A stretch of 64,000 nucleotides of DNA from Undibacterium piscinae. GTDB lineage: Bacteria > Pseudomonadota > Gammaproteobacteria > Burkholderiales > Burkholderiaceae_D. The translations under genes and the position numbers were made by a program. Numbering within the stretch: the first letter of the stretch is position 1; each line of letters starts with the position of its first letter. A model generated the notes under the pieces. It did no database searches. It saw only the letters and a program-made list of their open reading frames with translations, and was not told the origin of the DNA. The DNA is taken from positions 1,984,001 to 2,048,000 of the forward strand of contig CP051152.1 in assembly GCA_003970805.2 (NCBI GenBank). Reading direction: 5' to 3'. Positions 1 through 64,000 of the stretch are shown piece after piece.

Positions 1-588
1 CCAATCGACTGTCATCTTCGCTTCCGGCAATGTAAAGCCATCCTTGACGAAGCTCTTGCTGGCCAGGTCAAACTCACGCATGCTGACTGCATCGGCACCG
101 CCGCGCGACAACTGTATCAGGCAGCGGTCAAAAGCCGGTTCGCGGCAAACGCTGTTCTTAAATACCCAGTTTTCATTTTCGGCTTTGGCCAGCGCATCGA
201 TATCGAGCACGGTTTCCCATTTAGGCTGGGCCTTGCGGTATTCGTCCAGGCTGGTCTTGCGCCAGACGCCACGCGGATGTTCGGCATCGGTCCAGAAGTT
301 ATAGTAGGCATTGCCCATCTTGCGTATGCCGGGAATCCGGTCTTTGGAATCAAGCACTACCTGCAGATCGGCGCGCAGCTTATTAAAACCGGCATCGCCG
401 TCGAGTTTGCCGCGCGTTACCTGATTGTGCGCCTTGACCCAGTCAAGGGATTTTTCAGCGCCTACCTCTTCCAGCCATACAAATTGATCGCTTGAATTTT
501 CCCTGGCCTTGTCAGCGCCCCCGGCCTGCACCAGGCTGGCAGCGCTCAGCATGACTAGTGCCGTAATCAGTTTTAATTGTGGTCTCAT
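1..588 (-). CDS. S9 family prolyl oligopeptidase, N-terminal part (runs off window)
   Basis: Translating the minus strand from an ATG at 588 gives an uninterrupted 196-residue reading frame that leaves the window at base 1, so this is the 5' part of a longer gene. Residues 1-22 form a signal peptide (LKLITALVMLSAASLVQA), which implies export. After it come FVWLEEVGAEKSLDWVKAHN and later YYNFWTDAEHPRGVWRKT, the pattern of the N-terminal beta-propeller side of prolyl oligopeptidases (family S9A: a short WLEE motif, then 'RG.WR.T'). The catalytic Ser-Asp-His domain lies outside the window. An AGGA ribosome binding site sits about 7 nt before the start. Family members cleave short proline-containing peptides. 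The family call is good; the substrate is unknown. Confidence 0.85.
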   Translation of the reverse strand, partial: MRPQLKLITALVMLSAASLVQAGGADKARENSSDQFVWLEEVGAEKSLDWVKAHNQVTRGKLDGDAGFNKLRADLQVVLDSKDRIPGIRKMGNAYYNFWTDAEHPRGVWRKTSLDEYRKAQPKWETVLDIDALAKAENENWVFKNSVCREPAFDRCLIQLSRGGADAVSMREFDLASKSFVKDGFTLPEAKMTVDW

Positions 589-889
589 CGTTGTCCTTTT
601 TTCGACTTGGTCTCTGTATGGAATCGTTAATTTGGCATCGGCTATCGCTACGAGGCGACCTCCGGCTCTCAGGAGGAATGGACAAGCATTGCCCCGTCTT
701 AGTTCCATCCGCACTGGTCATTTTTGCGAGCGGCCAACTCGTTTCAATCGGCTTATCCAGCGTTAAAAGCACACGAAAAATAGGATGTTTAGCATATCGA
801 CCTGTAAAGCGACATATCTTCTGAAATACAGTCGATTCTAAAATTATCTTTGCTTTTCCGGCATGTGCAGAACCTGCAAATTTTCACGA
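589..889. other. Intergenic stretch without a recognised gene
   Basis: About 300 bases separate the start of the S9 peptidase gene from the 3' end of the MerR gene. Reading frames here are short, lack ribosome binding sites and do not resemble known proteins. It should hold the promoter of the peptidase gene, but I see no convincing -35/-10 pair, repeat or hairpin. Confidence 0.4.
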
Positions 890-1333
890 TTATTTTCTAG
901 GCATAAATGCCTTGCGCACTAAAACGGCATCGGGACCAGTGCTGACGTCAGCGGGGGTTCCTGCCCGGAGCGAAACCGCTTGATCAAAACTACATTGCAA
1001 AGAAGAAAAAGTCAGCGCCAATTCTTTCTTCAGGCTCTTCAGCTGGCGGATATGCGCATCTATCTGGGCCATTTTCAATGCCAGTTGCGCCTCTATCTCG
1101 GCCCTGCCAAATGTTCCTTGCGCTAACTGAGGGATTACCTCGCGTATCTCCGATAATGAAAATCCCAGGGTTTGCGCGCCACGGATAAAGCGCACCAGTC
1201 CCAGATGCTCAGGGGTGTAGCAACGATAGCCATTTTGCTGACGCAAAGGCGCTGCGATCAATCCCTGTTTTTCATAGTAGCGCAAGGTATCGGTACTTAC
1301 CTCGCTAGCCTTTGCCAACTCACTGATATTCAT
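890..1333 (-). CDS. MerR family transcriptional regulator
   Basis: A 147-residue protein with the standard MerR layout. An N-terminal winged helix (ISELAKASEVSTDTLRYYEKQGLI, then NGYRCYTPEHLGLVRFIRGAQTLGFSLSEI) occupies about residues 1-70. A dimerisation coiled coil (QLALKMAQIDAHIRQLKSLKKEL) and a short effector tail follow. The tail has one cysteine (SSLQCS), so a two-cysteine metal site such as in CueR or ZntR is not apparent; the effector may be organic. It is divergent from the metallo-beta-lactamase-fold gene at 1482, and a MerR-type operator lies between them at 1380-1410. It is probably the regulator of that gene and possibly of itself. Confidence 0.9.
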   Translation of the reverse strand: MNISELAKASEVSTDTLRYYEKQGLIAAPLRQQNGYRCYTPEHLGLVRFIRGAQTLGFSLSEIREVIPQLAQGTFGRAEIEAQLALKMAQIDAHIRQLKSLKKELALTFSSLQCSFDQAVSLRAGTPADVSTGPDAVLVRKAFMPRK

Positions 1334-1379
1334 TTGCCACTTACTCCCGGTTTGATGGATAGCTCGCTGAAACTATTGC

Positions 1380-1410
1380 TTGACCTTGGAGTATAGCCCA
1401 AGCTTTAAGC
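1380..1410 (+). promoter_or_regulatory. MerR-type operator inside a long-spacer promoter
   Basis: TTGACC at 1380-1385 is a good -35 element. It is followed by the inverted repeat ACCTTGG/CCAAGCT (1383-1404) and a weak -10 (TTTAAG or TTAAGC around 1404-1410), giving an 18-19 nt spacer. A dyad between -35 and -10 with an overlong spacer is the hallmark of promoters that MerR proteins activate by DNA untwisting. It lies about 75 nt upstream of the hydrolase start at 1482 and between the divergent genes. The dyad is seen directly; the pairing with this MerR is inference. Confidence 0.6.
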
Positions 1411-1481
1411 TGAATTTTTATGAATGCGGGCATCCCCGCTTCAAGCTCAGGAATACGCTCAAACAAACGATAAGGCAGATT

Positions 1482-2384
1482 ATGCGTCAATGGATTTTCA
1501 GCATCTTTCTTGGTATCAGTGTTCTGGCAAATGCCCGGGAATTACCAGAAGCACCTAAGGCAAGACCAGAGATTGGCTTTGCGGTCATCAAAACCGGAAA
1601 AATTGCCGTGCCTGAAGGTTTATTGAAACCAGGAGGAAGTTTTATCAAAAAAATCGATACGAATTTTTCCGCGTTCTTGATCAAACACCATGATCAATAT
1701 CTACTGTTTGACACCGGCCTCGGTAGCGCGATTGACACCCAATATGAACAGGAAATGACGCTATGGCAGCGGCCGTTTTTCAGCTATGAGAAACCAGTCA
1801 TTTCAGCCAGAGATCAACTAAAAAAGGCACATTATCCGGATATTCAGGAAATCATCCTCAGTCACAGCCATTGGGATCACGCCGGGGGAATTGCTGATTT
1901 TCCGGATGCGCAGATCCATATCGCACGACAGGAAATGGCGGCAATCCGCCAACCGACCAGCGGAGCGGGCGGCACCTGGGCCTCTCAGCTAGCGTCAACA
2001 ACCATACGCTGGAACAGCATCGATTTTCAAGCCACTCCCTACAAGGGCTATGCAAGCAGCCTCGATCTGTATAAGGATGGCAGCGTAGTGCTGGTTCCCA
2101 TGCCGGGACACACTGCCGGGTCGATAGGTATGTTCGTGACTGTCGATAGCGGTCGCTGTTATTTTTTTATCGGTGATGTGGCGTGGACGGTCGATGCACT
2201 TGAAGCAGGTGCAGCCAAGTTCTGGGCCGCCAGCATCATCGTTGATCAACACGCAGATCAGACCAGGGAAAGTCTTGAGAAAGTGCGAAAAACCATGCGC
2301 GATTACCCGGATCTCATCGTGGTTCCGGCACATGATAGTCAAGTACAAAACCGGCTGGGATATTTCCCCGAATGGGTCAGATAG
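1482..2384 (+). CDS. Metallo-beta-lactamase-fold hydrolase, exported (lactonase-like)
   Basis: A 300-residue protein with an N-terminal signal peptide (MRQWIFSIFLGISVLANA) and the zinc-binding motif HSHWDHAGG (form HxHxDH) near residue 127, followed by PGHTAGSIG and the late motif VVPAHDSQ. This layout matches the AttM/N-acyl-homoserine lactonase-like branch of the fold; the true substrate cannot be told from sequence. The reading frame is open upstream to a TTG at 1380. I prefer ATG 1482 because it starts the signal peptide, is preceded by AAGGCAG, and leaves the MerR-type promoter at 1380-1410 outside the gene. It converges with the M14 peptidase gene downstream. Confidence 0.85.
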   Translation: MRQWIFSIFLGISVLANARELPEAPKARPEIGFAVIKTGKIAVPEGLLKPGGSFIKKIDTNFSAFLIKHHDQYLLFDTGLGSAIDTQYEQEMTLWQRPFFSYEKPVISARDQLKKAHYPDIQEIILSHSHWDHAGGIADFPDAQIHIARQEMAAIRQPTSGAGGTWASQLASTTIRWNSIDFQATPYKGYASSLDLYKDGSVVLVPMPGHTAGSIGMFVTVDSGRCYFFIGDVAWTVDALEAGAAKFWAASIIVDQHADQTRESLEKVRKTMRDYPDLIVVPAHDSQVQNRLGYFPEWVR

Positions 2385-2404
2385 TCAGATTAGGAAGATG
2401 AAGA

Positions 2405-3310
2405 TTATTTGGCTTGCGCCAGCTTGGTCGCGGCCGGCACATTACGCCTGATCCAGCTCTGCATATCGAGCCAGATGCGCTGCACCTCGGCATCGGGCGG
2501 CATCTGTACCGCATTCGGCAATTCTATCGTGACCACCGGAATATTCTTGTGCATGCCGCTGTAATTACCCAGCGAGCCAGGATAGACGCCAACCCGGTTA
2601 TACCAGAGACGACCAAAACTTTTCGGTGGTTTGGCCGGACCATCCAGATCGAGTACGCCGAACGGCGCATGTACCGAGATGATCACGTCAGGCTTGAATT
2701 TTTCTATGGTGTCATAGACCCAGCGGCTTTCCGGTTCGGAAATCGGCGACTTACCCGGGTAGCGGCGCGGATCGCTACGCGTGGTGCTGGCCCAGTATTT
2801 GTGCGCATCCAGTTGCCAGTTAGGAGTAGGGAAATTACGGTTCAGGTCAACCCCGCGGGCATTCACGCGCTTGGGTTTAGCCGCCAGCAAACCATCGGGA
2901 TTAACGATGGGCGCGACCTTCCATTGAAACTCCTGGCTATTATTTTTGTGCAGCAGTTCCAGCCATTTAAACACTACCGAAGAAGCTGTCTGCTCGTCGC
3001 CATGGATGCCGCCTATCAGCAAGACTTTGAGTGCATGCTTACGGCGCGGATCGGCCGCGACATCTTTGGTCAAGATCGGGAAACCGTTGAAAGAGGAAAT
3101 ACCGGAAGGAGTCAGCTTACTGCCGCGACAATCATCGGCGGAGACCTTGGGCAAACGCGCCGATAAGGACGCACACCAGTCACTCACTTGCGCAGATTTG
3201 ACTGTTACATTCCCGGCGATGGCAGCCGGGGCATGCAGGGGCAGCGTTATTCCTAACATTGCCACCTGCAATACTGCAATGGACTTACTTCTTACATCAC
3301 ACCATTGCAT
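2405..3310 (-). CDS. M14 family zinc carboxypeptidase, exported
   Basis: A 301-residue protein with a signal peptide (about residues 1-33, ending near APAAIAGN). Zinc ligands are visible as HGDE in LIGGIHGDEQTASS and the later His in VIISVHAPFG. The substrate-binding Arg/Asn lie in GVDLNRNFPTPNW, and the catalytic Glu in VVTIELPNA. These match the M14 fold, especially the murein-peptide amidase (MpaA-like) group, so a role in trimming cell wall peptides in the periplasm is plausible but inferred. The start chosen is ATG 3310, with GGAA upstream; an in-frame TTG at 3325 is possible. It begins 18 nt after the end of metK and is probably co-transcribed with it. Confidence 0.85.
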   Translation of the reverse strand: MQWCDVRSKSIAVLQVAMLGITLPLHAPAAIAGNVTVKSAQVSDWCASLSARLPKVSADDCRGSKLTPSGISSFNGFPILTKDVAADPRRKHALKVLLIGGIHGDEQTASSVVFKWLELLHKNNSQEFQWKVAPIVNPDGLLAAKPKRVNARGVDLNRNFPTPNWQLDAHKYWASTTRSDPRRYPGKSPISEPESRWVYDTIEKFKPDVIISVHAPFGVLDLDGPAKPPKSFGRLWYNRVGVYPGSLGNYSGMHKNIPVVTIELPNAVQMPPDAEVQRIWLDMQSWIRRNVPAATKLAQAK

Positions 3311-3328
3311 CAATTCATTCCACAATAA

Positions 3329-4507
3329 TTAAAGTCCCGCAGCGGCACGCAACAAAGTAACCTTGTCAGTGCGCTCCCAGGTGAACTCTGGTTCTTCGCG
3401 GCCAAAATGGCCGTAAGCTGCGGTCTTGGCATAGATAGGACGCAGCAAGTCGAGCATCTGGATGATGCCTTTCGGACGCAAGTCAAAATACTCATTGACC
3501 AGTGCCGCCAGTTGATCATCAGGAATAACACCTGTTCCTTCGGTGTAAACGGTGACGTTCATAGGACGCGCCACGCCTATCGCATACGCTACCTGAATCT
3601 GGCATTGCTTGGCCAGACCAGCCGCGACGATATTTTTTGCCACATAACGTGCGGCGTAAGCGGCAGAACGATCCACTTTCGTAGGATCTTTACCGGAGAA
3701 GGCTCCGCCGCCATGAGGGCAAGCGCCACCATAAGTGTCCACGATAATCTTACGGCCAGTCAGGCCGCAATCGCCTTGCGGGCCACCGATCACAAAACGG
3801 CCGGTAGGATTGATCAGGAACTTGGTGTCTTTCAGCCACTCTGCCGGCAGTACAGGACGGATAATTTCCTCGATCACCGCTTCGATGAAAGAAGGCTTCA
3901 TCTTGTTGCCGTCACTTTGTTCCGGGCTATGCTGGGTCGACAACACTACGGTATCGATACTGTGCGGCTTACCATCGACATAACGCATGGTGACCTGGCT
4001 CTTGGCATCAGGACGCAGGAAAGGCAAGCGGCCATCCTTGCGTAACTGCGCCTGACGCTCTACCAGACGATGTGCGTAGTAAATCGGCGCAGGCATCAAT
4101 TCCGGCGTTTCATCGCAGGCATAACCAAACATCAGGCCCTGATCACCGGCACCGATGTTCAAATGGTCGTCATGCGCGTGATCTACGCCCTGGGCGATAT
4201 CATTCGATTGCTTGTCATACGCTACCAGTACCGCACAGCCCTTATAGTCGATACCGAATTCGGTATTGTCATAGCCGATACGCTTGATGGTATCGCGTGC
4301 AACCTGGATGTAATCGACGTTAGCGTTGGTGGTGATCTCACCAGCCAATACCACTAAACCAGTATTGACCAGGGTTTCGGCGGCAACGCGTGAGCGTGGG
4401 TCTTGCTCAAAAATGGCGTCAAGAATCGCATCAGAAATCTGATCCGCTACTTTGTCCGGGTGACCTTCAGAAACGGATTCTGAGGTAAAAAGAAAATCAT
4501 TAGCCAT
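3329..4507 (-). CDS. metK: S-adenosylmethionine synthetase
   Basis: A 392-residue cytosolic enzyme that makes S-adenosylmethionine from methionine and ATP, at the usual family length. Signature motifs are all present: [12 protein letters not shown] near the N-terminus (ATP/metal site), [12 protein letters not shown] in the middle (methionine/ATP binding), and [16 protein letters not shown] in the C-terminal third (P-loop-like phosphate site). The start ATG at 4507 is preceded by AAGGAG at ideal spacing. It is divergent from the acyltransferase gene at 4743, with a 235-base leader region between them. Confidence 0.98.
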
Positions 4508-4543
4508 CGCAAGCTCCTTAAATAAAATGACCGTATTGACAAT

Positions 4544-4570
4544 GCCGCAGTCAGGTAAAGAACCTGCGAC
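4544..4570 (-). promoter_or_regulatory. metK leader with two competing short hairpins
   Basis: In the region transcribed ahead of metK, arms CGCAG/CTGCG (4546-4550 with 4564-4568) and CAGGT/ACCTG (4552-4556 with 4562-4566) overlap in sequence, so only one pairing can form at a time. A second small stem (CGC TTTA GCG) lies at 4570-4579. Mutually exclusive stems can mean leader regulation. I do not recognise a known SAM or SAH riboswitch core here, and the stems are short enough to be chance. Confidence 0.25.
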
Positions 4571-4742
4571 GCTTTAGCGAAATTTATAACCCGTCTCGCA
4601 AGTTGTCTGTATTAACTCGGCGGGGGCAGCTCTCGTTGTTCTCAACGCGCTGCCAATATGTGATATTTTACGCCTCTTATTCGTGCCTTGTCGAATACCC
4701 CTAATTTTTCTTGGCTTTTTTCCTAATTTATTGAGCGGCGTC

Positions 4743-5591
4743 ATGCTTGTCATCCTATTTCGATTTTTATCCATTTTCCCGCTACCGGTACTACATGCAC
4801 TAGGCAGCGCACTGGGCTGGTTGGTGTATTTGCTCTCGGGCGGCTACCGTCGGCGCCTCAAAGAAAACATCTCCAGAGCGGGCTTTAGCGATAGCCTGGG
4901 AGCGGCCATCAGCGAGGCCGGCAAGAACCTGATGGAACTGCCATTCATCTGGTGTGCCAATCCGGCGCGCGTATTGCGCACCGCCAGCGTCGAAAACTGG
5001 GAATTGGTACAAGCGGCATTGGATGCGAAAAAAGGCGTGATTTTTCTGACCCCGCATCTGGGCTGCTTTGAAATTGTCGCGCAGACCATCGCCGCCAAGA
5101 CGCCGTTGACCGTACTGTACCGTCCACCGCGCAAAGCCGCGCTTAAGCCGCTGATAGAAGGTGCGCGTGCCAGAGATGGCCTGATGCTGGCACCGGCTAA
5201 TTTGTCCGGTGTGCGCATCATGCTGAAGGCATTGAAAAAAGGCGAACTGATAGGTTTATTACCGGATCAGGTACCACAACAGGGCGAAGGCGCCTGGGCG
5301 AATTTTTTTGGTAAATCTGCCTACACCATGACTCTGCCCGCTAAAATGCAAACCATGACAGGTGCGCCCATCATTCTGACCTACGCCGAACGCCTGCCGC
5401 ATGGCCGTGGTTTCGTGGTCCGCTTTGTGCCCTTCGACGCCATTCTGGAAGGCGATGCAAACCAACAAGCCACAACCATTAATGCCGCTATGGAGCAGTT
5501 AATCGCACGCTGCCCTGCGCAATATTTTTGGAGCTACAACCGTTACAAAACACCGGAAGGTGTCCATGGACCAGAACAGGAATCTGCATGA
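4743..5591 (+). CDS. LpxL/HtrB family lipid A acyltransferase (first of two)
   Basis: A 282-residue inner-membrane acyltransferase with an N-terminal hydrophobic segment (LVILFRFLSIFPLPVLHALGSALGWLVYLLSG). The catalytic HxxxxE motif lies in LTPHLGCFEIVAQ near residue 106. LGCFE, LYRPPRKAALKPLIEGARARDG and GLLPDQVP are conserved blocks of late acyltransferases that add secondary acyl chains to Kdo2-lipid IVA. I chose ATG 4743; an in-frame GTG at 4683 would add 20 hydrophobic residues with no better ribosome binding site. The stop overlaps the next acyltransferase start (ATGA at 5588-5591), so the two are translationally coupled. Confidence 0.88.
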   Translation: MLVILFRFLSIFPLPVLHALGSALGWLVYLLSGGYRRRLKENISRAGFSDSLGAAISEAGKNLMELPFIWCANPARVLRTASVENWELVQAALDAKKGVIFLTPHLGCFEIVAQTIAAKTPLTVLYRPPRKAALKPLIEGARARDGLMLAPANLSGVRIMLKALKKGELIGLLPDQVPQQGEGAWANFFGKSAYTMTLPAKMQTMTGAPIILTYAERLPHGRGFVVRFVPFDAILEGDANQQATTINAAMEQLIARCPAQYFWSYNRYKTPEGVHGPEQESA

Positions 5592-6451
5592 AATTAGTAC
5601 TTGCCTTAATGTGGCTGCTGCATTGGCTGCCACTGCCGCTACTCGGTCGCCTCGGCGATGCCATCGGTAGCCTGCTGTTTAAACTGATCAAATCGCGCCG
5701 TCATATCACCCTGACCAATTTGCGCCTCTGTATGCCACAGTTAAGCGAAGAAGAAAGAGTCGCCATCGCCAAACGTCATTTTCAAGTCTATGTGCGCAGC
5801 GTTTTGGAGCGCAGCATACTATGGTGGGCTTCCGAGCGCCGCCTGCGCAAACTGATACACGTCGAACCTTCGGTACCGATGGATCTCATCACGGCCGGTC
5901 CGACGATTTTGCTGTGTCCGCATTTTGTCAGCCTTGACGTAGCGGGCATCGCCTTGTCACTGGAATCGCCGGTCTGCTCTATCTATACCGAACAACGCAA
6001 TAAAGTCTTCGATGAGGCACTACGCAAAGGCCGCCTGCGCTTTAACAAGATTAAATTATTTTCACGTGCCGAAGGCATCAAACCCATCATCCGCGCGATG
6101 CGCGAACCGACCCCCTTCTTTATGTTGCCCGACATGGATTTTGGCCCGAAAGATGCCGAGTTCGTGCCCTTCTTTGGTATCAAGGCTGCCACCCTGACCG
6201 CAGCGCCACGGATTGCCGCCGCGACCAAGGCCAAGGTAATACCGGTAATCGCCACCATACTGCCGGATTACCAGGGCTGGAAAGTGACGTTTCATCCGCC
6301 GTGGGAAAACTACCCCGGCGATGACATGGTAGAGGCAACCCGCTTCATGAATAGCTTCATCGAAAAAGAAATCATGAAAGCGCCCGCCGAATATTTCTGG
6401 GCGCACCGCCGCTTTAAAACCCGTCCGGAAGGCGAAGCCAGCGTGTATTAA
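5588..6451 (+). CDS. LpxL/LpxM family lipid A acyltransferase (second of two)
   Basis: A 287-residue homologue of the preceding gene, starting at the ATG that overlaps the upstream stop. It has an N-terminal membrane anchor (LVLALMWLLHWLPLPLLGRLGDAIGSLLFK), the catalytic HxxxxD motif in LLCPHFVSLDVAG, and further conserved blocks at MLPDMDFGPKDAEFVPFFG and the C-terminal AEYFWAHRRFKTRP. Two adjacent, diverged family members suggest each attaches a different secondary acyl chain to lipid A; which does which cannot be read from sequence. The unit ends at a strong terminator 16 bases downstream. Confidence 0.88.
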   Translation: MKLVLALMWLLHWLPLPLLGRLGDAIGSLLFKLIKSRRHITLTNLRLCMPQLSEEERVAIAKRHFQVYVRSVLERSILWWASERRLRKLIHVEPSVPMDLITAGPTILLCPHFVSLDVAGIALSLESPVCSIYTEQRNKVFDEALRKGRLRFNKIKLFSRAEGIKPIIRAMREPTPFFMLPDMDFGPKDAEFVPFFGIKAATLTAAPRIAAATKAKVIPVIATILPDYQGWKVTFHPPWENYPGDDMVEATRFMNSFIEKEIMKAPAEYFWAHRRFKTRPEGEASVY

Positions 6452-6466
6452 CAAAGTACCTTACAT

Positions 6467-6508
6467 AAAAAATGGCTGGGAAAGATCTCTTTCCCAGCCA
6501 TTTTTTAT
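6467..6508. terminator. Bidirectional rho-independent terminator
   Basis: A near-perfect hairpin with long arms (AATGGCTGGGAAAGA/TCTTTCCCAGCCATT) and a 2-base loop, flanked by A6 on the left and T6 on the right. It lies between the converging acyltransferase operon and phhA, so it can stop transcription from both sides. Confidence 0.93.
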
Positions 6509-6525
6509 TCTAAAGACGAATCAGG

Positions 6526-7407
6526 CTATCCCAGCAATTCGACCTCACCAGGCAATAGCGTATTGGCGGGCAACACATCAAGATGCTTGAGTTTTTCGTA
6601 GATAGGCGTGAAATCCGGTGCCGTGCCATCGAACAGTTGCTGATAGCTGTCGATGACGAAATAACTCTCCTGATATGAATCGATTTTGTACAAGGTACGT
6701 AAGCAACGTTCGATATCGAGACGAATGTGACGCGATGGCGTGCCTTTGCGCAGACAATACTCGACTTCGCCGCCGGACGACAATATCCCCGCGCCATAAA
6801 TACGCAAACCTTCAGGCGTATTGATCAGGCCAAACTCCACCGTGTACCAATACAGACGCGCCAGATTATCGAGCCCGCCCAGCTGCATCGCCTTCAAACC
6901 GCCCTGGCCATATCTTTGCATGTAATCGGCAAATACCGGGTTAAACAGCAGTGGCACATGGCCAAAGAAATCATGGAAGACATCCGGCTCGACAATGTAA
7001 TCAAACTCTTCCGGGGTACGCAGCCATACGGTAACCGGAAAACGCCGGTTGGCCAGATGATTAAAAAATGCCAGCTCGGGAATCAGCCCCGGCACGGCCA
7101 CGATGCGCCAGCCGGTGGCCTTGAACAACTCTTCCGAAGTGCGCTCGAATTCGGGGATGCCGTCAGCGGCCTTCATCTGATGCAAGGCATCGATGAACTC
7201 GTCGCAGGCGCGACCCGGCAACAAGGCTGCCTGGCGTTGGTAGAGCTTGCGCCATAACTCATGCTCGGCTTCGCTGTAAGCCTGCCAATCCTGTGTCACT
7301 ACGTATTGGTCGTCTGCGTGAGTGTAATCACCGCGTAAGGCGGCTCCATCAGATTTTTCGGCGACGGTGGCCAAAAAATCGGCATTTGAGACTATTGCAG
7401 TTTCCAT
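6526..7407 (-). CDS. phhA: Phenylalanine 4-monooxygenase
   Basis: A 293-residue pterin-dependent, non-haem iron enzyme converting phenylalanine to tyrosine. The iron ligands are visible: two His in PDVFHDFFGHVPLL and the Glu in YWYTVEFGLINTPEG. The N-terminal TQDWQAYSEAEHELWRKLYQRQ block is typical of bacterial single-domain members, which lack the mammalian regulatory ACT domain. It lies just downstream of hppD on the same strand, consistent with phenylalanine to tyrosine to homogentisate catabolism. The upstream leader carries three exact-to-near copies of the 9-mer GAATATCGT (7426-7452). Confidence 0.96.
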   Translation of the reverse strand: METAIVSNADFLATVAEKSDGAALRGDYTHADDQYVVTQDWQAYSEAEHELWRKLYQRQAALLPGRACDEFIDALHQMKAADGIPEFERTSEELFKATGWRIVAVPGLIPELAFFNHLANRRFPVTVWLRTPEEFDYIVEPDVFHDFFGHVPLLFNPVFADYMQRYGQGGLKAMQLGGLDNLARLYWYTVEFGLINTPEGLRIYGAGILSSGGEVEYCLRKGTPSRHIRLDIERCLRTLYKIDSYQESYFVIDSYQQLFDGTAPDFTPIYEKLKHLDVLPANTLLPGEVELLG

Positions 7408-7425
7408 ATTCTGTGCTCTTATGAT

Positions 7426-7452
7426 GAATATCGTGAATATCGTGAATATCGC
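7426..7452. repeat. Three tandem 9-bp repeats (GAATATCGT)
   Basis: Three consecutive copies of GAATATCGT, the third ending in C, lie 19-45 bases upstream of the phhA start in the hppD-phhA gap. They could be regulator sites or simple slippage-prone repeats; no function is shown. Confidence 0.7.
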
Positions 7453-7517
7453 TACAAGTAAAAAAGGCTGGCAGCGCGAAGATCACGACAGCCAGCCTGA
7501 TTCGGTTTCTGCGCAGC

Positions 7518-8633
7518 TTAAGCGCTAGCCTTCTCGTCTTTCAATACGCCACGGCGGATCTGATCGAGTTCTATCGACTCAAACAGTGCGCGGAAATTAC
7601 CTTCGCCAAAACCCTGGTCGCCCTTGCGCTGTATCACTTCAAAGAAGATAGGGCCGATCACGGTAGTGGTGAAAATCTGCAGCAGCAATTCACGTGAAGT
7701 TTCGGTGCTCTTGCCATCCATCAAAATACGTAATTTACGCAATTCGTCCACGTTCTCGCCATGACCTGGCAAACGACGGTCAACCAAGTCGTAATAAGTC
7801 TCTATGGTGTCCTGGAAATCGACGCCGGCGGCCTTCATGTCGGTCACGGTCTGGTACACGTTATCGGTGCCCATGGCGATATGTTGCACGCCTTCACCGT
7901 GATACAAATCCAGGTATTCAGATATCTGCGATTTGTCGTCTGAAGACTCATTGATAGGAATGCGTATCTTGCCGCAAGGTGAAGTCATGGCTTTCGATTT
8001 CAGGCCGGTATGCTTACCGGCGATATCGAAGTAACGCACTTCACGGAAATTGAACAGGCTTTCGTAGAAATCCGACCATTCCTTCATGCGGCCCCTATGC
8101 ACGTTGTGAGTCAGGTGGTCGATGTAAGTGAGGCCATTGCCCTTGTGGTTGGCGTCAGTGCCAGGAATCGCCACAAAATCGGCATCGTAGATACTGATAT
8201 TGCCGATCGCGCCTGGCTCACCGCCATCCTTACCGTGCCAGCGATCAACGAAGTAAATTAGCGAATCGCCGATACCCTTGATGGCAGGGATATTCAATTC
8301 CATCGGGCCGGTTTGATTGTCGAAACCCCATGCGCCCAATTCCAGGGCACGCTTGTAAGCCAGATTGGCGTCCTTGACGCGCAGCGCAAAAGCGCATACC
8401 GAAGGGCCATGCTTACGGGCAAAGCGTTGCGCGAATGAATCCGGCTCAGCATTAATGATGAAGTTCACGTCACCCTGACGATACAAAGTGACATTCTTGG
8501 TGCGATGCTTGGCAATCGCGATAAATCCCATGCGACCAAACAACTCGGCCAGCTCTTTAGGATCGGGTGCGGCATACTCGATAAACTCAAAGCCATCGGT
8601 GCCCATAGGGTTATCCCAAGTCTGGATTTCCAT
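7518..8633 (-). CDS. hppD: 4-Hydroxyphenylpyruvate dioxygenase
   Basis: A 371-residue iron(II) dioxygenase that turns 4-hydroxyphenylpyruvate into homogentisate in tyrosine breakdown. Two vicinal-oxygen-chelate halves are visible. Iron ligands are His in YIDHLTHNVHRGRM, His in GVQHIAMGTDNV and Glu in GPIFFEVIQRKG. I chose ATG 8633 (MEIQTWDNPMG) because AAGGAGA stands at proper spacing before it; the frame extends 13 codons upstream without a better start. It is divergent from an Lrp-type regulator and followed by phhA. Confidence 0.96.
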   Translation of the reverse strand: MEIQTWDNPMGTDGFEFIEYAAPDPKELAELFGRMGFIAIAKHRTKNVTLYRQGDVNFIINAEPDSFAQRFARKHGPSVCAFALRVKDANLAYKRALELGAWGFDNQTGPMELNIPAIKGIGDSLIYFVDRWHGKDGGEPGAIGNISIYDADFVAIPGTDANHKGNGLTYIDHLTHNVHRGRMKEWSDFYESLFNFREVRYFDIAGKHTGLKSKAMTSPCGKIRIPINESSDDKSQISEYLDLYHGEGVQHIAMGTDNVYQTVTDMKAAGVDFQDTIETYYDLVDRRLPGHGENVDELRKLRILMDGKSTETSRELLLQIFTTTVIGPIFFEVIQRKGDQGFGEGNFRALFESIELDQIRRGVLKDEKASA

Positions 8634-8750
8634 GCGTGTCTCCTTAATTTTCTTTGTAGGTAGGTTGATCAATACTTCACCACATCAAATATTTCACATC
8701 TTTTTGACATAGATCAAGCTCTCAGTATAGTACGCAGCACGCGCCATAAA

Positions 8751-8788
8751 ATTGCAAAACACCCCAATATTTAATAAAAATGCGCAAT
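8751..8788. promoter_or_regulatory. Possible Lrp-type operator between hppD and the lrp-like gene
   Basis: The divergent intergenic region is A/T rich and contains half-sites ATTGC (8751-8755) and GCAAT (8784-8788) in inverted orientation. Lrp family proteins bind A/T-rich dyads of this loose kind. Its place between an Lrp-type gene and hppD supports a regulatory role; the exact site is a guess. Confidence 0.3.
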
Positions 8789-8823
8789 AATATGCCGATC
8801 AAATTACTTTTTTTTAGCAGACT

Positions 8824-9360
8824 ATGACCGAGATTCCACTAGACAAGATAGACCGCAAGATTTTGGCGATTTTGCAGGCCGATGGCAGGCTGACCAATCA
8901 GGAGGTCGCTGAGCGCGTCAACCTGTCGCCATCGCCTTGCCTGCGTCGCATCAAACGACTGGAAGAATCCGGTGTAATCCGCAAATACGTGGCACTGCTG
9001 GAGCCGGCAAAAATTGGCTTAGGCTTGCTTGCCTACGTCAACGTGCGACTCGAGAAGCATAACGAGGCACCGGGCAAAGGCGCATCGCGTTCGCCGCGCA
9101 GCGATTTTTCCGCCTCGGTAGAACAATGGCCGGAAGTAGTCGCTTGTTATGCGATGACAGGTGAAATGGATTATTTATTGCGCGTGCATGTAGAAGACAT
9201 GAATCACTTCTCACGCTTCATGATGGAAACGCTATTACGCCACCCTGCGGTACTGGATGTGAAATCGAGCTTTGCCCTGCAGCAGATTAAGGATACCACC
9301 GCATTGCCGGTGATGAATAATACTGCGAAGAAAGGGATAGCATTCCTTGATGGCCGATAG
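8824..9360 (+). CDS. Lrp/AsnC family regulator of aromatic amino acid catabolism (probable)
   Basis: A 178-residue protein with an N-terminal AsnC-type HTH (LDKIDRKILAILQADGRLTNQEVAERVNLSPSPCLRRIKRLEESGVI) and a C-terminal RAM effector domain (residues about 70-155, with MTGEMDYLLRVHVEDMNHFSRFMMETLLRHPAVLDVKSSFALQQIKDTTALPV). Relative to typical members it carries a small insert (GKGASRSPRSDF, near residue 85). It also has an extra tail after TTALPV (MNNTAKKGIAFLDGR) that reads into the remnant of the neighbouring M13 gene, so the native stop may have been lost. It is divergent from hppD and probably controls hppD/phhA. Confidence 0.9.
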   Translation: MTEIPLDKIDRKILAILQADGRLTNQEVAERVNLSPSPCLRRIKRLEESGVIRKYVALLEPAKIGLGLLAYVNVRLEKHNEAPGKGASRSPRSDFSASVEQWPEVVACYAMTGEMDYLLRVHVEDMNHFSRFMMETLLRHPAVLDVKSSFALQQIKDTTALPVMNNTAKKGIAFLDGR

Positions 9361-10855
9361 AAATACCCAGTGCGCCGTAATTGAAAGCATCTTCCGCATT
9401 GACGTCAAACAGCGGTGGCTGCATACGCGCCGCCGGAAACACAATCTCGTTCATCTCCGGGCTGTAATAGGCGTTCACGGTCTGCGGCGTCATGCTCCAC
9501 TCTTCATGGTCAACCGGCTTGCCTAGCTTATTAATTTCCATTTGCGCCTCAAGCTGATGGGCACGTATCACATTCCCCATCAGATCATCCTTAACGATAG
9601 CAAGCGCAGAATAGTCGCGCCACTTATTCGGATAACCCACTTTTACCTTAATCTTGGAAAGCTTGATTTGCGCCTCTTTCTTGGTCTCAGGACTCATCCA
9701 GTCAAGATGCTCTATGCTTTCCTTGAAGGCGCTCAGGAAATGACTCACCATGAGCGTGGTTTGCGCCTTGCGTTCCGGCGGAAAAATATTTTTCCACATA
9801 TTTGCGGCCTATGCTTTCACCCATGGTATGGTCAACCAAGGCGATCGCCCGCTTCTGGCGACTACGATTTTCCTTGGCACCGGATAAGGCCCTTCCTTGA
9901 AAGCAAAGCTCTCGATGACGAATGCGGCCGGCAGATAGGCACCAAAGCTATTAAGCAACTGCCATTCAAAATATGCACGCCAGGTCGCTAAGGGCGTGTT
10001 TACCAGGACTTCATTTAAGCCTTGCAGATAACTGGGCTGACTGACATTAACGCTATCAGCCTTGCCGGATATGCCGGTCTGGGAGAAATACAGCTGCCAA
10101 TCATAAGCCGGCGTCAACTCATTTAGCTTGGCAATCACCGTCATATTGTAGCCCTTGACCGGATCCCGGTTTTCTACCGCACTCCATTGCACCTTGGCCA
10201 AGGCGGTTTCCAGTGCAAGAATCAGCCTGGCATCAGCGGCGGCATCTTTATGTCCCGCCAGGCTAAGCATTTTTTCCACATGCAACTGATATTTGGCGCG
10301 TATCTCACTGGTCCTCGGATCATCAAGCTTGAGGTAGTAATCGCGATTCGGCATCCCCAGACCAGACTGATTGATATCGGCCACATAACGCGATGCATCC
10401 TTATTATCCTGATGTACGCTTAGAACAAAGGGCGCGTTGGCGCCTATCTGATTGAAACGTGCAATCAGGGCAGGAATCTGCCGCTTATCGCTCAGTGCCG
10501 CAACTCTCGCCATTTCAGCCTCAAGCGGTTTCAGCCCCAATTGCTCCAGTTTTTCTTCGTCCATAAAGCTGGAGTATAGATCGCCTATCTTTTGTAAATC
10601 CGAGCCTGGGGCACGATGCGGGGCATTTACCGCCTCTTCGACGATGCCACGCAATTGCTGCGAAACATCCTCACGCGCCTTCATGAACGTGCCCCAATCC
10701 GATTTGTCTGCCGGGATCTCGGTGCTCTTTAACCAGTTACCTTGTGCATAACGGAAAAAAATCATCCTGGGCCCGCACCGTCTTATCGATAGGCTGTTCC
10801 TGCACGCCCGAGTTGGAGTTGCGCGCCACATTTGGCCGGATTCCAGCGCTATCAT
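9340..10855 (-). pseudogene. M13 (neprilysin/PepO) metallopeptidase, frameshifted and cut off at the zinc motif
   Basis: Three pieces of an M13 peptidase lie in different frames. The largest (9809-10855) carries FFRYAQGNWLKSTEIPADKSDWGTF and matches about the first 300 residues. The next (9287-9799) carries IFPPERKAQTTLMVSHFLSAFKESIEHLDWMSPETKKEAQIKLSKIKVKVGYPNKW and YYSPEMNEIVFPAARMQPPLFD. Frames break at an A7 tract (10755-10761), near 9885, and near 9790. Homology stops at NYGALGISIGH, where an intact enzyme continues into the catalytic HExxH; the zinc site and C-terminal third are missing and lrp-like sequence follows. The N-terminal signal region is also gone. It cannot make an active peptidase. 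Confidence 0.88.
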
Positions 10856-10964
10856 GTCCGAGCAGTTCTCAAGGCTGGCATCGTCGCCGATGATACGCAG
10901 GCCTTACTCCATCTGCATCTGATACAGCCGTATTGCTTGCACGGCATCACTATGGGCAGCGGCC

Positions 10965-11882
10965 ATGCAATTAGTAAAGAACGCAGGGAATGCGCAAACT
11001 GACGCTGACAGTTTGCAATCGGGGCGGCCGCCGTTACCCGAGCAGCTCAGCTTGCACGGCAGCCAACTTCAGCCATTAAAACAGGCGCTCGAGAGCGGCG
11101 AGGTTAATGCGGCCTTAGTCGAGCGCAAGCATCAACTACGCTTGCTAGAGGCGCAGCAGTTAAACTCCAGCGCCTTACGCGATCGCTGGGTCGGGCTACT
11201 GATACTCAATGCCGCTGGCGGCTTGGGCGATCGCGCACTTAGACAGGCCTTGCACGCGCAGCTGCAAAGCGCGGCGCAAGATGCATTTGGCGCAGAGTTT
11301 AGCGCGCAGTTTCTGCCTGAGGGTTTACTGCCGCAAGCGCCACCGACTAATCCGATTTTCGCTTTGAGTACTGAACAAATACGCCAGCGCTGGTCAGCGC
11401 AAACTCGTCAGCAACCGCTACGCATCTTGTATGCCGCAGGGCGCGGCGTACTGACCCAGAGTCTGGATCTGTTGATCGCGCTGCTGCAGCAATGCCAGTT
11501 AGCCTACACCCTGATACCGACCAAGAATGCCGGGGAAGTTTATGCGCTGGTGGCAAGGGGCGAGTTTGATGTTGTGGTGCGCGGCTGGATCCAGGATTTC
11601 GACGATCCAGATCAATTTTTCGGATGCTTCGAAAAACAAGCACCCGAGCCACAAGCTGGTGTTCACTACGCAACATTTTTTGAGAAAATTGCAGCGGCAC
11701 GCACTCTGCCAGAAGCTACACTCAGAGGCAGTGCATATCGCGATGCCCTGAGCGCTTTAGAGAACGAATATTTATATATTCCGCTATGCCGTGACCACAA
11801 TCGTCTGCTGCACGATCCCGCCTTAAATCCCCAGACGCTTTGCCGCGATCCTTTCGATCTGGACGCGATCGACCTCAGATAG
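10965..11882 (+). pseudogene. C-terminal remnant of a family 5 (oligopeptide-type) solute-binding protein
   Basis: An open frame of 305 residues from ATG 10965. Blocks LKQALESGEVNAALVERKHQ, WVGLLILNAAGGLGDRALRQAL, LRILYAAGRGVLTQSLDLLIALLQQC, ARGEFDVVVRGWIQDFDDPDQFF and ALENEYLYIPLCRDHNRLLHDP align in order with the second half of SBP_bac_5 proteins or the SgrR C-terminal domain. Full-length proteins are 500 residues or more and begin with a signal peptide or a HTH; this one lacks about the first 200 residues. It sits head-to-head with the decayed M13 gene. I read it as a 5'-deleted remnant, though the open frame could still be translated. Confidence 0.6.
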
Positions 11883-11888
11883 GAAAAC

Positions 11889-12347
11889 TTAGATAGGCAA
11901 AGTCAGGCCGCGCTTGACTGCATCCATGACTACCGTGGTGCGAAATTTAATGATGTTGCTATTCTTAAAAAATACCGCACGGGTGAAGGCCTCATAGTCA
12001 GCCATGCTGGCGGCATGTAGCACCAGCATAAAGTCATATTCACCCGCGACGTAATAGCATTGCTGTACCTCAGGCAATGCCAACATCTGGCGTTTAAATT
12101 GATCTATGGTATCGGCCAGTCCCTTGGCAAATACCAGTTCCACCAGCAGCACCAGGGGATAGCCAACCGCATCTGGCGCAATCACGGCCACCTCGGCCTG
12201 GATCACACCAACCTCACGCAAACGGCGTATCCGTCTTTGTACCGCAGTCGCCGATAAGCCTATCTCCACACCAATCGCATCGGCGGGGTGGCGGCAGTTC
12301 ACTTGCAAATAACGCAGGATGGAAAGATCAAAGTGATCGAGTTGCAT
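11889..12347 (-). CDS. Lrp/AsnC family transcriptional regulator
   Basis: A 152-residue protein of normal family length. It has an N-terminal HTH (LDHFDLSILRYLQVNCRHPADAIGVEIGLSATAVQRRIRRLREVGVI) and a C-terminal RAM domain (VAGEYDFMLVLHAASMADYEAFTRAVFFKNSNIIKFRTTVVMDAVKRGLTLPI). The effector is probably an amino acid. It converges closely (6 nt) with the solute-binding remnant and has no intact partner gene next to it. Its target may have been lost in the decay of this region. Confidence 0.9.
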   Translation of the reverse strand: MQLDHFDLSILRYLQVNCRHPADAIGVEIGLSATAVQRRIRRLREVGVIQAEVAVIAPDAVGYPLVLLVELVFAKGLADTIDQFKRQMLALPEVQQCYYVAGEYDFMLVLHAASMADYEAFTRAVFFKNSNIIKFRTTVVMDAVKRGLTLPI

Positions 12348-12390
12348 AGTGTGGTGTAAGTCAAATCAAAAGAAGTAGAAGAAGTAGGAG

Positions 12391-12452
12391 TAACTCAAAA
12401 CCGCGCCAGCGTCGTTGCACTCGCCTGGCGCGAATAATTTTTCCTAAGTCCG
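12391..12452 (+). repeat. Degenerate copy of the TAGGACTTACGCAAAA element family
   Basis: CTCAAAACCGCGCCAGCGTCGTTGCACTCGCC followed by AATAATTTTTCCTAAGTCC resembles the outer parts of the complete element at 16455-16556 with the middle deleted. The terminal repeats have decayed. Confidence 0.55.
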
Positions 12453-12519
12453 AAGTGGTTGATAGCGCATAAATCTAGGGAACGAAAAATATCATACCCG
12501 TAATTTCCTCCCCTAGCTC

Positions 12520-12695
12520 GTCACTGTTTCAGCCTGCTATGAAAAGTCAAAACACTCAACACAGAGGCCACAGAGACACAGAGTTCACAGAGAAAGCAAG
12601 GCAGTTCTCTTCGTTTTTATCTGTGTCTCGTGCCTCCTTTGAGAGGTTTTCGTTTTTTTTTTTAATAATTTTAGTTAAGCAGGCTGAACAGTTAC
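12520..12695. mobile_element. IS66-like non-autonomous element 1 with 8-bp target duplication
   Basis: A 176-bp segment with inverted ends GTCACTGTTTCAGCCTGCT (12520-12538) and AGCAGGCTGAACAGTTAC (12678-12695). It is flanked by the exact direct repeat CCTAGCTC at 12512-12519 and 12696-12703. GTAA-type ends with an 8-bp duplication fit the IS66 family. The interior has no gene; it contains a CACAGAG-rich stretch and a facing CTGTGTCTC stretch, unlike the interiors of the two sister elements. It lies in the 500-base gap between the Lrp-type and RutR-like genes. Confidence 0.8.
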
Positions 12696-12727
12696 CCTAG
12701 CTCGCAACAACCAAACAAGGAAGGCCC

Positions 12728-12805
12728 AGCGCGCATATTCCATGCGGCTTAGCGGCTAGGCAGGCTGGAGAGGCGCATGGACTATGCGCCTCTCCAGCCT
12801 GGTAC
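12728..12805. repeat. GC-rich hairpin repeat, copy 1
   Basis: The stretch includes a perfect hairpin with 18-bp arms (CAGGCTGGAGAGGCGCAT, 12761-12778, and its complement at 12784-12801; 5-base loop), preceded by GCGCATATTCCATGCGGC. Related segments occur at 22527-22592 and 28605-28690, so this is a dispersed intergenic repeat. No T-run follows in either direction, so it is not a standard terminator. Confidence 0.75.
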
Positions 12806-12848
12806 TTTTAAAAATCGGGGAGCTTATTGGCTAACTTAATTGGCTAGC

Positions 12849-13562
12849 TTAATTGGATATTGCCAGCGCCGCCAACACCATATCAACGATCAGTTTTTCG
12901 GCAGCCTCAAAATCTTTTGCGCTGAGCTTCTTTTGATTCAGCACCAGATTCATTTGGGTAGAAAAGTCGGCATAGGATTGCGTCATGGCCCAGATGCTAA
13001 ACAGCAAATGGGTGGGATTGACGGTAGCGATTTTGCCTTCGCTCATCCATTTTTCAAAGCTGGCGATATCCTTGCGCAGATAAGGGATCACTTTAGTGCG
13101 TATCTGTTGGCCGTAGATTTTTGCGCCACCGATCACTTCCATCGCGTACACCTTAGAAGCACTCGGATGTTCGCGTGAAAAACGTAATTTTTCCTGAATA
13201 TAGCTGCGCAATAAATCTTGCGGCTCGCGACTGTCATCGGCCAGACTATCCATACGAGCTAGCCAGACATCGAGCACATCATCCAGCACGCGCTGATACA
13301 GAGCAGGTTTGCTGGCAAAGTAATACAGCAGATTTTGTTTCGATACCCCGGCTTGCTGGGCGATGCTGGCGATCGATGTCCCTTCATAACCGCATTCGGC
13401 AAACATGGTGACGGCGTGCCGCAAGATCTCGGTCTCAAGCTTACCGCGCTTGTCAGCGGCCAGTGTTGTTGTCGCTGCCGTGGCTGCAGATCCGTCTGTT
13501 TTAGCCGTCCGTGGCTTTTTCACAACGCTGCGTTCTGATTTTTTGACCAATTTTTCAGGCAT
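12849..13562 (-). CDS. TetR family regulator of pyrimidine catabolism, RutR-like
   Basis: A 237-residue protein. Residues about 1-40 are a basic, alanine/threonine-rich extension. The TetR HTH follows (ILRHAVTMFAECGYEGTSIASIAQQAGVSKQNLLYYFASKPALYQRVLDDVL), then a RutR/YcdC-type ligand domain (YAMEVIGGAKIYGQQIRTKVIPYLRKDIASFEKWMSEGKIATVNPTHLLFSIWAMTQSYADFSTQM). RutR is a uracil-responsive repressor. This gene is divergent from preT, and a close match to the RutR operator sits in between (13702-13717), so it very probably controls the pyrimidine operon. Confidence 0.9.
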   Translation of the reverse strand: MPEKLVKKSERSVVKKPRTAKTDGSAATAATTTLAADKRGKLETEILRHAVTMFAECGYEGTSIASIAQQAGVSKQNLLYYFASKPALYQRVLDDVLDVWLARMDSLADDSREPQDLLRSYIQEKLRFSREHPSASKVYAMEVIGGAKIYGQQIRTKVIPYLRKDIASFEKWMSEGKIATVNPTHLLFSIWAMTQSYADFSTQMNLVLNQKKLSAKDFEAAEKLIVDMVLAALAISN

Positions 13563-13701
13563 TTTTTAAGCACTTTTTCTATGATTTCTACTGCAATACG
13601 ATACTCAGGACGCGCTCATTGTGCGGAATGCGGCAAGAATAAAAACTTTACAAGGCGATCAAGCAAGATGCTTGACCTGCTGTTTATTATGGCATCATAG
13701 T

Positions 13702-13717
13702 TTTACCACTTGGTAAA
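13702..13717. promoter_or_regulatory. RutR-type operator upstream of preT
   Basis: TTTACCACTTGGTAAA is a perfect 7-2-7 palindrome (TTTACCA, CT, TGGTAAA). The known RutR consensus is TTGACCANNTGGTCAA, so 12 of 14 defined positions match, with the two differences symmetric. It lies about 62 nt upstream of the preT start and about 140 nt from the regulator start. Confidence 0.8.
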
Positions 13718-13778
13718 GTTTCTGCGAAATTTGTTGTATTTGGCTAGACCGATATTCAGACATTTTGAGGGATGGAAC

Positions 13779-15152
13779 ATGATAGATGCTCTACGACATT
13801 TACCCCAGGCACATGCCAGCCATGCCACGCTGGCCGCTGGCTTTAGCGATCTGGCACCGCCCTTAACGGCGCGCCAGGCGCAGATAGAAAGCGAACGCTG
13901 TCTGTATTGTTACGATGCACCGTGTAGCCGTATCTGCCCATCCGAGATCGACGTCGCCAGCTTCATCCGCAATATCGCGCATGAAAATATCAATGGTGCC
14001 GCCAAAGTCATTTTGCAATCGAATATTCTCGGTGGCAGTTGCGCCCGCGTTTGCCCTACCGAGATCTTGTGCGAGCACGCCTGCGTGCGCAATCACGATG
14101 CCGAAGCACTACCGGTAAAAATTGGACTATTGCAGCGCCACGCGATTGATCACATGCACTTCGAGCAGCATCCGTTTCAGGCCGCGCCTGCAACTGGCAA
14201 AAGCATAGCGATCGTCGGGGCCGGTCCTGCGGGTCTGGCCTGTGCACACCGGCTGGCGATGCTGGGTAATCAAGTAGAAATATTTGAAGCGCGCAGCAAG
14301 GCCGGTGGTCTGAATGAATACGGTATCGCAAAATACAAACTCACCGATAACTACGCGCAACGCGAAATTGAATTTCTGCTGCAAATAGGCGGCATACAAA
14401 TTCATTACGGCCAAACGCTGGGCGCGAATCTGCAGTTGCAGCAGCTCCAGGAAAAATTTGATGCGGTGTTTCTTAGTCTGGGTTTAGCTGCCAGCCGCAG
14501 TCTGGATCTGGCAGCAGAAGACGCACCGGGCATCTTAGCCGCAGTCGATTACATCGCCGAACTCAGACAGGCGCAGGATTTAAGCAGCTTGCCGGTGCCC
14601 AAGCGGGCGCTGGTGATAGGTGCGGGCAATACCGCCATCGATATGGCGGTGCAGATAGCGCGCCTCGGTGCCGAAGAAGTCACGCTGGTGTACAGACGCG
14701 ATGCGGCATCCATGTCGGCCACAGCACACGAGCAAGAAATCGCCAAAGCCCATCAGGTCAGAATTAAAACCTGGGCGCAGCCGCAAGCGGTGTTACTTGA
14801 TGATGCAGGCAAACTGAGCGGCATGCGTTTTGAAAAAACTCGACTCGATGCAGGTCGCCTAGTCGGCACCGGTGTCAGTTTCGTGATCGCTGCAGATGCC
14901 ATTTTTAAAGCCATAGGTCAGGTATTCGATACGCATGCGATCAGCGATCCCTTGGCGCGTACGCTGAAAAAAGATGCAGGTAAACTCCAGGTCGATGCGC
15001 AGTTTAGAACCAATCTCTGCGGCGTGTATGCGGGCGGTGATTGTGTCAACCCGGGACAAGATCTGACGGTGCAAGCGGTACAGCATGGCAAGCTGGCGGC
15101 CGCTGCTATCCATGCTGATTTGACTTCAAACACGGAGGCCCATCATGGCTGA
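13779..15152 (+). CDS. preT: NAD-dependent dihydropyrimidine dehydrogenase subunit PreT
   Basis: A 457-residue flavoprotein subunit that takes electrons from NAD(P)H and passes them to PreA for reduction of uracil and thymine. N-terminal cysteine clusters (CLYCYDAPCSRICPSEID and CARVCPTEILCEHACVRN) bind 4Fe-4S centres. Two Rossmann motifs follow: GAGPAGLACAHRL for FAD and GAGNTAIDMAVQIARLGA for NAD(P)H. I start at ATG 13779, preceded by GAGGGA; the frame is open further upstream but would include the operator. Its end overlaps preA by 8 nt, so the two are coupled. Confidence 0.95.
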   Translation: MIDALRHLPQAHASHATLAAGFSDLAPPLTARQAQIESERCLYCYDAPCSRICPSEIDVASFIRNIAHENINGAAKVILQSNILGGSCARVCPTEILCEHACVRNHDAEALPVKIGLLQRHAIDHMHFEQHPFQAAPATGKSIAIVGAGPAGLACAHRLAMLGNQVEIFEARSKAGGLNEYGIAKYKLTDNYAQREIEFLLQIGGIQIHYGQTLGANLQLQQLQEKFDAVFLSLGLAASRSLDLAAEDAPGILAAVDYIAELRQAQDLSSLPVPKRALVIGAGNTAIDMAVQIARLGAEEVTLVYRRDAASMSATAHEQEIAKAHQVRIKTWAQPQAVLLDDAGKLSGMRFEKTRLDAGRLVGTGVSFVIAADAIFKAIGQVFDTHAISDPLARTLKKDAGKLQVDAQFRTNLCGVYAGGDCVNPGQDLTVQAVQHGKLAAAAIHADLTSNTEAHHG

Positions 15153-16422
15153 TCTGAGCATCAATTTTGCCGGCATCAAGGCCCCCAATCCTTTTTGGTT
15201 AGCCTCGGCACCGCCCACCGATAAGGCGTATAACGTGGTGCGCGCTTTTGAGGTTGGCTGGGGTGGCGTGGTCTGGAAGACCCTGGGAGAAGATCCGCCT
15301 GCGGTAAATGTCTCCTCGCGTTATTCGGCCCACTACGGAAAAAATCGCGAGGTCTTGGGCTTTAATAATATCGAGCTGATCACCGACCGTACGCTGGAAA
15401 TTAATCTGCGTGAAATCACCCAGGTCAAAAAAGACTGGCCAGACCGCGCCATGATCGTGTCCCTGATGTTTCCCTGCGAAGAGGCAGCCTGGCGCAGCAT
15501 CTTGCCACTGGTAGAGTCCACCGGAGCAGACGGCATAGAACTTAATTTCGGCTGCCCGCACGGCATGCCAGAACGCGGCATGGGCGCGGCAGTCGGCCAG
15601 GTGCCAGAATATGTGGAGAAGATCACGCGCTGGTGCAAGCAGTATTCGCGCTTACCAGTGATCGTCAAGCTGACACCGAATATTACCGACATCCGCCAGC
15701 CGGCGCGTGCCGCCAAAAACGGCGGTGCCGATGCGGTCTCGCTGATCAATACCATCAACTCGATTACCTCTATCGATCTCGATAGTATGGTGGCCCGACC
15801 GATAGTCGGCGGACGTAGCACGCATGGCGGTTATTGCGGCTCGGCTGTGAAACCTATCGCCTTGAATATGGTGGCCGAAATCGCCCGTGACCCAGCCACG
15901 CAAGGGTTACCAATCTCGGGCATAGGCGGCATCTCCAACTGGCGCGATGCCGCAGAATTTATCGCGCTGGGCGCAGGATCGGTACAGGTTTGCACGGCGG
16001 CGATGCTGCATGGTTTTCGTATCGTCGAAGAAATGAAAGATGGCTTGTCACGCTGGATGGATGAAAAAGGCTACGCCAGCGTCGCCGATTTTTGCGGCAA
16101 GGCGATCGCCAATACCACAGACTGGAAATACCTGGACATGAACTATCAGGCGATTGCCCAGATTGATCAAGACAAATGCATAGGCTGCGGCAAATGCTAT
16201 ATCGCCTGCGAAGATACCTCGCACCAGTCTATCCATCAATTGATACAAGACGATGGCGCGCGCAAGTACCAGATCAACGAAGCAGAATGCGTGGGCTGCA
16301 ATCTGTGTGAGATCACTTGCCCGGTGGCAGGCTGTATTACGATGCTGGCGCAAGAAAATGGCAAGCCATATATGAATTGGACACAAGATCCGCGCAATCC
16401 ACGTGCCGAGGTGGTCACTTAG
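15145..16422 (+). CDS. preA: NAD-dependent dihydropyrimidine dehydrogenase subunit PreA
   Basis: A 425-residue catalytic subunit. Residues about 1-310 form a dihydroorotate-dehydrogenase-like FMN barrel (SINFAGIKAPNPFWLASAPP, ELNFGCPHGMPERGMGAAVGQ, VIVKLTPNITDIRQPARAAKNGGADAVSLINTINS, GGRSTHGGYCGSAVKPIALNM). The C-terminal part carries two 4Fe-4S motifs (DKCIGCGKCYIACED and AECVGCNLCEITCPV). The active-site Cys is expected in the GGYCGSAVKP region. It reduces uracil and thymine to dihydropyrimidines. Overlap with preT and the permease 178 nt downstream point to one operon. Confidence 0.95.
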   Translation: MADLSINFAGIKAPNPFWLASAPPTDKAYNVVRAFEVGWGGVVWKTLGEDPPAVNVSSRYSAHYGKNREVLGFNNIELITDRTLEINLREITQVKKDWPDRAMIVSLMFPCEEAAWRSILPLVESTGADGIELNFGCPHGMPERGMGAAVGQVPEYVEKITRWCKQYSRLPVIVKLTPNITDIRQPARAAKNGGADAVSLINTINSITSIDLDSMVARPIVGGRSTHGGYCGSAVKPIALNMVAEIARDPATQGLPISGIGGISNWRDAAEFIALGAGSVQVCTAAMLHGFRIVEEMKDGLSRWMDEKGYASVADFCGKAIANTTDWKYLDMNYQAIAQIDQDKCIGCGKCYIACEDTSHQSIHQLIQDDGARKYQINEAECVGCNLCEITCPVAGCITMLAQENGKPYMNWTQDPRNPRAEVVT

Positions 16423-16454
16423 GATTAAACCTGTTAAATTAAGTATGGTATTTC

Positions 16455-16556
16455 TAGCACTTACGCAAAACCGCCCCAGCGTCGTTGTACTCGCCTTGCT
16501 GTACTAAAGTAAGTCTTCGGCGTTACGCCTAGTTGGAACAATTTTGCGTAAGTCCT
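16455..16556. mobile_element. 102-bp inverted-repeat element (TAGGACTTACGCAAAA ends), complete copy
   Basis: The left end TAGCACTTACGCAAAA (16455-16470) and right end TTTTGCGTAAGTCCTA (16541-16556) are inverted repeats differing at one base. The interior is non-coding. A related copy in the opposite orientation is at 22816-22905, and a degenerate one at 12391-12452. TA bases at both edges could be a 2-bp target duplication. It sits inside the pyrimidine operon between preA and the permease gene, where its folded transcript could affect the mRNA. Confidence 0.75.
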
Positions 16557-16600
16557 AATTTCTACATAGTTAAACAACGTCCCTTTCAAAGGAAACGAGC

Positions 16601-19578
<2,978 letters not shown>

Positions 19579-19579
19579 A

Positions 19580-19732
19580 GTCCCCTCTCCCGCATACGGG
19601 AGAGGGTTAGGGTGAGGGTCATGGCAAACGTGTGCGATGATCGAAAAGAAAAATCGCCAAGTTCTCGCCTTGTTTTTAATATACCTTGTCATTACTAACA
19701 CCCTCTCCCGCCAGTGGGAGAGGGGGCTAGCT
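19580..19732. repeat. REP-like pair of CCCTCTCCCGC hairpins
   Basis: Two hairpins, CCCTCTCCCGcatacGGGAGAGGG near 19583 and CCCTCTCCCgccagtGGGAGAGGG near 19701, lie between hydA and the next gene, with the text GTTAGGGTGAGGGT between them. The same motif pair forms the interior of the elements at 22606-22810 and 33272-33480, but here the GTAACTGTTCAGCC ends are absent. Confidence 0.7.
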
Positions 19733-19780
19733 AAAGTAAATGACAAGCATTCAAGTTTGTTTTTCAAAGAAAGCATCAGC

Positions 19781-21028
19781 ATGCAAACCGACGCATTACG
19801 TATCAATGGTTCCCGCCTATGGTCAGCCATCATGGAGTTGGCGCAGATCGGCGCCACTGCCAAAGGCGGTGTGAAACGTCTGGCCTTAACTGAACTCGAT
19901 AAGCAAGGCCGCGATCTGGTGGTTGGCTGGGGCAAGCAGGCGGGCTTAAGCATCACGGTGGACCAGATCGGCAATGTTTTCATGCGCAGGGAAGGCACAA
20001 ACCCGGCGCTGCCGCCGATAGTCTCAGGCAGCCACATCGACACCCAGCCCACGGGCGGCAAATTCGATGGCAATTACGGCGTGCTGGCTGCGCTGGAAGT
20101 GGTGCGCACGCTGAACGATCACAAGATACTAACCGAAGCGCCGATAGAGGTAGCGTTCTGGACCAATGAAGAAGGCTCGCGCTTTGTGCCGGTGATGATG
20201 GGCTCAGGCGTATTCTGCGGTGCCTTCAGCCTGGACACTGCGTATGCCGCCTGCGACACTGAGGGCAAGAACGTCAAGGATGAGTTGCAAGGCATAGGCT
20301 ATCTGGGCAGGCAAGTACCGGGCAACCATCCTATCGGAGCCTACTTTGAAGCCCACATAGAGCAAGGCCCAGTGCTGGAAGACGCCGACAAGGTCATCGG
20401 TGTGGTACCAGCGGTCATGGGATTATCCTGGTACGACTGCGTGGTCACCGGCATGGAGGCGCACGCTGGCCCGACACCCATGCACCTGCGCAAAGACGCG
20501 CTGCAAGTGGCGACAAAAATCATGCAAGAAGTAGTCAATATCGGCAACCGTTATCCGCCGTATGGGCGCGGCACGGTGGGCATGGTGCAGGTGTTTCCGA
20601 ACAGCCGCAACGTGATCCCGGGCGAAGTCAAATTTAGTATAGACCTACGCAATATCAACGACGAATTACTCAATAAAATGCATGAGGAAATTCTCGCCTT
20701 CGCCGAAAAAATCGCGGTCGAGACTGGCCTGAAAATTCACACTGAGCGCGTCTCGTATTACCCGCCCTGCCCCTTCCATCCGGAATGTGTGGATGCGGTC
20801 AGAAGCGCCACCGCTAAACTCGGTTACAGCAATATGGACGTGGTCTCAGGCGCAGGCCACGACGCAATCTACGCCGCCAGGCTGGCACCGGCTGGCATGA
20901 TTTTCGTGCCTTGCAAGGACGGTATCAGCCACAACGAGATCGAAGACGCCAGAGCCGATCATCTGGAAGCCGGTTGCAATGTGCTCTTGCATGCCATGCT
21001 GGAGCGGGCGAAAGTGCTGGTGAATTGA
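19781..21028 (+). CDS. Zn-dependent amidohydrolase, beta-ureidopropionase / N-carbamoyl-amino acid hydrolase type
   Basis: A 415-residue M20-family amidase of the hydantoinase/carbamoylase group. Metal-binding motifs are SGSHIDTQPTGGKFDGNYGVLAALE, FWTNEEGSRF and the late SGAGHDAIYAARLAPAGMIFVPCKDGISHNEIED. The dimerisation insert contains GMEAHAGPTPMHLRKDA. Such enzymes hydrolyse N-carbamoyl-beta-alanine, N-carbamoyl amino acids or allantoate; the position after PreTA and dihydropyrimidinase points to N-carbamoyl-beta-alanine. I start at ATG 19781; the frame remains open 48 codons upstream through the REP-like repeat, which is unlikely to be coding. Confidence 0.92.
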   Translation: MQTDALRINGSRLWSAIMELAQIGATAKGGVKRLALTELDKQGRDLVVGWGKQAGLSITVDQIGNVFMRREGTNPALPPIVSGSHIDTQPTGGKFDGNYGVLAALEVVRTLNDHKILTEAPIEVAFWTNEEGSRFVPVMMGSGVFCGAFSLDTAYAACDTEGKNVKDELQGIGYLGRQVPGNHPIGAYFEAHIEQGPVLEDADKVIGVVPAVMGLSWYDCVVTGMEAHAGPTPMHLRKDALQVATKIMQEVVNIGNRYPPYGRGTVGMVQVFPNSRNVIPGEVKFSIDLRNINDELLNKMHEEILAFAEKIAVETGLKIHTERVSYYPPCPFHPECVDAVRSATAKLGYSNMDVVSGAGHDAIYAARLAPAGMIFVPCKDGISHNEIEDARADHLEAGCNVLLHAMLERAKVLVN

Positions 21029-21039
21029 TTTTCTAAAAC

Positions 21040-21072
21040 GTAGGGTGGGCACGGCATCATCGTGCCCACGCG
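21040..21072 (+). repeat. REP element left of the RAYT gene
   Basis: GTAG followed by the hairpin GTGGGCACG/CGTGCCCAC (7-base loop) and CG. A GTAG tetranucleotide with a short palindrome is the usual REP form recognised by RAYT transposases. It is inverted relative to the copy at 21666-21694. Confidence 0.82.
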
Positions 21073-21120
21073 TATCGATTGATAAGTGGCCAAACTCGCA
21101 AGCACCGACGCTTGCATTTT

Positions 21121-21636
21121 CTAAGCGATGGCCCAATCGTGTGGATATGTTCCACTTTTCACATATCGATGAAAGCTCGAATACGGCCAATCAAGCACAC
21201 GATCAACCAAGCGGTGTTTCACCGGATTGAAATGTAAATAATCCATGTGACGAGCATAGTCGGCGTCATCACGAATTTGATGCTCCCAAAAACGTCGTTG
21301 CCAGATGGTCGATTCGCGATGTTTTTGTTTAGACGGAGTGATCCAATCATCGCGAAAATAGCTAGCCTTGCATGCCAACGATACCTTTCTTTTAATCATC
21401 ATCCAGCGCGTAGAAAAATCCACATCTCCTTCGGGTAAAGTCCAAATACAATGCAAATGATCTGGTAACAAAACCCATGCATCAATAACGAAAGGTCGGG
21501 AGCAGCGCACCGATTCAATTGCTCCTCTCAAAGTATCGCGGACAAGTTCATCACATAAAATGGTCTGTCGACGGTAAGTAACAACGGTAAAAAAATAGGT
21601 GCCCCCTGCGACAGACGAACGACGATAATGCGACAC
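21121..21636 (-). CDS. REP-associated tyrosine transposase (RAYT)
   Basis: A 171-residue Y1 (IS200-like) transposase domestic to REP sequences. The N-terminal GGTYFFTVVTYRRQ and the metal-binding HUH motif as HLH in AWVLLPDHLHCIWTLPEGD are clear. The catalytic Tyr is expected in the DYARHMDYLHFNPVKHRLV block. WPYSSFHRYVKSGTYPHDW is the typical RAYT C-terminus. The gene is bracketed by two inverted REPs (21040-21072 and 21666-21694), the arrangement expected of a REP-mobilising unit. No insertion-sequence ends beyond these were seen. Confidence 0.93.
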   Translation of the reverse strand: MSHYRRSSVAGGTYFFTVVTYRRQTILCDELVRDTLRGAIESVRCSRPFVIDAWVLLPDHLHCIWTLPEGDVDFSTRWMMIKRKVSLACKASYFRDDWITPSKQKHRESTIWQRRFWEHQIRDDADYARHMDYLHFNPVKHRLVDRVLDWPYSSFHRYVKSGTYPHDWAIA

Positions 21637-21665
21637 AGAAACTCCTAAGCAAAATAATCTGTTCC

Positions 21666-21694
21666 CGCGTGGGCAAAAAAACTGCCCACCCTAC
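21666..21694 (-). repeat. REP element right of the RAYT gene
   Basis: Read on the minus strand: GTAGGGTGGGCAG, a T-rich loop, then GCCCACGCG. It has the same GTAG head and GTGGGC arm as the left REP, in inverted orientation, with a different loop. Confidence 0.8.
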
Positions 21695-21708
21695 TTGATC
21701 TAAAAGAA

Positions 21709-22371
21709 TCAATAAAACGGTGCCTGTATGCCTTCCATCTCGAAAGTTTTGATGATAGATCGACGTTCGAATAGCCGCTGTAAATACGGGCCTAACTGAG
21801 CATAGTCACGCGCTGGTTTTTGCATGCCACGGGTCCAGCGGCACAGCATAAACAAAAACAGGTCAGCGATACTGACTTGCTCACCGAGCAGATACGCACC
21901 TTGAGCTTGCGCCAGATGATCGTCGATATAGCCTAGCATTTGCGCCACGCGCTGCTCCGCATGGGCCTTAACCTGAGCCGCACCTGCGACATCATCATGC
22001 AGACGTTCCGGGTAAAAATAACTCAGTAACTCCGCTTGCAAAGTATTAGTCAAATACATCATCCACTGATACAAGCGGGCGCGCTCTGGCGTGCCAAGCG
22101 CAGGTGAAAAATTTATCGCCTTGTGTTGCGCAGCATATTGATCGGCCAGATACAGGCAAATCGCAGCGCTCTCGGTCAACTGCAAATCGCCATCAATCAA
22201 GAGCGGGATCTTGCCGTTCGGATTAAGCTTCAGATAGGCCGCTTGTTGATGTTCTTGCTTACTGGTATCGACCAGCACCAGTTCGTAGGGCAAGCCCAGC
22301 TCTTCCAATAAAAAATGCGGGGCCAAACAGGCGGTTCCAGGCGAATAATAGAGTTGCATCATGAGATCCAT
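21709..22371 (-). CDS. Glutathione S-transferase family protein
   Basis: A 220-residue cytosolic protein with a thioredoxin-fold N-terminal domain (MQLYYSPGTACLAPHFLLEELGLPYELVLVD, then LNPNGKIPLLIDGDLQLTESAAICLYLAD, with the conserved cis-Pro and ES of the glutathione site). An all-helical C-terminal domain follows. SPGTACLAPH resembles the beta-class GST active site (SPGACSLAPH type), which uses the Cys. Starts at 22371, 22362 and 22359 are all possible; the usual family start MQLYYSP favours 22359. Substrate unknown. It stands alone next to the REP unit. Confidence 0.9.
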   Translation of the reverse strand: MDLMMQLYYSPGTACLAPHFLLEELGLPYELVLVDTSKQEHQQAAYLKLNPNGKIPLLIDGDLQLTESAAICLYLADQYAAQHKAINFSPALGTPERARLYQWMMYLTNTLQAELLSYFYPERLHDDVAGAAQVKAHAEQRVAQMLGYIDDHLAQAQGAYLLGEQVSIADLFLFMLCRWTRGMQKPARDYAQLGPYLQRLFERRSIIKTFEMEGIQAPFY

Positions 22372-22526
22372 AGACGTTAAGAGGAAGAAACTGGTGGCTA
22401 GCTGGTCATGCGCTATCAGCCGAGCTTAGCTGCCAGCATAATAGCAGAGCATTGCTAGCAAAAAAACAGCCTAAAATGGAAGCGGGGAAAGCATTTTCAC
22501 TAAGCTGAGTTGGCAAGGCGCAATCA

Positions 22527-22592
22527 GCATGCGGCTTGCAGGCCGAAATGCCGCCAGCAGGCGCATAGAATATGCGCCTGCACTTTGCGGAA
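22527..22592. repeat. GC-rich hairpin repeat, copy 2
   Basis: Contains GCATGCGGCTTGCAGGCC and the hairpin GCAGGCGCATA/TATGCGCCTGC (22557-22581, loop GAA). It matches the repeats at 12728 and 28605. It abuts the IS66-like element at 22606. Confidence 0.7.
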
Positions 22593-22605
22593 CTTCTAAA
22601 AACCT

Positions 22606-22810
22606 GTAACTGTTCAGCCTAATATACAAAGCCCTTCTCCCGCTCGCGGGAGAAGGGTTGGAATGAGGGTAGTTTAAATTTGCACAATGTTTGATTTTTC
22701 ATATTGCTAAGCGCATCAGTTATTTGAAGGCAAGCGTTGCTCAATCACCCTCACCCCGGCCCTCTCCCGCTAGCGGGCGAGGGAGTTTTCATCGCTGGCT
22801 GAACAGTAAC
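22606..22810. mobile_element. IS66-like non-autonomous element 2, perfect ends and 8-bp target duplication
   Basis: A 205-bp segment with perfect 14-bp inverted ends GTAACTGTTCAGCC (22606-22619) and GGCTGAACAGTAAC (22797-22810). It is flanked by the direct repeat AAAAACCT at 22598-22605 and 22811-22818. The interior holds two REP-like hairpins (CCCTTCTCCCGC...GGGAGAAGGG and CCCTCTCCCGC...GCGGGCGAGGG) and no gene. The interior aligns along its length with the element at 33272-33480. Confidence 0.88.
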
Positions 22811-22815
22811 AAAAA

Positions 22816-22905
22816 CCTATAAATTATTCCGACTAGGCGTAAGCCCGAAGACGGTATTTACGGCAAACGCGTACAAGGACGCTGGGCGGTTTTGCGTAAG
22901 TCCTA
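22816..22905 (-). mobile_element. TAGGACTTACGCAAAA element family, second copy (one end decayed)
   Basis: The right end TTTTGCGTAAGTCCTA (22890-22905) is intact. Read on the minus strand, the body (CCGCCCAGCGTC, TCTTCGG, TTACGCCTAGT, GGAA, AATTT) follows the complete copy at 16455-16556. The other end is truncated, next to the target duplication of element 2, so the two may have interacted. Confidence 0.65.
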
Positions 22906-23011
22906 TAAATGCAGATTTTTCCAAATCGTGACATCCAAACCGCGGGCAGCTGCGTTAAGTACTTATCTCTATCTGCGTCCCAGATTCCGGCCCACTTTCA
23001 GAAAGCCCAAA

Positions 23012-25150
23012 ATGCCTGCATTTCAGCAATACCCTGCTCGCCTACTCTGTGCTGTACTGCTCGTGTGCAATTTTCTCGCGAGTGGCTGGGCGCAGGCTCA
23101 GGAAGATCCGCCGAGCCGGGTGGCGCGCCTGAGTTACACCCTGGGCAGCGTCAGTCTGGCGCCTGCTGGTACTGAGCAATGGCTAGTGGCAGATCCTAAC
23201 CGGCCACTGACTTCCGGTGACCGGCTGTGGGTGCCCGCTGGTGCCAGGGCCGAGCTGCATTTGGGTGCCAGCAGTTTGCGGCTGGCAGAAAATACCGGGA
23301 TCACTATCGTCAAACTGAGCGACCATCAGCTGCAGCTCACCATCAGCACGGGCACGCTGATAATCCGTCAACGCAGTCTGGGTAGCCAGGAGGTGATAGA
23401 GCTCAACACGCCGAATTTAGCCTTTGCATTGCAGGAAGCGGGCGAGTACAAGCTTACAGTTTCACCGAATCAGAGCAGCATTATGGTAAGACGTGGTACT
23501 GGAATCGCCTATGGCGAACGCGATAGCATCACTCTGCACGAAGCCGAACAAGTCAACTTTTCTGGCAATAATCTGGCGCACAATAGCATCGCTAGAATGC
23601 CGCCCTACGATGAGTTTGATTTGTGGGTGAATGAGCGCGACAAGCTGGAAGATAACTCGGTCTCGGCGCGCTATGTATCGCGCGAAGTCATCGGTTATCA
23701 GCAACTCGATCAACATGGCAGCTGGGAGACCCATGTTGAGTATGGGGCGATCTGGATCCCGCGCACTGTCGAGGTTGGATGGGCGCCGTATCGCAACGGC
23801 AATTGGGTTTGGGTAGCACCGTGGGGCTGGACTTGGGTAGACCGCGCGCCCTGGGGTTTTGCGCCCTTCCACTATGGACGCTGGGCCTGTATCGGCCCAC
23901 GCTGGGTCTGGGTACCGGGCCCCTATCTGCATCACGCTTCGCCGGTGTATGCACCAGCGCTGGTGGCCTTTGTCGGTGCTGCGCCTGGCGTGCATCTGAA
24001 TATTAATATCAACACTGGATCGCATCCGCATCCAGCCTGGCTACCACTGGCGCCTGGCGAGGTCTATCGCCCGTATTACCGTGGCAGCAGCGCCTATATT
24101 GAACGCCTCAACCAGCATCAGGACTATCGCGCCAGCATCAATCAAAATAATAACCAACATAATACCCCGCTTGGCGATAATCAAGCCAACCGCCCCTACC
24201 GCAACCAAGCCTTACCAAATGCCATCAGCTCTATGCCAGAAAATCAATTCCTGCGCGGTCAAGCCAGTAGCGTGAACCCGGCTCTGCTAGGCGCGACACT
24301 GGTGAATAACAGAGCGGCCAGCACCCAGAGCGCAGCACTGCCGCCCTCCACCGAGAGCATCTACGGCAATGCCAAACGGATTGCCACACCGGCCAATGAT
24401 GCATGGATGCGCCGGGCAGTGATACCAAGCCCAGAGCGCGCCAGCAGCTATCGCTCGGCCATACAAGAGCGCAATGCGGAGCAAATTGCAGAACATGACA
24501 AGCCTAGATATGCGCCTCACTATGGCAACCGAATAGCCACTCCAGCAACCTCATACAACGACAACTTGGCGCCGCCAAACGAGCTTAGAAACCGCCCTAG
24601 CCCTAGCCTTAGCATGACAGCGCCAGCCGCGGTCCAGCCTGAGCGCGCCCGCAGCAATGCGGTGGATTATCGCAACCCTATACAAAACCCGGCTAACACG
24701 GCTTCCTATGCGGCACCGCCAAACCTGCCAGCGAAGCCCAGCCCCACTTCAAACTATGCCGGATGGACTCAAAACAATCCAGCCCAAGCCATCTTGCAAG
24801 AAAATGAAAGAGCCCGCGATGCGGAACGTCAACAAGCTGAACGCCGCGCTGAGCAGCAAACAGAGCGACGCAATCAGAACGAGCGCGAAGCCTATGGAGT
24901 TCGCAATCAGCCGTCTGGCAATTATCAAGTCGAACAAAATCAAAGAAGAAGTGAAGCGCCTAGGACGATGACGGAGAGCAATCACAATGCGCGAGCCACA
25001 ATAGCGCCGCAAGAAACGGTACGTGTAAATCCAACGCCAGAAGTCAGGCCGGTCACCCAAGCCCGCCCCGACCGCGCCAGCATCGCCGAGCCCAAAGAGA
25101 ACCCGCGCAACAACCACAGAACCGGGCAAGCCAGAGAACTAGAGCGATGA
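23012..25150 (+). CDS. Exported FecR-domain / DUF6600 protein with long Gln/Asn/Arg-rich tail
   Basis: A 712-residue protein. The signal peptide (LLCAVLLVCNFLASGWAQAQ) ends near residue 29. A FecR-like beta domain (ARLSYTLGSVSLAPAG, RLWVPAGARAELHLGASSLRLAENTGITIVKLSD) spans about 35-190. Then comes a tryptophan-rich DUF6600 segment (GWAPYRNGNWVWVAPWGW and APWGFAPFHYGRW, about 250-320). Residues after about 370 are low-complexity and rich in Asn, Gln, Pro and Arg, ending in a basic region (ERQQAERRAEQQTERRNQNERE) likely to be disordered or coiled. The envelope role is unknown. No sigma/FecI-type gene is next to it, so classic FecR signalling is unlikely. Start ATG 23012 fits the signal peptide. 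Confidence 0.82.
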   Translation: MPAFQQYPARLLCAVLLVCNFLASGWAQAQEDPPSRVARLSYTLGSVSLAPAGTEQWLVADPNRPLTSGDRLWVPAGARAELHLGASSLRLAENTGITIVKLSDHQLQLTISTGTLIIRQRSLGSQEVIELNTPNLAFALQEAGEYKLTVSPNQSSIMVRRGTGIAYGERDSITLHEAEQVNFSGNNLAHNSIARMPPYDEFDLWVNERDKLEDNSVSARYVSREVIGYQQLDQHGSWETHVEYGAIWIPRTVEVGWAPYRNGNWVWVAPWGWTWVDRAPWGFAPFHYGRWACIGPRWVWVPGPYLHHASPVYAPALVAFVGAAPGVHLNININTGSHPHPAWLPLAPGEVYRPYYRGSSAYIERLNQHQDYRASINQNNNQHNTPLGDNQANRPYRNQALPNAISSMPENQFLRGQASSVNPALLGATLVNNRAASTQSAALPPSTESIYGNAKRIATPANDAWMRRAVIPSPERASSYRSAIQERNAEQIAEHDKPRYAPHYGNRIATPATSYNDNLAPPNELRNRPSPSLSMTAPAAVQPERARSNAVDYRNPIQNPANTASYAAPPNLPAKPSPTSNYAGWTQNNPAQAILQENERARDAERQQAERRAEQQTERRNQNEREAYGVRNQPSGNYQVEQNQRRSEAPRTMTESNHNARATIAPQETVRVNPTPEVRPVTQARPDRASIAEPKENPRNNHRTGQARELER

Positions 25151-25449
25151 GCGCACACAACTTGCATTTCGATTCATGTAGAGCGTACAGATTGTGTTGG
25201 GCGATACACATTCCCTTTTTCTGCCAACGGTCGGTTTTCCTTCCAGACCACGGTATAGTTTTTCGCCTTATACACTGCGGCGTCCTTATCCATCTTTGCA
25301 CAAGACGCAAAGAGATGAGCGCAAGTCCGCCACCGCAGGGCTAGCGGCGGGACAGATACAGAGCTCGCATAAAAGCTGCCATCTGTATCTTGACGCTGTT
25401 TGGCCGCGCTCCTAGACTAGCCTCACCTGATACCCACCGATAGATCCAC
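25151..25449. other. Intergenic region upstream of the LysE gene
   Basis: About 300 bases with no convincing gene. The only clear structure is the inverted pair AGATACAG/CTGTATCT listed separately, close to the LysE start. Confidence 0.5.
25354..25390. promoter_or_regulatory. Inverted repeat AGATACAG-N21-CTGTATCT upstream of lysE-like gene
   Basis: Perfect 8-bp arms at 25354-25361 and 25383-25390 are separated by 21 bases, about two helical turns centre to centre. The pair lies 60 nt before the exporter start and could be an operator. Widely spaced GATAC-type arms are reminiscent of MocR/GntR sites, but no such regulator is encoded here. Confidence 0.4.
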
Positions 25450-26034
25450 ATGACCGAACTACTACCCTTGATGACGTATTGTTTTGTGATGTCGGGTACC
25501 CCCGGGCCAAACAACGTCATGCTGGCCAGCTCGGGCGCAAATTTCGGTTACCGTGGTGCGCTGCCGGCGATACTAGGCATACAGTTCGGCGTCTTCGTAC
25601 AAACTCTGGTGGTGTGTATCGGCCTGGGCAATGTGTTTATCGCCTATCCACAAATCCAGCAAGTGCTAAGGATTGCCGGTGCCCTCTATCTGGTGTATTT
25701 GGCGTGGAAATTAAGTGGCGCATCGGTAGGCGAGGCGCATGCCCCTACTCCGGTATCATTCGCTCAGGCGGCACTTTTTCAGGCACTTAATCCCAAGACC
25801 TGGGTCAAGTCTATCACCATCGCCTCGGTGTTCATGCCGCTAGGTCTGAGCGCCAGCAGCGCTGCGCTGCTGGTCGCGGTGGTCGGGACCTTGGTAGGTT
25901 TTCCATGTAGTTCCATGTGGGCCTTGTTCGGCGTGGCGATACGTGGCTTGCTGCGCGACCCACGCAAACAGCGCGTATTCAATCTGACTATGGGTGCGAC
26001 CCTGCTGATGCTGGCTGGTTTATTTTTACGCTAA
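25450..26034 (+). CDS. LysE/RhtB family amino acid exporter
   Basis: A 194-residue inner-membrane protein with about six hydrophobic segments and the family signature near the N-terminus (MSGTPGPNNVMLASSGANFGYRGALPAILGIQFG). Further typical blocks are ALYLVYLAWKL and FQALNPKTWVKSITIASVF. Such proteins export amino acids or related small molecules; the substrate is not predictable. The AraC regulator 140 nt downstream on the same strand may control it. A decayed copy of its last third lies at 28362-28595. Confidence 0.92.
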   Translation: MTELLPLMTYCFVMSGTPGPNNVMLASSGANFGYRGALPAILGIQFGVFVQTLVVCIGLGNVFIAYPQIQQVLRIAGALYLVYLAWKLSGASVGEAHAPTPVSFAQAALFQALNPKTWVKSITIASVFMPLGLSASSAALLVAVVGTLVGFPCSSMWALFGVAIRGLLRDPRKQRVFNLTMGATLLMLAGLFLR

Positions 26035-26173
26035 ACTTCCTGCTGTGACGATGCTGGCTAAATCCTAAGAAAAGTTCTTTTGAGCAGCGGCGGTGCTTAC
26101 TGTAGAATTATTTGACTATGCAGACTAGCTCCTGCTCTTCTGCCAGCTAGTTCCCGGTCTGGATAATAAGCAC

Positions 26174-27028
26174 ATGTTACTCGTACTAAAAACCCTGTTC
26201 GAGAGTGAGCTATTAAGTATTCGCCACGCCATCGCACGCCCCGCATCTACGCGCTGCAGTGAGCTCAGACATGCCAGCGCCGACGTCTTTTTATTGCCGA
26301 TTGCCGGACTGTTTGCCAAGCATGACAGCCCCAGGCAACATTTCATTGCCAACCCGAATCACGCTTTGTTCTTTGGCTGTGGCCAGGCGTATAGGCTCAG
26401 TTTCCCTGGCGGTATCGGCGATGAATCGCTGCTGTTTGAATTCTCGCCAGAAGCGCTGTCTAAGCTAGTCACTGAAACCCTGGGTCTGCCGGATCTACGC
26501 TCCGCCGCACTCAACCGGCATTGCCTGCTAGCGCCAGCCACATTGCTGGAGCGCGAGCTGCTCTGGCGTCATTTAACGCTAGCCCACAGCAAGCCACTGG
26601 CGATTGAAGAACTCAGTGTGAGCGTGCTCACTAAAGCCCTGCAAACAGCCAGTAAAGATAGCAGGCTTGCCGAGCGCGCCAGACATGTGCAGAGCGTAAC
26701 GCGCAGACGCCAACAAGTAGAGGTCGTAAAAGAAGCGATTTCGCTACGGCCTATGCAGGAATGGACACTCACTGAGCTAGCGCGCCTGGCCGAAACTTCA
26801 CCCTACCATCTGGCACGCATCTTCAGAACCGAAGTCGGCTTACCTGTACATCGCTACCTGATACGCACCCGGCTAGGCCAGGCTTTAGAAACTATGCGTA
26901 CGCAGGATCAGGATCTGACGACCATCGCCCTCGATTGCGGCTTTGCTCATCACAGCCACTTTAGCGCCAGCTTTCGCTCGGTATTTGGCATGACGCCCTC
27001 GCGCTTACGCACGCGCATGCGGGTCTGA
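26174..27028 (+). CDS. AraC family transcriptional regulator
   Basis: A 284-residue protein with an N-terminal cupin-like AraC_N region (HASADVFLLPIAGLFAKHDSPRQHFIANPNHALFFGCGQAYRLSFPGGIGDESLLFEFSPEA). The double HTH occupies about residues 190-284 (LRPMQEWTLTELARLAETSPYHLARIFRTEVGLPVHRYLIRTRLGQAL and LTTIALDCGFAHHSHFSASFRSVFGMTPSRLR). It is on the same strand between the LysE-type exporter and the orphan LivM permease; either could be its target. Confidence 0.9.
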   Translation: MLLVLKTLFESELLSIRHAIARPASTRCSELRHASADVFLLPIAGLFAKHDSPRQHFIANPNHALFFGCGQAYRLSFPGGIGDESLLFEFSPEALSKLVTETLGLPDLRSAALNRHCLLAPATLLERELLWRHLTLAHSKPLAIEELSVSVLTKALQTASKDSRLAERARHVQSVTRRRQQVEVVKEAISLRPMQEWTLTELARLAETSPYHLARIFRTEVGLPVHRYLIRTRLGQALETMRTQDQDLTTIALDCGFAHHSHFSASFRSVFGMTPSRLRTRMRV

Positions 27029-27155
27029 GGGGAACTTCTAACCCCCCCTTAATCGGGATGCAGCGCTAGGCGCTGGTATCGAGCAAGATCCTGATAGCGC
27101 AAATAATTCGCTTTCCCTAAGATGCAAAGATATTGCTATTTTTTAGGGAAATTTT

Positions 27156-28358
27156 ATGCCGCACTATGTCGCCAACAAAAGCTTGCTGGCTCACCCCCGC
27201 AGCCTGATACTGCTGGCTCTGCTAATGTTAGCGTTTCCCTTTTTTGCCGCCCAGTTCGGCAATGCATGGGTGCGCATCATGGATCTGGCCTTGTTGTATA
27301 TCATGCTGGCCCTGGGTCTAAACATCGTGGTTGGTTTCGCCGGCCTGCTCGACCTCGGTTACATCGCCTTCTATGCACTGGGCGCGTATATGACGGCACT
27401 GCTGGCCTCACCCCAATTTGCGCTGGTACTCGAATCCATCGTCAACCACTATCCGCTGCTAGGGAAGAGTTTGCTGTGGTTATGCGGGCCTGAGATTGCG
27501 CAAAACGGCATCCATTTATCGGTATTCTTTATCGTTCCGCTAGGCGCCGCCTTAGCGGCATTTTTCGGCGCTTTGCTGGGTGCGCCTACGCTCAAACTGC
27601 GCGGTGATTACCTGGCCGTGGTGACGCTGGGCTTTGGTGAAATCATCCGTATCTTTATCAACAACCTCAATGCCCCTATCAACCTCACCGATGGTCCGCG
27701 CGGCATCAATATGATAGACCCTATCCGTATTTTCGGGATCTCGCTGGCGGGCGAACCAGGCTCGGGCGCCAATCTGAATCTGGCCGGATATTCTATGCCC
27801 TCGGTGAATGCCTATTACTTCTTATTTCTATTTTTGTGCGTAGTGATCGCCGTCGTCTCTATACGTCTACAAAACTCGCGCTTGGGGCGAGCCTTTGTGG
27901 CAATCCGCGAAGATGAAATCGCCGCGATGGCGATGGGTATTAACACCCGCAATATTAAATTGCTCGCCTTTGCGTTGGGGGCCTCTTTTGGCGGCGTGGC
28001 CGGGGCCATGTTTGCCTCGTTTCAAGGCTTTATTTCGCCAGAATCTTTTTCGCTGAGCGAATCGATCACGGTACTGTCTATGGTGGTGCTGGGCGGCATG
28101 GGGCATATACCCGGCGTTATCCTGGGTGCGATCTTACTCGCTGCTTTGCCAGAAATTTTGCGCTACCTGGTTGAACCGATACAGCTGCATGTATTCGGGC
28201 AGGTAGTGATAGAAGTCGAAGTCTTACGTCAATTGCTGATGGGGATGACGATGGTCCTCATCATGCTGAAACGCCCTTGCGGCCTATGGCCCAGCCCCAG
28301 ACATGAAGATCGCCTAGTTCCAGAACCAGATCTAGCCACGTGCAGGTCAGCGCCCTAA
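27156..28358 (+). CDS. Branched-chain amino acid ABC transporter permease, LivM type (orphan)
   Basis: A 400-residue membrane protein with the LivM signature (LALLYIMLALGLNIVVGFAGLLDLGYIAFYALGAYMTALL), the cytoplasmic EAA-like loop (RLGRAFVAIREDEIAAMAMGINTRNIKLLAFALGASFGGVAGAMFASFQGFISPESF) and GGMGHIPGVILGAILLAALPEILR. AGGGAAA precedes the start. A working importer also needs LivH, LivG, LivF and a binding protein; none is adjacent, so this is either an orphan component or the remainder of a lost operon. Three bases after its stop begins a decayed piece of a LysE gene. Confidence 0.9.
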   Translation: MPHYVANKSLLAHPRSLILLALLMLAFPFFAAQFGNAWVRIMDLALLYIMLALGLNIVVGFAGLLDLGYIAFYALGAYMTALLASPQFALVLESIVNHYPLLGKSLLWLCGPEIAQNGIHLSVFFIVPLGAALAAFFGALLGAPTLKLRGDYLAVVTLGFGEIIRIFINNLNAPINLTDGPRGINMIDPIRIFGISLAGEPGSGANLNLAGYSMPSVNAYYFLFLFLCVVIAVVSIRLQNSRLGRAFVAIREDEIAAMAMGINTRNIKLLAFALGASFGGVAGAMFASFQGFISPESFSLSESITVLSMVVLGGMGHIPGVILGAILLAALPEILRYLVEPIQLHVFGQVVIEVEVLRQLLMGMTMVLIMLKRPCGLWPSPRHEDRLVPEPDLATCRSAP

Positions 28359-28361
28359 AAA

Positions 28362-28595
28362 ATGAGCGCTGGCTATGCGGCGCTGCTGCTGCCGGCAATA
28401 GGCTAACTGGTGAGCCTAGCATGCAATTCTATCTGAGCCTGGTTCGGGGTGGAGCTACGTGGCCTGCTACACGATCCACGCAAACAGCGCTTATTCAATC
28501 TGACTATGATTGCCACATTACTGCTGCTGGCCGGTTTATTTTTGCGCTACACGCAATCGAGTTTGCTCTTCAGTGCCAAGCAGTGGGTAGTCTAA
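28362..28595 (+). pseudogene. Decayed C-terminal third of a second LysE-type exporter gene
   Basis: One frame from 28362 reads SAGYAALLLPAIG, a TAA, LVSLACNSI, a TGA, then AWFGVELRGLLHDPRKQRLFNLTMIATLLLLAGLFLRYTQS. This parallels the intact exporter at 25450 (SASSAALLVAVVGTLVGFPCSSMWALFGVAIRGLLRDPRKQRVFNLTMGATLLMLAGLFLR) residue by residue. The TGA replaces the TGG of the intact copy. The N-terminal two thirds are missing. It starts 3 bases after the livM stop. Confidence 0.88.
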
Positions 28596-28604
28596 AAATT
28601 TATA

Positions 28605-28690
28605 TGGCATGCCGCCAAGCCGCATATTCCATGCGGGCTGCAGGCCAGGCACGCTGGAGAAGCGCATGGAATATGCGCGCTGGCAGGGTG
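28605..28690. repeat. GC-rich hairpin repeat, copy 3
   Basis: GCCGCATATTCCATGCGGGC and GCGCATGGAATATGCGC form overlapping dyads. The text matches copies at 12728 and 22527, including GGCTGCAGGCC-like and CTGGAGA motifs. The remaining bases to 28808 hold nothing recognisable. Confidence 0.65.
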
Positions 28691-28808
28691 CATTTTAAAA
28701 TTTTAAAACGCCCTAGATAAGCGAAAAATACCTTTGACGTTATTGATCCTGGTCCTCAGCTAGCCGCTACACGATTGGCTGAGGACGGTGCTGCCTATCG
28801 AGGGCTAG

Positions 28809-31800
28809 CTAGTCGGTCTGATCTTGAATTGGCACAGACTCGCTTGGCACTGGCGTTTTCACTGCGGCAGCATCGGCTTCTGGCACCAGCTTTTTGGGTT
28901 TATGCCGCCACAGACCATCGCTGCTGTAGGCGCTCCAGCCCCACTTGAGCCAAGCCAGTAAAGACCAGGCTAACCACAAGGCCCAGGCCAGCATCAGGGC
29001 GCGATACAGCATGATAGGCAGGCTGAGTACCCAGGCGCCTTGCAGCTCTTTGCCAGTTCTATCCAGATACCAATTGAGATTATTTGAACTGGAATTATTC
29101 CCCGCTACTTGCATATCTGGGTAGCCCAATAAGCCACCGCGCACCGCGTCGAATAAGATGCTTAGCATCGCCAGACTGAGTAGCAGCAAGGCCAGCTGAC
29201 GCCAGTTAAATAACCAGGTGGCACTGGTTCTGGTGTTGGCACTACTGCCCGATTCTGCCCGCGCAGCGAAGGCAAAAAACCAGATGATCACAATACTCGC
29301 GGCCCACCATTGCACCTGGGTCAGGCCAAGTACCAACAGTATCCAGTGGCGGGTTTGCAGTGGTAAGCCAGACTGTGCGCTAACGCGCCCGAGCGCCACT
29401 GCCACGACCAGTAAAATGAGCAGTTTGCCCCAAAATAATATGGCAGGACCGACACCCGGGCCGCTCGTTAGCAGCAACCAGCGATCATGTGGCATCTGCA
29501 GGCTGAGGCGGCTATTCACGCTGGCCAGATTGAGGTCTGTGCTTTGCGTGGTATAGCTCAGTGCCATGCCCTGATCGAGACGCCAGCGCACTTCGATTTC
29601 TTGTTTACCGGGCAGGATGGGCAAGATCAATTGGCGACCGTTAGCGCGTATCGGCCTGACCTGGCCGTTGATGCTCACGCTTTGTAGCACGGCGTTTGGC
29701 GGCAAGCTGATACTGTGATCGCCACCGCGGCTACTGCGCAGACTCAGTGCTAACAAATAATCGCTAGCACGCGCGCCTGGGCTCACCAGTAAGCGTGAAT
29801 GATCGATAGTCAGGGTTTGCCCGGCAATAGCTTGCGGCCGCTCTATGCGCAGTTTCAGCAGTTCGCCCGGCCATGGGTAAAACGCCAGATCGGCGTCGCT
29901 GCCAGCCGCCATCGCCACTGGTGCGATGCCATGGGCCGCAACATGCCAGATGCTAGAGGCGGCGATCAGCCAACTCTCTACCCATGCCGTATTCGGGGTC
30001 GCAGTGAGACTGAGCTCAGGCGCTTGCGCTAGCGTCGAACTCCAGCTCAGACTAGTCGCTTGTGGACCGAGATTGACTAAGACCTTACCATCTTTAACGA
30101 TGATCCCGGCACTGGTCACCGCCTCGCCGGGCAATAAGGGGATCTCGACCAGAGCTGGCACACCAAGCGGTGAATCTCTTTGCACCGTGGTCTCTACACT
30201 CCAGAGTAAATCAAGTGCCAGCCGTCTTTGCACCCGCAACAAAGGCGGTAGAGGCTGGGCCTCGCCTATGCTGCCAGCCTTGATGCGGCGCGACAGTTGC
30301 AGAGTATCGGCGGCACCGTTGTCGTCCGAGATACCGGCCACATCCCAGCCATCGGCATTGATATCGACGCGTCTTGGTTTGCGCGGCAAGGGTAATTGCA
30401 GGGTATCGCGATTACTCAGCTCACCGATCAGCTCTAGCCTATGTTTACCAGCGGCAGCCAGCAACCACAGACCACCTTGTGCATCCTTTTGTACATAGGC
30501 GATTTTGCCATCGACCCTCGCCTCGTGCGGCAACCATTGCTTGGCGCCGCCCGGCAAGGGCACTGCGCTGTCGATCGCGGCATCGATCTCTAGACTGAGT
30601 CTAAGCGTGCTGCCACTTAATTGCAGCGAGAGTCGGGAAATATCCACGCACTCAGGCAGGCAATCGGCCGGGCGCGTGAGCTTCTCGCGCAATTCATCGA
30701 GTTGCTCGGTACTAGGCGACTGCGCTTGTGCCTGGCCGCTAGCGAGCGCTATCAGTACCACGCTCAGCACGGGCACGAAGACTGCAATTGTAGGTATCAA
30801 GTGCGCCGATTTAAAACCGCTGGTAGGAGGCTGTGCTGGCGCACCCGCAGACCCGGCATCCGAGTCATCCGGCGCACCTTTGCGTTTGCCTATTTCTGCT
30901 ACACACCACAGCAATAAACCCAGACACAGCAAGCGCAACAACACCACCAGCTTATTCATCCATGGCGAGAGTAGCCACAGATCGAGTTGCTGATCCTGAC
31001 GCACTGGGCCATCCCAAGTCAGTCTATAAGTATTCCAGCTCCAGTCCGGCAAACCTGGGCCGGTTTGCACTCTGGCGTTGGGATCTATGCTTTGATAGTT
31101 CTGTATCTTTGCTGGCGAAGCTGAAGCTGATGCCGCATAGAGCTTGGACTTCAAGGCCAGCGATCCGGCCACCCGTACCGAAGCATCCCGTTTGCCTTGC
31201 TCACCCTCCTCCACCATAGCCTTATCTTCACTGATACTCACCTCCGGTGCGGTGGCCACTTCGATGGCCGCTGCCACGGGCGCCGCCACTGCTAGCGCTG
31301 CCGGCGCAGCATGCTGATTAAAACTCATATTCGTGCCATATTCTAAAACCGGATACAAAGCACCACGCACTTGTGCCGTGGCAAACACCAGACTGCTAAT
31401 GAACAAAACAAATAGGCTAAGCCTTTGCGCCCACAGCATGCCGTCTTTAAAGCGCCCTGCCGGTAACACCCGCATCAATGCCACCGTCGCCAGCAAGACC
31501 AACCACAGATAGCGTGGCGCATCGACTTCCTGATACGTCAAGACCAGCAAGATTAATGCAAGCGCGCCCCACTTGCGGCCCCATAACTGGCCGACCGCCA
31601 AGGCGATCATCAGCACCACAAAAAAGTCGAGCAAGTTCCAGGCCGAGAGCCAGGCGCCTTGCGCATGATCGGCACCGCCTGCATGCAGCAGACGCCAGCC
31701 GGCAGGTAGCGATAAATTCATGCTGAGATTATCCACATCATGCAGCCAACCCAAAGCGGGCAGAGTATGACTAGCCTTAGGTAGCACACTGTCTGCGCTC

Positions 31801-33092
31801 ATGATCAAACGGCCACGCTTGACTTCTACCCCAGCCAGATTATCACTGCCACGCGTAATCAATTGATCCTGACCTGCGATATCGACGCGTCCTAATTGCG
31901 CCAGACCACCCATATTCAAACGTGAAGCGAGACTGATATCGCCCTGCAGTCTGTCATTGATCGTGATAGAGGCACCGTCAAAACTCATCCATAGCTGCCG
32001 CTCCAGCGCCAGCTTATCCGGTGCTGGCTCGCTATCGCCACGTCGGATTTCTTTCAGGCCGAAACTACTCTCGGCACGCATCAAAAACGCGGGCAGACTG
32101 CGCCACTCAGACGGCAAACTGGTTTGCTGCGGATCGACCGCTTCTGGCCCGAACACGCTGACGCTACGCAACAAGGGCGCGGCTTGAAACACCCAGACTT
32201 CTTCATTCGCCAGCAAAGCGGCTGGACTTAGGGGCGTTGCTGCTGGCGTTGCTGCTGGCAAGCTCAAGGCTGGCACCAGGCCCGGATGACGCGCTAACAC
32301 TTGTATGTCCCAGACCCCGGCGCGCGCTTGCACTTTGAGACTGCCGTCGGCCTCTAGGCTGACGGGAAGTAATGCGCTCACTTGTTTAGGAATCATACCG
32401 GCCAGCACCGCCCGCCCGAGTATCAGCTCACGATTTTTGCCCGAGACTTCCAGTCGCAAGCGCGTCTCCACTTGCAAAGGAACTCCATCGATGATTTTTC
32501 TAAATACCCTTACCTGAGCTTGTTCTTCGCCTTCGCTATCGGTCTTGCGCTGCAACCAGAGCCGATTGCTCTCATCGCGCACCGGCAGATTGATCAGCTG
32601 TCCATTCAGTTCCAGGCGCAAGATCCCGGCCGTCGGCGGCAAGGCTAAAGATTCGGGCAAACGACTCCAGTAAAAGCGCCCGCTCAGTCTATGGCTGCCA
32701 ACGCTTAGCTTGATCGAGGGTAAACCGTCACGACTAAGCACGGCACTGAGCTTGCCATCCACGCTCAACTCTTGCGGCCATTGCTGCTCATCCCCTGGCA
32801 AGATTAACCAGCTATCTTGATACACCACCCAGTCTTGCGTGAAAGTGGCACCGCTCGCGCCCGCCTTCAATTCTAAAGTGCCGCCCCAGGCACACTGGCG
32901 CGTATTCACATCATTGAATTGATGAGGACAAGTGGCGTCAGGCACGCTATCGAGTACCCAGGGCACCCAGGACTTGAGCGGGTCGGGAATCGCGCTACGC
33001 GGGAACTCGGCAGCACCGGCAGTGGCGACTGCAGCCAGATTGAGCAGTAAGCTAAAGATCAAGGCGACTAGGCCTATCCAATTTTTAAGCAT
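28809..33092 (-). CDS. Very large two-halved membrane protein of unknown function
   Basis: A 1427-residue protein I do not recognise. It has an N-terminal signal or anchor (residues about 6-28). A beta-rich exported region follows to about 470, then hydrophobic segments around 480-570 (LLDFFVVLMIALAVGQLWG, LWLVLLATVALMRVL, LFVLFISSLVFATA) and a linker with two more at about 710-790. A second beta-rich region and another hydrophobic cluster (about 1215-1390) complete it. The halves look homologous: LPGDEQQWPQELSVDGK near 97 parallels LPGGAKQWLPHEARVDGK near 844. The phrase NLSLPAGWRLLHAG before the first membrane cluster parallels RLSLQMPHDRWLLLTSG before the second. It stands alone, with no operon partner. 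Confidence 0.75.
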   Translation of the reverse strand: MLKNWIGLVALIFSLLLNLAAVATAGAAEFPRSAIPDPLKSWVPWVLDSVPDATCPHQFNDVNTRQCAWGGTLELKAGASGATFTQDWVVYQDSWLILPGDEQQWPQELSVDGKLSAVLSRDGLPSIKLSVGSHRLSGRFYWSRLPESLALPPTAGILRLELNGQLINLPVRDESNRLWLQRKTDSEGEEQAQVRVFRKIIDGVPLQVETRLRLEVSGKNRELILGRAVLAGMIPKQVSALLPVSLEADGSLKVQARAGVWDIQVLARHPGLVPALSLPAATPAATPLSPAALLANEEVWVFQAAPLLRSVSVFGPEAVDPQQTSLPSEWRSLPAFLMRAESSFGLKEIRRGDSEPAPDKLALERQLWMSFDGASITINDRLQGDISLASRLNMGGLAQLGRVDIAGQDQLITRGSDNLAGVEVKRGRLIMSADSVLPKASHTLPALGWLHDVDNLSMNLSLPAGWRLLHAGGADHAQGAWLSAWNLLDFFVVLMIALAVGQLWGRKWGALALILLVLTYQEVDAPRYLWLVLLATVALMRVLPAGRFKDGMLWAQRLSLFVLFISSLVFATAQVRGALYPVLEYGTNMSFNQHAAPAALAVAAPVAAAIEVATAPEVSISEDKAMVEEGEQGKRDASVRVAGSLALKSKLYAASASASPAKIQNYQSIDPNARVQTGPGLPDWSWNTYRLTWDGPVRQDQQLDLWLLSPWMNKLVVLLRLLCLGLLLWCVAEIGKRKGAPDDSDAGSAGAPAQPPTSGFKSAHLIPTIAVFVPVLSVVLIALASGQAQAQSPSTEQLDELREKLTRPADCLPECVDISRLSLQLSGSTLRLSLEIDAAIDSAVPLPGGAKQWLPHEARVDGKIAYVQKDAQGGLWLLAAAGKHRLELIGELSNRDTLQLPLPRKPRRVDINADGWDVAGISDDNGAADTLQLSRRIKAGSIGEAQPLPPLLRVQRRLALDLLWSVETTVQRDSPLGVPALVEIPLLPGEAVTSAGIIVKDGKVLVNLGPQATSLSWSSTLAQAPELSLTATPNTAWVESWLIAASSIWHVAAHGIAPVAMAAGSDADLAFYPWPGELLKLRIERPQAIAGQTLTIDHSRLLVSPGARASDYLLALSLRSSRGGDHSISLPPNAVLQSVSINGQVRPIRANGRQLILPILPGKQEIEVRWRLDQGMALSYTTQSTDLNLASVNSRLSLQMPHDRWLLLTSGPGVGPAILFWGKLLILLVVAVALGRVSAQSGLPLQTRHWILLVLGLTQVQWWAASIVIIWFFAFAARAESGSSANTRTSATWLFNWRQLALLLLSLAMLSILFDAVRGGLLGYPDMQVAGNNSSSNNLNWYLDRTGKELQGAWVLSLPIMLYRALMLAWALWLAWSLLAWLKWGWSAYSSDGLWRHKPKKLVPEADAAAVKTPVPSESVPIQDQTD

Positions 33093-33271
33093 ATTTATTC
33101 CAGGTAGTCAGACTCGATTGATCTGGGGTGGGCGCGGCCAGCAAGCTAGCGACGCAGGCTCTGGTGTAGATTGAGGAAGATTATAAAGGGCTTCATGCTC
33201 ATTTTTTGCAAACCACACAACAAAAATAGCCGAAACAACATTCAGAATAGGCTGCAAAACTGCTACACAAG
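33093..33271. other. Intergenic region upstream of the giant membrane protein
   Basis: About 180 bases with no gene-like frame and no clear hairpin; it should hold the promoter for the large minus-strand gene. Confidence 0.4.
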
Positions 33272-33480
33272 ATTACTGTTCAGCCCGTTATATCAAACCC
33301 TTCTCAGCCGTCACGGGAGAAGGGTTGGGATGAGGGTGGGTCCGAAATAAGCGCATATTGATTTTTCATGGGTTAAGCGTATCAGCTATTGAAGGCAAGC
33401 GTTACTTTTTTCAATCACCCTCACCCCGGCCCTCTCCCGCCAGCGGGCGAGGGGGGGGTAATTGCTGGCTGAACAGTTAC
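33272..33480. mobile_element. IS66-like non-autonomous element 3, abutting the hydroxyproline operon
   Basis: A 209-bp segment with ends ATTACTGTTCAGCC (33272-33285; two changes from the family end) and GGCTGAACAGTTAC (33467-33480). The interior aligns with element 2, including both REP-like hairpins and the text GGCAAGCGTTAC. Flanking octamers TACACAAG and CAGGCAAG agree at 5 of 8 positions, so any target duplication has decayed. Its right edge is 23 bases before the epimerase start codon. Confidence 0.78.
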
Positions 33481-33503
33481 CAGGCAAGGCAGATTTATAA
33501 GCT

Positions 33504-34466
33504 ATGTCTATGAAGCCCGCAAAAATACACATCATAGACTCCCATACCGGCGGTGAACCTACCCGCCTGATCGTGGACGGCGGCCCTGAGCTAGGCACAG
33601 GCCCATTGGCACAGCGGTTGGAACTGTTCAAGGAAAAGTTTGACCATTTCCGCAGCGCTACCGTATGCGAGCCGCGCGGCTCAGACGTGCTGGTCGGCGC
33701 GCTGGCGTGCACGCCGCATGACCCCTCCTGCACCGCCGGCGTAATCTTTTTCAACAACGTCGGTTACCTCGGCATGTGCGGTCACGGCATGATAGGTTTT
33801 ATCGCGACACTGGCCTATCAGGGCAAGATCACCTTAGGGCGCCATCGTATAGAAACGCCGGTCGGTGTGGTTGAGACCGAATTGCACACCGACCAAAGCG
33901 TTACCGTGCATAACGTTCCGGCCTACCGTCACCTTAAAAATGTTCAGGTGCAGGTAGCTGGTCATGGCAGTATCACTGGTGATGTGGCATGGGGCGGTAA
34001 CTGGTTTTTCCTGTGCGCCGATCACGGCCAGGACTTGCGCATCGCCAATGTCGATGCCTTGAGCGATTTCGGCTGGCGCATCAGACAAGCGCTGGAAGCG
34101 GCGGATATCCGCGGCGCTGACGGCGCTGAGATTGACCATATAGAATTATTTAGCGCCCCGATGTCAGCGGCAAACGATAGCCGCAATTTTGTATTGTGCC
34201 CGGGCAAAGCCTATGACCGCTCACCCTGCGGTACCGGCACCAGCGCCAAACTGGCGTGTCTGGCGGCCGACGGCAAACTGGCCGAAGGCCAGCTCTGGCA
34301 TCAGGAAAGCATCATAGGCAGCGTATTTGAAGGCAGCTACCGCATTCTGGAAAATTCTCCCGCGCAGAAAATTCTGCCTAGCATCAAGGGCACCGCCTTT
34401 GTCAATGCCGAGGCCGCACTACTGCTCGACGAGCGCGATCCTTTTATCTGGGGCATCGCTAAGTGA
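33504..34466 (+). CDS. lhpA: 4-Hydroxyproline 2-epimerase (proline racemase family)
   Basis: A 320-residue enzyme of the proline racemase superfamily. The two catalytic cysteines are in [15 protein letters not shown] and [14 protein letters not shown]; having both, rather than Thr at one site, indicates an epimerase or racemase and not a dehydratase. [17 protein letters not shown] is the typical N-terminal block. The neighbours (D-amino-acid-type dehydrogenase, pyrroline-hydroxycarboxylate deaminase and semialdehyde dehydrogenase homologues) fix the role as trans-4-hydroxy-L-proline to cis-4-hydroxy-D-proline. The end overlaps the next gene by 4 nt. The promoter must lie in, or across, the mobile element immediately upstream. 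Confidence 0.93.
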
Positions 34467-35581
34467 ATACCGTTATTGTGGTTGGTGCCGGCATCATAGG
34501 TGCAGCCTGCGCGGCGGCCTTAGCCAGCCGCGGCTTGCACGTCACCATCATAGAACCGGGCTGCATAGGTGGCGGTGCCACTGCCGCCGGCATGGGGCAT
34601 CTGGTGGTCATGGATGATAATGCAGCCGAATTGGCACTGAGCAGCTACTCGCTGGAACTCTGGCGCAAGCTGGTCGCCAGCAATCCCGGCGGGCATGAAT
34701 ACTCAGGCTGCGGCACCATCTGGGTCGCCACCGACGAGGAAGAGATGGCAGCGGCACGCCTCAAGCGGGACTGTTTGCTGGCACACGGCATTGCCTGCGA
34801 AATGCTGGATGCGGCGACGCTGGAAACAGCCGAGCCAGCCTTGCGCAAAGGTCTGGCAGGCGGCCTGCTGGTCAATGGCGACGCGCTAGTCTATCCGCCC
34901 AAGAGCGCTCAAATTTTGCTTGATCAGGCGCTCGCCAACGGTGCCACCCTGATCCGGGGTGAAGTCAGCGCGCTAGTGCCCGGTGGTGTACAACTGACCG
35001 ACGGACGCACCTGCATTGCCTCCGAAACCGTGATTGCCAACGGTATAGGCGCAGCCGCGCTGTTGCCGGAACTGCCTTTGCGTTATAAAAAAGGCCATCT
35101 GCTGATCACCGAACGTTATCCCGACTTGATCCGCCATCAACTGGTGGAACTGGGCTATATCAAGAGTGCCCATGCCTCCGACGGTGATTCGGTTGCCTTT
35201 AATTTGCAGCCGCGCCCTACCGGACAAATCCTGATAGGCTCGTCGCGCCAGTTTGATGTGCGCGACAAGGCGGTAGAAACCGCCATGCTAAGCAAGATGC
35301 TGCAGCATGCAAAGCAATTCGTGCCTGAGCTGGGCAGCTTAAAAGCGCTGCGCAGCTGGACCGGTTTTCGCGCCGCCAGCCCCGATGGTTTGCCGCTGAT
35401 AGGCCCCCACCCTGAGCGAGCCCATGTATGGCTCGCCTGCGGTCACGAAGGTCTGGGCATCACCACCTCACTCGCCACTGCCGAACTACTGGCAGACCAA
35501 TTATGCGGGCAAAGCTGCGCGATTGCGCCGGCACCGTATTTGCCTTCGCGTTTAAATTTAAGCTTAAAGTCTGCAGCATGA
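34463..35581 (+). CDS. FAD-dependent D-hydroxyproline dehydrogenase subunit (DAO family)
   Basis: A 372-residue flavoprotein with an N-terminal Rossmann motif ([30 protein letters not shown]) and the D-amino-acid-oxidase fold ([21 protein letters not shown] segment, [41 protein letters not shown]). It overlaps the genes on both sides by 4 nt (ATGA), so it is translated with the epimerase and the iron-sulfur subunit. In Pseudomonas a hetero-oligomeric enzyme (LhpB/E/F) oxidises cis-4-hydroxy-D-proline; this is the DAO-like subunit. Membrane or quinone coupling cannot be seen. Confidence 0.9.
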
Positions 35582-35829
35582 ACCCCATGATTTCCGTCAA
35601 CATCAACGGCCAGATCAGTCTGGTAAAAAAAGACATCAGTGTCGCCGCCGCCCTCGCCATCAGCGGCAATCCGGGTACCCGGATTTCTGTCAGCGGACAG
35701 CCGCGGGCACCGCTCTGTGGCATGGGTGTTTGTCAGGAGTGCCGCGTCAGCATCAACGGCATCGCACATCAACTGGCCTGCCAGACCATGTGTCAGCCGG
35801 GTATGCAGATAGTGACGGGCCAAGCATGA
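35578..35829 (+). CDS. Small (2Fe-2S) subunit of D-hydroxyproline dehydrogenase
   Basis: An 83-residue protein with the plant-type 2Fe-2S cysteine pattern CGMGVCQECRVSI plus a later Cys (LACQTMCQ), resembling HcnA and the small subunits of opine/D-hydroxyproline dehydrogenases. The start is the ATG overlapping the upstream stop; a longer in-frame start would run back inside the previous gene. It is translationally coupled on both sides. Confidence 0.88.
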   Translation: MNPMISVNINGQISLVKKDISVAAALAISGNPGTRISVSGQPRAPLCGMGVCQECRVSINGIAHQLACQTMCQPGMQIVTGQA

Positions 35830-37151
35830 AGACCGATATCCTGATCGTCGGCGCGGGCCCGGCCGGTTTGGCCGCCGCCGCTAGCGCCTCCAGTTGCGGT
35901 GCCCGGGTGGATGTAATTGATGACAATTTCCATTCCGGCGGCCAGATCTGGCGCGGCGGTGCCGGCAATCACAAGGATCCGCGTGCCAGCGCATTATGGC
36001 AAAGCCTCAGTGAGTGCAAGAATGTGCGCTTCCATTTTCAGACGCGCGTACTGCATGCCCGCTCCGCTGACAGCAGCAGCTTCACGCACCAATTGCTGAC
36101 CGAAAGCGCGGGAACGTCAAGCACCTTTGAATCCACGCAACTAATTTTGGCCACCGGAGCACGTGAGCTGTTACTGCCCTTCCCCGGCTGGACCTTGCCG
36201 GGAGTTACCGGTGCCGGTGGTTTGCAGGCACTTTCCAAAAACGGCTTTCCGGTACAAGGCAAGCGCATCGTCGTCGCCGGCAGCGGCCCGTTATTGCTGG
36301 CGGTAGCCACCAGCCTGATAGAGCGCGGCGCTATCGTCACGCACATCCTGGAGCAGGCCAGCCTGCCGAAACTGGGGCGTTTTGCGCTCTCGCTATGTGC
36401 CACACCAAGCAAAATATGGCAGGGCCTGCAATTGCGCAAGGGTCTAAGCAATACCTCGTATTGCAGCAACAGCTACGTTCTCGCAGCCCGCAGTGAGGGG
36501 CAAGCGCATGGACATCTCAATTCCGTACAGGTGAGCATCAATGGCACAACACAAGTGCTCGAATGTGATTACCTGGCATGCGGTTTTGGCTTATTACCGA
36601 ATAGCGAACTGGCTGCCAGCCTGGGCTGCGAATTAGACCTCAGCCAGGGATTTGCCAAGGTAAGCGTCGATCAATGGCAGGCCAGCAGCATCGCGCAAGT
36701 CTATTGCGCAGGAGAAAGTACGGGCGTCGGCGGCGTTGATCTGGCTCTGGCGGAGGGTGCGATCGCAGGCTTTGCGGCCGGCGGCAATCAGGAGCGTGCA
36801 CGCAGCTACTTTAATCAGCGGCAACGCTGGCTTCATTTTAGCCGGCGACTGGCGAGCGGTTTTGCGCTACGTGCGGAACTGCGCCAATTGGCGGATGCCG
36901 ATACCCTGGTATGTCGCTGCGAAGATGTGTCTTATGGAAAATTACAGGCGCACGACAACTGGCGTAGCGCCAAATTGCATACGCGCTGCGGCATGGGAGC
37001 ATGCCAGGGACGCATCTGCGGCGCGGCCAGCCAATTTTTGTTTAACTGGAGTAAGGATGCCGGCCGGCTGCCGTTTGCCCCCAGCCGCATTGATAGCCTA
37101 TGCAAACTGGGCGCACTTCCGGATAGCTCGGCTCCGGTGACTAAAAACTAA
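35826..37151 (+). CDS. NAD(P)/FAD-dependent oxidoreductase, large subunit of D-hydroxyproline dehydrogenase (HcnB-like)
   Basis: A 441-residue flavoprotein. The first Rossmann motif is ILIVGAGPAGLAAAASASSCGARVDVIDD; a second nucleotide site appears at RIVVAGSGPLLLAVATSLIERGA. A C-terminal BFD-like iron-sulfur domain has cysteines in LVCRCEDVSYGKL and TRCGMGACQGRICG. This combination matches the large subunits of opine/nopaline-oxidase-type and hydroxyproline dehydrogenase complexes. It ends directly against the 3' end of pilU (converging, zero gap). Confidence 0.9.
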   Translation: MKTDILIVGAGPAGLAAAASASSCGARVDVIDDNFHSGGQIWRGGAGNHKDPRASALWQSLSECKNVRFHFQTRVLHARSADSSSFTHQLLTESAGTSSTFESTQLILATGARELLLPFPGWTLPGVTGAGGLQALSKNGFPVQGKRIVVAGSGPLLLAVATSLIERGAIVTHILEQASLPKLGRFALSLCATPSKIWQGLQLRKGLSNTSYCSNSYVLAARSEGQAHGHLNSVQVSINGTTQVLECDYLACGFGLLPNSELAASLGCELDLSQGFAKVSVDQWQASSIAQVYCAGESTGVGGVDLALAEGAIAGFAAGGNQERARSYFNQRQRWLHFSRRLASGFALRAELRQLADADTLVCRCEDVSYGKLQAHDNWRSAKLHTRCGMGACQGRICGAASQFLFNWSKDAGRLPFAPSRIDSLCKLGALPDSSAPVTKN

Positions 37152-38273
37152 TCAGAAGTCTTTATGTGTCATCGCATCCATGCTGAAATTGGGCGCATCA
37201 GCGGTAGTATGCTTGACCGACAAGCGTATCTTCAGGGATAGATCGGTGACGGAATCGGCATTTTGTATCGCCTCTTGCGCCGTAATTTTTCCGGCCTGAT
37301 ATAAGGCAAACAAGGATTGGTCAAAGGTAACGATGCCCTCTTCGTTACCTTTGCTCATCGCGTCTTTGATTTCATTGAGACGGCCGCGCTGCATCAAATC
37401 GGAAATGAACGAGGTTTGCAGCAAAATTTCTACCGCGAGTACGCGTTTTTGCTTGATCGCAGGGATCAGTCTTTGCGAGATGACGCCTTTCAGGTTCATC
37501 GACAGGTCGAGCAAGATCTGTTTGTGCGCATCTTCCGGAAAGAAATTAATCAAGCGATCGATCGCCTGATTGGCGTTATTCGCATGCAAGGTAGAGATGC
37601 ACAGATGGCCGGTTTCCGCATAGGCGATGGCATGCTGCGCCGTTTCGCGGTCGCGGATTTCGCCTAGCATGATAACGTTAGGCGCTTCCCGCAAGGCATT
37701 ATGCAAAGCCTCGCCAAAGCTTAAGGTGTCGATCCCGACCTCACGCTGATCGACCATGGATTTTTCATGCTTGAACAAAAATTCTATCGGGTCTTCTATG
37801 GTCAGGATATGCCCATCGGCGTGCAGCGAGCGATGCCTGACCATCGCGGCAAGCGTGGTGCTCTTGCCTGATCCCGCAGCCCCCACCACCAGTACCAAGC
37901 CACGCTTGAGCATCGCCAGTTCCGCCACTCTGGCAGGCAAACCCAGGGCTTCAAAATCCGGAATCTGCGAATTAATCATGCGCATCACCATCGCCACTTC
38001 ACCGCGCTGGTGATAGACGTTGATACGATAGCGTCCGAGGTCTTTGCATGACCATGAAAAATTGCATTCCATGGTGGCTTCAAATTGTTTTTTTTGTGCC
38101 GCAGTCATGATGCGTTCGGCCATTTCCCTCACTTCGCCGACCGCCAATTTTGGCTCATCAAGCGCCTGCACCACACCATCGACCTTGATGCTAGGCGGCG
38201 CTCCGGTAGTGAGAAATAAGTCAGAGGCAGATCGTTCCAGCATCAGCCTCAGATAAGCATTCATGTCAGTCAT
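37152..38273 (-). CDS. pilU: Twitching motility ATPase PilU
   Basis: A 373-residue retraction ATPase of the PilT/PilU group. Walker A is VVGAAGSGKSTTLAAM; the Asp box lies around LTIEDPIEFLFKHEKSMVDQREVG; Walker B is NVIMLGEIRDRETAQHAIAYAETGHL; and the His box is ISTLHANNANQAIDRLINFFPEDAHKQI. The N-terminal MNAYLRLMLERSASDLFLTTGAPPSIKVDG and length (longer than PilT) favour PilU. AAGGAA precedes ATG 38273. It assists PilT in type IV pilus retraction; pilT is not adjacent here. Confidence 0.93.
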   Translation of the reverse strand: MTDMNAYLRLMLERSASDLFLTTGAPPSIKVDGVVQALDEPKLAVGEVREMAERIMTAAQKKQFEATMECNFSWSCKDLGRYRINVYHQRGEVAMVMRMINSQIPDFEALGLPARVAELAMLKRGLVLVVGAAGSGKSTTLAAMVRHRSLHADGHILTIEDPIEFLFKHEKSMVDQREVGIDTLSFGEALHNALREAPNVIMLGEIRDRETAQHAIAYAETGHLCISTLHANNANQAIDRLINFFPEDAHKQILLDLSMNLKGVISQRLIPAIKQKRVLAVEILLQTSFISDLMQRGRLNEIKDAMSKGNEEGIVTFDQSLFALYQAGKITAQEAIQNADSVTDLSLKIRLSVKHTTADAPNFSMDAMTHKDF

Positions 38274-38530
38274 GGCAATTCCTTAGTAGCAGATTCGGGG
38301 CACTCAAGATCACTCTAATCCAGAGACTATACGCTGCATTTGTTCCATATCAAATACTTTAGTTTTGCAGTCTTGGCAAGCCACTCAACATTCGCCAGCA
38401 ATACGCATGACAGAATTCAAAGCATATATTTTTCTGTATGCGAATCAAGTATTGACGCCAGACAATAGTGAGCCGATTATTCCATGGCAGCATTGAACAT
38501 ACTCTCTCCGTAGAAAAAGACACCCCTGCC

Positions 38531-40282
38531 ATGAATCACGCGCAAAACACCAACACCTGGAGTTACCTGCATTTAGCCAGGAATTCCACAGACCTTGAGC
38601 AATTGCTCGGTGCGCAAAAACGCCACCACCAGAAACTCGGGCAATTCCTGCTCGACGAACAACTGGTAAGCGGGGAAAATTTGCGCGCAGCCTTAAGTCT
38701 GCAGAACGTCACTCCGGACAAAAGGCTGGGCGAAATCCTGGTTGAGATCGGCGCCATCGCCAAGGAGACGCTCGAGCATTCGATCCTGGAAACGCTGGAT
38801 CTGCCGCGGGTGGCGCTTGAAGAATTTGATTTCAATAGCAAACTCATAGGACTTTTACCGGTACAACTGGCGCTCAACCTGCATGTCATACCCTTGATGT
38901 TTCATGGTGACGTGCTGGTACTTGCCGCCACCAGCTTGCCTGGCAGCCAGGCGCTGGAATTACTGCGCTTTACGGTAGAGCATGCGGTGCAATTTGTCTT
39001 GTCGACGGCAACCGAGATAGAGCAAGCCATCAGGCTTAATTATCAGGAATCGCAAACCGTACAGGAACTCGATATCCCCACCCCTGAGCTGATCGATGAA
39101 CAAAGAATCTGGCGTGACGCAGAGCAACTTGCCAAAGAAGCACCACTGGTTCAGCTGGTCAACTCGATAATCATAGACGCGATCAACCAACGCGCTTCGG
39201 ACATCCACATCCGCCCCAGCGAAAAGAATTTTGAATTACTGTATAGGGTAGACGGTAGCCTGCTGCCGATACGCCAGTTTAAGAGCAGTCTGTTACCTGC
39301 GGTGGTGAGCCGCATCAAGATCCTGTCTAGCCTGAACATTGCCGAACACAGACTGGCGCAGGATGGCCGTATCCGCATCAAGGACAAGGGCCAATCTGTG
39401 GATTTGCGGATTTCCATCATTCCGGTCCAGTATGGCGAAAGTATCGTGATCCGGATCCTGAATAAAAATCAGGGCTTGCGTTCAATTAGCGACATTGGCT
39501 TCAAGTCTAGTGACAAGGAACGCTTCCTCGATTTGATTAAGCGCAGCTACGGTATTATCCTGGTCACCGGCCCGACCGGATCAGGCAAATCAACCACGCT
39601 GTACGCCGCCCTGCAAGAGGTAGAGAAAGATAACCTCAACGTCATTACGGTGGAAGACCCGATAGAATATGAGCTGTCGCACACGCGTCAGATCCAGGTG
39701 AATCAGGCGATCAATTTTGGTTTCCCGCAAGCGCTCAGGCACATCCTCAGGCATGACCCGGATGTCATCATGATAGGCGAGATGCGCGACGCCGAGACCT
39801 GCAAGATTGCGGTAGAGAGCGCCTTAACCGGACATCTGGTGTTCAGCACCCTGCACACCAACGACGCCTCCAGCGCACTGGTACGTCTGATGGAGATCGG
39901 CATTGCCCCTTACCTGATACGCTCGGCCGTGATCGGCGTGCTGGCACAGCGCCTGGTGCGCCGCAATTGCCCTGATTGCCTGACTGAAGAAACGATTTCC
40001 GGCCTGATGCGCAAAAACCTTGGGCTCGATGAGAATGAAAAATTCTACTGTGGCAGCGGCTGCAAAAATTGCCGCCACACCGGTTTTAAAGGCCGACTGG
40101 CAATCTATGAACTACTGGTGATGGACGATGAATTACGCGGACAAATTAATGCAGGGGTAGCCAGTGACGAATACCGGAAAATCGCCTTAAAGAATGGCAT
40201 GATCAGCCTGCCGGTAAACGGTATTGAACAAGCGCGCAGCAAACAAGTGGCGATTGCCGAAGTCTACCGCGCCTGTATGTAG
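38531..40282 (+). CDS. GspE/PilB-family assembly ATPase with MshEN (c-di-GMP-binding type) domain
   Basis: A 583-residue secretion ATPase. The N-terminal region has two tandem MshEN-like motifs (KLGQFLLDEQLVSGENLRAALSLQ and RLGEILVEIGAIAKETLEHSILE, residues about 35-95). The catalytic domain shows Walker A (VTGPTGSGKSTTLYAAL), Walker B (DVIMIGEMRDAETCKIAVESALTGHL) and a zinc tetracysteine (NCPDC ... GCKNC). It is divergent from pilU. It is a second copy relative to mshE at 60676 and clearly different from it. Start ATG 38531 is preferred over GTG 38468. Its pilus or secretion system is not evident from context. Confidence 0.88.
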   Translation: MNHAQNTNTWSYLHLARNSTDLEQLLGAQKRHHQKLGQFLLDEQLVSGENLRAALSLQNVTPDKRLGEILVEIGAIAKETLEHSILETLDLPRVALEEFDFNSKLIGLLPVQLALNLHVIPLMFHGDVLVLAATSLPGSQALELLRFTVEHAVQFVLSTATEIEQAIRLNYQESQTVQELDIPTPELIDEQRIWRDAEQLAKEAPLVQLVNSIIIDAINQRASDIHIRPSEKNFELLYRVDGSLLPIRQFKSSLLPAVVSRIKILSSLNIAEHRLAQDGRIRIKDKGQSVDLRISIIPVQYGESIVIRILNKNQGLRSISDIGFKSSDKERFLDLIKRSYGIILVTGPTGSGKSTTLYAALQEVEKDNLNVITVEDPIEYELSHTRQIQVNQAINFGFPQALRHILRHDPDVIMIGEMRDAETCKIAVESALTGHLVFSTLHTNDASSALVRLMEIGIAPYLIRSAVIGVLAQRLVRRNCPDCLTEETISGLMRKNLGLDENEKFYCGSGCKNCRHTGFKGRLAIYELLVMDDELRGQINAGVASDEYRKIALKNGMISLPVNGIEQARSKQVAIAEVYRACM

Positions 40283-40298
40283 GACAAACGGCTAGCAG

Positions 40299-41072
40299 TT
40301 AGCTGACCGCTTTACTCGCCAGCATGCTACGGTATTCGCTAGGCGTGACTCCCACCGTCGCCTTGAACACGCGGGAAAACGCGCTGTGGTCCTGATAGCC
40401 GCAGGCGGCGGCGATCTCGGTAATGCTACGGGACGGATCTGCCAGCATTGCCGAGGCGGCGTCCAGACGGATTTTGATGATCATCTGACGCGGAGTCAGA
40501 GAAAATATCTTATGGAAATAACGCTCGATTTGCGCCACCGATAAGCTGGTAATCTGGGCCAGATCCGCCATGTGTATGGCATCGGCATAATTCACATGCA
40601 AGTGGCGTACCGCAGCGGCAATCCGGTGATACACGGGATGACGCTGATCCGGCATCGCCAGATCGCGCGAGATACCGGTCAAACCTATGATATTTTTTTG
40701 CGCATCAAATAAAGGAATTTTATGCGTCAGGCACCAGCCCGGATCGCGATCCGGATACAGATGCAATTCAAGTTGATCACGCAATTCCCCTTCACCGTTC
40801 AGGACAAATTGATCCTGTTCACTGTAATTGACGGCCAATGAGGATGGGAACAGTTCGGTCGCGCTACGACCAAGCAAGGACTGCTTGCTTTTCAGGCCAC
40901 AACGTTCGACCAAGGTCTGGTTCACCACCACATAGCGTCCGGCGACATCCTTGACAAAGAACACCACGTCCGGCATCGCGTCAAATAAGGGTTCGGTAAA
41001 AAACACATCCCCGATTTGGTCCGCTAGCTCGTTACGTGTCATTGGCTGTAGCCGGTCGGGAAATGTTTGCAT
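40299..41072 (-). CDS. AraC family regulator with PAS sensor domain
   Basis: A 257-residue protein with a PAS domain at residues about 28-130 (LFDAMPDVVFFVKDVAGRYVVVNQTLVERCG, then GWCLTHKIPLFDAQKNIIGLTGISRDL) and a double HTH at about 165-250 (IHMADLAQITSLSVAQIERYFHKIFSLTPRQMIIKIRLDAA and ITEIAAACGYQDHSAFSRVFKATVGVTPSEYR). PAS-AraC proteins next to hydroxyproline genes are common in Proteobacteria. It is divergent from the deaminase gene at 41285 and probably activates the pathway in response to hydroxyproline or an intermediate. Confidence 0.9.
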   Translation of the reverse strand: MQTFPDRLQPMTRNELADQIGDVFFTEPLFDAMPDVVFFVKDVAGRYVVVNQTLVERCGLKSKQSLLGRSATELFPSSLAVNYSEQDQFVLNGEGELRDQLELHLYPDRDPGWCLTHKIPLFDAQKNIIGLTGISRDLAMPDQRHPVYHRIAAAVRHLHVNYADAIHMADLAQITSLSVAQIERYFHKIFSLTPRQMIIKIRLDAASAMLADPSRSITEIAAACGYQDHSAFSRVFKATVGVTPSEYRSMLASKAVS

Positions 41073-41117
41073 GCGTTAACTGTGTAAAAAGGCCAGCTGG
41101 CGGGAATGCCGCCAAAC

Positions 41118-41141
41118 AAATAGATTAAATAAATAGATTAA
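41118..41141. promoter_or_regulatory. Direct repeat AAATAGATTAA in the AraC-PAS / deaminase divergent region
   Basis: Two copies of AAATAGATTAA at 41118-41128 and 41131-41141 (13-base period) lie in an A/T-rich 212-base gap between the regulator and the gene it likely controls. AraC proteins bind direct repeats, so it is a candidate site, though the period is shorter than usual. Confidence 0.35.
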
Positions 41142-41284
41142 TAAAACAATAATGACGATTGTACATGCATCAAGGCTCTTCTCCAAATTGCAAATAAGCA
41201 CATCCATATATTGCTAATATATTTAATCAGTATTACTATAGAGTTTTCGCGCAGCACCATCAACATATATTCAAGGAGATTAAA

Positions 41285-42196
41285 TTGAACAATCCAAAAT
41301 GGCGTGGTATTTTCCCGGCAGTAACGACTAAATTCAAAGAGAATGAAGATCTTGATCACGCTGCGATGGAACAGCACTTTGACTTCCAGATCAGCAGTGG
41401 CGTACATGGTCTGCTGACTTGCGGCTCACTCGGTGAAGCCAGCACCCTGTCGTTCGATGAAAAACTCGAAGTCACCAAAATTGCCTTAAATGTTGCCGAC
41501 AAGCGCGTACCGGTATTGGTCAATGTTTCCGAAACACGCACCGCCAATGCAACCCGTTTTGTTGAGCAAGCCGCAAAAATGGGCGTGCAAGGTTTCATGG
41601 TAATGCCATCGGTATTGTATGCTGCCGATTCACGCGAAGCCAAAGACAATCTGCGCGTCATCGCTAAAGCTGCACAGTTGCCTATCATGGTCTACAACAA
41701 TCCGGTCACTTACAAGGTTGATCTGACTCCGGAAGATTTTCAAGATCTGAGCGATTGCGAACAAATCGTCGCCATCAAGGAATCGACCGACAATATCCGC
41801 CGCATTACCGATCTGCGCAATGCCGTTGGCACACGCTATCAGTTGTTCATGGGCGTCGATGATCTGTCTTTCGAAGGTCTGGCAGTTGGTGCAGATGGCT
41901 TGCTGGCAGGTCTGGTAGTTGCGTTCCCTAAGGAAACGGTCGCCCTGTATAATTTAATGCAAGCAAAACGCTATGATGAAGCGCTCAAACTGTATCAATG
42001 GTTTATGCCTCTGATGCATTTGGACGTCTCGAATAAATTAGTACAAAACCTGAAACTGGTCGAAGCGATGGTTGGTGTAGGCAATGAATTCGTACGCCGC
42101 CCTCGTCAACCGCTGATCGGCGCCGAACGTGAACGCGTTTCAGCGATCGTTCGCAAGGCGCTTGAGACTCGCCCTGACGTTTCAGCTTACCTGTAG
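41285..42196 (+). CDS. lhpC: Pyrroline-4-hydroxy-2-carboxylate deaminase (DapA superfamily)
   Basis: A 303-residue member of the dihydrodipicolinate synthase/N-acetylneuraminate lyase family. The Schiff-base Lys is in EQIVAIKESTDNIRR; the catalytic Tyr is expected in PIMVYNNPVTYKVDL. LTCGSLGEASTLSFDEK is the substrate carboxylate loop. In this context it converts the pyrroline product of D-hydroxyproline oxidation to alpha-ketoglutarate semialdehyde. The start is a TTG at 41285, backed by AAGGAG at good spacing and a normal family N-terminus (NNPKWRGIFPAVTTKF); no ATG fits. Confidence 0.9.
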   Translation: MNNPKWRGIFPAVTTKFKENEDLDHAAMEQHFDFQISSGVHGLLTCGSLGEASTLSFDEKLEVTKIALNVADKRVPVLVNVSETRTANATRFVEQAAKMGVQGFMVMPSVLYAADSREAKDNLRVIAKAAQLPIMVYNNPVTYKVDLTPEDFQDLSDCEQIVAIKESTDNIRRITDLRNAVGTRYQLFMGVDDLSFEGLAVGADGLLAGLVVAFPKETVALYNLMQAKRYDEALKLYQWFMPLMHLDVSNKLVQNLKLVEAMVGVGNEFVRRPRQPLIGAERERVSAIVRKALETRPDVSAYL

Positions 42197-42214
42197 TCTT
42201 CATAAGGAATCACC

Positions 42215-43639
42215 GTGCCACTTCACCACCATTTGATCGCTGGCGCGAGGGTCGCTTCTGCGACCACGCGCACTAATATCAATCCATCCAATGCCGATGA
42301 CGTCATTGGAGAATTCAGTGAAGCCGACGCAGCGCAAGTTGATCTTGCGGTACGTGCGGCGAAGCAGGCTTTGCCGCAATGGAGTCGTTCCACACCGCAA
42401 CAGCGGTTTGACGTACTTGACTTCATCGGCAGCGAAATCCTGGCGCGCAAGCAAGAGCTAGGAACCCTGCTGGCGCGTGAAGAAGGCAAGGTGCTTCCTG
42501 AAGCGATAGGCGAAGTGGCACGTGCAGGTTATGTGTTTAAATTTTTTGCCGGCGAAGCCTTGCGCATAGGCGGCCAGGCAATCGCCTCGGTGCGTCCGGG
42601 CATGGAAGTCATCACCTCACGCGAGGCGGTAGGCGTAGTGGGTTTGGTGACACCATGGAATTTCCCGATTGCGATACCCGCCTGGAAAACCGCACCGGCA
42701 CTCGCTTGCGGCAATACCGTGGTACTTAAGCCGTCCGAATTGACGCCTGGCTGCGCCTCGGCGCTAGCTGATATCATCAGCCGTTCCGGTTTGCCGGCCG
42801 GCGCATTTAATCTGATACTCGGTGGCGGGGTTGCCGGCAAGGCACTGGTCGAACATCCGGATGTCGATGCCATCAGCTTTACCGGCTCCGTCACCACCGG
42901 CAAATCCATCGCCCAGCATTGCGCGTTGCACCTGAAAAAATTCCAGCTCGAAATGGGCGGGAAAAATCCTCTGGTTATTTTGGATGATGCCGATCTGCCG
43001 CTGGCAGTCGAGTGTGCCGTCAATGGTGCGTTCTACTCTACCGGCCAACGCTGCACGGCGTCCAGCCGTACCATCGTCACCGAAAAAATCTACGCTGAAT
43101 TTACTGCTGCCCTGCTTGCCAGAACCGCCCAATTGCGCGTCGGCGATGCCCTGGAAGCGAGCACCCAGATAGGTCCGGTGGTGGATCTGCGCCAACTGGA
43201 GAAAAACCTCAGCTATATCGATATCGGCCGCGAAGAAGGCGGCAAGCTGCTGATAGGCGGCCAACGTCAAGCCGGCAAAGGTTATTTCTTCACGCCAGCG
43301 GTCATTGAAAACCATGACGCTCAGGCGCGCCTGAACCAGGAAGAGATTTTTGGCCCGGTCACCACCCTGATCAAGGTCAAGGATTTTGAACAAGCCATGC
43401 AAGTGGCCAACGCCACTCCTTACGGCTTATCCGGCGGAATCTGCACCAACTCACTGAAATATGCGACGCAATTCCGCCGTGAGATGCAAGCCGGTATGGT
43501 GATGGTCAACGCACCGACTGCCGGGGTCGATTATCACGTACCGTTTGGCGGCAGCAAGGCATCCAGCTTTGGCCCGCGCGAGCAAGGCGGCATGGCGATG
43601 GAGTTTTACACCCGGGTCAAGACTCATTACCTGGCATAA
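42215..43639 (+). CDS. Alpha-ketoglutarate semialdehyde dehydrogenase (ALDH family)
   Basis: A 474-residue NAD(P)-dependent aldehyde dehydrogenase. Family motifs are VVGLVTPWNFPIAIPAWKTAPALACGNTVVLKPSE (cofactor binding), SFTGSVTTGKSIA, the general-base Glu in FQLEMGGKNPLVILDDADL and the catalytic Cys in FYSTGQRCTASSR. It follows lhpC by 18 nt, so it should oxidise alpha-ketoglutarate semialdehyde to alpha-ketoglutarate, the last step of hydroxyproline breakdown. The start is GTG 42215 with AAGGAA upstream. A clear terminator follows. Confidence 0.92.
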   Translation: MPLHHHLIAGARVASATTRTNINPSNADDVIGEFSEADAAQVDLAVRAAKQALPQWSRSTPQQRFDVLDFIGSEILARKQELGTLLAREEGKVLPEAIGEVARAGYVFKFFAGEALRIGGQAIASVRPGMEVITSREAVGVVGLVTPWNFPIAIPAWKTAPALACGNTVVLKPSELTPGCASALADIISRSGLPAGAFNLILGGGVAGKALVEHPDVDAISFTGSVTTGKSIAQHCALHLKKFQLEMGGKNPLVILDDADLPLAVECAVNGAFYSTGQRCTASSRTIVTEKIYAEFTAALLARTAQLRVGDALEASTQIGPVVDLRQLEKNLSYIDIGREEGGKLLIGGQRQAGKGYFFTPAVIENHDAQARLNQEEIFGPVTTLIKVKDFEQAMQVANATPYGLSGGICTNSLKYATQFRREMQAGMVMVNAPTAGVDYHVPFGGSKASSFGPREQGGMAMEFYTRVKTHYLA

Positions 43640-43701
43640 GCGAAGCGGGCGTCATTACGCCGTTCCCGCCAGCTAACACTCCAATAGCTAATAGTTAGTC
43701 A

Positions 43702-43734
43702 GAGGCAGGCATAGACCTGCCTCTTTTGCTTTTT
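43702..43734 (+). terminator. Rho-independent terminator after the hydroxyproline block
   Basis: The hairpin GAGGCAGG/CCTGCCTC with loop CATAGA is followed by TTTTGCTTTTT. It lies 62 bases after the aldehyde dehydrogenase stop and before the GntR gene. Confidence 0.9.
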
Positions 43735-43847
43735 GTCTCCTTATCATATTCAAATTAACAAGAATTTGAATATATCTAACGATAACGAGGTAGAATCAAG
43801 AAACACGTCTATACAGATTTTTGCAAAACCAATACCACTGATACCGA

Positions 43848-44514
43848 ATGCTTGCTCAACCGATAAAACCCGCCCCTCCCAAACTACGTGCCGCGGACAT
43901 CGCCTACGACGCTATTGAAAGCATGATCGTCACGCTGCAGCTGAAGCCTGGCACGCCTATCGTAGAATCAGAACTAGTCGAAATCACAGGTTTGGGCCGC
44001 ACCCCTTTACGCGAAGCCCTGATGCGCATGTCGTCCAATGGCCTGATCATACAGTTGCCGCGGCGCGGCCTGATCATCAGCGACATCGAGGCCGCCGAGC
44101 ACATGACCCTGATAGAAACGCGTCGCGTGATTGAGCGACTGATTGCCAGTAGCGCAGCGCGCGCGCGGAACGCCGCAGCATCGCAAGGATATCTTAAGCT
44201 GCGCCGACAAGATGATGGTTGCCGCCAAACTTGGCGATCTCGGTCAGTATATGGCGGCCGATCAGGCGCTCGACCATGTGGTCCATGAAGCCTGCCGCAA
44301 TCCTTCCGCCGTGGCAGCAGTGACGCCGCTGATTATCAAATGCCGTCGTTTCTGGTATGCGTTTCAGCATGAAGGCGACATTGAGGAAGGCGCACGCTGC
44401 CACATGTTGCTGGCCAAAGGAATTGCCAAGGGCAATGAAGAACAAGCGATTAAAGCGGCAGAAAGCCTGATGGATTATCTCGATTCATTTGCCCGCAAGG
44501 TCATCAACGGCTAA
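43848..44514 (+). pseudogene. GntR/FadR family regulator, single frameshift in the middle
   Basis: The first frame (43848 onward) gives a complete GntR winged helix (AADIAYDAIESMIVTLQLKPGTPIVESELVEITGLGRTPLREALMRMSSNGLIIQLPRRGLIISDI) and the start of an FCD domain up to IASSAARAR. The rest of the FCD domain (TPQHRKDILSCADKMMVAAKLGDLGQYMAADQALDHVVHEACRNP ... SLMDYLDSFARKVING) continues in another frame to 44514. The switch falls in an alternating GC run at about 44157-44170. Repairing one base would give a normal protein of about 220 residues. It sits after the hydroxyproline genes and would have been a second regulator of them; it may be inactivated or a sequence error. Confidence 0.8.
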
Positions 44515-44663
44515 TTCAGCCAAGCTGAAATCACGGCAAAACCAAGACTGCTAACCAAGACTGCAAACTAAGACTGAGTTAGCCAGGGAATTCGCAGCAC
44601 TGACTGCGAATTCCCTGGCGGCGTAGATCACTATGCCAGCGCCAGACTCAGCCTGTACGGCAA

Positions 44664-45605
44664 TTACTCTTGCTCAGGCGGCTCTTCATCTTCGGCGATG
44701 ATGCCGGTATCAACACTCTTACCGAGTCCCAACAGCACCGGTGGCACATAGCTTGCCAGCAACAGCTCACGGCTTTGCGGCGTTTCCAGACTGACGCGAC
44801 CGAGCGCCCCGCTGCGGTAATCGAGCAGTAAGGTATGTGCGGCTTTTTCATAATCCCAGTCACCGCCCTTGAGGCGATAACCACGTTTCTTTGCCACGCC
44901 CTCGATCACGCTGACGGCATCAATACCGTCGGTGTTGATGCTATAGCGCGTAGTCAGATATTGCGGATAACGCTGCAGGATAAGCTCGGCCAAAAAGGTC
45001 GCCACTTCCTCTTCGATCAGCGCATTAACGCCGACCGCATGACTAGCCGCCAGCATCAGGCCATCGGTAGGATGGGCGATCTTCGGCCACAACATACCCG
45101 GGGTATCCGTAAGTATCATGTTTTTACCGAGATACAGGCGTTGCTGCACCTTGGTGACCGCAGGCTCATCGCCGACATTGGCGACGCGCTTTTTCAACAG
45201 GGCATTCATCAGCGTAGACTTGCCGACGTTAGGAATCCCCATGATCATCATGCGCAAAGGCTTGGTCGGGACGCCGCGATGCGGCGCCTGTTCCAGCGCA
45301 AAGCCTGGTATCTTGGCCACGTCAGCCGGTTTCTTGCAGCTCAAGGCCACCGCACGTACGCCTTTCTGGCTATTGTAGAAATCCAGCCATGCCTTGGTTG
45401 CGTGCGGATCAGCCAGGTCGCTCTTGTTAAGGATCTTCAGGCAAGGGCGCTGACGGAAAATACGTAACTGTTCCACCATAGGATTACAACTGGCTTGCGG
45501 AATACGCGCATCCAGGACTTCGATGACCAGATCGGTGTTTTCCATGGTTTCCGCCGCTTTTTTGCGAGCGGCGTTCATGTGGCCGGGGAACCATTGTATT
45601 GACAT
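44664..45605 (-). CDS. ylqF: Ribosome biogenesis GTPase, RbgA/YlqF type
   Basis: A 313-residue circularly permuted GTPase: G4 (KILNKSDLAD) and G5 (ALSCKKP) precede G1 (MGIPNVGKSTLMN), then the switch threonine region and G3 (LTDTPGMLWP). The N-terminal MSIQWFPGHMNAARKK is the family signature. Such GTPases act late in large ribosomal subunit assembly. ATG 45605 is preferred (AGAAGAA upstream, family N-terminus); the frame is open 9 codons further. The tail is acidic (EDEEPPEQE). Confidence 0.93.
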   Translation of the reverse strand: MSIQWFPGHMNAARKKAAETMENTDLVIEVLDARIPQASCNPMVEQLRIFRQRPCLKILNKSDLADPHATKAWLDFYNSQKGVRAVALSCKKPADVAKIPGFALEQAPHRGVPTKPLRMMIMGIPNVGKSTLMNALLKKRVANVGDEPAVTKVQQRLYLGKNMILTDTPGMLWPKIAHPTDGLMLAASHAVGVNALIEEEVATFLAELILQRYPQYLTTRYSINTDGIDAVSVIEGVAKKRGYRLKGGDWDYEKAAHTLLLDYRSGALGRVSLETPQSRELLLASYVPPVLLGLGKSVDTGIIAEDEEPPEQE

Positions 45606-45801
45606 GCTTATTCTTCTTTTTGCTAAATTCAAACCGCTATTTTACGGACTTGTGCCGGAACTGGCCGATTTGTTTTACGGGAGGACTCGCCATCAGTCCG
45701 AAATATCCAGGAAATACCAGGGGTATAGTAAAAAATACGCCATATTATGACGCCACAATTGCGCCTTAAAATATACCCACCCCCAGTATGTTAAATATGA
45801 G

Positions 45802-46972
45802 TTAACGCTGAGAGGGCTGCAATTGGGCAATCTTTTGCTCAACAAATGCCAATAACTCCGGTTTTAGGGTGTTCGATGATTTTGCCCTGCTATAGGCTTC
45901 CAGCGCATCCTGTGCATGGCCGTCCGCCTGCAAAGAAATACCCAGTCCCATCCACCACAGGCCATTCTGCGGATTTCTCCTTAAAGCCTTTTGATACAAA
46001 TCGGCAGCCTCTTTATGATGCGCTTCGCGCTGCTGCAAGGCGGCTAAAAACGCCAGGTAATCGGCGCGCTCTAGCGCCGATGGCAGACTACGTTGCAAAA
46101 CCTCGATGGCAAGCGGAACATTCTTCTTTTCCACCTGTAGGCGCGCCAGCATCATCGCCAGATTCGTTTGAGTCACGTCTGCGCTCAAAGCCTGTTGCAA
46201 ATGCCGTATCGCCTCTTCATAACGCTTATTTTCCAGTAGCAGCGAAATCAGCGACTGGCGTGCTGCCGCATGCTGAGCATCGATTTTCAGGGTGTGCTCC
46301 AGCATGGCGATCGCCTCAGGGGTTCGGCCCTGCTGCTGCAGTATGGTCGCTTGCCTGTAATTATCCTCAGCTTGCTGAGCAATCGTGGTTTCCTTGACCA
46401 GGCGATTCGTCAAGGGCGCTGCTTGCTGAGGGCTTGCGCCTTCGCTCAATGGAGAAAACGGTTTTTTTTGCCGGCTTGACCGGTAATTCAGACACGACTG
46501 CATCAAGTTTGGCAACGGCCACTTGCGGTGCATGCTTGCCGGCAACCGGCTTATCGGCGGCCATCGCAGGATCAAGCTCGGGGGATAATTTCAACAATAG
46601 CGAAATATCACCGGTAAGCGGAGCATCTTCCGCATTCGAAGCCGTGACCGGCACGCTTGCGACGGCAACGGAACTGACTACGGTTGCCGCAGCTACCTGT
46701 GACACGGACGGCAACGATGGAACTGGCAACGGTGCCTGCGGCGGCAGAACCGGCATCTGAGACCTCGATGCACTAAAACCCGGCAAGATCTGATACCACC
46801 CCAGACCCAGCAGCACGATCGCCAGCGTAAGCAGGCCGGCAGAGATACGCCACCACCGATGCTGAGAAGCAGGTGACGGCAATACCTTTATTTGCGCATA
46901 CATGGTTTCATCTGCGCTGCCATTGGCGCCGCGCTTGTCGAGATCCTGCAACATTTGATTAATCAGACTCAT
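45802..46972 (-). CDS. mshN: MSHA biogenesis protein MshN, frameshifted at an A8 tract
   Basis: The N-terminal part (46972 down to about 46470) has MSLINQMLQDLDKRG, the MshN hallmark, a single membrane segment (ISAGLLTLAIVLLGLGWYQILPG) and a Pro/Val/Ala-rich linker. The C-terminal part, in another frame to 45802, has TPR repeats (EDNYRQATILQQQGRTPEAIAMLEHTLKIDAQHAAARQSLI and DLYQKALRRNPQNGLWWMGLGISLQADGHAQDALEAYSRAK). The break is at eight A on the coding strand (46462-46469); seven would join PVKPAKK to PFSPLSEGASPQQAAP in frame. MshN bridges the inner membrane complex and MshL. It is the last gene of the locus. Confidence 0.85.
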
Positions 46973-46979
46973 CGCTTGC

Positions 46980-47882
46980 TCACCTGTAAGTCATCCAGCC
47001 TAGCAGCGTCACCATGGCCAGCAATACACTGCCGCCAAGAACCGCCCGCATCACCGCATAAGTTTTCATCTGCGTCACGGCCAGGGTATCTTGCGCCGCC
47101 GACATGATGTCGCGGGCAGTAATTTGTTGTTTACCTTCACCAAAACCAAGCATCAAGGCTTTATGCGCCAGGATATTGAGAATACGCGGAACACCTCCGC
47201 TGAAGATGCTCAATAGCGCCAGCGCAGCACGGCTGAACAAAGGCGGCCCCTGATATCCGGCCACATTCAGGCGATGGGCGATATACACGGCAATTTCATC
47301 GGACGACAAGGGAAGTAAGCGGTAATGGAAACTGATGCGTTGCGTCAACTGGCGTATTTCATTACGCGCCAGCTTACGGTCTAGCTCTGGCTGTCCAAAC
47401 AATACTATTTGCAAAAGCTTACTCTTTTCAGTTTCAAGGTTACTCAGCAAACGTAAGGCCTCCAGGGTTTCTACCGGCAGGGCCTGGGCCTCATCGATAC
47501 AGAGCAAGACCCGTTTGCCGTCACGGGCAAAGTGTAATAATTGATGATTCAGTGCCTTCAGCAACTGATGCTGGTCAAGGCTGCGGTCCGGCACTATGCC
47601 CAGTTCATCCGCCAGCGCCAGCATCAAGCCACGCGGATCAAGCTGAGGATTCGGGATATATGCGCTAACAAACCCTGGCCCCAACATCGCCATGAACTTG
47701 CGGCACAACAGTGTTTTACCGGTGCCCACCTCGCCGGTAATTTTGATAAAACCCTCGCCATTTCTGGCGGCGATCAACAAGGTATTGAGTGCCGCCTGAT
47801 AACTGCTGAAGGAAAAAAAATAGCTGGTGTCCGGCGTAATGCTGAAAGGAACTTCACGCAACCCGAAATATGCCTTGTACAT
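46980..47882 (-). CDS. mshM: MSHA biogenesis ATPase MshM
   Basis: A 300-residue AAA ATPase of the ExeA/GspA type. It starts MYKAYFGLREVPFSITPDTSYFF, has Walker A in ITGEVGTGKTLLCRKFM and Walker B in VLLCIDEAQALPVETLEALRLLSN, and a sensor region at RLTQRISFHYRLLPLS. A C-terminal membrane segment (MRAVLGGSVLLAMVTLLGWMTYR) anchors it. Relatives help place secretins through the cell wall. It begins 2 nt after mshL and ends 7 nt before mshN. Confidence 0.92.
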   Translation of the reverse strand: MYKAYFGLREVPFSITPDTSYFFSFSSYQAALNTLLIAARNGEGFIKITGEVGTGKTLLCRKFMAMLGPGFVSAYIPNPQLDPRGLMLALADELGIVPDRSLDQHQLLKALNHQLLHFARDGKRVLLCIDEAQALPVETLEALRLLSNLETEKSKLLQIVLFGQPELDRKLARNEIRQLTQRISFHYRLLPLSSDEIAVYIAHRLNVAGYQGPPLFSRAALALLSIFSGGVPRILNILAHKALMLGFGEGKQQITARDIMSAAQDTLAVTQMKTYAVMRAVLGGSVLLAMVTLLGWMTYR

Positions 47883-47884
47883 CG

Positions 47885-49600
47885 CTATTGTTTTTCAAAA
47901 CGACTACGCGGAGCCATATTCTGAATACGACTTTGACTTTCCAGCACGTCCTGCTCCCAGGCGCCTTCGCCCTTTACGATAATCGGCTTTATCAGGATCA
48001 CCAATTCTCTCTTGTGCGCAATCTGATTGGTATTGCGAAACAATCCACCTAACAGTGGCAATTCCCCGGCACCGGGTATCTGTGAACGGTCATTACTGTT
48101 TGACTGCCGCATCAAGCCGCCGATTGCCACTATATGCCCATCCTGACCACGCACTACGCTGTCGGTTTCAGACACGGCACTAGAGGCCAGCGGCAGGCTG
48201 ATAGTCCCCGCGCTACCGGCATTGACGATTTTGTCTATCGTCGTCACTTTACTTACGGAAGGATGGACGTGAAGCGTGACATGCCCGCTATCGTCAATCT
48301 GCGGAGTGACATCGAGTGCAACACCGGAAAAGAAAGGCTGCACATCGACGCTCACGGTAGGCGCGGTATTGCCGGAACTACTCACGGTACCCGGCGTAGT
48401 GGTAAGTTTTGTAACGAAAAACTCATCGGTTCCAACCTTCAGAACCGCTTTCTGATTATTCAGGGTGGCAATCCGCGGACTAGACAAGACATGCACATTT
48501 CCCTGAGACTCCAGGAAAGACAAGAGCGCGGCAAAGTTGGCGGTCTGAAACGCCAGACCAAACAAGGACCCTTTGGCGGCAGCCGCCGCGCCCAAGGCAG
48601 TACCCGCAGTGGCGGTAATGCCGGTATCAGTCGCCGTGATGGTGGTCGTACTCAGATTGGTACCGGGAGAGACGAAACCCAAAGAAGTACGGCTATTTGG
48701 CGAAGATTTTAGCGAAGCAAACGAGGCCCAGTTAATCCCCGACTGATACTGGTCATTCAACTCAACTTCCAATATCTTGGCTTCCAAAATAACCTGACGG
48801 TCAACCGACAATTGGGTCGCCTTCAGGTAGGCGACCACATGCCGCATTTCATCTGACATCGCCCTGACCACCACGACCCCGGATTGCGGGCTAATCACTA
48901 CCTGACGGCCATCCTTGCCGCCACCGGCGAGTAACTCCAGCGACATCTTCAATTCCGACCAAAAATCGTTATTTGAGTTTGTACTAATCTTGCTGGAGTT
49001 CAACACCGGCGTAGCGCCAGCTTGCGAGCCCTGTTGCGCCGTCTGTCCGCCGCTAGTGCCTGAAGGCATCACTGAATCAGAAACCGAACCGGAATTAACA
49101 CGGATATCTGATGTCCCCTTCCGTGTCGCCGCCAGATAATTAATCTGAAATACCCTAGTCTGCAGACTCAGGGGTTTGACATAGATACGGCTACCTTCCA
49201 CCTTATATTCATAACCATACAATTCACGGATTGCATCCAGGGCTTCAAATAAAGTGACATCCTTAAGATTGGCCGAAATACTGCCGGTAACATCGGGGTG
49301 AACCAGCATGTTGTAACGGGTGCCGGACACTATCCCCATAAAAAACTGATTCGCGGGTGCATTGCTAAAACTGACATTAAATCTTTCCTCTTCAGGTTTT
49401 CTGAGCACAGGCAACGCGGCACTTAACTCCGGCAACAAGGAAGCGGAAACGGCATCGGCATCGGCTGGTTTGACTTTGGCGGCACTGGCCGCTTTACTCA
49501 TCTCGTTTTTGATTTGCTCATACGTTTCTTGTCGCGATGCAGGCATCGCACAAGCTCCGAGCAAGAGTACTAGCAAGAGTGAGGGAATATTTGTTTTCAT
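47885..49600 (-). CDS. mshL: MSHA pilus secretin MshL
   Basis: A 571-residue outer-membrane secretin. The N-terminus is a lipoprotein signal (SLLLVLLLGACAMPAS). An STN-like N-domain follows (MLVHPDVTGSISANLKDVTLFEALDAIRELYGYEYKVEGSRIYVKP, about residues 95-145). A serine/glycine-rich linker comes next, then the secretin core ending in ETDSVVRGQDGHIVAIGGLMRQ and GAGELPLLGGLFRNTNQIAHKRELVILIKPIIV. It forms the pore through which the pilus leaves the cell. Confidence 0.95.
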   Translation of the reverse strand: MKTNIPSLLLVLLLGACAMPASRQETYEQIKNEMSKAASAAKVKPADADAVSASLLPELSAALPVLRKPEEERFNVSFSNAPANQFFMGIVSGTRYNMLVHPDVTGSISANLKDVTLFEALDAIRELYGYEYKVEGSRIYVKPLSLQTRVFQINYLAATRKGTSDIRVNSGSVSDSVMPSGTSGGQTAQQGSQAGATPVLNSSKISTNSNNDFWSELKMSLELLAGGGKDGRQVVISPQSGVVVVRAMSDEMRHVVAYLKATQLSVDRQVILEAKILEVELNDQYQSGINWASFASLKSSPNSRTSLGFVSPGTNLSTTTITATDTGITATAGTALGAAAAAKGSLFGLAFQTANFAALLSFLESQGNVHVLSSPRIATLNNQKAVLKVGTDEFFVTKLTTTPGTVSSSGNTAPTVSVDVQPFFSGVALDVTPQIDDSGHVTLHVHPSVSKVTTIDKIVNAGSAGTISLPLASSAVSETDSVVRGQDGHIVAIGGLMRQSNSNDRSQIPGAGELPLLGGLFRNTNQIAHKRELVILIKPIIVKGEGAWEQDVLESQSRIQNMAPRSRFEKQ

Positions 49601-49612
49601 GCTTTTTTGCCT

Positions 49613-50014
49613 TTATTGACGAGGCGGATTGATTTTCACGCCGGCACCGGATGAACTCATCTTTTTCTCTACATCAGGAAAAATTTTCAAAGTCTGAAGT
49701 TCCTTGCCACTGCGTAAAACGACTTCGGTTTCCGTCATTTTGATGAGCGTCTGATCACCATATTTACCGTTAAGCGCGACGGTCTGTCCGCTAATAATCG
49801 CGACGCGTCGATTCGGTGCGATCAATATTGACTGCAATACCGGACCAGTAACACTTTCCTGGCCCGCATCGGACTGCACCGGCATCAGCACTGGCCGCGT
49901 AGGATCAGGCAAGTCCTGCGCCAAGGCCATGTGAGCCCACAAGAGCGCAGGCATGGCCAGCGCAAGCCGAGAGCGCAAGAAATGCTTGCCGTAAAAAATT
50001 AAAGATTGAGCCAT
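49613..50014 (-). CDS. mshK: MSHA biogenesis protein MshK
   Basis: A 133-residue exported protein with a signal segment (LRSRLALAMPALLWAHMALA), then DLPDPTRPVLMP and SVTGPVLQSILIAPNRRVAIISGQTVALNGKYGDQTLIKMTETEVVLRSGKELQTLKIFPDVEKK. This is the GspC/PilP-like fold expected of MshK, which links inner membrane proteins to the secretin. It overlaps the mshJ end by 16 nt. Confidence 0.88.
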   Translation of the reverse strand: MAQSLIFYGKHFLRSRLALAMPALLWAHMALAQDLPDPTRPVLMPVQSDAGQESVTGPVLQSILIAPNRRVAIISGQTVALNGKYGDQTLIKMTETEVVLRSGKELQTLKIFPDVEKKMSSSGAGVKINPPRQ

Positions 50015-50726
50015 TTTTTTTCCAGACTCAGGGTGAACAGATTGAGCGTAAGGCTAGCTTTCGGGTACTCAATTACCGTCAATCTCGCCTTACTCCAATA
50101 GACTCTCTCAGATAAATTTTCCAGCTCGCGCAGATAAGCCTGCATATCAGGATAACTACCTTGCAAGACGATTTCGACCTCATGCTTATAAATGACGGCC
50201 TGCTGATTTGCCTCCGCTGAAGCTTTACCGGCAGGATTGCCGGCCGATGGCGGCATCTTTAATTTCGCATTGAGTTCACTTGCATCAGCATGTTCGTCAA
50301 GAACATTGCTAAACGGCAGACTCTTTAAAGAAACCAGCTGTAATTTGCTATTGCGCTTCATCATGCTCTCTAGCAAATTCGCCATTTTTTCAGGCCGCAC
50401 CAGATTTTTCTGAATCTCGTTGAGCTGGCCATCAATTTGCGCCAACTGCTGTTGCGAGTTCAGTAAACGCTGCCGGATTTCGGCATCAGGATCGGTATTT
50501 TTCAATTGCAGGCGCTGAGCTACTTCCATCTGTATGGCGCTGATTTGCTGTTGCTCGCGCTTGATTTTTTCAGCCAAGGTTTTTTTTGTTTGATGAACTG
50601 TGGCTCTATCACTAAAGTACTCATGAGATAAGCGATAGCGAGCGAAACCACCACTAGCATGATGCCGCGCTCCCGCAAACTCAAGGCATCAATTTTTGTG
50701 ACGAGCAGCTGCCATTTTTGTTTCAT
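49999..50726 (-). CDS. mshJ: MSHA biogenesis protein MshJ (PilO-like), frameshifted at an A8 tract
   Basis: The N-terminal piece (50726 to about 50588) is MKQKWQLLVTKIDALSLRERGIMLVVVSLAIAYLMSTLVIEPQFIKQKK, with one membrane anchor. The remainder in a different frame to 49999 begins TLAEKIKREQQQISAIQMEVAQRLQ and ends in a PilO-like beta domain (QAVIYKHEVEIVLQGSYPDMQAYLRELENL). The switch is at eight A on the coding strand (50580-50587); nine would join the frames as KQKKTLAEKI. Together the pieces give a normal MshJ of about 242 residues. The start overlaps mshI2 by 4 nt. Confidence 0.87.
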
Positions 50727-51412
50727 TTCAGCCGCTCCTTTGCCGCACTGCTTTTATCGGTGTCGTAAGATGAGCGCAAATCAAATTCTATATACGGCGG
50801 CGACTGCGGCTGTCCCGCGAGCTTTTTCACTTCGGCATTCGCTTGCGAGGGAGAAATCGCCGCGTCAGGCAAACGCATTTGCAAAGCGGCAAAGCTCTTT
50901 CCCTGCATGATCTTTTCGCGGGTAAGCTGACTGACATACACAGGGACAAATTCAGGCTTTAAAGTACGCCCCTGCAAATTGATCTCCGCACCACCGGCAT
51001 CAAGCGTGAAACCTGTCAGCCACAAGCCCGATGGGATTTGGCGTGCGAATGCCTGCATATAAGGGGAAAACCCCTGGGTATTACCAAAATCATTGCGCTT
51101 TAAAATATCGGCAATCTTCTGTCTGGACTGTATTTCCGCATCAAGCTTGGCAAGCGCAACTTCCAGTGTTTTATCTTTTACCTGCACGGCCGTCTCCGCC
51201 CTCAGTTTCGCCACCTGCGCTTCAGCGCCACGTAACTGAGCACTTACCAAATCTGCATTGTTGACCAAGCCTGCCGCCTGATAAGTGGCATAGCCGGCTA
51301 ACAATGCCGCCCCCGCAAGCACCAGAGCAAACGCCTGAAACAAGGCAATCGCCGAAAAAACTTTCTTGGTCTTTAAAAAGATAGGGTTAAACAGATTGAT
51401 CTGCTGGCTCAT
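50723..51412 (-). CDS. MSHA biogenesis PilN-like protein (MshI2)
   Basis: A 229-residue protein starting MSQQINLFNPIF, the family hallmark, with one membrane segment (VFSAIALFQAFALVLAGAALLAGYATYQAAGL), a coiled coil (AQLRGAEAQVAKLRAETAVQVKDKTLEVALAKLDAEIQSRQK) and a C-terminal PilN-like domain (WLTGFTLDAGGAEINLQGRTLKPEFVPVYVSQL). With MshI and MshJ it makes the PilM/N/O-type inner membrane platform. It overlaps its neighbours on both sides by 4 nt. Confidence 0.88.
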   Translation of the reverse strand: MSQQINLFNPIFLKTKKVFSAIALFQAFALVLAGAALLAGYATYQAAGLVNNADLVSAQLRGAEAQVAKLRAETAVQVKDKTLEVALAKLDAEIQSRQKIADILKRNDFGNTQGFSPYMQAFARQIPSGLWLTGFTLDAGGAEINLQGRTLKPEFVPVYVSQLTREKIMQGKSFAALQMRLPDAAISPSQANAEVKKLAGQPQSPPYIEFDLRSSYDTDKSSAAKERLK

Positions 51413-52365
51413 AGCAGACTCTCCTCTTGCCGCAGCGCCGCGCCTATCGTCATGAAAAAGGCGCGTTGACGGGCAATATCTTTCAGTTCCGGCACCTTGG
51501 ACAAATCCAGTAGGTTCTCCAGATTCAACAACTCTACCGGCATATACATATTCGATGCCAGGTAAGCCTGTAACTGAGCGGCGATCTCACCGAGCGGAGC
51601 CAACACCAGCTTGGCAGTCGTGATGAAATTATGTTGCCGGTCAAAATTATCCAGTGAACGCTGAAGTTCCAATGTGATGCGTTCAAATAAGGCCATTTTC
51701 TTATCTTCATCATTTGACTCAAACTGAGCCAATTTAATGTCCAGCCTACGCGACAGATACAGCTCACCGGAAAAAGTGACGGTCAGCAATCCGCCGTTTT
51801 CATCAAAGGATAACAAGGCCAGACCGCGCCCTTGCGGTTCGAGCAGGGCGGAAATATTCCTTTGTGCCATATCCGGAATATCAATAATTCCCAGCGCCAA
51901 TTTGGCATTAGCAAACAGCGTCTGACGCTCTTCAATCAGCTTATTGCGTGCCGCCACCGCTAGCAGCGAGTGACCGCGTCCGCCGGCACTTATATCGCCG
52001 GGAACATTCAAGACGTCAATGGTGGCGTCGTCAATATGATAGTCGAGCATATCCTTAAGGCGCCAGCGCATGGCACTTTTTAGCTCTTCCGGGGGAACAT
52101 TCAATGCTTCGACAGAAAACAACTGATACTCATCAAATGACAGTAGCAAACTACACTGAAAATTTTTCGCCGGGGACTCTTTGCCTAGCCGCTCCAGCAA
52201 AACTGGCCAAGTGTTTTCTGCCTTCGGGTAGAAACCGGCATATTCCAACACTGGCATGGCATCGGCCTTATGCTTCAGGCAGGCGACATAGATCCCCTCA
52301 TTGCTGAGGCTAATCGTCATCAAACCACTTGCCTTGTTTTTTCTCGAGAAAAATCTCATGCACAT
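51409..52365 (-). CDS. mshI: MSHA biogenesis protein MshI (PilM-like)
   Basis: A 318-residue protein with an actin-like PilM fold: FSRKNKASGLMTISLSNEGIYVACLKHK at the start, VPPEELKSAMRWRLKDMLDYHIDDATIDVLNV in the middle and NFITTAKLVLAPLGEIAAQLQAYLASNMYMPVELLNLENLLDL near the end. No membrane segment, so it sits on the cytoplasmic face of the pilus platform. Starts at 52365 or 52359 are both possible. A 112-base gap separates it from mshQ. Confidence 0.88.
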   Translation of the reverse strand: MCMRFFSRKNKASGLMTISLSNEGIYVACLKHKADAMPVLEYAGFYPKAENTWPVLLERLGKESPAKNFQCSLLLSFDEYQLFSVEALNVPPEELKSAMRWRLKDMLDYHIDDATIDVLNVPGDISAGGRGHSLLAVAARNKLIEERQTLFANAKLALGIIDIPDMAQRNISALLEPQGRGLALLSFDENGGLLTVTFSGELYLSRRLDIKLAQFESNDEDKKMALFERITLELQRSLDNFDRQHNFITTAKLVLAPLGEIAAQLQAYLASNMYMPVELLNLENLLDLSKVPELKDIARQRAFFMTIGAALRQEESLL

Positions 52366-52477
52366 TATCCAAATAGATATCTTGCTTGACGTTAAGTTAA
52401 TAATAGCCCGCTGTCAATGCCTGATAAAAAACACTCTCCTAATAATTTGCATTTTTTAGAAGAGATACCCGCGGAAA

Positions 52478-55400
52478 TCAATACAGTTCCCGTAGATAAA
52501 TAAACTCGTTGGCATTTTTATAGACGCCAAAAGTGGCTCTCGCGCCAGGGTTTTGTTGCGTGGTTCCGGCACCGGTCCAGTGAAACTGCAACCACGGATA
52601 ATTGGCATTGGTCGCAGCAGTTCCCGTCGGCACGCCCTGTACGCACTGATTGCCGCTCGCTGCGCTAAGATTCACGCTTACGTCAGTCCAGCCATTATTC
52701 CCGGCACCAGGTGCGCTTAGCTGTAATTTTTGGAATGGAGGGCTACCAGAAACCGCTATTTTGGTTTCACAAGCGGCTAGATTATTTGGCTTTTTGGCGC
52801 TGCCATTGGTAGGGAAATTCAGTGAAAAATTACTCGCGTTTATCAGCGTACAGCTATCCAAGCTATTGCTTGCCCAACCTGAATTGGCACCACTCCAATA
52901 TTCGAGCTTCATAGGTAAGGACAAAGGCAATAATTCACTACCATGCACGCTAGTAAGTTTGAGCCTGCCATAACGTAACTTAGTCGTTGCGATAGTCTTG
53001 GCCGTACAGTTGCCATTCGTTTTACCGGCATCGTCCTTAGTGCAGGAAGTATTACTTGCCTCCATATCACGATCCACCAGCAATACCTGCCCCGCCTCAT
53101 CTGTCGCACTTAAACCGATGGCTAGCTGGTCATAAGGCCCATCGGCGACCGTGTGCCGCTTAAACTGAGTTGCAAAGAACGGATATGCACCCGCGTTGGC
53201 TGCGCTGCCCCATCCCGTAGCCGTTACGGCTAAGCGGGATGGGGCTATCGCCACACCGTTGTTTGCATTCTCGATCTGATACGTCACCTGCCCGTTTGCA
53301 AACTTACCTGAGTAATTGGCGGTTTTGACACCGGCAAGATTGTGCGCTTCGATACTCGCTTTCAAATCCAGATGGGTGTCATCCATATAGGTAAAACCAC
53401 CCGCAGGACATCCTGCCGTCAGGCTCGCGGAAGCCAAGCTAAAATGATCCGGAATAAACCGCCCAAAACTAAGGGACGCCCTATTCCCTATACTGCAACC
53501 GTATTTGCCGCCGATCAGCGCATCGGACAGATAGTCATCCGGAGTTGAGCTAGAAGCGACAGCTGCACTGGTAATGCAGTCTCCGGTAGCGCTATCAACT
53601 GCACTAAAAGCATCATCCCGATAAGCGCCCGGTGCCAGGTAAAGATAACCCACCTCGGTGTAATACGCGTTGCTGATGCCGGCCGCATTCGCCGTCAGTA
53701 TCGCGGGATTAAGGGTGCCGACCACACCGCCGCTGGCCTTGGTGCTATCTTGTGTCGTCAGCTGTGCGCTTAGCTTAGCGGTATCCAGCGTCAATGCACT
53801 TGCATAGCCGTCATTCGGGGCTGTGCTTGCGCTCATTTTAAAACCGGTACCAGCCTTAATGGTTGTTGCCGCGCTAGCGGATGGACCACTCGCCATAGCA
53901 AGATCGGCAAGCGTGCTTGCGAGCAATGTGACGGCTGACGGTCGTACCGAAAAAGCATCGGAAGAGCAACCGGTGACAGCGCTTGGCGTAGTCTGCCTGA
54001 CCTGGCAACGTAAATTTGGATAAGCCTTGCTCAGATTAATCATACTGTCCAAAGTCTTACGCCCGTTATTTGCTGCCACAAAAGTGAGCGTTTTGGTCGC
54101 GACCGGAGTTCCGGTAAAGGCGCAGAACGGTGCCGGTTTAGCCGTAGCATCAAATAGATCCACAGTCACGCTGCCGGTATATCCAGTGGCCACATCACCG
54201 CTTGATTGCAACGCGACGACATCGAACTTAAAATCGGTCGCGGCCAGCTTCGTCAATAAAGGGTTACGTAGCGAGGGTGTGGTCTTTAAATTGTTGTAGG
54301 TCGTCTGAGTTGTATCCATACATTCAAAATCGGCCACGCATGGGGTATTGCTGATGACCAGAGTACAGCTCGCCGATGTGCCATTCCAACATTTAATACC
54401 GTTTAAAGGCGGCGTGCCACTGATATTATTTGCCCCTAGTGTGTACGTGCCGGCCCCTGATCCTTGCAACACCACGGTTGGTGTATAGCTAGTGCCCCCG
54501 ATAGAAAACGACGATGGGGTAAGCGTCACGGCGGGGGTAGCGGGTGATACCGTCAGGTTGCCGGTAATCACCCCGGAATTGACTATATCGAGAGGGTTAC
54601 AAGGGACACCGGAGGACGTACACGCCAGAATCTTAATATTTTCCGGACATAAGGTAGAGCTGCCGTCGTGTACCAGTTCTATGTGGTCATAGGCAGGCAC
54701 CACCGTGGAACCGATCACAAAATCATAGCTAAAGGTATAAGTACCAGGGGCAACGAAGTCAAATGCGACAGCAATACCGGTATCAATATAGGATGTGGTA
54801 ATAATATTTCCCAAAGCTGCGCTTTGCAAAACGGAACAACTGCTGCCACTCCAAAAAGTGCTCCAGGTATTGGCACAATAACTGGAGAAAGACTTGCCGC
54901 TGCGTTCACGAAATGACTCTACCAAAGTAACCCCTACTGGCAATGCGTTGCTTAACGGGCACGATGTGCCTGTGGGTTTGTAAGTGCCGACCACAATTTT
55001 ATTATTTGCATCTAAATATTTAACGCCACAGCCATTGTCGGAACCGCCAAGATAGGTATCGAAAGCATGCAGATAGCGTACAGGATTGGCGGCACTGACC
55101 GCATAGCCGGCAGGAATGGTCAAAGTTACGTCAGCAGTCAAAAAATCCAAAGGCGTCGTGTATTTCCAGACTATCGACACCTGTGGTCCGGCCGATATTC
55201 CAAATTTATTGGTAGCCACCTGCTGAATACCTGAGGAAGAAGGATTTACCGGACTAGTCGAGGTGATCGAATAACTACTATACATGGGCGGATTAAAACT
55301 ACTCACCGTATGTGAAGGCCCGTACACAGTGCCATTGGCGCGAATAAATACCCCGTTATCAAGATTAGTGCTTGGCGGAATAGCTCCTGAGCTATACACC

Positions 55401-55672
55401 TGGCCTGTGTTATTTAAACGGCGCACCTGCATTTTCGTCGTGTCCTCAATATAGAAATGCAAGCCATTTGTCGCGCTGGTGCCTCCCGTACTATTGAACT
55501 CCACGACAGCTGCCTGCGCCGGAGTTGCCGGCAATAACAAGGCCACGCCTGCGATCACGGCAGCGCAGAACAACTGAAGTCGATTGCCTAATTGAGCTTG
55601 AAAAAAGTGCATGCTACTGAGCCTATGCTTGGATAAGTTTCTTTGACATACTGTAGCGGCCATCATGAACAT
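52478..55672 (-). CDS. mshQ: MSHA biogenesis protein MshQ
   Basis: A 1064-residue exported protein. A signal sequence (LFCAAVIAGVALLLPATPAQA) ends near residue 55. A beta-rich, Thr/Ser/Gly-rich N-terminal half with several cysteine pairs follows. The C-terminal half from about 520 has the DUF6701 pattern of MshQ (RFIPDHFSLASASLTAGCPAGGFTYMDDTHLDLKASIEAHNLAG, and the end NPGARATFGVYKNANEFIYLRELY). It is probably a large surface or pilus-tip subunit. I chose ATG 55672 because GGGAGG stands 6 nt before it; it overlaps mshP by 10 nt. ATG 55612 is the other candidate. Confidence 0.88.
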   Translation of the reverse strand: MFMMAATVCQRNLSKHRLSSMHFFQAQLGNRLQLFCAAVIAGVALLLPATPAQAAVVEFNSTGGTSATNGLHFYIEDTTKMQVRRLNNTGQVYSSGAIPPSTNLDNGVFIRANGTVYGPSHTVSSFNPPMYSSYSITSTSPVNPSSSGIQQVATNKFGISAGPQVSIVWKYTTPLDFLTADVTLTIPAGYAVSAANPVRYLHAFDTYLGGSDNGCGVKYLDANNKIVVGTYKPTGTSCPLSNALPVGVTLVESFRERSGKSFSSYCANTWSTFWSGSSCSVLQSAALGNIITTSYIDTGIAVAFDFVAPGTYTFSYDFVIGSTVVPAYDHIELVHDGSSTLCPENIKILACTSSGVPCNPLDIVNSGVITGNLTVSPATPAVTLTPSSFSIGGTSYTPTVVLQGSGAGTYTLGANNISGTPPLNGIKCWNGTSASCTLVISNTPCVADFECMDTTQTTYNNLKTTPSLRNPLLTKLAATDFKFDVVALQSSGDVATGYTGSVTVDLFDATAKPAPFCAFTGTPVATKTLTFVAANNGRKTLDSMINLSKAYPNLRCQVRQTTPSAVTGCSSDAFSVRPSAVTLLASTLADLAMASGPSASAATTIKAGTGFKMSASTAPNDGYASALTLDTAKLSAQLTTQDSTKASGGVVGTLNPAILTANAAGISNAYYTEVGYLYLAPGAYRDDAFSAVDSATGDCITSAAVASSSTPDDYLSDALIGGKYGCSIGNRASLSFGRFIPDHFSLASASLTAGCPAGGFTYMDDTHLDLKASIEAHNLAGVKTANYSGKFANGQVTYQIENANNGVAIAPSRLAVTATGWGSAANAGAYPFFATQFKRHTVADGPYDQLAIGLSATDEAGQVLLVDRDMEASNTSCTKDDAGKTNGNCTAKTIATTKLRYGRLKLTSVHGSELLPLSLPMKLEYWSGANSGWASNSLDSCTLINASNFSLNFPTNGSAKKPNNLAACETKIAVSGSPPFQKLQLSAPGAGNNGWTDVSVNLSAASGNQCVQGVPTGTAATNANYPWLQFHWTGAGTTQQNPGARATFGVYKNANEFIYLRELY

Positions 55673-56169
55673 GGTGCGCCTCCCGCCACGATACCGACAC
55701 GGCAAGTATTAATGTTCACCGTCATGCTGCGGCTAACGAAATTGCTGGCCGGTGCAATCCCCAGAGTAGCGGTGGAAGTGAGTTGATACACCCTCACGGT
55801 ATTTCCGCCCTCAATAAACGCCACGACCGGGGTACAACCCACAGTCACCGTAAATCCCTGCAAGGCACCGCCCAATGCAGGAATCACTTTTGAGACCGGA
55901 CAAACATAAGGGGTTACCGATGCCGTATTTTCCGGTGTCAATATCTGATAAGCCCCCCACTCTACGCCTGCCTTGGCAGCCTGATAGGCCTTGCTTCCCT
56001 GTAAATCCTGGGCAGAAGTGGTTTGCTGCATGGTAGAAACGGATAACATGAAGACACCCAGGGCGGACAAAATCACCAGCAAAAAAATCGCCGACACCAA
56101 AGAGAAACCATGCTCTTGCGAGGCCGGCAGCAATCTATTGTTGAGTAGTTTATGGCACATTATTGACAT
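55663..56169 (-). CDS. mshP: MSHA minor pilin-like protein MshP
   Basis: A 168-residue PilX/GspK-like protein. Near the N-terminus, QEHGFSLVSAIFLLVILSALGVFMLSVS is a prepilin-type leader with Gly before Phe, though the usual Glu at +5 is absent. The globular part has cysteines at positions suited to disulfides. Start ATG 56169 has AGGA upstream and overlaps mshO by 20 nt; the frame extends far upstream inside mshO, which is not coding in this frame. Confidence 0.85.
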   Translation of the reverse strand: MSIMCHKLLNNRLLPASQEHGFSLVSAIFLLVILSALGVFMLSVSTMQQTTSAQDLQGSKAYQAAKAGVEWGAYQILTPENTASVTPYVCPVSKVIPALGGALQGFTVTVGCTPVVAFIEGGNTVRVYQLTSTATLGIAPASNFVSRSMTVNINTCRVGIVAGGAPCS

Positions 56170-56989
56170 GGACGTCCTGATAAAGGCTGACCGTTTCATT
56201 GCTCTTGGTAATTCCCAGGCGCAGGGAAACCAAGCCACTACGCTCGGTGACTCCACTGGCATAGGTAAACCGGCAGGCACTGAGATTTTGCGCAAGAACC
56301 GGCGTACCAAGCGGGATGACAGGGCAAGCGCCAGGCTCAGTGCCGCTGGCAACATAAGCCGAATAGCGGTACAGAGTACCGGTACCATTGCCCGCCGCAT
56401 CCATGCCCAATCCGGTGCAGACATAGCTAACGGCTGGCTCGCTAACCGATAAAATGTGAAACCGATTTCCCGGTGAGGCAAACGGAAATTGGGTCGAATT
56501 AAAATTGACTAGCGAGGTCGTGCTTCCGGCTGCGGTGACCGTCGCGACATTGACACCGCTGTAAGCATCGGCACCGGCAATGCCTAAATTGTAGATCACG
56601 ATACGATCACCGTTCACCGGCACCGTGCGCAGAGTACCGATCACGTCAATGGCACTGATCGTATCTGAGGTCGTAAATACCTTGCCCCCGCCTGAAGCAT
56701 CGACATCGGTGCGATATCTGCCACCATCTATCGTCGGCATGAACTCAACACACTCAGGCTGCGCCGAGCGGACGCTATTGGGCAAGGCCAGATGCAGGTC
56801 ACGCGAAATACGCCGCACCGCGGTATCGGCAATGTCGCTTAACTCGGTTCGACGCGTCAGATCCATATAGCCGTCGATAGGCTTACGTAAAAATATTGCC
56901 ACCCCGGCAGCCAGCACTGCGGTGATGGTCATCACCATGATGGCTTCGATCAGGGTAAAACCGGATTGTTTTTGGGAAATTTTTCGCAT
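56150..56989 (-). CDS. mshO: MSHA minor pilin MshO
   Basis: A 279-residue pseudopilin with a type IV prepilin leader (MRKISQKQSG then FTLIEAIMVMTITAVLAAGVAIF; Glu at +5). A GspJ/PilW-like body follows (LTRRTELSDIADTAVRRISRDLHLALPNSVR). It is processed by prepilin peptidase at Gly-Phe and probably sits in the tip or priming complex. One base separates it from mshD. Confidence 0.92.
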   Translation of the reverse strand: MRKISQKQSGFTLIEAIMVMTITAVLAAGVAIFLRKPIDGYMDLTRRTELSDIADTAVRRISRDLHLALPNSVRSAQPECVEFMPTIDGGRYRTDVDASGGGKVFTTSDTISAIDVIGTLRTVPVNGDRIVIYNLGIAGADAYSGVNVATVTAAGSTTSLVNFNSTQFPFASPGNRFHILSVSEPAVSYVCTGLGMDAAGNGTGTLYRYSAYVASGTEPGACPVIPLGTPVLAQNLSACRFTYASGVTERSGLVSLRLGITKSNETVSLYQDVHVNNVP

Positions 56990-56990
56990 A

Positions 56991-57593
56991 TCAAGGTACC
57001 GCTCTGGGCGCGTAGCGGAACCGGTAACCGGTCAACAGATAGTTATTTCCTGCCGGATCAGTCACAGTGACATCAATCTGCAATGCATCGGTATTCGTAT
57101 TGGCGAGCGCCACGGGAGCCGAACCGACGCCACTGCCAACCTGGGTAATCGTCACCAATGCACGGTAGCCTATAACCCCGGCGTCTGCTCCGCTAATATC
57201 GTAAATTACCGGCAAACTTAGGGTATTGTAATCCGCCACATTATTCGCAACTCGCGCTACGCCAAGCACATTGCTGACGCGTGCAGTACCTGGCAAATTA
57301 TCTTCCGAGTTTGCCGCGTCAAAACATCCTGCCGCGCTGAGCGCGGTAGTGGCATTAGCATCCCCGGGAGCGCAATAGGTAAACGCCTGTAATTGAATTT
57401 CTTCCAGCAAGGATTCGGCGATCGCCAAAGCTTGCTTGCGTAGCATAGGATCAGTGCTGGCTTTGGTAGTGACATTCATGACCGAAAGTATGCCGACAAT
57501 ACCCAGACTGACGATCACGATAAACATGATGAGTTCAACCAGGGATATCCCTCGTTGCGCTTTTTTGCCGGCGTTTGAATGTTTAATGCACAT
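56991..57593 (-). CDS. mshD: MSHA minor pilin MshD
   Basis: A 200-residue pseudopilin with the leader RG/ISLVELIMFIVIVSLGIVGILSVMNVTTKAS (Ile at +1, Glu at +5) and the GspI/PilV-like phrase LRKQALAIAESLLEEIQLQAFTYC. The end VTDPAGNNYLLTGYRFRYAP is typical of the MshD family. It overlaps mshC by 11 nt. Confidence 0.92.
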   Translation of the reverse strand: MCIKHSNAGKKAQRGISLVELIMFIVIVSLGIVGILSVMNVTTKASTDPMLRKQALAIAESLLEEIQLQAFTYCAPGDANATTALSAAGCFDAANSEDNLPGTARVSNVLGVARVANNVADYNTLSLPVIYDISGADAGVIGYRALVTITQVGSGVGSAPVALANTNTDALQIDVTVTDPAGNNYLLTGYRFRYAPRAVP

Positions 57594-58071
57594 AACCGGT
57601 ATCGCGCTCTACCGTAATGGTTTGCAAAATTCCATCGCCAGTCATGTTGATCAAAGTGGTGTTGGCCAGGCTAGGTTTTCCCAAAGCCGAAAACGAAAAC
57701 GACAATGAGTTGGCGAAACTCACTACCCCCGCCGGAGCGGGTTTGTAAATTTTTGTCTGATCGGCCGGATTGATGGCTGCATTAGTCAAATCGCTGCAAC
57801 TGGTATCGGCCACATAGCTTAGGCAGATAGTCGCAGACGGCGCATGAATATTCACGAACACATCGCGACGCTGGGCAACCGCCAGCTTTTGCGCATAACG
57901 AAGCAAGGAGATACTCTGATCAAAATAGCCGCGGGCGTCAAAGGAATTTCTATTGGCAAAGCGGGGAATAATGGCCACGGCCAGAATGCCGATAAGCACC
58001 ATCACCATGACCAGTTCTATCAGGGTAAACCCCTTAGATTTGTTACCCAAACCGTGATATACATTAGCCAT
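57583..58071 (-). CDS. mshC: MSHA minor pilin MshC
   Basis: A 162-residue pseudopilin with leader KG/FTLIELVMVMVLIGILAVAIIPRFANRNSFDARGYFDQ and the GspH-like phrase RYAQKLAVAQRRDVFVNI. A cysteine pair (CLSYVADTSC) probably forms a disulfide. It heads the C-D-O-P-Q block with overlapping or near-touching genes. Confidence 0.92.
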   Translation of the reverse strand: MANVYHGLGNKSKGFTLIELVMVMVLIGILAVAIIPRFANRNSFDARGYFDQSISLLRYAQKLAVAQRRDVFVNIHAPSATICLSYVADTSCSDLTNAAINPADQTKIYKPAPAGVVSFANSLSFSFSALGKPSLANTTLINMTGDGILQTITVERDTGYVH

Positions 58072-58205
58072 CAGAAAATCCGTATCAACATAGGAAACTT
58101 GATTTCGTTTGCGAAACAGACATCCAGGCGCCAGCTCAAATTTTTACCGGATCAGGGCAATGATTTTTTCCCCAATTACCCTGATTCATAAAAACATAGA
58201 TTGCG

Positions 58206-58658
58206 TTAAGCACCGATCACGCTATAGGTGAAAGGCACGCCAACGTTAGTGCCATCGCCAAACACTGCGGAACAGGACGTGGTAGCACCGACCGCCACTA
58301 CCGTATCTGCTATCACATAGATCGCATTCGACACGGTCGGTGTTGGTAATGTAGCTGGAGTCAGTATAGTCAAAACAGGCAATAGTAATTTACCGGCTTC
58401 GGAACATTTCGCCACTTTCTCGCATTTCCCGGTTACTGCAGCAGCAGGAAAATTCACTGCAGCACAACCGGCATAATTGATGGAACCGGCGGAATTCAAG
58501 CCTCCGGCGTATCCTTGTGCCGCCGCCGCCGATGCCTCGGTTTTTAAATTCACAAACTTAGGCAAGGCCGTAGCCGCCAAAATACCCAAAATAACGATCA
58601 CCATCACCAACTCAATAAGAGTAAAACCGGATTGTTGATTGCTCATTTGCTTGTTCAT
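58206..58658 (-). CDS. mshA: MSHA pilin, MshA-like
   Basis: A 150-residue type IV pilin with leader SG/FTLIELVMVIVILGILAATALPKFVNLKTEASAAAAQGYAGGLNSAGSINYAG. The C-terminal half has two cysteine pairs (CAAVNF...CEKVAKC and TSCSAVFG region). The start at 58658 has AGGAG just upstream. Which of the two pilins is the major subunit cannot be settled from sequence; this one has the better ribosome binding site. Confidence 0.88.
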   Translation of the reverse strand: MNKQMSNQQSGFTLIELVMVIVILGILAATALPKFVNLKTEASAAAAQGYAGGLNSAGSINYAGCAAVNFPAAAVTGKCEKVAKCSEAGKLLLPVLTILTPATLPTPTVSNAIYVIADTVVAVGATTSCSAVFGDGTNVGVPFTYSVIGA

Positions 58659-58756
58659 TTTCTTCTCCTGATCAAATACCAAAATAAATACCAAAATAAA
58701 TCACAAAATCATTCTTTTGCAGCTACCAGTTACATAGCCCACTTAACAATTAACGA

Positions 58757-59236
58757 TTAACAATTAACGGCGGTTACACCCGCATTGCTATAAGTTGGTG
58801 CCGCGCCGGCAACCGGAACCGTGTAGGTAACGGAACATGCCGGATGGCTGGCATCGGGCGCTACCGTAAATACCGTTGCGCTACTGAGCAAAGAGTAATC
58901 GGACAAGGCAAGACCTGCCGCATCGGCAAAGCCGGCTGCATGTCCTATAGAAATATTGGTGCTTTGCGGATAGCCGTTTGCCATGGGAATGAGCGAACCC
59001 TCCATGGTGACCGAGCTAGATGCACTCAACTGCTGTGTCAATTGTATAGAGTGCGCCAACACTGCCGCAGCCTTGATCGAGCCCAGCGCGCCGTTCATTT
59101 TTGCCATGCGCGCTTCGGTCTGCAAATTGGCAAACCTAGGCAGCGCCAAGGCAGAAAGGATACCAAGTATCGCTATCACCACAATCAGCTCTATGAGGGT
59201 AAAACCTGTTTGCTTGTCGTCGTGGCTATTATTCAT
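58757..59236 (-). CDS. mshB: MSHA pilin, MshB-like
   Basis: A 159-residue type IV pilin with leader TG/FTLIELIVVIAILGILSALALPRFANLQTEARMAKMNGALGSIKAAAVLAHS and a C-terminal cysteine pair (PACSVTY ... VTAVNC). It is the first gene after a 208-base gap that contains a sigma-70-like promoter, so the pilins can be transcribed separately from mshE-mshG. Confidence 0.88.
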   Translation of the reverse strand: MNNSHDDKQTGFTLIELIVVIAILGILSALALPRFANLQTEARMAKMNGALGSIKAAAVLAHSIQLTQQLSASSSVTMEGSLIPMANGYPQSTNISIGHAAGFADAAGLALSDYSLLSSATVFTVAPDASHPACSVTYTVPVAGAAPTYSNAGVTAVNC

Positions 59237-59335
59237 GAAAGACCCCCAACAAAAATTGAAGATGGCATTCTTTTCCCCCTGTCAGGCTACAAATGCCGAA
59301 CGTCTTATAAAGTTGTAACAGATAACTGATTCATC

Positions 59336-59365
59336 ATACTAGCAAATGGCGTATTTAAATGCCAA
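59336..59365 (-). promoter_or_regulatory. Sigma-70-like promoter ahead of the pilin genes
   Basis: On the minus strand, TTGGCA (59365-59360) and TAGTAT (59341-59336) are separated by 18 nt, with TGC before the -10 (extended -10 form). It lies about 100 nt upstream of mshB, after mshG. An internal promoter fits the need for high pilin output. Confidence 0.5.
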
Positions 59366-59444
59366 TGTGCAACGAAAAGCAACAAGTGTTGACATTTTGC
59401 ACGGCCGGCCAACTGACTGACAGCCCGGCCAGATCCATTAAAAA

Positions 59445-60674
59445 TCACTTGCGCAAAGCCACTTTTCCCAAATCCCAGATAGGCAGAAAAATACCTAAGG
59501 CCAAGATAAGCACCAATACACCTAGGCCAACGATCAATATCGGTTCGATATTGGCTGACAGATTCTTCAGTTCATACTCGACTTCGTGCTCATACATGCC
59601 GGCGATTTCATCCATCAAGTCGTCAATCGCGCCAGTCTCTTCGCCAACCGCAATCATCTGCAACACCACTGGCGTAAACACACCGGACACCGAAGCGGTT
59701 CGCAGTATGCTTTCACCGCGCTCGACGCCATCGCGCATCTGCTCGATACGGCTGGAAATATAGGCATTATCGACGGTTTGCGCCACCACATTCAGCGCCT
59801 GCACGATAGGCACGCCGCTTTTACTCGACAGCGCAAAACTGCGCGCAAAACGCGCCAGCGTTCCCTTCAGGATAATTCTGCCGACAATAGGAAAACGCAG
59901 TTTTGCCTTATCCCACATATAACGCCCTTTTGGCGTGGCAATAAATACCCGAAAGCCTGCTATGGCGGCTATCATCCCGAGCAAAATAACAGGCCAGTAT
60001 TCCACTACAAAATCAGAGGTCGCGATCAGCACGCGGGTCATTAGCGGCAACTCAGCATTGAAACCGGCAAACACTTTGGCAAAGGCGGGAATAACAAAAA
60101 TATTAATGATCGCCATCGCCACCACCATCGCGATCATTACAAACATAGGGTAGCGCAATGCGGTCTTGACCCGTTCGCGCATATCGCGCTCAAATTCCAG
60201 GTGGGCATACAGACGCAAAAAAATGTTTTCTAATTGGCCGGTCATTTCGCCGACGCGCACCATGCTGATGTAAAACGAGGAAAAAGCATGCGGATGACGG
60301 CGCAAGGCGGCAGACAGTTCACGTCCGGAATCGAGTGACTCGCGCAAATCCTGTATCAATTTACCGAAAGCCTTGTTCACCGCAGACTCTTGTAAGCCCG
60401 CCAAGCCACGCATGATAGGCACTCCGGATTTCAGCAACGTGTATAACTGACGACTAAATAACTGCACATCGATAGGCAGTATTTTTTCCGCTGTCAGCCT
60501 TTTCCACCAGGGTAGATCGCCGCCTACCACAGGCTTGCTGGTGGCACTGATCTGTATAGGCGTGATGCCAGAGTTAAACAACTGACTGGCCAGCGCACCG
60601 GCGTCGGCACTCTCGAGCACACCTTCCACCATTTCTCCCCTGGCATTTCTGGCTTTATACGCAAAAAAAGGCAT
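59445..60674 (-). CDS. mshG: MSHA inner-membrane platform protein MshG
   Basis: A 409-residue GspF/PilC-type protein with two repeated GspF domains (FSRQLYTLLKSGVPIMRGLAGLQESAVNKAFGKLIQDLRESLDSG, and FARSFALSSKSGVPIVQALNVVAQTVDNAYISSRIEQMRDGVERG). Three membrane segments are visible (YPMFVMIAMVVAMAIINIFVIPAF, VEYWPVILLGMIAAIAGFRVFI, NIEPILIVGLGVLVLILALGIFLPIW). It transfers the ATPase motion to pilin assembly. One base separates it from mshE. Confidence 0.95.
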   Translation of the reverse strand: MPFFAYKARNARGEMVEGVLESADAGALASQLFNSGITPIQISATSKPVVGGDLPWWKRLTAEKILPIDVQLFSRQLYTLLKSGVPIMRGLAGLQESAVNKAFGKLIQDLRESLDSGRELSAALRRHPHAFSSFYISMVRVGEMTGQLENIFLRLYAHLEFERDMRERVKTALRYPMFVMIAMVVAMAIINIFVIPAFAKVFAGFNAELPLMTRVLIATSDFVVEYWPVILLGMIAAIAGFRVFIATPKGRYMWDKAKLRFPIVGRIILKGTLARFARSFALSSKSGVPIVQALNVVAQTVDNAYISSRIEQMRDGVERGESILRTASVSGVFTPVVLQMIAVGEETGAIDDLMDEIAGMYEHEVEYELKNLSANIEPILIVGLGVLVLILALGIFLPIWDLGKVALRK

Positions 60675-60675
60675 G

Positions 60676-62379
60676 CTATTCCTCTAGCTGATTACTGATG
60701 CGCATCGCCTCACCCACCGTAGTCACACCCGACAGTACCAGATCGACCGCATATTTCCTGAGAGTACGCCCGCCCATTTGCTGCTTCGCAACCTTCATGA
60801 AATGCGCAGGATCATCGTGATGCGCCGCCTCCACGACGGCAGCCGTCATTTCCAGTAACTCATAGACGCCGATACGTCCGCGGTAGCCGGTACCATTGCA
60901 GTGTCCGCAGCCGCGACCACCGTGATATTGATGCTGATCGACCGCATCGCCAAGTTCGGCGGTCAGCCATTCTTTCTCGGTGGCAATCGGCGGCATCAGT
61001 TGGCGGCAACTTTCGCAGATCACGCGCACCAGCCTTTGCGCCAGCACTGCCTGTAACGAGCTACCCATCATGTAGCGCGGCACCCCCATGTCAAGCAAAC
61101 GTATCGGAGTACTTACAGCATCATTGGTATGTAAGGTCGATAACACCAAGTGACCCGTCATGGCGGCGCGCATACCGATCTGCGCAGTTTCCTGGTCACG
61201 CATTTCGCCCAACAGCAAGACATCCGGATCCTGTCGCAAGGCCGCACGCAAGACCTTGGCAAAACTTAAGTCTATCTTCTCGTTGACCTGTACCTGATTG
61301 ATGCCGGGCAGCCGGTACTCGACCGGGTCTTCCACCGTAATGAGTTTTTTTTCCTGGGTATTAAGTTCCGCCAGCGCGCCATACAGCGTGGTGGTTTTCC
61401 CGCTACCGGTAGGCCCGGTGACTAACACCAGGCCATTCGGGCGCTTGATGATGGCGCGAAACCGTTCCAGCATCTGCTTTGGCATGCCGATACGATCAAG
61501 ATTCAAGCTGCCGCCGCCCTGATTGAGTAAACGCATCACCACCGATTCGCCATACTGGGTAGGCATGGTAGAGATACGCACGTCGATATTCTGTTGCCTT
61601 ACCTTGATCGCAAAACGACCATCCTGGGGCATGCGCTTTTCCGAGATGTCCATATCGGACATCAGCTTAAGCCTGAGTGCCAGTGAGGTGGCGATTTTGA
61701 TATCGGCTTCGGTTTGCAGATGCAAGACACCATCAATCCGAAAGCGTATCTGCAAACGTTTTTCCTGTGGTTCTATGTGGATGTCGGAAGCGCGCACCTG
61801 AGTCGCATCATCAAAGACAGACTGCAATAGCTTGACCACCGGTGCATCTTCCATACCGGGACTAACGCCTAACGCACCAAAATCGACACTGGTGTCGCCT
61901 AGCTCTTGCTCTAACTCACGCGCAAAATCGGTGATTTCATCGGTGCGGCGATAAACGTTATCAATCGTCGCCAGCAATTCCGTTTCATTCACTACCGCCA
62001 GCAAAATATCGCTTTTCAGCAGGCGGGCAATTTCATCGTAGGCAAACAAATCGGTGGGATCAGCCATTCCCACCAAGAAGACTGAACCTTTTTGCTCAAG
62101 GACGATAGTCCTGAAACGTCTGGCCTGCATCTCGGGCAATAGCCGCACGGTATTCGGATTGATGTTGTATTGCTTCAAACTAACGTAGGCAATATTGAGC
62201 TGTCTTGCCAAAGCATCTGAAATCTGTTCCTCGGTCACAAAACCGTTCTCGACAAACAAACGCCCCAGCTTACGGCCAGTTCTCTTTTGTTCTTGTAAGG
62301 CAAACTGCAGCTGCTCTTCCGACATCAGCTTCTGTTGCAACAAGATTTCGCCTAAACGCACTTTTTCTGGCCTTGCCAT
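60676..62379 (-). CDS. mshE: MSHA pilus assembly ATPase MshE
   Basis: A 567-residue extension ATPase. Tandem MshEN motifs, known in this family to bind c-di-GMP, are clear at the N-terminus (RLGEILLQQKLMSEEQLQFALQEQ and KLGRLFVENGFVTEEQISDALARQ). The catalytic part has Walker A (VTGPTGSGKTTTLYGAL), the Asp box (ITVEDPVEYRLPGINQVQVNEKIDLSF), Walker B (DVLLLGEMRDQETAQIGMRAAMTGHL) and the zinc tetracysteine (VICESC ... GCGHC). It is the first gene of the locus. Confidence 0.96.
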   Translation of the reverse strand: MARPEKVRLGEILLQQKLMSEEQLQFALQEQKRTGRKLGRLFVENGFVTEEQISDALARQLNIAYVSLKQYNINPNTVRLLPEMQARRFRTIVLEQKGSVFLVGMADPTDLFAYDEIARLLKSDILLAVVNETELLATIDNVYRRTDEITDFARELEQELGDTSVDFGALGVSPGMEDAPVVKLLQSVFDDATQVRASDIHIEPQEKRLQIRFRIDGVLHLQTEADIKIATSLALRLKLMSDMDISEKRMPQDGRFAIKVRQQNIDVRISTMPTQYGESVVMRLLNQGGGSLNLDRIGMPKQMLERFRAIIKRPNGLVLVTGPTGSGKTTTLYGALAELNTQEKKLITVEDPVEYRLPGINQVQVNEKIDLSFAKVLRAALRQDPDVLLLGEMRDQETAQIGMRAAMTGHLVLSTLHTNDAVSTPIRLLDMGVPRYMMGSSLQAVLAQRLVRVICESCRQLMPPIATEKEWLTAELGDAVDQHQYHGGRGCGHCNGTGYRGRIGVYELLEMTAAVVEAAHHDDPAHFMKVAKQQMGGRTLRKYAVDLVLSGVTTVGEAMRISNQLEE

Positions 62380-62499
62380 GCACTTCCCCGGTTATCGCTG
62401 CGAACTGGAATCGCGTATTCGAATTATTGTAATTTATTGTCTCACATCAATATGGAAACAAATACTGAAAACCTATGCTTACGCTTCTCTTATGCGTCC

Positions 62500-63438
62500 C
62501 TAATCAAGTCCGGCCAAGGTCTGAATATGGGCGACTACGCTGCGGCCCAGCGCCGACAATTTATACCCGCCTTCAAGACAACTAACTATGCGTCCCTGTG
62601 AGTACTGCTGCGCCACTTGCATGATCTGCTGCGTGATCCAGCTGTAATCAGCCTCGACCAAGCCCATCTGGCCCATATCGTCTTCACGATGGGCATCGAA
62701 CCCGGCAGAAATAAAGATCATCTCCGGCTGATGTAAATGCAGTGCGGGCAGCCACTGCTCAAGCACAATCTGACGTACCGCAGCGCCCCCTGTATGGCCA
62801 GGTACCGCCACGTTATGCATATTTGAAGCCGGATGTTCGGTGCCAGAATACGGGTAAAACGGGTGCTGAAAAAAGCTCACCATCAATACCCGCGGGTCAT
62901 CGCTGAAAGCCATTTCGGTCCCGTTGCCATGATGCACGTCAAAATCAACTACCGCCACTCTTTGCAAACCATGCACTTCGAGCGCATGTTTGGCGGCGAT
63001 TGCAACATTATTGAACATGCAAAAACCCATGGATTCCTCAGGCGTCGCATGATGACCGGGCGGGCGAATCGAACAAAAGGCATTGGCTATCTCACCGGCT
63101 ATCACCGCATCGGTGGCTGCCAGTGCGGCACCGGCCGCGCGTAAGGATGCACGCCAGGTACAGGCATTGAGCTTGGTATCGGCATCGAGCAAAAAATAAG
63201 CGGCCTCGCTGCCCGGCGCCGGACAATTGTCGCGCACCCTGGCGATCGCGGCGGCGCTGTGCACCAGTTCCAGATCACTCTCTAGCGCAACCGGCGCCTC
63301 GCGGTATTCAATCAGATCGTGAATCCGGCTGGCAATCAATTGGTCTTCTATTGCCTGCAGACGCTGCGGCGCTTCGGGATGCCATGCGCCCATCTCATGT
63401 AATTTGCAGTCAGCATGGGTATAAAACGCCGTTGTCAT
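62500..63438 (-). CDS. Histone deacetylase-like amidohydrolase (class II type)
   Basis: A 312-residue zinc hydrolase of the HDAC/acetoin-utilisation/acetylpolyamine amidohydrolase superfamily. Motifs are HPEAPQRLQAIEDQLIAS, the catalytic His pair in SIRPPGHHATPEESMGFCMFNNVAIAAKHAL, zinc ligands in VDFDVHHGNGTEMAF and SAGFDAHREDDMGQMGL, and CLEGGYKLSALGRSV. Its substrate in bacteria is generally unknown. ATG 63438 starts the family N-terminus; the frame is open much further upstream without homology. It is divergent from the MoxR ATPase. Confidence 0.92.
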   Translation of the reverse strand: MTTAFYTHADCKLHEMGAWHPEAPQRLQAIEDQLIASRIHDLIEYREAPVALESDLELVHSAAAIARVRDNCPAPGSEAAYFLLDADTKLNACTWRASLRAAGAALAATDAVIAGEIANAFCSIRPPGHHATPEESMGFCMFNNVAIAAKHALEVHGLQRVAVVDFDVHHGNGTEMAFSDDPRVLMVSFFQHPFYPYSGTEHPASNMHNVAVPGHTGGAAVRQIVLEQWLPALHLHQPEMIFISAGFDAHREDDMGQMGLVEADYSWITQQIMQVAQQYSQGRIVSCLEGGYKLSALGRSVVAHIQTLAGLD

Positions 63439-63625
63439 GTATTGAGCATCCAGGTAGTGAAGTGGTATAAATCTGCCGCGTATAGCTTGCGCAGCAACAT
63501 CAAGTTTCAACCTATTTGCGCGATTTTGCAAATTTGATGCCATTTTTATCAAAACTAAAAACGCAGGAATAGGAATCGGTTTACACTTGCCCCAGACACA
63601 TGCACCCATTTCATAAGGCAAGCCC

Positions 63626-64000
63626 ATGTTTTCGAAAGTTCACGAAGTCGCCAATCAGGTTGGCCATATCATTATCGGCAAGGATAGCCAGATCAGGCTA
63701 TCCCTGGTTTGCCTGTTGGCGGGCGGCCACTTATTGATAGAGGATGTTCCCGGTGTAGGCAAAACCACGCTGGCGCATGCCTTGGCGATTTCGCTGGGTT
63801 TGCAATTTAACCGGCTGCAATTTACCAGCGATTTGCTGCCGGCTGATGTGGTGGGCGTTTCGATTTTCGACCGGGAAAAAAATCAGTTTATTTTCCATCC
63901 TGGCCCGGTATTTACCCAGGTTTTGCTGGCCGACGAGATCAATCGCGCCACGCCCAAGACCCAGTCAGCCCTGCTGGAGGCGATGGAAGAGCATCAGGTT
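63626..64000 (+). CDS. MoxR family AAA ATPase, N-terminal part (runs off window)
   Basis: The first 125 residues of an AAA_3 ATPase: [40 protein letters not shown], Walker A in [14 protein letters not shown], the [17 protein letters not shown] block and Walker B in [33 protein letters not shown] precedes ATG 63626. MoxR ATPases act as chaperones with DUF58 and von Willebrand-type proteins, which would be expected downstream beyond the window. Confidence 0.93.

Follow-up and report, generated by a model that had tools for sequence, protein, structure and literature searches.

Bacterial MITEs, among them MITEPsy1 (PMC3189936) and NEMIS and Nezha (both named in PMC3733652), appear in the available text of these papers as short, gene-free elements with terminal inverted repeats and a target duplication that are presumed to move in trans. 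Other mobile elements are associated with REPs. In the available text of Tobes and Pareja (2006; PMC1525189), the target of type 1 elements is a single position within the REP, while type 2 elements (ISPsy7, ISRm5, and ISNm1106) lie near or adjacent to an unbroken REP, and no fixed distance was found there. Two kinds of published orphan repeats are also relevant, the CGTC-tagged REPs, which are described as lacking a dedicated transposase (Di Nocera et al. 2013; PMC3733652), and the TMECO intrastrand triplex motif, whose pattern was taken from Holder et al. (2015; PMC4666352). The available parts of both papers leave the mover or the origin of these repeats open.

Here, we describe a 176-bp element from Undibacterium piscinae that shares the general features of the bacterial MITEs. 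As far as the available descriptions go, it differs from them in its particular ends, in its 8-bp duplication, in the occurrence of the same ends across phyla around unrelated interiors, and in its offset from REPs, and no source element was found for it. Like the REP-associated insertion sequences (PMC1525189), it is a mobile element associated with REPs, but it differs from those described in that text by being offset 34-37 bp outside the REP. We found no description of its ends in the open-licence PMC literature, including the available text of PMC3733652, PMC3189936, PMC3281130, PMC1525189, PMC4666352, and PMC3116915.

Results

The window, that is, the whole stretch of 64,000 nucleotides analyzed (G000:C1:1984001-2048000, from the 4.19-Mb single-contig genome G000), contains on its plus strand a non-autonomous element (MITE) of 176 bp at 12520-12695, which was recognized from its repeat family, ends, and fold as an imperfect palindrome of a CACAGAG sub-family. 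It is bounded by exact 8-bp copies of the target duplication CCTAGCTC at 12512-12519 and 12696-12703, and its inverted ends read GTCACTGTTTCAGCC and GTAACTGTTCAGCC. End comparison gave a left terminal inverted repeat at 12520-12538 (plus strand; GTCACTGTTTCAGCCTGCT, with one extra T) and a right one at 12678-12695 (GTAACTGTTCAGCCTGCT, read on the minus strand). The arms at 12528-12538 and 12678-12688 are perfect over 11 nt, and the outer arms at 12520-12528 and 12687-12695 agree at eight of nine positions; due to the extra T, the 14-nt ends agree at 9/14 when compared ungapped. An interior hairpin at 12557-12645, seen both as an inverted repeat and by folding, consists of a CACAGAG-rich arm and a facing CTGTGTCTC arm, and 12512-12703 as a whole folds into a long hairpin (z -6.3; none of 200 shuffles as good). 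An earlier note on this DNA had described inverted ends with an exact 8-bp duplication, a transposase-free interior, and a CACAGAG-rich interior with a facing arm, and this anatomy held: the coordinates and arms were verified, no ORF of at least 60 aa in the window's ORF list overlaps 12520-12695, and the facing arm is CTCTGTG-like. When positions in the window were drawn at random 200,000 times, 10 draws had exact 8-bp repeats spaced 176 bp apart and 547 had inverted ends agreeing at 9/14 or better; chance is not expected to produce the two jointly at a given place. The element lies downstream of a TetR-type ORF (12849-13562) and upstream of an AsnC/Lrp-type ORF (11889-12347), both regulators on the minus strand. 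Rfam at gathering score gave no match in 12400-12900, and weak matches fell on the REP hairpin described below. There is good support for classing 12520-12695 as a MITE flanked by an 8-bp duplication, as it has terminal inverted repeats, no coding capacity, a target duplication of constant length (8 bp here, 7-8 bp across the family), dispersed copies, and filled/empty site pairs, the empty sites being those of two other copies and not of 12520-12695 itself.

Searching G000 with the element gave 10 places at E < 0.01, itself included. Six copies, 12520-12695 (L001) among them, are near full length with 84-100% identity, L002-L006 being 84-99% identical to the window element; the other matches are the partial L007, L009, and two related elements whose interior is of the GACGCCGAG kind, L008 and L010. 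Exact 8-bp duplications were identified at L001, L003, and L005, and also at L031, L039, and L044, which are elements with other interiors, while weaker ones were seen at L006 (7 bp), L008 (7/8 matches), and L004 (decayed). G000 has 20 exact occurrences of the end motif GTNACTGTTCAGC and 42 at up to one mismatch, as compared with 16 for the reversed pattern. The genome search that the earlier note had suggested as a check was thereby answered, in that further copies of the family, and of its ends, are present elsewhere in the chromosome. Its claim that the same ends surround unrelated interiors was also borne out. Two sister elements in the window carry, in place of the CACAGAG interior, a C-rich/G-rich hairpin of the TMECO type that is not the REP of G000. 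The first, at 22606-22810 (205 bp), is flanked by the exact duplication AAAAACCT and has the exact TMECO pattern at 22748-22783 on the minus strand; the second, at 33272-33480 (209 bp, left end ATTACTG), has it at 33418-33453, also on the minus strand, and shows no clear target duplication. A plasmid search with the element gave only matches of up to 42 bases, in three cyanobacterial plasmids.

The nearest (sister) genome, G015, aligns to the locus over 15.3 kb at 99.7% identity, with 7 mismatches and 17 gap openings, and its orthologous site is occupied by the element with the same duplication, CCTAGCTC. The insertion thus predates the G000/G015 split or was shared by exchange, and the empty site that had been proposed for related strains was not encountered: G015 is filled, no empty counterpart was found, and of 42 genomes put to a joined-flank query for the site (up to seven candidate places scored per genome), G000 and G015 alone gave a match. 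The whole query comprised 20 G015 sites and three window sites, most of them unscored at up to seven candidate places per genome. In G000, it showed the L285 site to be filled and another site to be element-free, and the L268 and L259 sites to correspond to copies L002 and L007, respectively. G015 holds more copies of the element than G000, and the element-free site is a precise empty site, at which a single GTTTGGTG in G000 corresponds to two copies flanking element L273 in G015; it adjoins a short tandem repeat that differs in length. A second empty site has a single GAATGGTG in G000 versus GAATGGTG and GAATAGTG around L261 in G015. It came from nine 20-kb stretches of G000, where the L269, L275, and L284 sites gave no readable outcome.

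Over 660 bp around the window site, G000 and G015 are identical at 646/666 positions, with every difference inside the element. The window element and L002 (G000:C1:2442214-2442382) share about a dozen small insertions and deletions, and both G015 orthologues have the usual sequence; the flanks of the window locus are identical to those of G015 despite these interior differences. Gene conversion between the two G000 copies and a consensus error carried from one repeat to another by the assembly both fit this pattern. The likeness of the two genomes is mosaic, with 99.7% over 15 kb here and 88-95% at the L273 locus, and they differ in size by 0.7 Mb.

Ends of the GTNACTRTTCAGCC type with 7-8-bp duplications and unrelated, mostly hairpin interiors were also identified in MAGs of Flavobacteriales, KSB1, Chloroflexota, and Bacillota. 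The end scan of the genome collection gave at least 115 stretches, 80 of which were listed; on a rough estimate, chance alone would yield hundreds. A second end together with 7-8 duplication matches was found in 7 of the 80 listed stretches (three from Clostridium and one each from KSB1, Lachnospiraceae, Anaerolineales, and Flavobacteriales, the last with a nested IS), and further, looser end pairs are probably due to chance. Ten genomes reached via such loci, and so picked for having hits, contain 1-93 end motifs, the reversed pattern being found there 0-1 times. When at least seven duplication matches were required, elements were present at 29/39 loci fetched from G015, 15/32 from G049, 9/27 from G041 (one place fetched twice), 11/20 from G043, 3/4 from G044, and 4/4 from G042; these loci had been picked by similarity or end motif, those of G042 and some of G044 and G049 after the pair had been seen, and the pair-choosing score counts the duplication and so favors finding one. 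Among congeners, the duplication scan found an element at 11 of 13 scanned loci, the sample being 16 loci with an exact end from which L213, L216, and L217 had been excluded beforehand as chance matches. The spread of this end among phyla that these data suggest rests on metagenome-assembled genomes.

Interiors folded better than 40 shuffles (z < -2) in 28/29 elements of G015, 10/14 of G049, 5/9 of G041, 7/11 of G043, 2/3 of G044, 2/4 of G042, and 7/11 of the congeners, showing that hairpin interiors are usual but not required. The shortest multi-copy form seen is represented by two identical 64-bp elements in G042 (L099 and L141) with different 8-bp duplications, and one element measures 40 bp (L608; duplication ATCAGCAT). 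As so short a duplex is hard to loop, these lengths hint at a folded or cruciform intermediate.

Two kinds of interior match the published orphan repeats. Hairpins tagged with [C/T]GTC and with an AT-started stem were found in 6 of 11 congener elements and in 6 of 14 distinct elements of the KSB1 genome G041 (8/16 rows, one element having been fetched three times), while they are rare elsewhere (1/34 elements in G015, 1/17 in G049, and 0/13 in G043). The congener stem CGTC-ATGCCGGA-CTTGA-TCCGGCAT-CCA fits the definition of a CGTC-tagged REP in the text of PMC3733652, and some congener and G041 elements enclose hairpins like these repeats. The difference is that the repeats are described, in the available text, as having no dedicated transposase, whereas some of those seen here are interiors flanked by 7-8-bp duplications. 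The likeness to TMECO (PMC4666352, available text) consists of the exact pattern inside both sister elements. In contrast, five TMECO regions of E. coli K-12, covering 9 of the 23 tabled motifs, contain no end with 12/14 or more matches, and a third copy in the window (19583-19618), which has the exact motif, has no GTNACTRTTCAGCC-type end at this level within about 480 bp. The best ends in the E. coli regions reach 10-11/14, and two loose pairs with a 6/8 duplication, both extending into coding sequence, are ascribed to chance. The rarity of tagged hairpins in three genomes and the end-free E. coli regions imply that the element is not the only vehicle of these repeats.

The REP of G000 consists of arms reading GCGCATATTCCATGCG in facing pairs, which in the window start at 12731/12774, 22562, and 28620/28663. 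The bihairpin next to the element (12731-12789; arm 12731-12746, facing arm 12774-12789) lies beyond the target duplication, at a distance of 35 bp from the element end. The corresponding distance is 28 bp for the sister at 22606, and the sister at 33272 has no REP arm within 250 bp. In G015, counting elements with at least six duplication matches and REP arms with up to 4/16 mismatches, the nearest arm lies at 34-37 bp in 17 of 33 elements, at another distance in eight (22, 27, 46, 78, 78, 111, 184, and 228 bp), and beyond 250 bp or absent in the remaining eight. The far arm, where matched, is at 77-80 bp from the peak elements, the exceptions being L265 (far arm at 118 bp, extra arm at 75) and L270 and L295, which have no far arm; the two elements at 78 bp may mark the far arms of REPs whose near arm has decayed. 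A rough binomial estimate for 17 of 24 REP-adjacent elements in a 4-bp bin, against a uniform distribution within 250 bp, is about 3e-25; it used 24 elements where the later count was 25, and it ignores that both partners are intergenic, although a shared intergenic location cannot produce so narrow a peak. Spacers and duplications vary between the G015 sites, which shows that the REP-adjacent elements are separate insertions, and the 17 peak elements cover several sub-families with lengths of 155, 165-189, 205, and 283 bp. A single orientation relative to the REP (10/10 in a first count) was discarded, as this measure is trivial for a palindromic element; where the ends can be distinguished, both orientations occur: of 23 listed elements, the ATG-type end is REP-distal in 8 and REP-proximal in 11, with four unclassed.

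In a second species of the genus (G006), L222 is flanked by the exact duplication GTATCGTA and has a REP arm at 35 bp. In other phyla, folding-energy profiles showed no peak at the REP distance in G041 and G043, and G049 showed a slight dip at 36-40 bp from the elements. The 40-bp element L608 lies about 37 bp, counted by eye, from a palindrome beside a RAYT gene. A possible REP-guided placement is suggested by the strong regularity of position within one genome, by the window element, and by a single copy from a second species. The spacing could also have arisen the other way around, with the REP inserting at a fixed distance from an element that served as its landmark. REP and element are seen in their present state only, no site with a REP and without the element was found in a relative, and the REP-first order rests on no single site. 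Even so, we regard the element as landmark as improbable, because the window REP at 28620-28678 has no nearby end of 12/14 or more matches, because eight of the G015 elements stand without a REP arm within 250 bp, and because the duplication hugs the element and not the REP.

The earlier note had named the element IS66-like. A target duplication of 8 bp occurs in IS66 but is not unique to it, and the likeness to this family consists of that duplication and of ends starting with GT.A. G000 contains eight IS66 loci, five of them flanked by exact 8-bp duplications. Six of the eight can be read at both ends and the others at one, and these ends read GTAAGCGTCCAAC, which has little in common with the element end GTNACTRTTCAGCC beyond GT.A. 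The element end was found at up to two mismatches in none of the eight, and a search for paired ends at 36 IS66 loci, which answers the suggested check for a full-length IS66, gave none with the ends of the element. In relatives, 9 of 28 IS66 loci were scanned for the element end, with one weak match (L072), and when paired GT..AC ends were sought in all 28, the duplication-matched pairs read GTAAGC-, GTAACC-, or GTATGC-. The IS66 transposase domain (PF03050) was matched in three of the nine genomes reached via the end motif and was full length in one, these genomes being mostly MAGs, which lose IS elements in assembly. As the ends and the transposase distribution disagree with an IS66 derivation and only the duplication length agrees, the element was not assigned to IS66; what stands of the earlier name is the non-autonomous mobile element with an 8-bp duplication, and not the IS66 origin. 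The mobilizing enzyme is likely not the resident IS66. A divergent IS66-family transposase that recognizes GTNACTRTTCAGCC and acts as master would account for the 8-bp duplication, for the GTAAC at the start of the right end, and for the company of IS66 copies with 8-bp duplications in G000. We consider it unlikely in view of the end sequences of the resident and related IS66 loci and of the six end-motif genomes out of nine that gave no PF03050 match, even if most of these are MAGs.

No autonomous element combining these ends with its own transposase was found at PF03050, PF13610, or PF01797 loci or among end pairs in the fetched DNA. IS6 elements have CTGTT near the end and an 8-bp duplication, and the CTGTT near the end of the present element made this family (PF13610) a candidate; matches were obtained in 5 of 11 genomes, and none of eight loci was bounded by the ends. 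Several candidate autonomous elements were likewise rejected. L151 (419-2310; 1892 bp, duplication TATATTTT) encloses a transposase with rve, HTH, and IS481 leucine zipper domains, but its outer parts resemble, by eye, the arms of the transposase-free L244 from the same genome, and it thus appears to be an element with a nested IS481-like IS. In L243 (504-2282), an IS110-type transposase between the ends is accompanied by no matching duplication and is probably also a nested IS, and the ORFs between the ends of L146 and L242, read by eye, include no transposase. An apparent end near L300, GTCACTGGTCAGA, lies inside an IS3-like transposase ORF (rve/HTH_21), a loose 826-bp pair in L716 is inside a 1025-aa ORF, and among the best 160 of at least 240 stretches, from two of eight viral contig scans, the sole pair with a 7/8 duplication (L452) is inside a large ORF. 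Among the matches listed for G041 and G043, close pairs of end motifs are MITE-sized. Wide facing pairs (4.4 kb on C150 of G043; 7.7, 8.1, and 10.3 kb on C97 and C69 of G041; 15 kb on C49; 3.4 kb on C25 of G044) agreed at 0-4/8 duplication positions, with C49 judged by eye; those ORFs that lie within the 4.4-kb pair read as transport genes.

The remaining candidate was the REP system. The window encodes a REP-associated tyrosine transposase-like protein of 171 aa at 21121-21636 on the minus strand (Y1_Tnp, 22.5 bits, slightly below the cut-off of 23 bits), which is the possible owner of the GCGCATATTCCATGCG REPs and is not bounded by the ends of the element. If a RAYT or the REP system itself moved the element, the fixed REP distance would be explained, and PF01797 is present in 12/12 tested genomes versus 5/14 control genomes; the tested genomes had, however, been picked for the end motif. 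None of 30 RAYT loci has the ends on both sides together with a matching duplication, including L608, where the RAYT is located between an end-like motif in a neighboring ORF and the 40-bp element, and the element is therefore not placed among the REPs and REPINs moved by RAYTs, being also distinguished from them by its 8-bp duplication. An 8-bp duplication is not known from Y1/HUH transposition. A RAYT as the mover thus has little probability. That a random inverted repeat and a random 8-bp repeat, or the assembly, produced the element can practically be dismissed. The many one- and two-base interior differences from the orthologue that are common to L002 could be consensus error, but the element as such has an orthologue at the same site with the same duplication in G015 and belongs to a multi-copy family with duplications.

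Discussion

We put at roughly 0.77 the probability that 12520-12695 is a non-autonomous hairpin MITE that is mobilized in trans and whose insertion is positioned relative to REPs in this genus, the latter two parts being read from its anatomy. The ends would then hold most or all of the cis-information for movement, and a transposase encoded elsewhere would act on them in trans with an 8-bp staggered cut. In this genus, the insertion complex may be positioned by the REP or by a REP-bound protein, in which case the center of the staggered cut would lie about 31 bp, or three helical turns, from the REP arm. The putative passenger hairpins formed by the interior arms may help to bring the ends together.

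A wider reading, which we offer as a tentative and rather doubtful one, is that of a widespread and so far unrecognized transposition system in which one conserved 14-bp end, present in four named phyla besides that of the host, carries almost any short hairpin, leaves an 8-bp duplication, and is addressed by REPs in REP-rich hosts. If true, such a system would carry CGTC REPs and TMECO motifs, insert three helical turns from REPs, and be a REP-addressed analogue of the attachment-site targeting of Tn7. The fixed REP offset, if true, would represent a new mode of target choice, and REPs would serve other mobile DNA as addresses. Should part of the CGTC REPs and TMECO motifs be carried by a single end sequence, their spread becomes testable, and in practical terms the ends together with the 8-bp duplication provide a simple rule by which orphan repeats can be annotated as insertions.
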